Assembly: GCA_946480015.1 (NCBI GenBank)
Contig: CAMLIL010000164.1
Location: 1-6,003 of the forward strand
Reading direction: 5' to 3'
From: an uncultured Oxalobacteraceae bacterium
GTDB taxonomy: Bacteria > Pseudomonadota > Gammaproteobacteria > Burkholderiales > Burkholderiaceae
Length of the DNA stretch: 6,003 bases
Of this stretch, positions 1 through 6,003 are shown in pieces. Each line of letters starts with the position of its first letter. Within the stretch, counting starts at the first letter, position 1. The translations under genes were made by a program, and so were the position numbers. The notes under the pieces were generated by a model. The model was not told the origin of the DNA. It saw only the letters and a list, made by a program, of their open reading frames with translations, and made no database searches.

Positions 1-837
1 GTTGTGGCTGCCGCCGAAGGTGTGGCTCCAGGGCAGCCAGTCGAGCAGCACGGGCGGCTTGTCGCCCAGGCAGGGAAAGGTTTGCAGCAGCATTTGCTGG
101 TTGCTGCACAGCATACGCTGGGTGGTGATGACGGCCTTGGGCAGCTTGGTCGACCCGGACGTGAACAGGAACTTGGCGATGGTGTCCGGGCCGCTGGCGC
201 GGTTGGCCGCATCCACGGCCGTACGCGGGGTGGTGGCCAGCAGCGCGGCCAGCGGCATGCTGGCGCGCCCGGCGTCGCCATGATCGATGACGATCTGCAC
301 GTCGTCGGCCACGGTGGCCGCCAGCGCCTTGGCGCAGGCGCTGCCGTCGCTGGCGTAGACCATGCCGGGCGTGAGGTGTTTCACGAAATGGGCCAGCTTG
401 CTGAAATCGCCAGCCTGGGTGGAAGCGGCCGGCGACACCGGGCAATACGCAATGCCCGCATACATGGCGCCCAGCGCCAGTTGCAGGTGCTGCAAGTCGT
501 TGCCGGACAAGATCATCAGCGGGCGCTCGGCCGACAGGCCGCGGTCCAGCAGGGCCTGGCCGATGGCGCGCGCATCGGCCAGCATCTGGCGGTAACTGAT
601 GCTCTGCCACTGGCCGTCGGGACCGCGCCGCGCCGCCATGGTGCGCTCCGGATACTGCTCGGCGCCGCGCACCAGGCAGTCGGTCAGGCGCTCCGGATAG
701 GCGCCCAGCGCTTCGGTCGATACCAGGCGCCAGTTGCCGTGGCCATCGGCGGCCACCGTCACCGGCGCGCCGCCGACCCGGACCGGGCGGTAGCGCGACA
801 GGTTGAGCGCGCCGGCCGTAAGGGGGAGCTGGGTCAT
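1..837 (-). CDS. fcs: Feruloyl-CoA synthetase (4-hydroxycinnamate--CoA ligase), N-terminal part, runs off the left edge
   Basis: Adenylate-forming (ANL superfamily) ligase that activates ferulate, and usually p-coumarate and caffeate, to the CoA thioester with ATP; cytoplasmic first step of the pathway. I translated the minus strand from the ATG at 837-835: 279 codons are open to the window edge, and the family is usually about 600-630 residues, so roughly the C-terminal half is missing here. Seen: the phosphate-binding A3 motif TSGSTKLPKAV at residues 226-236, followed by a TTQRMLCSNQQM stretch, and a DWLPWSHTFGGSHN motif at 266-279; both are characteristic of feruloyl-CoA synthases rather than of general acyl-CoA ligases. 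The start is supported by an AAGGAG Shine-Dalgarno 9 nt upstream. It is third in the ech-vdh-fcs operon, 14 nt after the vdh stop. Oddity: Lys231 stands where many ANL enzymes have Gly in the A3 loop. Family assignment is firm; exact substrate range is inferred from the neighbours. Confidence 0.9.
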   Translation of the reverse strand, partial: MTQLPLTAGALNLSRYRPVRVGGAPVTVAADGHGNWRLVSTEALGAYPERLTDCLVRGAEQYPERTMAARRGPDGQWQSISYRQMLADARAIGQALLDRGLSAERPLMILSGNDLQHLQLALGAMYAGIAYCPVSPAASTQAGDFSKLAHFVKHLTPGMVYASDGSACAKALAATVADDVQIVIDHGDAGRASMPLAALLATTPRTAVDAANRASGPDTIAKFLFTSGSTKLPKAVITTQRMLCSNQQMLLQTFPCLGDKPPVLLDWLPWSHTFGGSHN

Positions 838-846
838 TGCGCAACG

Positions 847-852
847 CTCCTT
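847..852 (-). promoter_or_regulatory. Shine-Dalgarno of fcs, overlapping the vdh stop codon
   Basis: On the minus strand TGAAGGAG reads as the vdh stop (TGA, 854-852) running into AAGGAG, which shares the final A of the stop. It lies 9 nt before the fcs ATG. This geometry suggests translational coupling of vdh and fcs and decides the fcs start. Confidence 0.7.
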
Positions 853-2306
853 CAGACTGGATAGTGGCGATGGCCGCTCTGGATGGTGATCCAGCGCAGT
901 TCGGTAAATTCGGCAATGCCGGCCTTGCCGCCGAAGCGGCCGTAGCCGCTTGCCTTCACGCCCCCGAACGGCATTTGCGCTTCGTCCGCCACCGTGGAGC
1001 TGTTGATGTGGCAGATGCCCGATTCGACCCGGCGCGCCAGTGCCATCGCGCGCGCGACATCGCGGCTGAAAATCGCCGCCGACAGCCCGTATTCGCCGGC
1101 ATTGGCTTCGGCCAGCGCGGCTTCGTCGCCGTCGACCCGGACAATCGTGACGACGGGGCCGAACGATTCTTCCTGCACCACCGCCATGGCGGGCGTGACA
1201 TGGTCGAGGATGGCCGGTTGCAGCACGTTGCCGTCGTTTTCGGCCAGGCCGCAGACCAGGGTGGCGCCCTTGGCGACGGCGTCGCCGACCATGGCGGCCA
1301 CGCGCTGGGCGGCCGAGGCGTCGACCATGCCGCCCAATACCGCGCCTTCGGTACCCGGTTTGCCGGCGCGCAGGGTCGCCGTCTTGACGCGCAGTTTTTC
1401 GACGAACGCATCGGCCACCTTGTGATCGACGATGATGCGGTCGGTGGACATGCAGATCTGGCCCTGGTTGAAGAAGGCGCCGAAGGCGGCCGCCTGCACG
1501 GCTTCGTCGAGGTCGGCGTCGTCGAGAATCAGCAGCGGATTCTTGCCGCCCAGTTCCAGCACCACCGGTTTCAGGTGTTGCGCGGCTTGCAGGGCGATGA
1601 TGCGGCCCACCTTGGTCGAGCCGGTGAAGTTGACGCGTTTCACGGCAGGGTGGGCGATCAGGCGCGCCACCACGGCGGCGGCGTCCTGCGGCGCATTGCT
1701 CACCACATTGACCACGCCGGCCGGGAATCCGGCATCTTCGAACACCTTGCCGATCAGGCGGTGCAGGGCCGGGCACACTTCCGAGGACTTGAGCACCACG
1801 GTATTGCCGCAGGCAAGCGGCAGGGCGACGGCGCGGGTCCCCAGGATGACCGGCGCATTCCAGGGCGCGATGCCGAGCACCACGCCGCAGGCCTGGCGCA
1901 TGCCCATGGCCATCAGGCCCGGGACGTCCGACGGGATCACTTCGCCGCCGGTCTGGGTGGTCATGGCGGCGGCTTCGCGCAGCATGCCGGCGGCCAGCAT
2001 GACGTTGAAACCGTACCAGCCGGGCACGCCGCCCGCCTCGGCCACGCCCGCGGCGATGAATTCGGGCGCGCGCGCTTCGAGCGCGTCGGCAGCCTTGAGC
2101 AAGAGCTTGCGCCGTTCGCCCGGTCCCTTGGCGGACCAGGCCGGGAAGGCCGCCTGGGCGGCGGCGACGGCCGCGTCGGCATCGTCCAGGCTGGCGGCCG
2201 CCGCCACCGAGGCGGTGTCGCCGGTGGCGGGGTCGATGCGCTGGTAGGTGGCGCCGGTGGAGGCGGGGCGGTCCTGGCCGCCGATCAGCAAACGGGCTTC
2301 AAGCAT
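852..2306 (-). CDS. vdh: Vanillin dehydrogenase (aromatic aldehyde dehydrogenase, NAD(P)-dependent)
   Basis: Complete 484-residue aldehyde dehydrogenase superfamily enzyme, close to the roughly 480 residues usual for vanillin dehydrogenases. It oxidises vanillin to vanillate (with p-coumarate or caffeate as source, 4-hydroxybenzaldehyde or protocatechualdehyde) in the cytoplasm. Seen: APWNAP with the oxyanion-hole Asn150; the cofactor-binding VLKSSE lysine at 173; Rossmann-type FTGSTKVG at 227-234; LELGGKNP with general base Glu251; the nucleophile Cys285 in GQICMSTDR; EESFGPV with Glu380; and PFGGVKASGYGRFGG near the C-terminus. The GQICMSTDRI form of the active-site motif is the one seen in vanillin/benzaldehyde-type dehydrogenases. 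The start is supported by AGGAG 7 nt upstream of the ATG. It lies between ech, which makes the aldehyde, and fcs, which makes the CoA ester, so vanillin dehydrogenase is favoured over other aromatic aldehyde dehydrogenases; the precise substrate is inferred from context. Confidence 0.93.
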   Translation of the reverse strand: MLEARLLIGGQDRPASTGATYQRIDPATGDTASVAAAASLDDADAAVAAAQAAFPAWSAKGPGERRKLLLKAADALEARAPEFIAAGVAEAGGVPGWYGFNVMLAAGMLREAAAMTTQTGGEVIPSDVPGLMAMGMRQACGVVLGIAPWNAPVILGTRAVALPLACGNTVVLKSSEVCPALHRLIGKVFEDAGFPAGVVNVVSNAPQDAAAVVARLIAHPAVKRVNFTGSTKVGRIIALQAAQHLKPVVLELGGKNPLLILDDADLDEAVQAAAFGAFFNQGQICMSTDRIIVDHKVADAFVEKLRVKTATLRAGKPGTEGAVLGGMVDASAAQRVAAMVGDAVAKGATLVCGLAENDGNVLQPAILDHVTPAMAVVQEESFGPVVTIVRVDGDEAALAEANAGEYGLSAAIFSRDVARAMALARRVESGICHINSSTVADEAQMPFGGVKASGYGRFGGKAGIAEFTELRWITIQSGHRHYPV

Positions 2307-2313
2307 GGCGTAT

Positions 2314-2318
2314 CTCCT
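2314..2318 (-). promoter_or_regulatory. Shine-Dalgarno of vdh
   Basis: AGGAG on the minus strand, 7 nt before the vdh ATG at 2306-2304. It directly follows a CCA/CAC-rich near-repeat in the ech-vdh spacer and fixes the vdh start. Confidence 0.65.
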
Positions 2319-2335
2319 GGTGGTGATGGTGGTGG
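2318..2335 (-). repeat. Short imperfect 9-bp tandem (CCACCACCA / TCACCACCA) before the vdh ribosome-binding site
   Basis: The minus strand reads CCACCACCATCACCACCA, two 9-nt units differing at one position, inside the 43-nt ech-vdh spacer. Its last base is the first base of the vdh AGGAG. It is G-free on the mRNA strand and so probably unstructured, which could keep the ribosome-binding site accessible. No known element is recognised, and it may simply be low-complexity sequence. Confidence 0.4.
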
Positions 2336-2349
2336 CTGGTTGACGCGTC

Positions 2350-3183
2350 TCAGGCGCGTTTGTAGGTCTGCAGACCGGGCTTGATGGTCTTATCGTCCAG
2401 GAATTGCTTCAGGCCCTGGGCGCGTCCTTTTTCCGGATCGCGGTAATTGGACTGGTCGACCTTGGCGTACAGGTAGTCCTCGTTCTGTTCCCAGCTGAAT
2501 TCGCGGCAGCGCTTGAAACCGTTCTTGGCGATGCGCAGCACCACCGGCGCCTTTTCCAGCAGCTTGCCGGCCAGTTCGACCACGGCGGCGCGCAGCTCGG
2601 CGCGCGGCACGCTCTTGTTGACCAGCCCCATCTCGGCAGCTTGCTGGCCGGTAAAGGTGTCGCCGGTCATGATGTAATGCAGCGCGGCGCGATGGCCCAT
2701 GGTGTCGGCCACGGCCTTGCTGACCAGGTTACCCGGTGGAATACCCCAATTGATTTCCGACAGGCCGAACACCGCTTCGTCGGCGGCGATGGCCAGGTCG
2801 CAGGCCACCAGGGGCGAGAACGCGCCGCCGAAGCACCAGCCGTTGACCATGGCGATGGTCGGCTTGCTGTACATGCGCAGCAGCTTCCATTGCCACTGCG
2901 AGCAGTCGCGCCGCATTCTTTCCTGGTAGATTTCGGGCTGGCCGTCGGTTTCACGGAAGTATTCCTTCAAGTCCATGCCGGCCGTCCAGGCGTCGCCCGC
3001 GCCGGTCAGGACCAGCACGTGGGCGTCGTTGTCGAGCTCGATGGTTTCCAGGACGTCGATCATTTCGCGGTTCAGGGTCGGGCTCATGGCGTTGCGCTTC
3101 TCAGGGCGGTTCAGCGTGACCCAGGCGATGCCGTCGGCAACGTCCACTTTAACAGTACTCCAACGACTTTCGTAGCTGCTCAT
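2350..3183 (-). CDS. ech: p-Hydroxycinnamoyl-CoA hydratase/lyase (feruloyl-CoA hydratase/lyase)
   Basis: Complete 277-residue crotonase-superfamily enzyme that hydrates feruloyl-CoA and cleaves the adduct to vanillin and acetyl-CoA, shortening the side chain without beta-oxidation. Length and residues match the well-studied Pseudomonas HCHL/Ech (276 residues) almost position for position: Met70 and Gly120 sit where the oxyanion-hole backbone amides are expected, Ser123 and Glu143 (in LSEINWG) where the catalytic pair is expected, and Tyr239 where the residue recognising the 4-hydroxyl group is expected. Further hallmarks are VTLNRPEKRNAMS at 22-34, AGMDLKEYF at 68-76, NGWCFGGAFSPL at 114-125 and the C-terminal WEQNEDYLYAK. 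The ATG at 3183-3181 is preceded by AAAGAG, 8 nt away. It is the first gene of the ech-vdh-fcs operon and divergent from a MarR regulator. It is clearly this enzyme rather than a generic enoyl-CoA hydratase. Confidence 0.97.
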   Translation of the reverse strand: MSSYESRWSTVKVDVADGIAWVTLNRPEKRNAMSPTLNREMIDVLETIELDNDAHVLVLTGAGDAWTAGMDLKEYFRETDGQPEIYQERMRRDCSQWQWKLLRMYSKPTIAMVNGWCFGGAFSPLVACDLAIAADEAVFGLSEINWGIPPGNLVSKAVADTMGHRAALHYIMTGDTFTGQQAAEMGLVNKSVPRAELRAAVVELAGKLLEKAPVVLRIAKNGFKRCREFSWEQNEDYLYAKVDQSNYRDPEKGRAQGLKQFLDDKTIKPGLQTYKRA

Positions 3184-3216
3184 TTTGATTTCTCTTTATA
3201 GTAAATTAATCTCAGG

Positions 3217-3244
3217 TTGCTTGATATGTGCTTTATATTATATT
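3217..3244 (+). promoter_or_regulatory. Predicted promoter of the marR gene, overlapping the ech promoter
   Basis: The plus strand shows TTGCTT (3217-3222) and TATATT (3239-3244, 5 of 6 consensus bases) with a 16-nt spacer. The -35 is weak (3 of 6); an alternative -35, TTGATA at 3221-3226, has a better hexamer but no well-spaced -10. Transcription would begin near 3251, inside the 3250-3264 inverted repeat, which would allow autoregulation. The -10 elements of the two divergent promoters overlap on opposite strands. Confidence 0.4.
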
Positions 3245-3264
3245 CTGCGTTGCCCGCCAGGCAA
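3237..3264 (-). promoter_or_regulatory. Predicted sigma70-type promoter of the ech-vdh-fcs operon
   Basis: The minus strand shows a perfect -10 TATAAT (3242-3237) and a -35-like TTGCCT (3264-3259, 4 of 6 consensus bases) separated by 16 nt, in an AT-rich gap between two GC-rich genes. The start point would fall near 3230, leaving an untranslated leader of about 45 nt with an AAAGAG ribosome site. Predicted by eye; no experimental support. Confidence 0.6.
3250..3264. promoter_or_regulatory. 15-bp inverted repeat, candidate operator for the MarR regulator
   Basis: The plus strand reads TTGCCCGCCAGGCAA: perfect 5-bp arms TTGCC/GGCAA around a 5-bp centre. Size and symmetry fit a dimeric winged-helix regulator. 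It contains the ech -35 element and part of the spacer, and covers the predicted marR start point, so a bound repressor would block both genes. Assignment to this MarR protein is inference from position. Confidence 0.45.
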
Positions 3265-3292
3265 GGGCTTTTTACATACATTCCTTTACGTT

Positions 3293-3751
3293 ATGAAACA
3301 TCATCCGAGCACCGCCGAAGCCAACAAACCCAGCGGCATTGCCTATCTGATCGGCCGGCTCGACCACGTGCTCAGCCGGCGGCTGCGCGACAGCCTCGGC
3401 GGCCTGGGCTTGACGGCTGCCCAGTACACCGCGCTGTCGGTCCTGCACACCCAGCAGCAGCTGTCCAATGCCCAGCTGGCCGAGCGTTCGATGATTTCGC
3501 CCCAGGCCGCCAACGAAATGGTCAAGGCGATGGAAGCGAAAGGCTGGATCGCGCGCCAGCCGGACGCCAATCACGGCCGCATCATTCATTTGCGCCTGAC
3601 CGAGCAGGGCGTGGCCCTGTTGCGCGAGGGCGACGCCGCCGTGGCGGTGCTCGAACGCACCATGCTGGCCGGGTTTGACGACGCCGCCCGCGGCGACCTG
3701 CACGCCCAGCTGCGTGCGCTGCTGCGTTCGCTGAGCGCCATCGTTCTCTAA
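3293..3751 (+). CDS. MarR-family transcriptional regulator, probable hydroxycinnamate-responsive repressor (FerC/FerR-like)
   Basis: 152-residue winged-helix protein, the normal MarR length. An N-terminal dimerisation helix region (about 12-38) precedes the conserved LTAAQYTALSVL segment (40-51). The helix-turn-helix SNAQLAERSMISPQAANEMVKAMEAKGWI lies at 58-86, and the wing has the family signature with D91, H94, G95, R96 and the LT pair at 102-103. A C-terminal helical tail follows. I start at the ATG at 3293: the reading frame opens further upstream with a TTG at 3185, but that extension would cover the promoter region and encodes nothing MarR-like. No clear Shine-Dalgarno precedes the ATG, suggesting low expression. 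MarR proteins divergent from ferulate genes (FerC in Sphingobium, FerR in Pseudomonas) respond to feruloyl-CoA or related thioesters; the same role here is inferred from position. It converges on the fusion gene with a 5-bp gap. Confidence 0.9.
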   Translation: MKHHPSTAEANKPSGIAYLIGRLDHVLSRRLRDSLGGLGLTAAQYTALSVLHTQQQLSNAQLAERSMISPQAANEMVKAMEAKGWIARQPDANHGRIIHLRLTEQGVALLREGDAAVAVLERTMLAGFDDAARGDLHAQLRALLRSLSAIVL

Positions 3752-3756
3752 CTCCC

Positions 3757-6003
3757 TCATGGCCAGTACGCCGGGCGCAACTGGTCCGGCGTACCGGCGT
3801 AACCGTGCGTCACGGCGAAAGCGGCCAGTTCGCGCGGCGACTCGCCCACGCCGAACAGCGACCACACAAACATGCGGGCATACAGCTCGCAGCGTTCCTG
3901 TCCCGACAACGCCGGGTCGGCCGCCAGCCGGGCCTTGAGTGCGGCCAGGCTGTTGTGCTGGACCTCCATGCGCACGCCGCCGCCGGCGCTGGTATCGAAC
4001 ACCATCAGGCGCCGCTGCGCGTCCCAGCGCTGCCACTCGGGGCCAGGCGCACCGTGGCGCGCGAGGGCGGTCCAGTAGCCGGCCATGGCGTCCGAGACTT
4101 CCTTGCGGCCAGGGCGGTTGGCGGCAGTGAAGGAGCGGAACGGATCGAATTCGCCGTCCAGGTCGCGGAACACGAACGCCATCTCCAGCACATGGGCCGC
4201 GCCCAGCAGCAGCGCAGGCTGGATCAGCGGCACGGAAGGCTGCTCGTCCCAGTCGAAGCGGTAGACCCACACATCGGCATGGCCCGACGCGGCCATGGCG
4301 GAAGCCGGCTCCAGTGCGCCCGAGGTTTGCCACAGCGCCGACATGTACTCGGCGTGGCGCTGGTAGCGCGCGCGGTTGCGCATCACCGGGATACTGCCGA
4401 ACAGCATGCGCACGTAGGCCGGGTTGTTGGACATGAAGATCTTGTACTCGTCGCGGTTGGTGCCGATGATGGTCGGCACCGCGTGGTAGCGGCCGCGCTC
4501 CAGGAACACGTCGGCCAGCGGCATGGCGGGCAGCACGTGGCCGTCCTGGAACACGTACGGCGCGTCGTAGAAACTGAGCGCGCCCGGCGTGATGGGCGCC
4601 AGCAGCGCTTCCGGCGCCAGGCCGCGCACGAAGGCGGCGATTTCCGCTGGCGGCATGGATGCGATGATGGCCTTGGCAGCTTCGCGGTCGGCGGCGCGGC
4701 CGGCGCGCTGCAGCCATTGGCACAGCAGCTCGCGCGAGCTGAGCGCATGCCCCGGCCGGGCGTCATCGGTGTAGTTGCGCGCCTGCGCCATGCTGGCGCT
4801 GAGCGTGAAGGGCGACTGCAGGATGGCTTTGTGGAACAGCCCTTTGGCCAAGGGACTGGCCAGCAGGGTGTACACGTTCAGGGCGCCGGCCGATTCACCG
4901 AAGATCGTCACGTTGTCCGGATCGCCGCCGAAGGCGCCGATATGCTGCTGCACCCATTCGAGCGCGGCGATCAGGTCGAGCGTGCCAAAGTTACCGGAGC
5001 GGTCGGCCGCGCTGTCGCCGTCCTGCGCCAGTTCGGCGAGGCTGAACCAGCCCAGGATGCCGAGACGGTAATTGGCCGACACCACGATCACGTCGTCCTG
5101 GCCGGCCAGGTTGCGCAAGGTGGTGTAGGTGGACGCGGTGCCGGCGGTGTTGGCGCCGCCGTGAATCCAGAACATCACCGGGCGCCGGCTGGCCGATGCC
5201 GCGTCCGGCGTCATGCAGGGTGCATAAATATTCAGGCTCAGGCAGTCTTCCGATCCGGCCGGCTTGCCCCATCGGGCGGGCGGCAGTTCCAGCGTAATGC
5301 CGCCCAGCTGCAGCGCCGGCGCGCCGCTGGCGACCGCCTCGCGCACGCCGCTCCAGGCCAGCGGCGCGCGCGGCGCCTTCCAGCGCAGGGCGCCGACCGG
5401 CGGCTGGGCGTAGGGAATGCCCAGCCAGGCGTGGGTGCCGTTGGTCTCGGCGCGGCCGATCAGATCACCGAGGGCAGTCGAACGCAGGGCCTCTGGATCG
5501 GGCCGCTGCGCCGCCTTGTGCGGCATCAGGAAGTGCGCCAGCGCCGGCACCAGCACCAGCGCGCCGACCATGTTCCAGATGAACATGAAGGCCAGCAGGA
5601 TGCCCATATCGGCCTGAAATTTGATCGGCGAGAACAGCCAGGTAGCCACCGCCACGGCCAGGGTCACGCCGGTCAGGATCACGACCCGGCCGGTAAAGCG
5701 CAGCGCGTGCAGGTAGGCGTCGGACAGGGTGGCGCCGGCGCGCATGCGGGTCAGCATCACGCTCAGTACATACAGCGCGTAGTCAACGCCGATGCCCACG
5801 CCGAGGGCGATCACCGGCAGGGTGGCCACCTTGACGCCCATGCCCAGCACCACCATCAGCACTTCGCACAGGATCGAGGTGAGCACCAGCGGCAGCACCG
5901 CCACCAGCACCGCGCGCCATGAGCGGAAGGTGGCATAGCACAGCAGGATCACCGCGCCGTAGACCCAGAACAGCATGTCGTGCATGGCCTTCTTGACGAC
6001 GAT
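3757..6003 (-). CDS. RND/MMPL-type transporter C-terminus fused in frame to a type-B carboxylesterase (5' end outside window)
   Basis: One open frame of 748 codons plus stop, still open at the right edge. Residues are numbered from the first in-window ATG (5985-5983), six codons inside the frame and not the true start. Residues 1-153 are the end of an RND/MMPL permease: about five hydrophobic segments (near 4-20, 25-51, 53-81, 99-118, 126-153), with GVGIGVDYALY at 62-72 and FQADMGILLAFMFIWNM at 123-139. A short linker (about 155-171) leads into a complete carboxylesterase (172-742): LGIPYAQPPVGALRW at 188-202, SEDCLSLNIYAP at 245-256, oxyanion HGG at 275-277, nucleophile Ser365 in GESAG, Glu513 in GTNRDEYKIF, and His598 in LGAAHVLEM. 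The triad is intact. The esterase has no signal peptide or supported start: the nearest in-frame ATG (residue 154, 5526-5524) lacks a ribosome site and lies at the end of the last helix. RND proteins end in the cytoplasm, so the esterase is predicted cytoplasmic and membrane-tethered. Possible roles are hydrolysis of imported phenolic esters or detoxification; both are inferred from context. A sequencing or assembly artefact at the junction remains possible. Confidence 0.82.
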   Translation of the reverse strand: MVVKKAMHDMLFWVYGAVILLCYATFRSWRAVLVAVLPLVLTSILCEVLMVVLGMGVKVATLPVIALGVGIGVDYALYVLSVMLTRMRAGATLSDAYLHALRFTGRVVILTGVTLAVAVATWLFSPIKFQADMGILLAFMFIWNMVGALVLVPALAHFLMPHKAAQRPDPEALRSTALGDLIGRAETNGTHAWLGIPYAQPPVGALRWKAPRAPLAWSGVREAVASGAPALQLGGITLELPPARWGKPAGSEDCLSLNIYAPCMTPDAASASRRPVMFWIHGGANTAGTASTYTTLRNLAGQDDVIVVSANYRLGILGWFSLAELAQDGDSAADRSGNFGTLDLIAALEWVQQHIGAFGGDPDNVTIFGESAGALNVYTLLASPLAKGLFHKAILQSPFTLSASMAQARNYTDDARPGHALSSRELLCQWLQRAGRAADREAAKAIIASMPPAEIAAFVRGLAPEALLAPITPGALSFYDAPYVFQDGHVLPAMPLADVFLERGRYHAVPTIIGTNRDEYKIFMSNNPAYVRMLFGSIPVMRNRARYQRHAEYMSALWQTSGALEPASAMAASGHADVWVYRFDWDEQPSVPLIQPALLLGAAHVLEMAFVFRDLDGEFDPFRSFTAANRPGRKEVSDAMAGYWTALARHGAPGPEWQRWDAQRRLMVFDTSAGGGVRMEVQHNSLAALKARLAADPALSGQERCELYARMFVWSLFGVGESPRELAAFAVTHGYAGTPDQLRPAYWP

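Follow-up and report, generated by a model that had tools for sequence, protein, structure and literature searches.

The AmeABCD system of Castellaniella defragrans consists of a DUF1302 protein, a DUF1329 protein, a YCF48-like protein and an RND permease of the HAE3 lineage (PMC6394551). According to the available text of that report, deletion of ameABCD lowered both biomass yield and tolerance on monoterpenes and raised the net influx of dye; HAE3 pumps are said there to transfer their substrates to the periplasm (PMC6394551). Pseudomonas putida is described, in the accessible portion of the study, as needing PP_0765 (DUF1302) and PP_0766 (DUF1329) for Tween 20 metabolism; PP_2018 and PP_2019 are correlated genes that are likewise counted as essential on this ester (PMC10866462).

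The window, i.e. the whole stretch of 6,003 nucleotides analysed here from an uncultured Oxalobacteraceae bacterium, carries part of a gene in which an RND permease is joined to a type-B carboxylesterase. Loci of this type have the same four components as the published account of AmeABCD, in the same order and within a catabolic gene cluster, a likeness in gene content and order (PMC6394551). AmeD comprises 787 residues and belongs to monoterpene metabolism, as far as the paper's available text describes it, whereas the permease discussed here bears an esterase and is found in a phenylpropanoid-looking cluster; the word "esterase" is absent from the main text of the AmeABCD paper (PMC6394551). 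The P. putida system is similar in combining DUF1302, DUF1329, a periplasmic protein and a multidrug-efflux-type transporter, and it likewise concerns growth on an ester (Tween 20), but it is distributed over two loci and no fusion is described in the accessible part of the publication (PMC10866462).

The esterase half resembles the pNB esterase (1qe3), Est55 (2ogs) and 8wdm in its fold, its GESAG serine and the positions of the triad. These three are stand-alone enzymes, whereas the type-B esterase here is attached behind an RND permease. Catabolic clusters for ferulate and coniferyl alcohol are known from Pseudomonas as fcs-ech-vdh and calA-calB. The present loci resemble them in that the coniferyl-alcohol dehydrogenase of one related locus (L001) and the Ech of the window score above curated cutoffs, and in the adjoining acyl-CoA synthetase and aldehyde dehydrogenases; they differ in containing an AmeABCD-type transporter with an attached esterase inside the cluster.

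The fused protein

The minus strand of the window contains 748 open codons (3757..6003), and this frame extends past the window end. MMPL (PF03176) was assigned to residues 20-159 (E 1.4e-9) and COesterase (PF00135) to residue 175 onward (E 1.9e-86) by Pfam. A first-pass annotation made from the letters alone had claimed an in-frame RND-carboxylesterase fusion without a stop codon, which is borne out by the open frame and both domains: a single polypeptide comprises an RND (MMPL/HAE3-like) permease joined in frame to a type-B carboxylesterase. Its features in the window are the following.

5521..6003, minus strand: RND permease half, C-terminal part (residues 1-161, PF03176; TM8-TM12 by position)
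5779..5784, minus strand: Asp74-Tyr75 (GVGIGVDY), TM10 by position; motif in 28/28 RND rows
5488..5520, minus strand: linker (residues 162-172), mostly coil in the AlphaFold2 model
3757..5487, minus strand: type-B carboxylesterase half and stop codon (residues 173-748, PF00135)
4891..4893, minus strand: codon of the putative catalytic Ser371 (GESAG), invariant and aligned with GESAG of 8wdm
4447..4449, minus strand: codon of the putative catalytic acid Glu519 (NRDEY), invariant and aligned with NKDEY of 8wdm
4192..4194, minus strand: codon of the putative catalytic His604 (GAAHVLE), invariant and aligned with GACHALE of 8wdm

The last permease helix ends with FLMP at residues 158-161 (nt 5532-5521), and RSTALGD starts at residue 174 (nt 5484). 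The junction had thus been placed correctly to within about ten bases, and the family motifs are indeed kept up to it on both sides; the linker, estimated earlier at about 17 residues, measures about 11.

The database protein P0128, whose cluster is that of the window itself, has 1366 residues, and its C-terminal 748 residues are identical to the window frame. The rest of the RND permease is therefore encoded upstream, the first 618 residues of the fusion protein lying outside the window. The full upstream RND portion is hence present, and the computed mass of 148.2 kDa agrees with the product of 140-150 kDa anticipated beforehand. P0128 scores 77.4 bits for MMPL, in two stretches (gathering score 20.5), and 288.6 bits for PF00135 (gathering score 27). 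The best NCBIfam match of the permease is HAE3 (TIGR00921), whose score of 149.9 bits is below the cutoff of 351.9.

Distribution of the fusion

A 1399-residue homologue from Duganella phyllosphaerae was used as the query for a protein database search, scored on residues 800-1300. The search for full-length fusions scored 7994 candidates, so that rarer fusions may be missed. In total 477 proteins matched, and at least 14 clusters with both PF03176 and PF00135 were present among the best 120 of these 477 (P0001 and P0121-P0133, including the window's own P0128). A fusion limited to the window is rejected, as 13 other database clusters carry both domains. One cluster bears the automatic JGI name "predicted RND superfamily exporter protein/carboxylesterase type B". 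Both halves are therefore already named by automatic annotation, although no paper describing an RND-carboxylesterase fusion was found in the open PMC literature.

In the genus of D. phyllosphaerae, 18 of 74 genomes contain the esterase (E 1e-100 or better); a single open frame of 1376 aa or more is present in 12 of them and missing from six. A family-wide sample of 392 genomes, with at most three candidates scored per genome, returned 15 matches, two of them new (G360, fused; G384, unfused). Altogether, the fused frame is found in 13 of the 20 genomes with a close esterase, the genome of the window not being among these, while RND and esterase are separate neighbouring genes in the other seven. 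The junction is thus spanned by proteins from 13 further genomes and 13 further database clusters, and the possibility raised in the first-pass annotation that all close relatives carry two separate genes does not hold. With the RND half as query, matches of at least 80% identity were obtained in 18 of the 74 genus genomes, the same 18 that contain the esterase; the remaining RND matches (49-79% identity) come from frames of 789-1231 aa, which do not reach the length of the fusion. Among 80 loci examined out of 577 contig loci, an MMPL match was located near the esterase in 3, and 1 is fused.

The RND-carboxylesterase fusion is a real, conserved architecture. An assembly error, frameshift or strain-specific mutation as the source of the junction has a negligible probability: 13 of 20 genomes share this kind of junction, which in two cases lies on a contig of several megabases (6.9 and 7.5 Mb), and coding is constrained on both sides of it. 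For the fusion family, assembly error is refuted by this recurrence and by the constraint on both halves.

Structure and conserved residues

An AlphaFold2 model of the 748-residue part encoded in the window reached a mean pLDDT of 87.9 and a pTM of 0.82. It contains helices at residues 2-26, 29-52, 59-88, 93-124 and 128-159, followed by the linker and then the esterase. In blocks of ten residues, the helix region has a pLDDT of 54-69, making this permease part one of low confidence, and the esterase half is mostly over 90. The best PDB matches are 8wdm (34% identity), mouse Ces2b, the pNB esterase and Est55. As 8wdm is a polyurethane-degrading esterase, it says little about the natural substrate. 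S371, E519 and H604 are invariant across the 58 rows of the esterase alignment, and we take them to act as the Ser-Glu/Asp-His catalytic triad.

In the permease, Ser-His in the TM4 motif and Asp-Tyr in the TM10 motif are conserved in 28/28 RND rows. MmpL-type pumps contain Asp-Tyr in both the TM4 and the TM10 motif and use them for protons; by analogy with the MmpL work, Asp74-Tyr75 is presumably a proton-relay pair. Twelve transmembrane helices and two big loops in the periplasm are typical of RND permeases. Hydropathy analysis of P0128 gave 13 segments, of which two (176-194 and 1211-1229) are read as spurious, while TM4 was missed, and large loops near 50-238 and 446-623; the helix count is thus not clean.

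Gene neighbourhood

The window contains four further genes beside the fusion gene.

3185..3751, plus strand: MarR-type regulator (PF01047 MarR, E 4.2e-14), convergent with the fusion gene
2350..3183, minus strand: p-hydroxycinnamoyl-CoA hydratase/lyase (Ech, ferulate type; NF006588, 495.9 bits, cutoff 276)
852..2306, minus strand: aldehyde dehydrogenase, likely a vanillin dehydrogenase judging from its neighbours
1..846, minus strand: acyl-CoA synthetase truncated at the end of the window, likely a feruloyl-CoA synthetase judging from its neighbours

The listed TTG start of the MarR-type regulator may be too far upstream. The aldehyde dehydrogenase is matched by models for such enzymes, with no model reaching its cutoff among the 25 listed NCBIfam matches, and the partial protein at 1..846 matches the acyl-CoA synthetase model NF009232 with E 4.3e-75, under the cutoff. 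With these genes, the cluster of the window looks able to process ferulate.

Within the stretches covered, all 20 loci follow the order aldehyde dehydrogenase, SDR, DUF1302, DUF1329, YCF48-like, RND and esterase. The RND gene is directly upstream of the esterase in 20/20 loci, and the DUF1302-DUF1329-YCF48 cassette precedes RND in 19/20. The SDR, a relative of coniferyl-alcohol dehydrogenase, is present in 18/20; the stretches of L115 and L123 are cut, the former ending inside the DUF1302 gene and the latter beginning inside the YCF48-like gene. In L001, the SDR scores 404.2 bits on the NCBIfam coniferyl-alcohol dehydrogenase model (cutoff 242), and the DUF1302 and DUF1329 genes were assigned by Pfam. 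Judging from these related loci, the genome of the window probably has the DUF1302-DUF1329-YCF48 cassette upstream of RND as well, beyond the point at which the window ends.

Downstream of the esterase, marR and ech are found in the window and in nine of the 20 loci (L114-L121 and L127), six of these nine having a thiolase between the esterase and marR. The ferulate set was not seen in 11/20 loci within about 3.3-8.3 kb beyond the esterase. Near its esterase, L128 has a thiolase together with a synthetase fragment (56% identity) and a crotonase (28% identity), and L124 has a thiolase there without the ferulate set in its stretch. Thiolase and chemoreceptor genes are absent from the 6,003-nt window. 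Other loci include L009, where the esterase gene adjoins a coniferyl-alcohol-dehydrogenase relative, and L007 from Paucibacter, a member of another family in which the whole gene order recurs. A related esterase of Piscinibacter sakaiensis (P0239) is fused to a tannase/feruloyl esterase domain.

Unfused relatives and location of the esterase

In four of the unfused loci (L115-L118), the gene of a methyl-accepting chemotaxis protein is situated between RND and esterase. In L114 the RND stop overlaps the esterase start, L128 seems alike, and in L122 the two genes are separated by a short gap. The chemoreceptor occupies the same slot in Paucibacter L007, and taken with L115-L118 this suggests that RND-chemoreceptor-esterase is the older gene order. 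The adjacency of both genes in all seven unfused loci, with the overlapping stop and start in L114 and seemingly in L128, is also what would be expected if the fusion were incidental, that is, if operon neighbours had been merged by deletion and the product tolerated, the halves working independently or being cleaved after translation. We regard this explanation as the most serious rival, yet a rather improbable one, and return to it below.

The N-termini of the unfused esterases bear on the side of the membrane at which the enzyme resides. Those of L115, L116, L118 and L122 begin with a short hydrophobic segment followed by Arg/Lys, and those of L114, L117 and L128 are without an N-terminal anchor. 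Among ten unfused database esterases analysed by hydropathy, five have a segment over the threshold, with 0 K/R before it and 1-4 K/R within the next 12 residues. P0008 and P0017 have similar segments under the threshold, and P0002, P0003 and P0013 have none as annotated, the anchor of P0013 (L118) being encoded upstream of the annotated start. By the positive-inside rule, basic residues after such a segment place its C-terminal side in the cytoplasm. The charge pattern therefore points to a cytoplasmic location of the anchored unfused enzymes, which would be the same side as the C-terminus of the RND permease.

RND permeases have their C-terminus in the cytoplasm, and the fused esterase should consequently sit at the cytoplasmic surface of the inner membrane. 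The opposite arrangement, a periplasmic esterase reached through an unusual topology of the fused permease, is very improbable. The unclear helix count from hydropathy would leave room for it, as would the lipoprotein-like N-termini of many distant relatives, but the AlphaFold2 model has five helices before the linker, and the close unfused orthologs either lack a secretion signal or carry charges that point the C-terminus inward. Lipoprotein-like or hydrophobic N-termini are common among the distant esterase relatives (80 of 577 contig loci examined), which indicates that the location of the esterase varies within the family. The earlier statement that type-B esterases usually start with a signal peptide thus applies to many distant relatives and fails for the closest unfused ones.

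Selection and evolutionary history

Thirteen chosen pairs from 14 fused genes were used for dN/dS analysis, the three pairs involving the window covering 161 RND codons only. With ratios of 0.04-0.17 in the RND half and 0.15-0.34 in the esterase half, purifying selection acts on both. The linker changes fast, with a dN of 0.10-0.69 over 10-25 aligned codons per pair. Across all fused rows its length ranges from 10 to about 40 residues, and despite this variation it is in frame in every aligned fused protein and gene. A decayed gene is rejected, given the recurrence of the junction in 13/20 genomes and the constraint on both halves.

Trees of the RND and esterase halves were built from 28 rows (the 20 loci, L007, the window protein and six of the 13 other fused clusters), with L007 as outgroup in both. 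Fused and unfused rows are interspersed, with five state changes on each tree; a quick esterase tree gave four changes rather than five. Grouping all fused rows as one clade is rejected by the AU test (p 7e-50 for RND, 5e-42 for the esterase). A single fused clade inside a larger clade, which was delimited after inspection of the trees, fails the test on the esterase tree (p 0.0002) but not on the RND tree (p 0.075). P0127 and L119 were counted as one fusion event because their linkers are nearly alike, though the unfused L115 groups with them. The fusion probably arose more than once; repeated fusion is favoured by the fact that L115-L118 and Paucibacter L007 have a chemoreceptor gene at the same place. 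Each such event may have started from neighbouring RND and esterase genes through loss of the intervening chemoreceptor gene and/or of the esterase's own anchor. Alternatively, the fusion may have been gained once and then split, or it may have passed from strain to strain by transfer.

The interspersion on both trees and the fast-evolving linker are also in line with the incidental merger of operon neighbours introduced above. Against it, two diverged groups have retained the fused state under constraint on both halves, and the RND ortholog and the esterase occur in the same 18 of 74 genomes of one genus.

Proposed function

We consider it moderately probable that the system is an envelope-spanning phenylpropanoid transporter whose permease bears an esterase on the cytoplasmic side, which would supply the adjoining pathway by cleaving aromatic esters. 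The permease, AmeD-like and HAE3-like, would be the inner-membrane part of an AmeABCD-type cassette, in which DUF1302 would form an outer-membrane barrel and the DUF1329 (LolA-like) and YCF48-like proteins would be periplasmic. The esterase would follow the last permease helix on the cytoplasmic side of the inner membrane. The neighbouring genes are predicted to act on coniferyl alcohol; in the window and in nine other loci they would also process ferulate. The system may therefore handle hydrophobic phenylpropanoid esters such as feruloyl or coniferyl esters, with the esterase cleaving them at the membrane and passing the products to the cytoplasmic pathway.

Since the esterase is tied to a transporter amid ferulate and coniferyl genes, aromatic esters built from ferulate or coniferyl compounds appear to be the likeliest substrates. 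Feruloyl esterase activity is suggested by the gene context and by the tannase/feruloyl esterase fusion in P0239. The neighbour of the esterase in L009, the gene order in Paucibacter and the P0239 fusion agree with an aromatic-ester substrate as indirect hints, and the adjoining of ferulate genes in only 9/20 loci counts against it.

RND pumps are usually exporters, which makes uptake uncertain. This habit and the AmeABCD data, as far as the available text presents them, favour export (PMC6394551); the catabolic setting and the Tween 20 report, in its accessible portion, favour uptake (PMC10866462). On the side of export, the RND protein could act as a tolerance pump for toxic phenolics, with the esterase detoxifying or recycling esters in the cytoplasm and no uptake taking place. 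Such a role is unlikely. It would be consistent with the lowered monoterpene tolerance and raised net dye influx upon ameABCD deletion, and with the movement of substrates into the periplasm ascribed to HAE3 pumps, both taken from the text available to us (PMC6394551). However, the cassette is situated among catabolic genes, and the described requirement for the P. putida counterpart on Tween 20 fits nutrient handling at least equally well, going by the part of the study at hand (PMC10866462).

A more specific and speculative version of the phenylpropanoid transporter, which is somewhat less likely still, assumes that the RND permease works in the uptake direction and feeds phenylpropanoid esters via an AmeABCD-like route to the tethered esterase. 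Import and trapping would then be coupled, the products would enter the ferulate/coniferyl pathway at once, and this benefit would have been selected several times, with the coupling produced repeatedly by deletion of the chemoreceptor gene between the partners.

Implications

The transport direction of AmeABCD-like cassettes in catabolic clusters is left unsettled in the available texts of both reports (PMC6394551, PMC10866462). A covalently attached esterase points to a substrate class, namely an ester whose products feed the neighbouring pathway, and also indicates the membrane side at which the substrate is met. The fusion provides a single-gene handle, as a single host would allow the fused form to be compared with split and active-site-mutant ones, and the natural fused and unfused orthologs at the same cluster position offer a ready comparison. 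The esterase may further serve work on lignin-derived aromatics and vanillin.

The RND half of the fusion

The RND half of the full-length window protein (P0128) carries two transmembrane motifs:

Residues 301-310, TM4 motif, FAIGMSHGAQ, with Ser-His
Residues 686-693, TM10 motif, with Asp-Tyr kept

MmpL-type pumps have Asp-Tyr at the TM4 motif position, whereas in the RND half of the fusion this pair is replaced by Ser-His. Both the Ser-His in TM4 and the Asp-Tyr in TM10 are found in all RND rows aligned (28/28). Two genomes contain a second RND copy:

G059, contig C1, 6301847-6304213, 79% identity, open frame of 828 aa
G036, contig C98, 32069-34447, 72% identity, open frame of 815 aa

With frames of only these lengths, neither copy has room for an esterase.

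On the strand opposite the fusion gene, a further frame is open:

Window 3805..5922, + strand, 705 codons

In all likelihood it is a shadow frame arising from the GC-rich coding DNA.

Variation and other partners of the esterase

In the fused locus of genome G028 and in the database protein P0129, the esterase is approximately 50 residues shorter at the C-terminus than in other fused proteins, although both frames still end in WP. The separate esterase of L117 (genome G048) lacks the N-terminal hydrophobic segment, with MPDILL joined directly to HAADSLR, and its anchor seems to be partly deleted.

Type-B esterases akin to that of the window are also fused to the C-termini of other membrane proteins in the database, namely an apolipoprotein N-acyltransferase-like protein in P0142 (47% identity) and a PTPS-related membrane protein in P0143 (45%). 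Such esterases may be joined to membrane proteins more widely. In P0239 from Piscinibacter sakaiensis, a tannase/feruloyl esterase domain is followed by a type-B carboxylesterase in a single protein.

A chemoreceptor gene between transporter and esterase

In four unfused loci (L115-L118), a methyl-accepting chemotaxis protein gene is located between the RND and esterase genes. The same slot is occupied in Paucibacter:

L007, 7391-9073, methyl-accepting chemotaxis protein gene

Compared with the chemotaxis protein of L116, those of L115, L117, and L118 show 79-91% identity, and the Paucibacter protein shows 40% across 298 residues. This gene's placement suggests that the encoded protein is a chemoreceptor for the substrate of the transporter and esterase.
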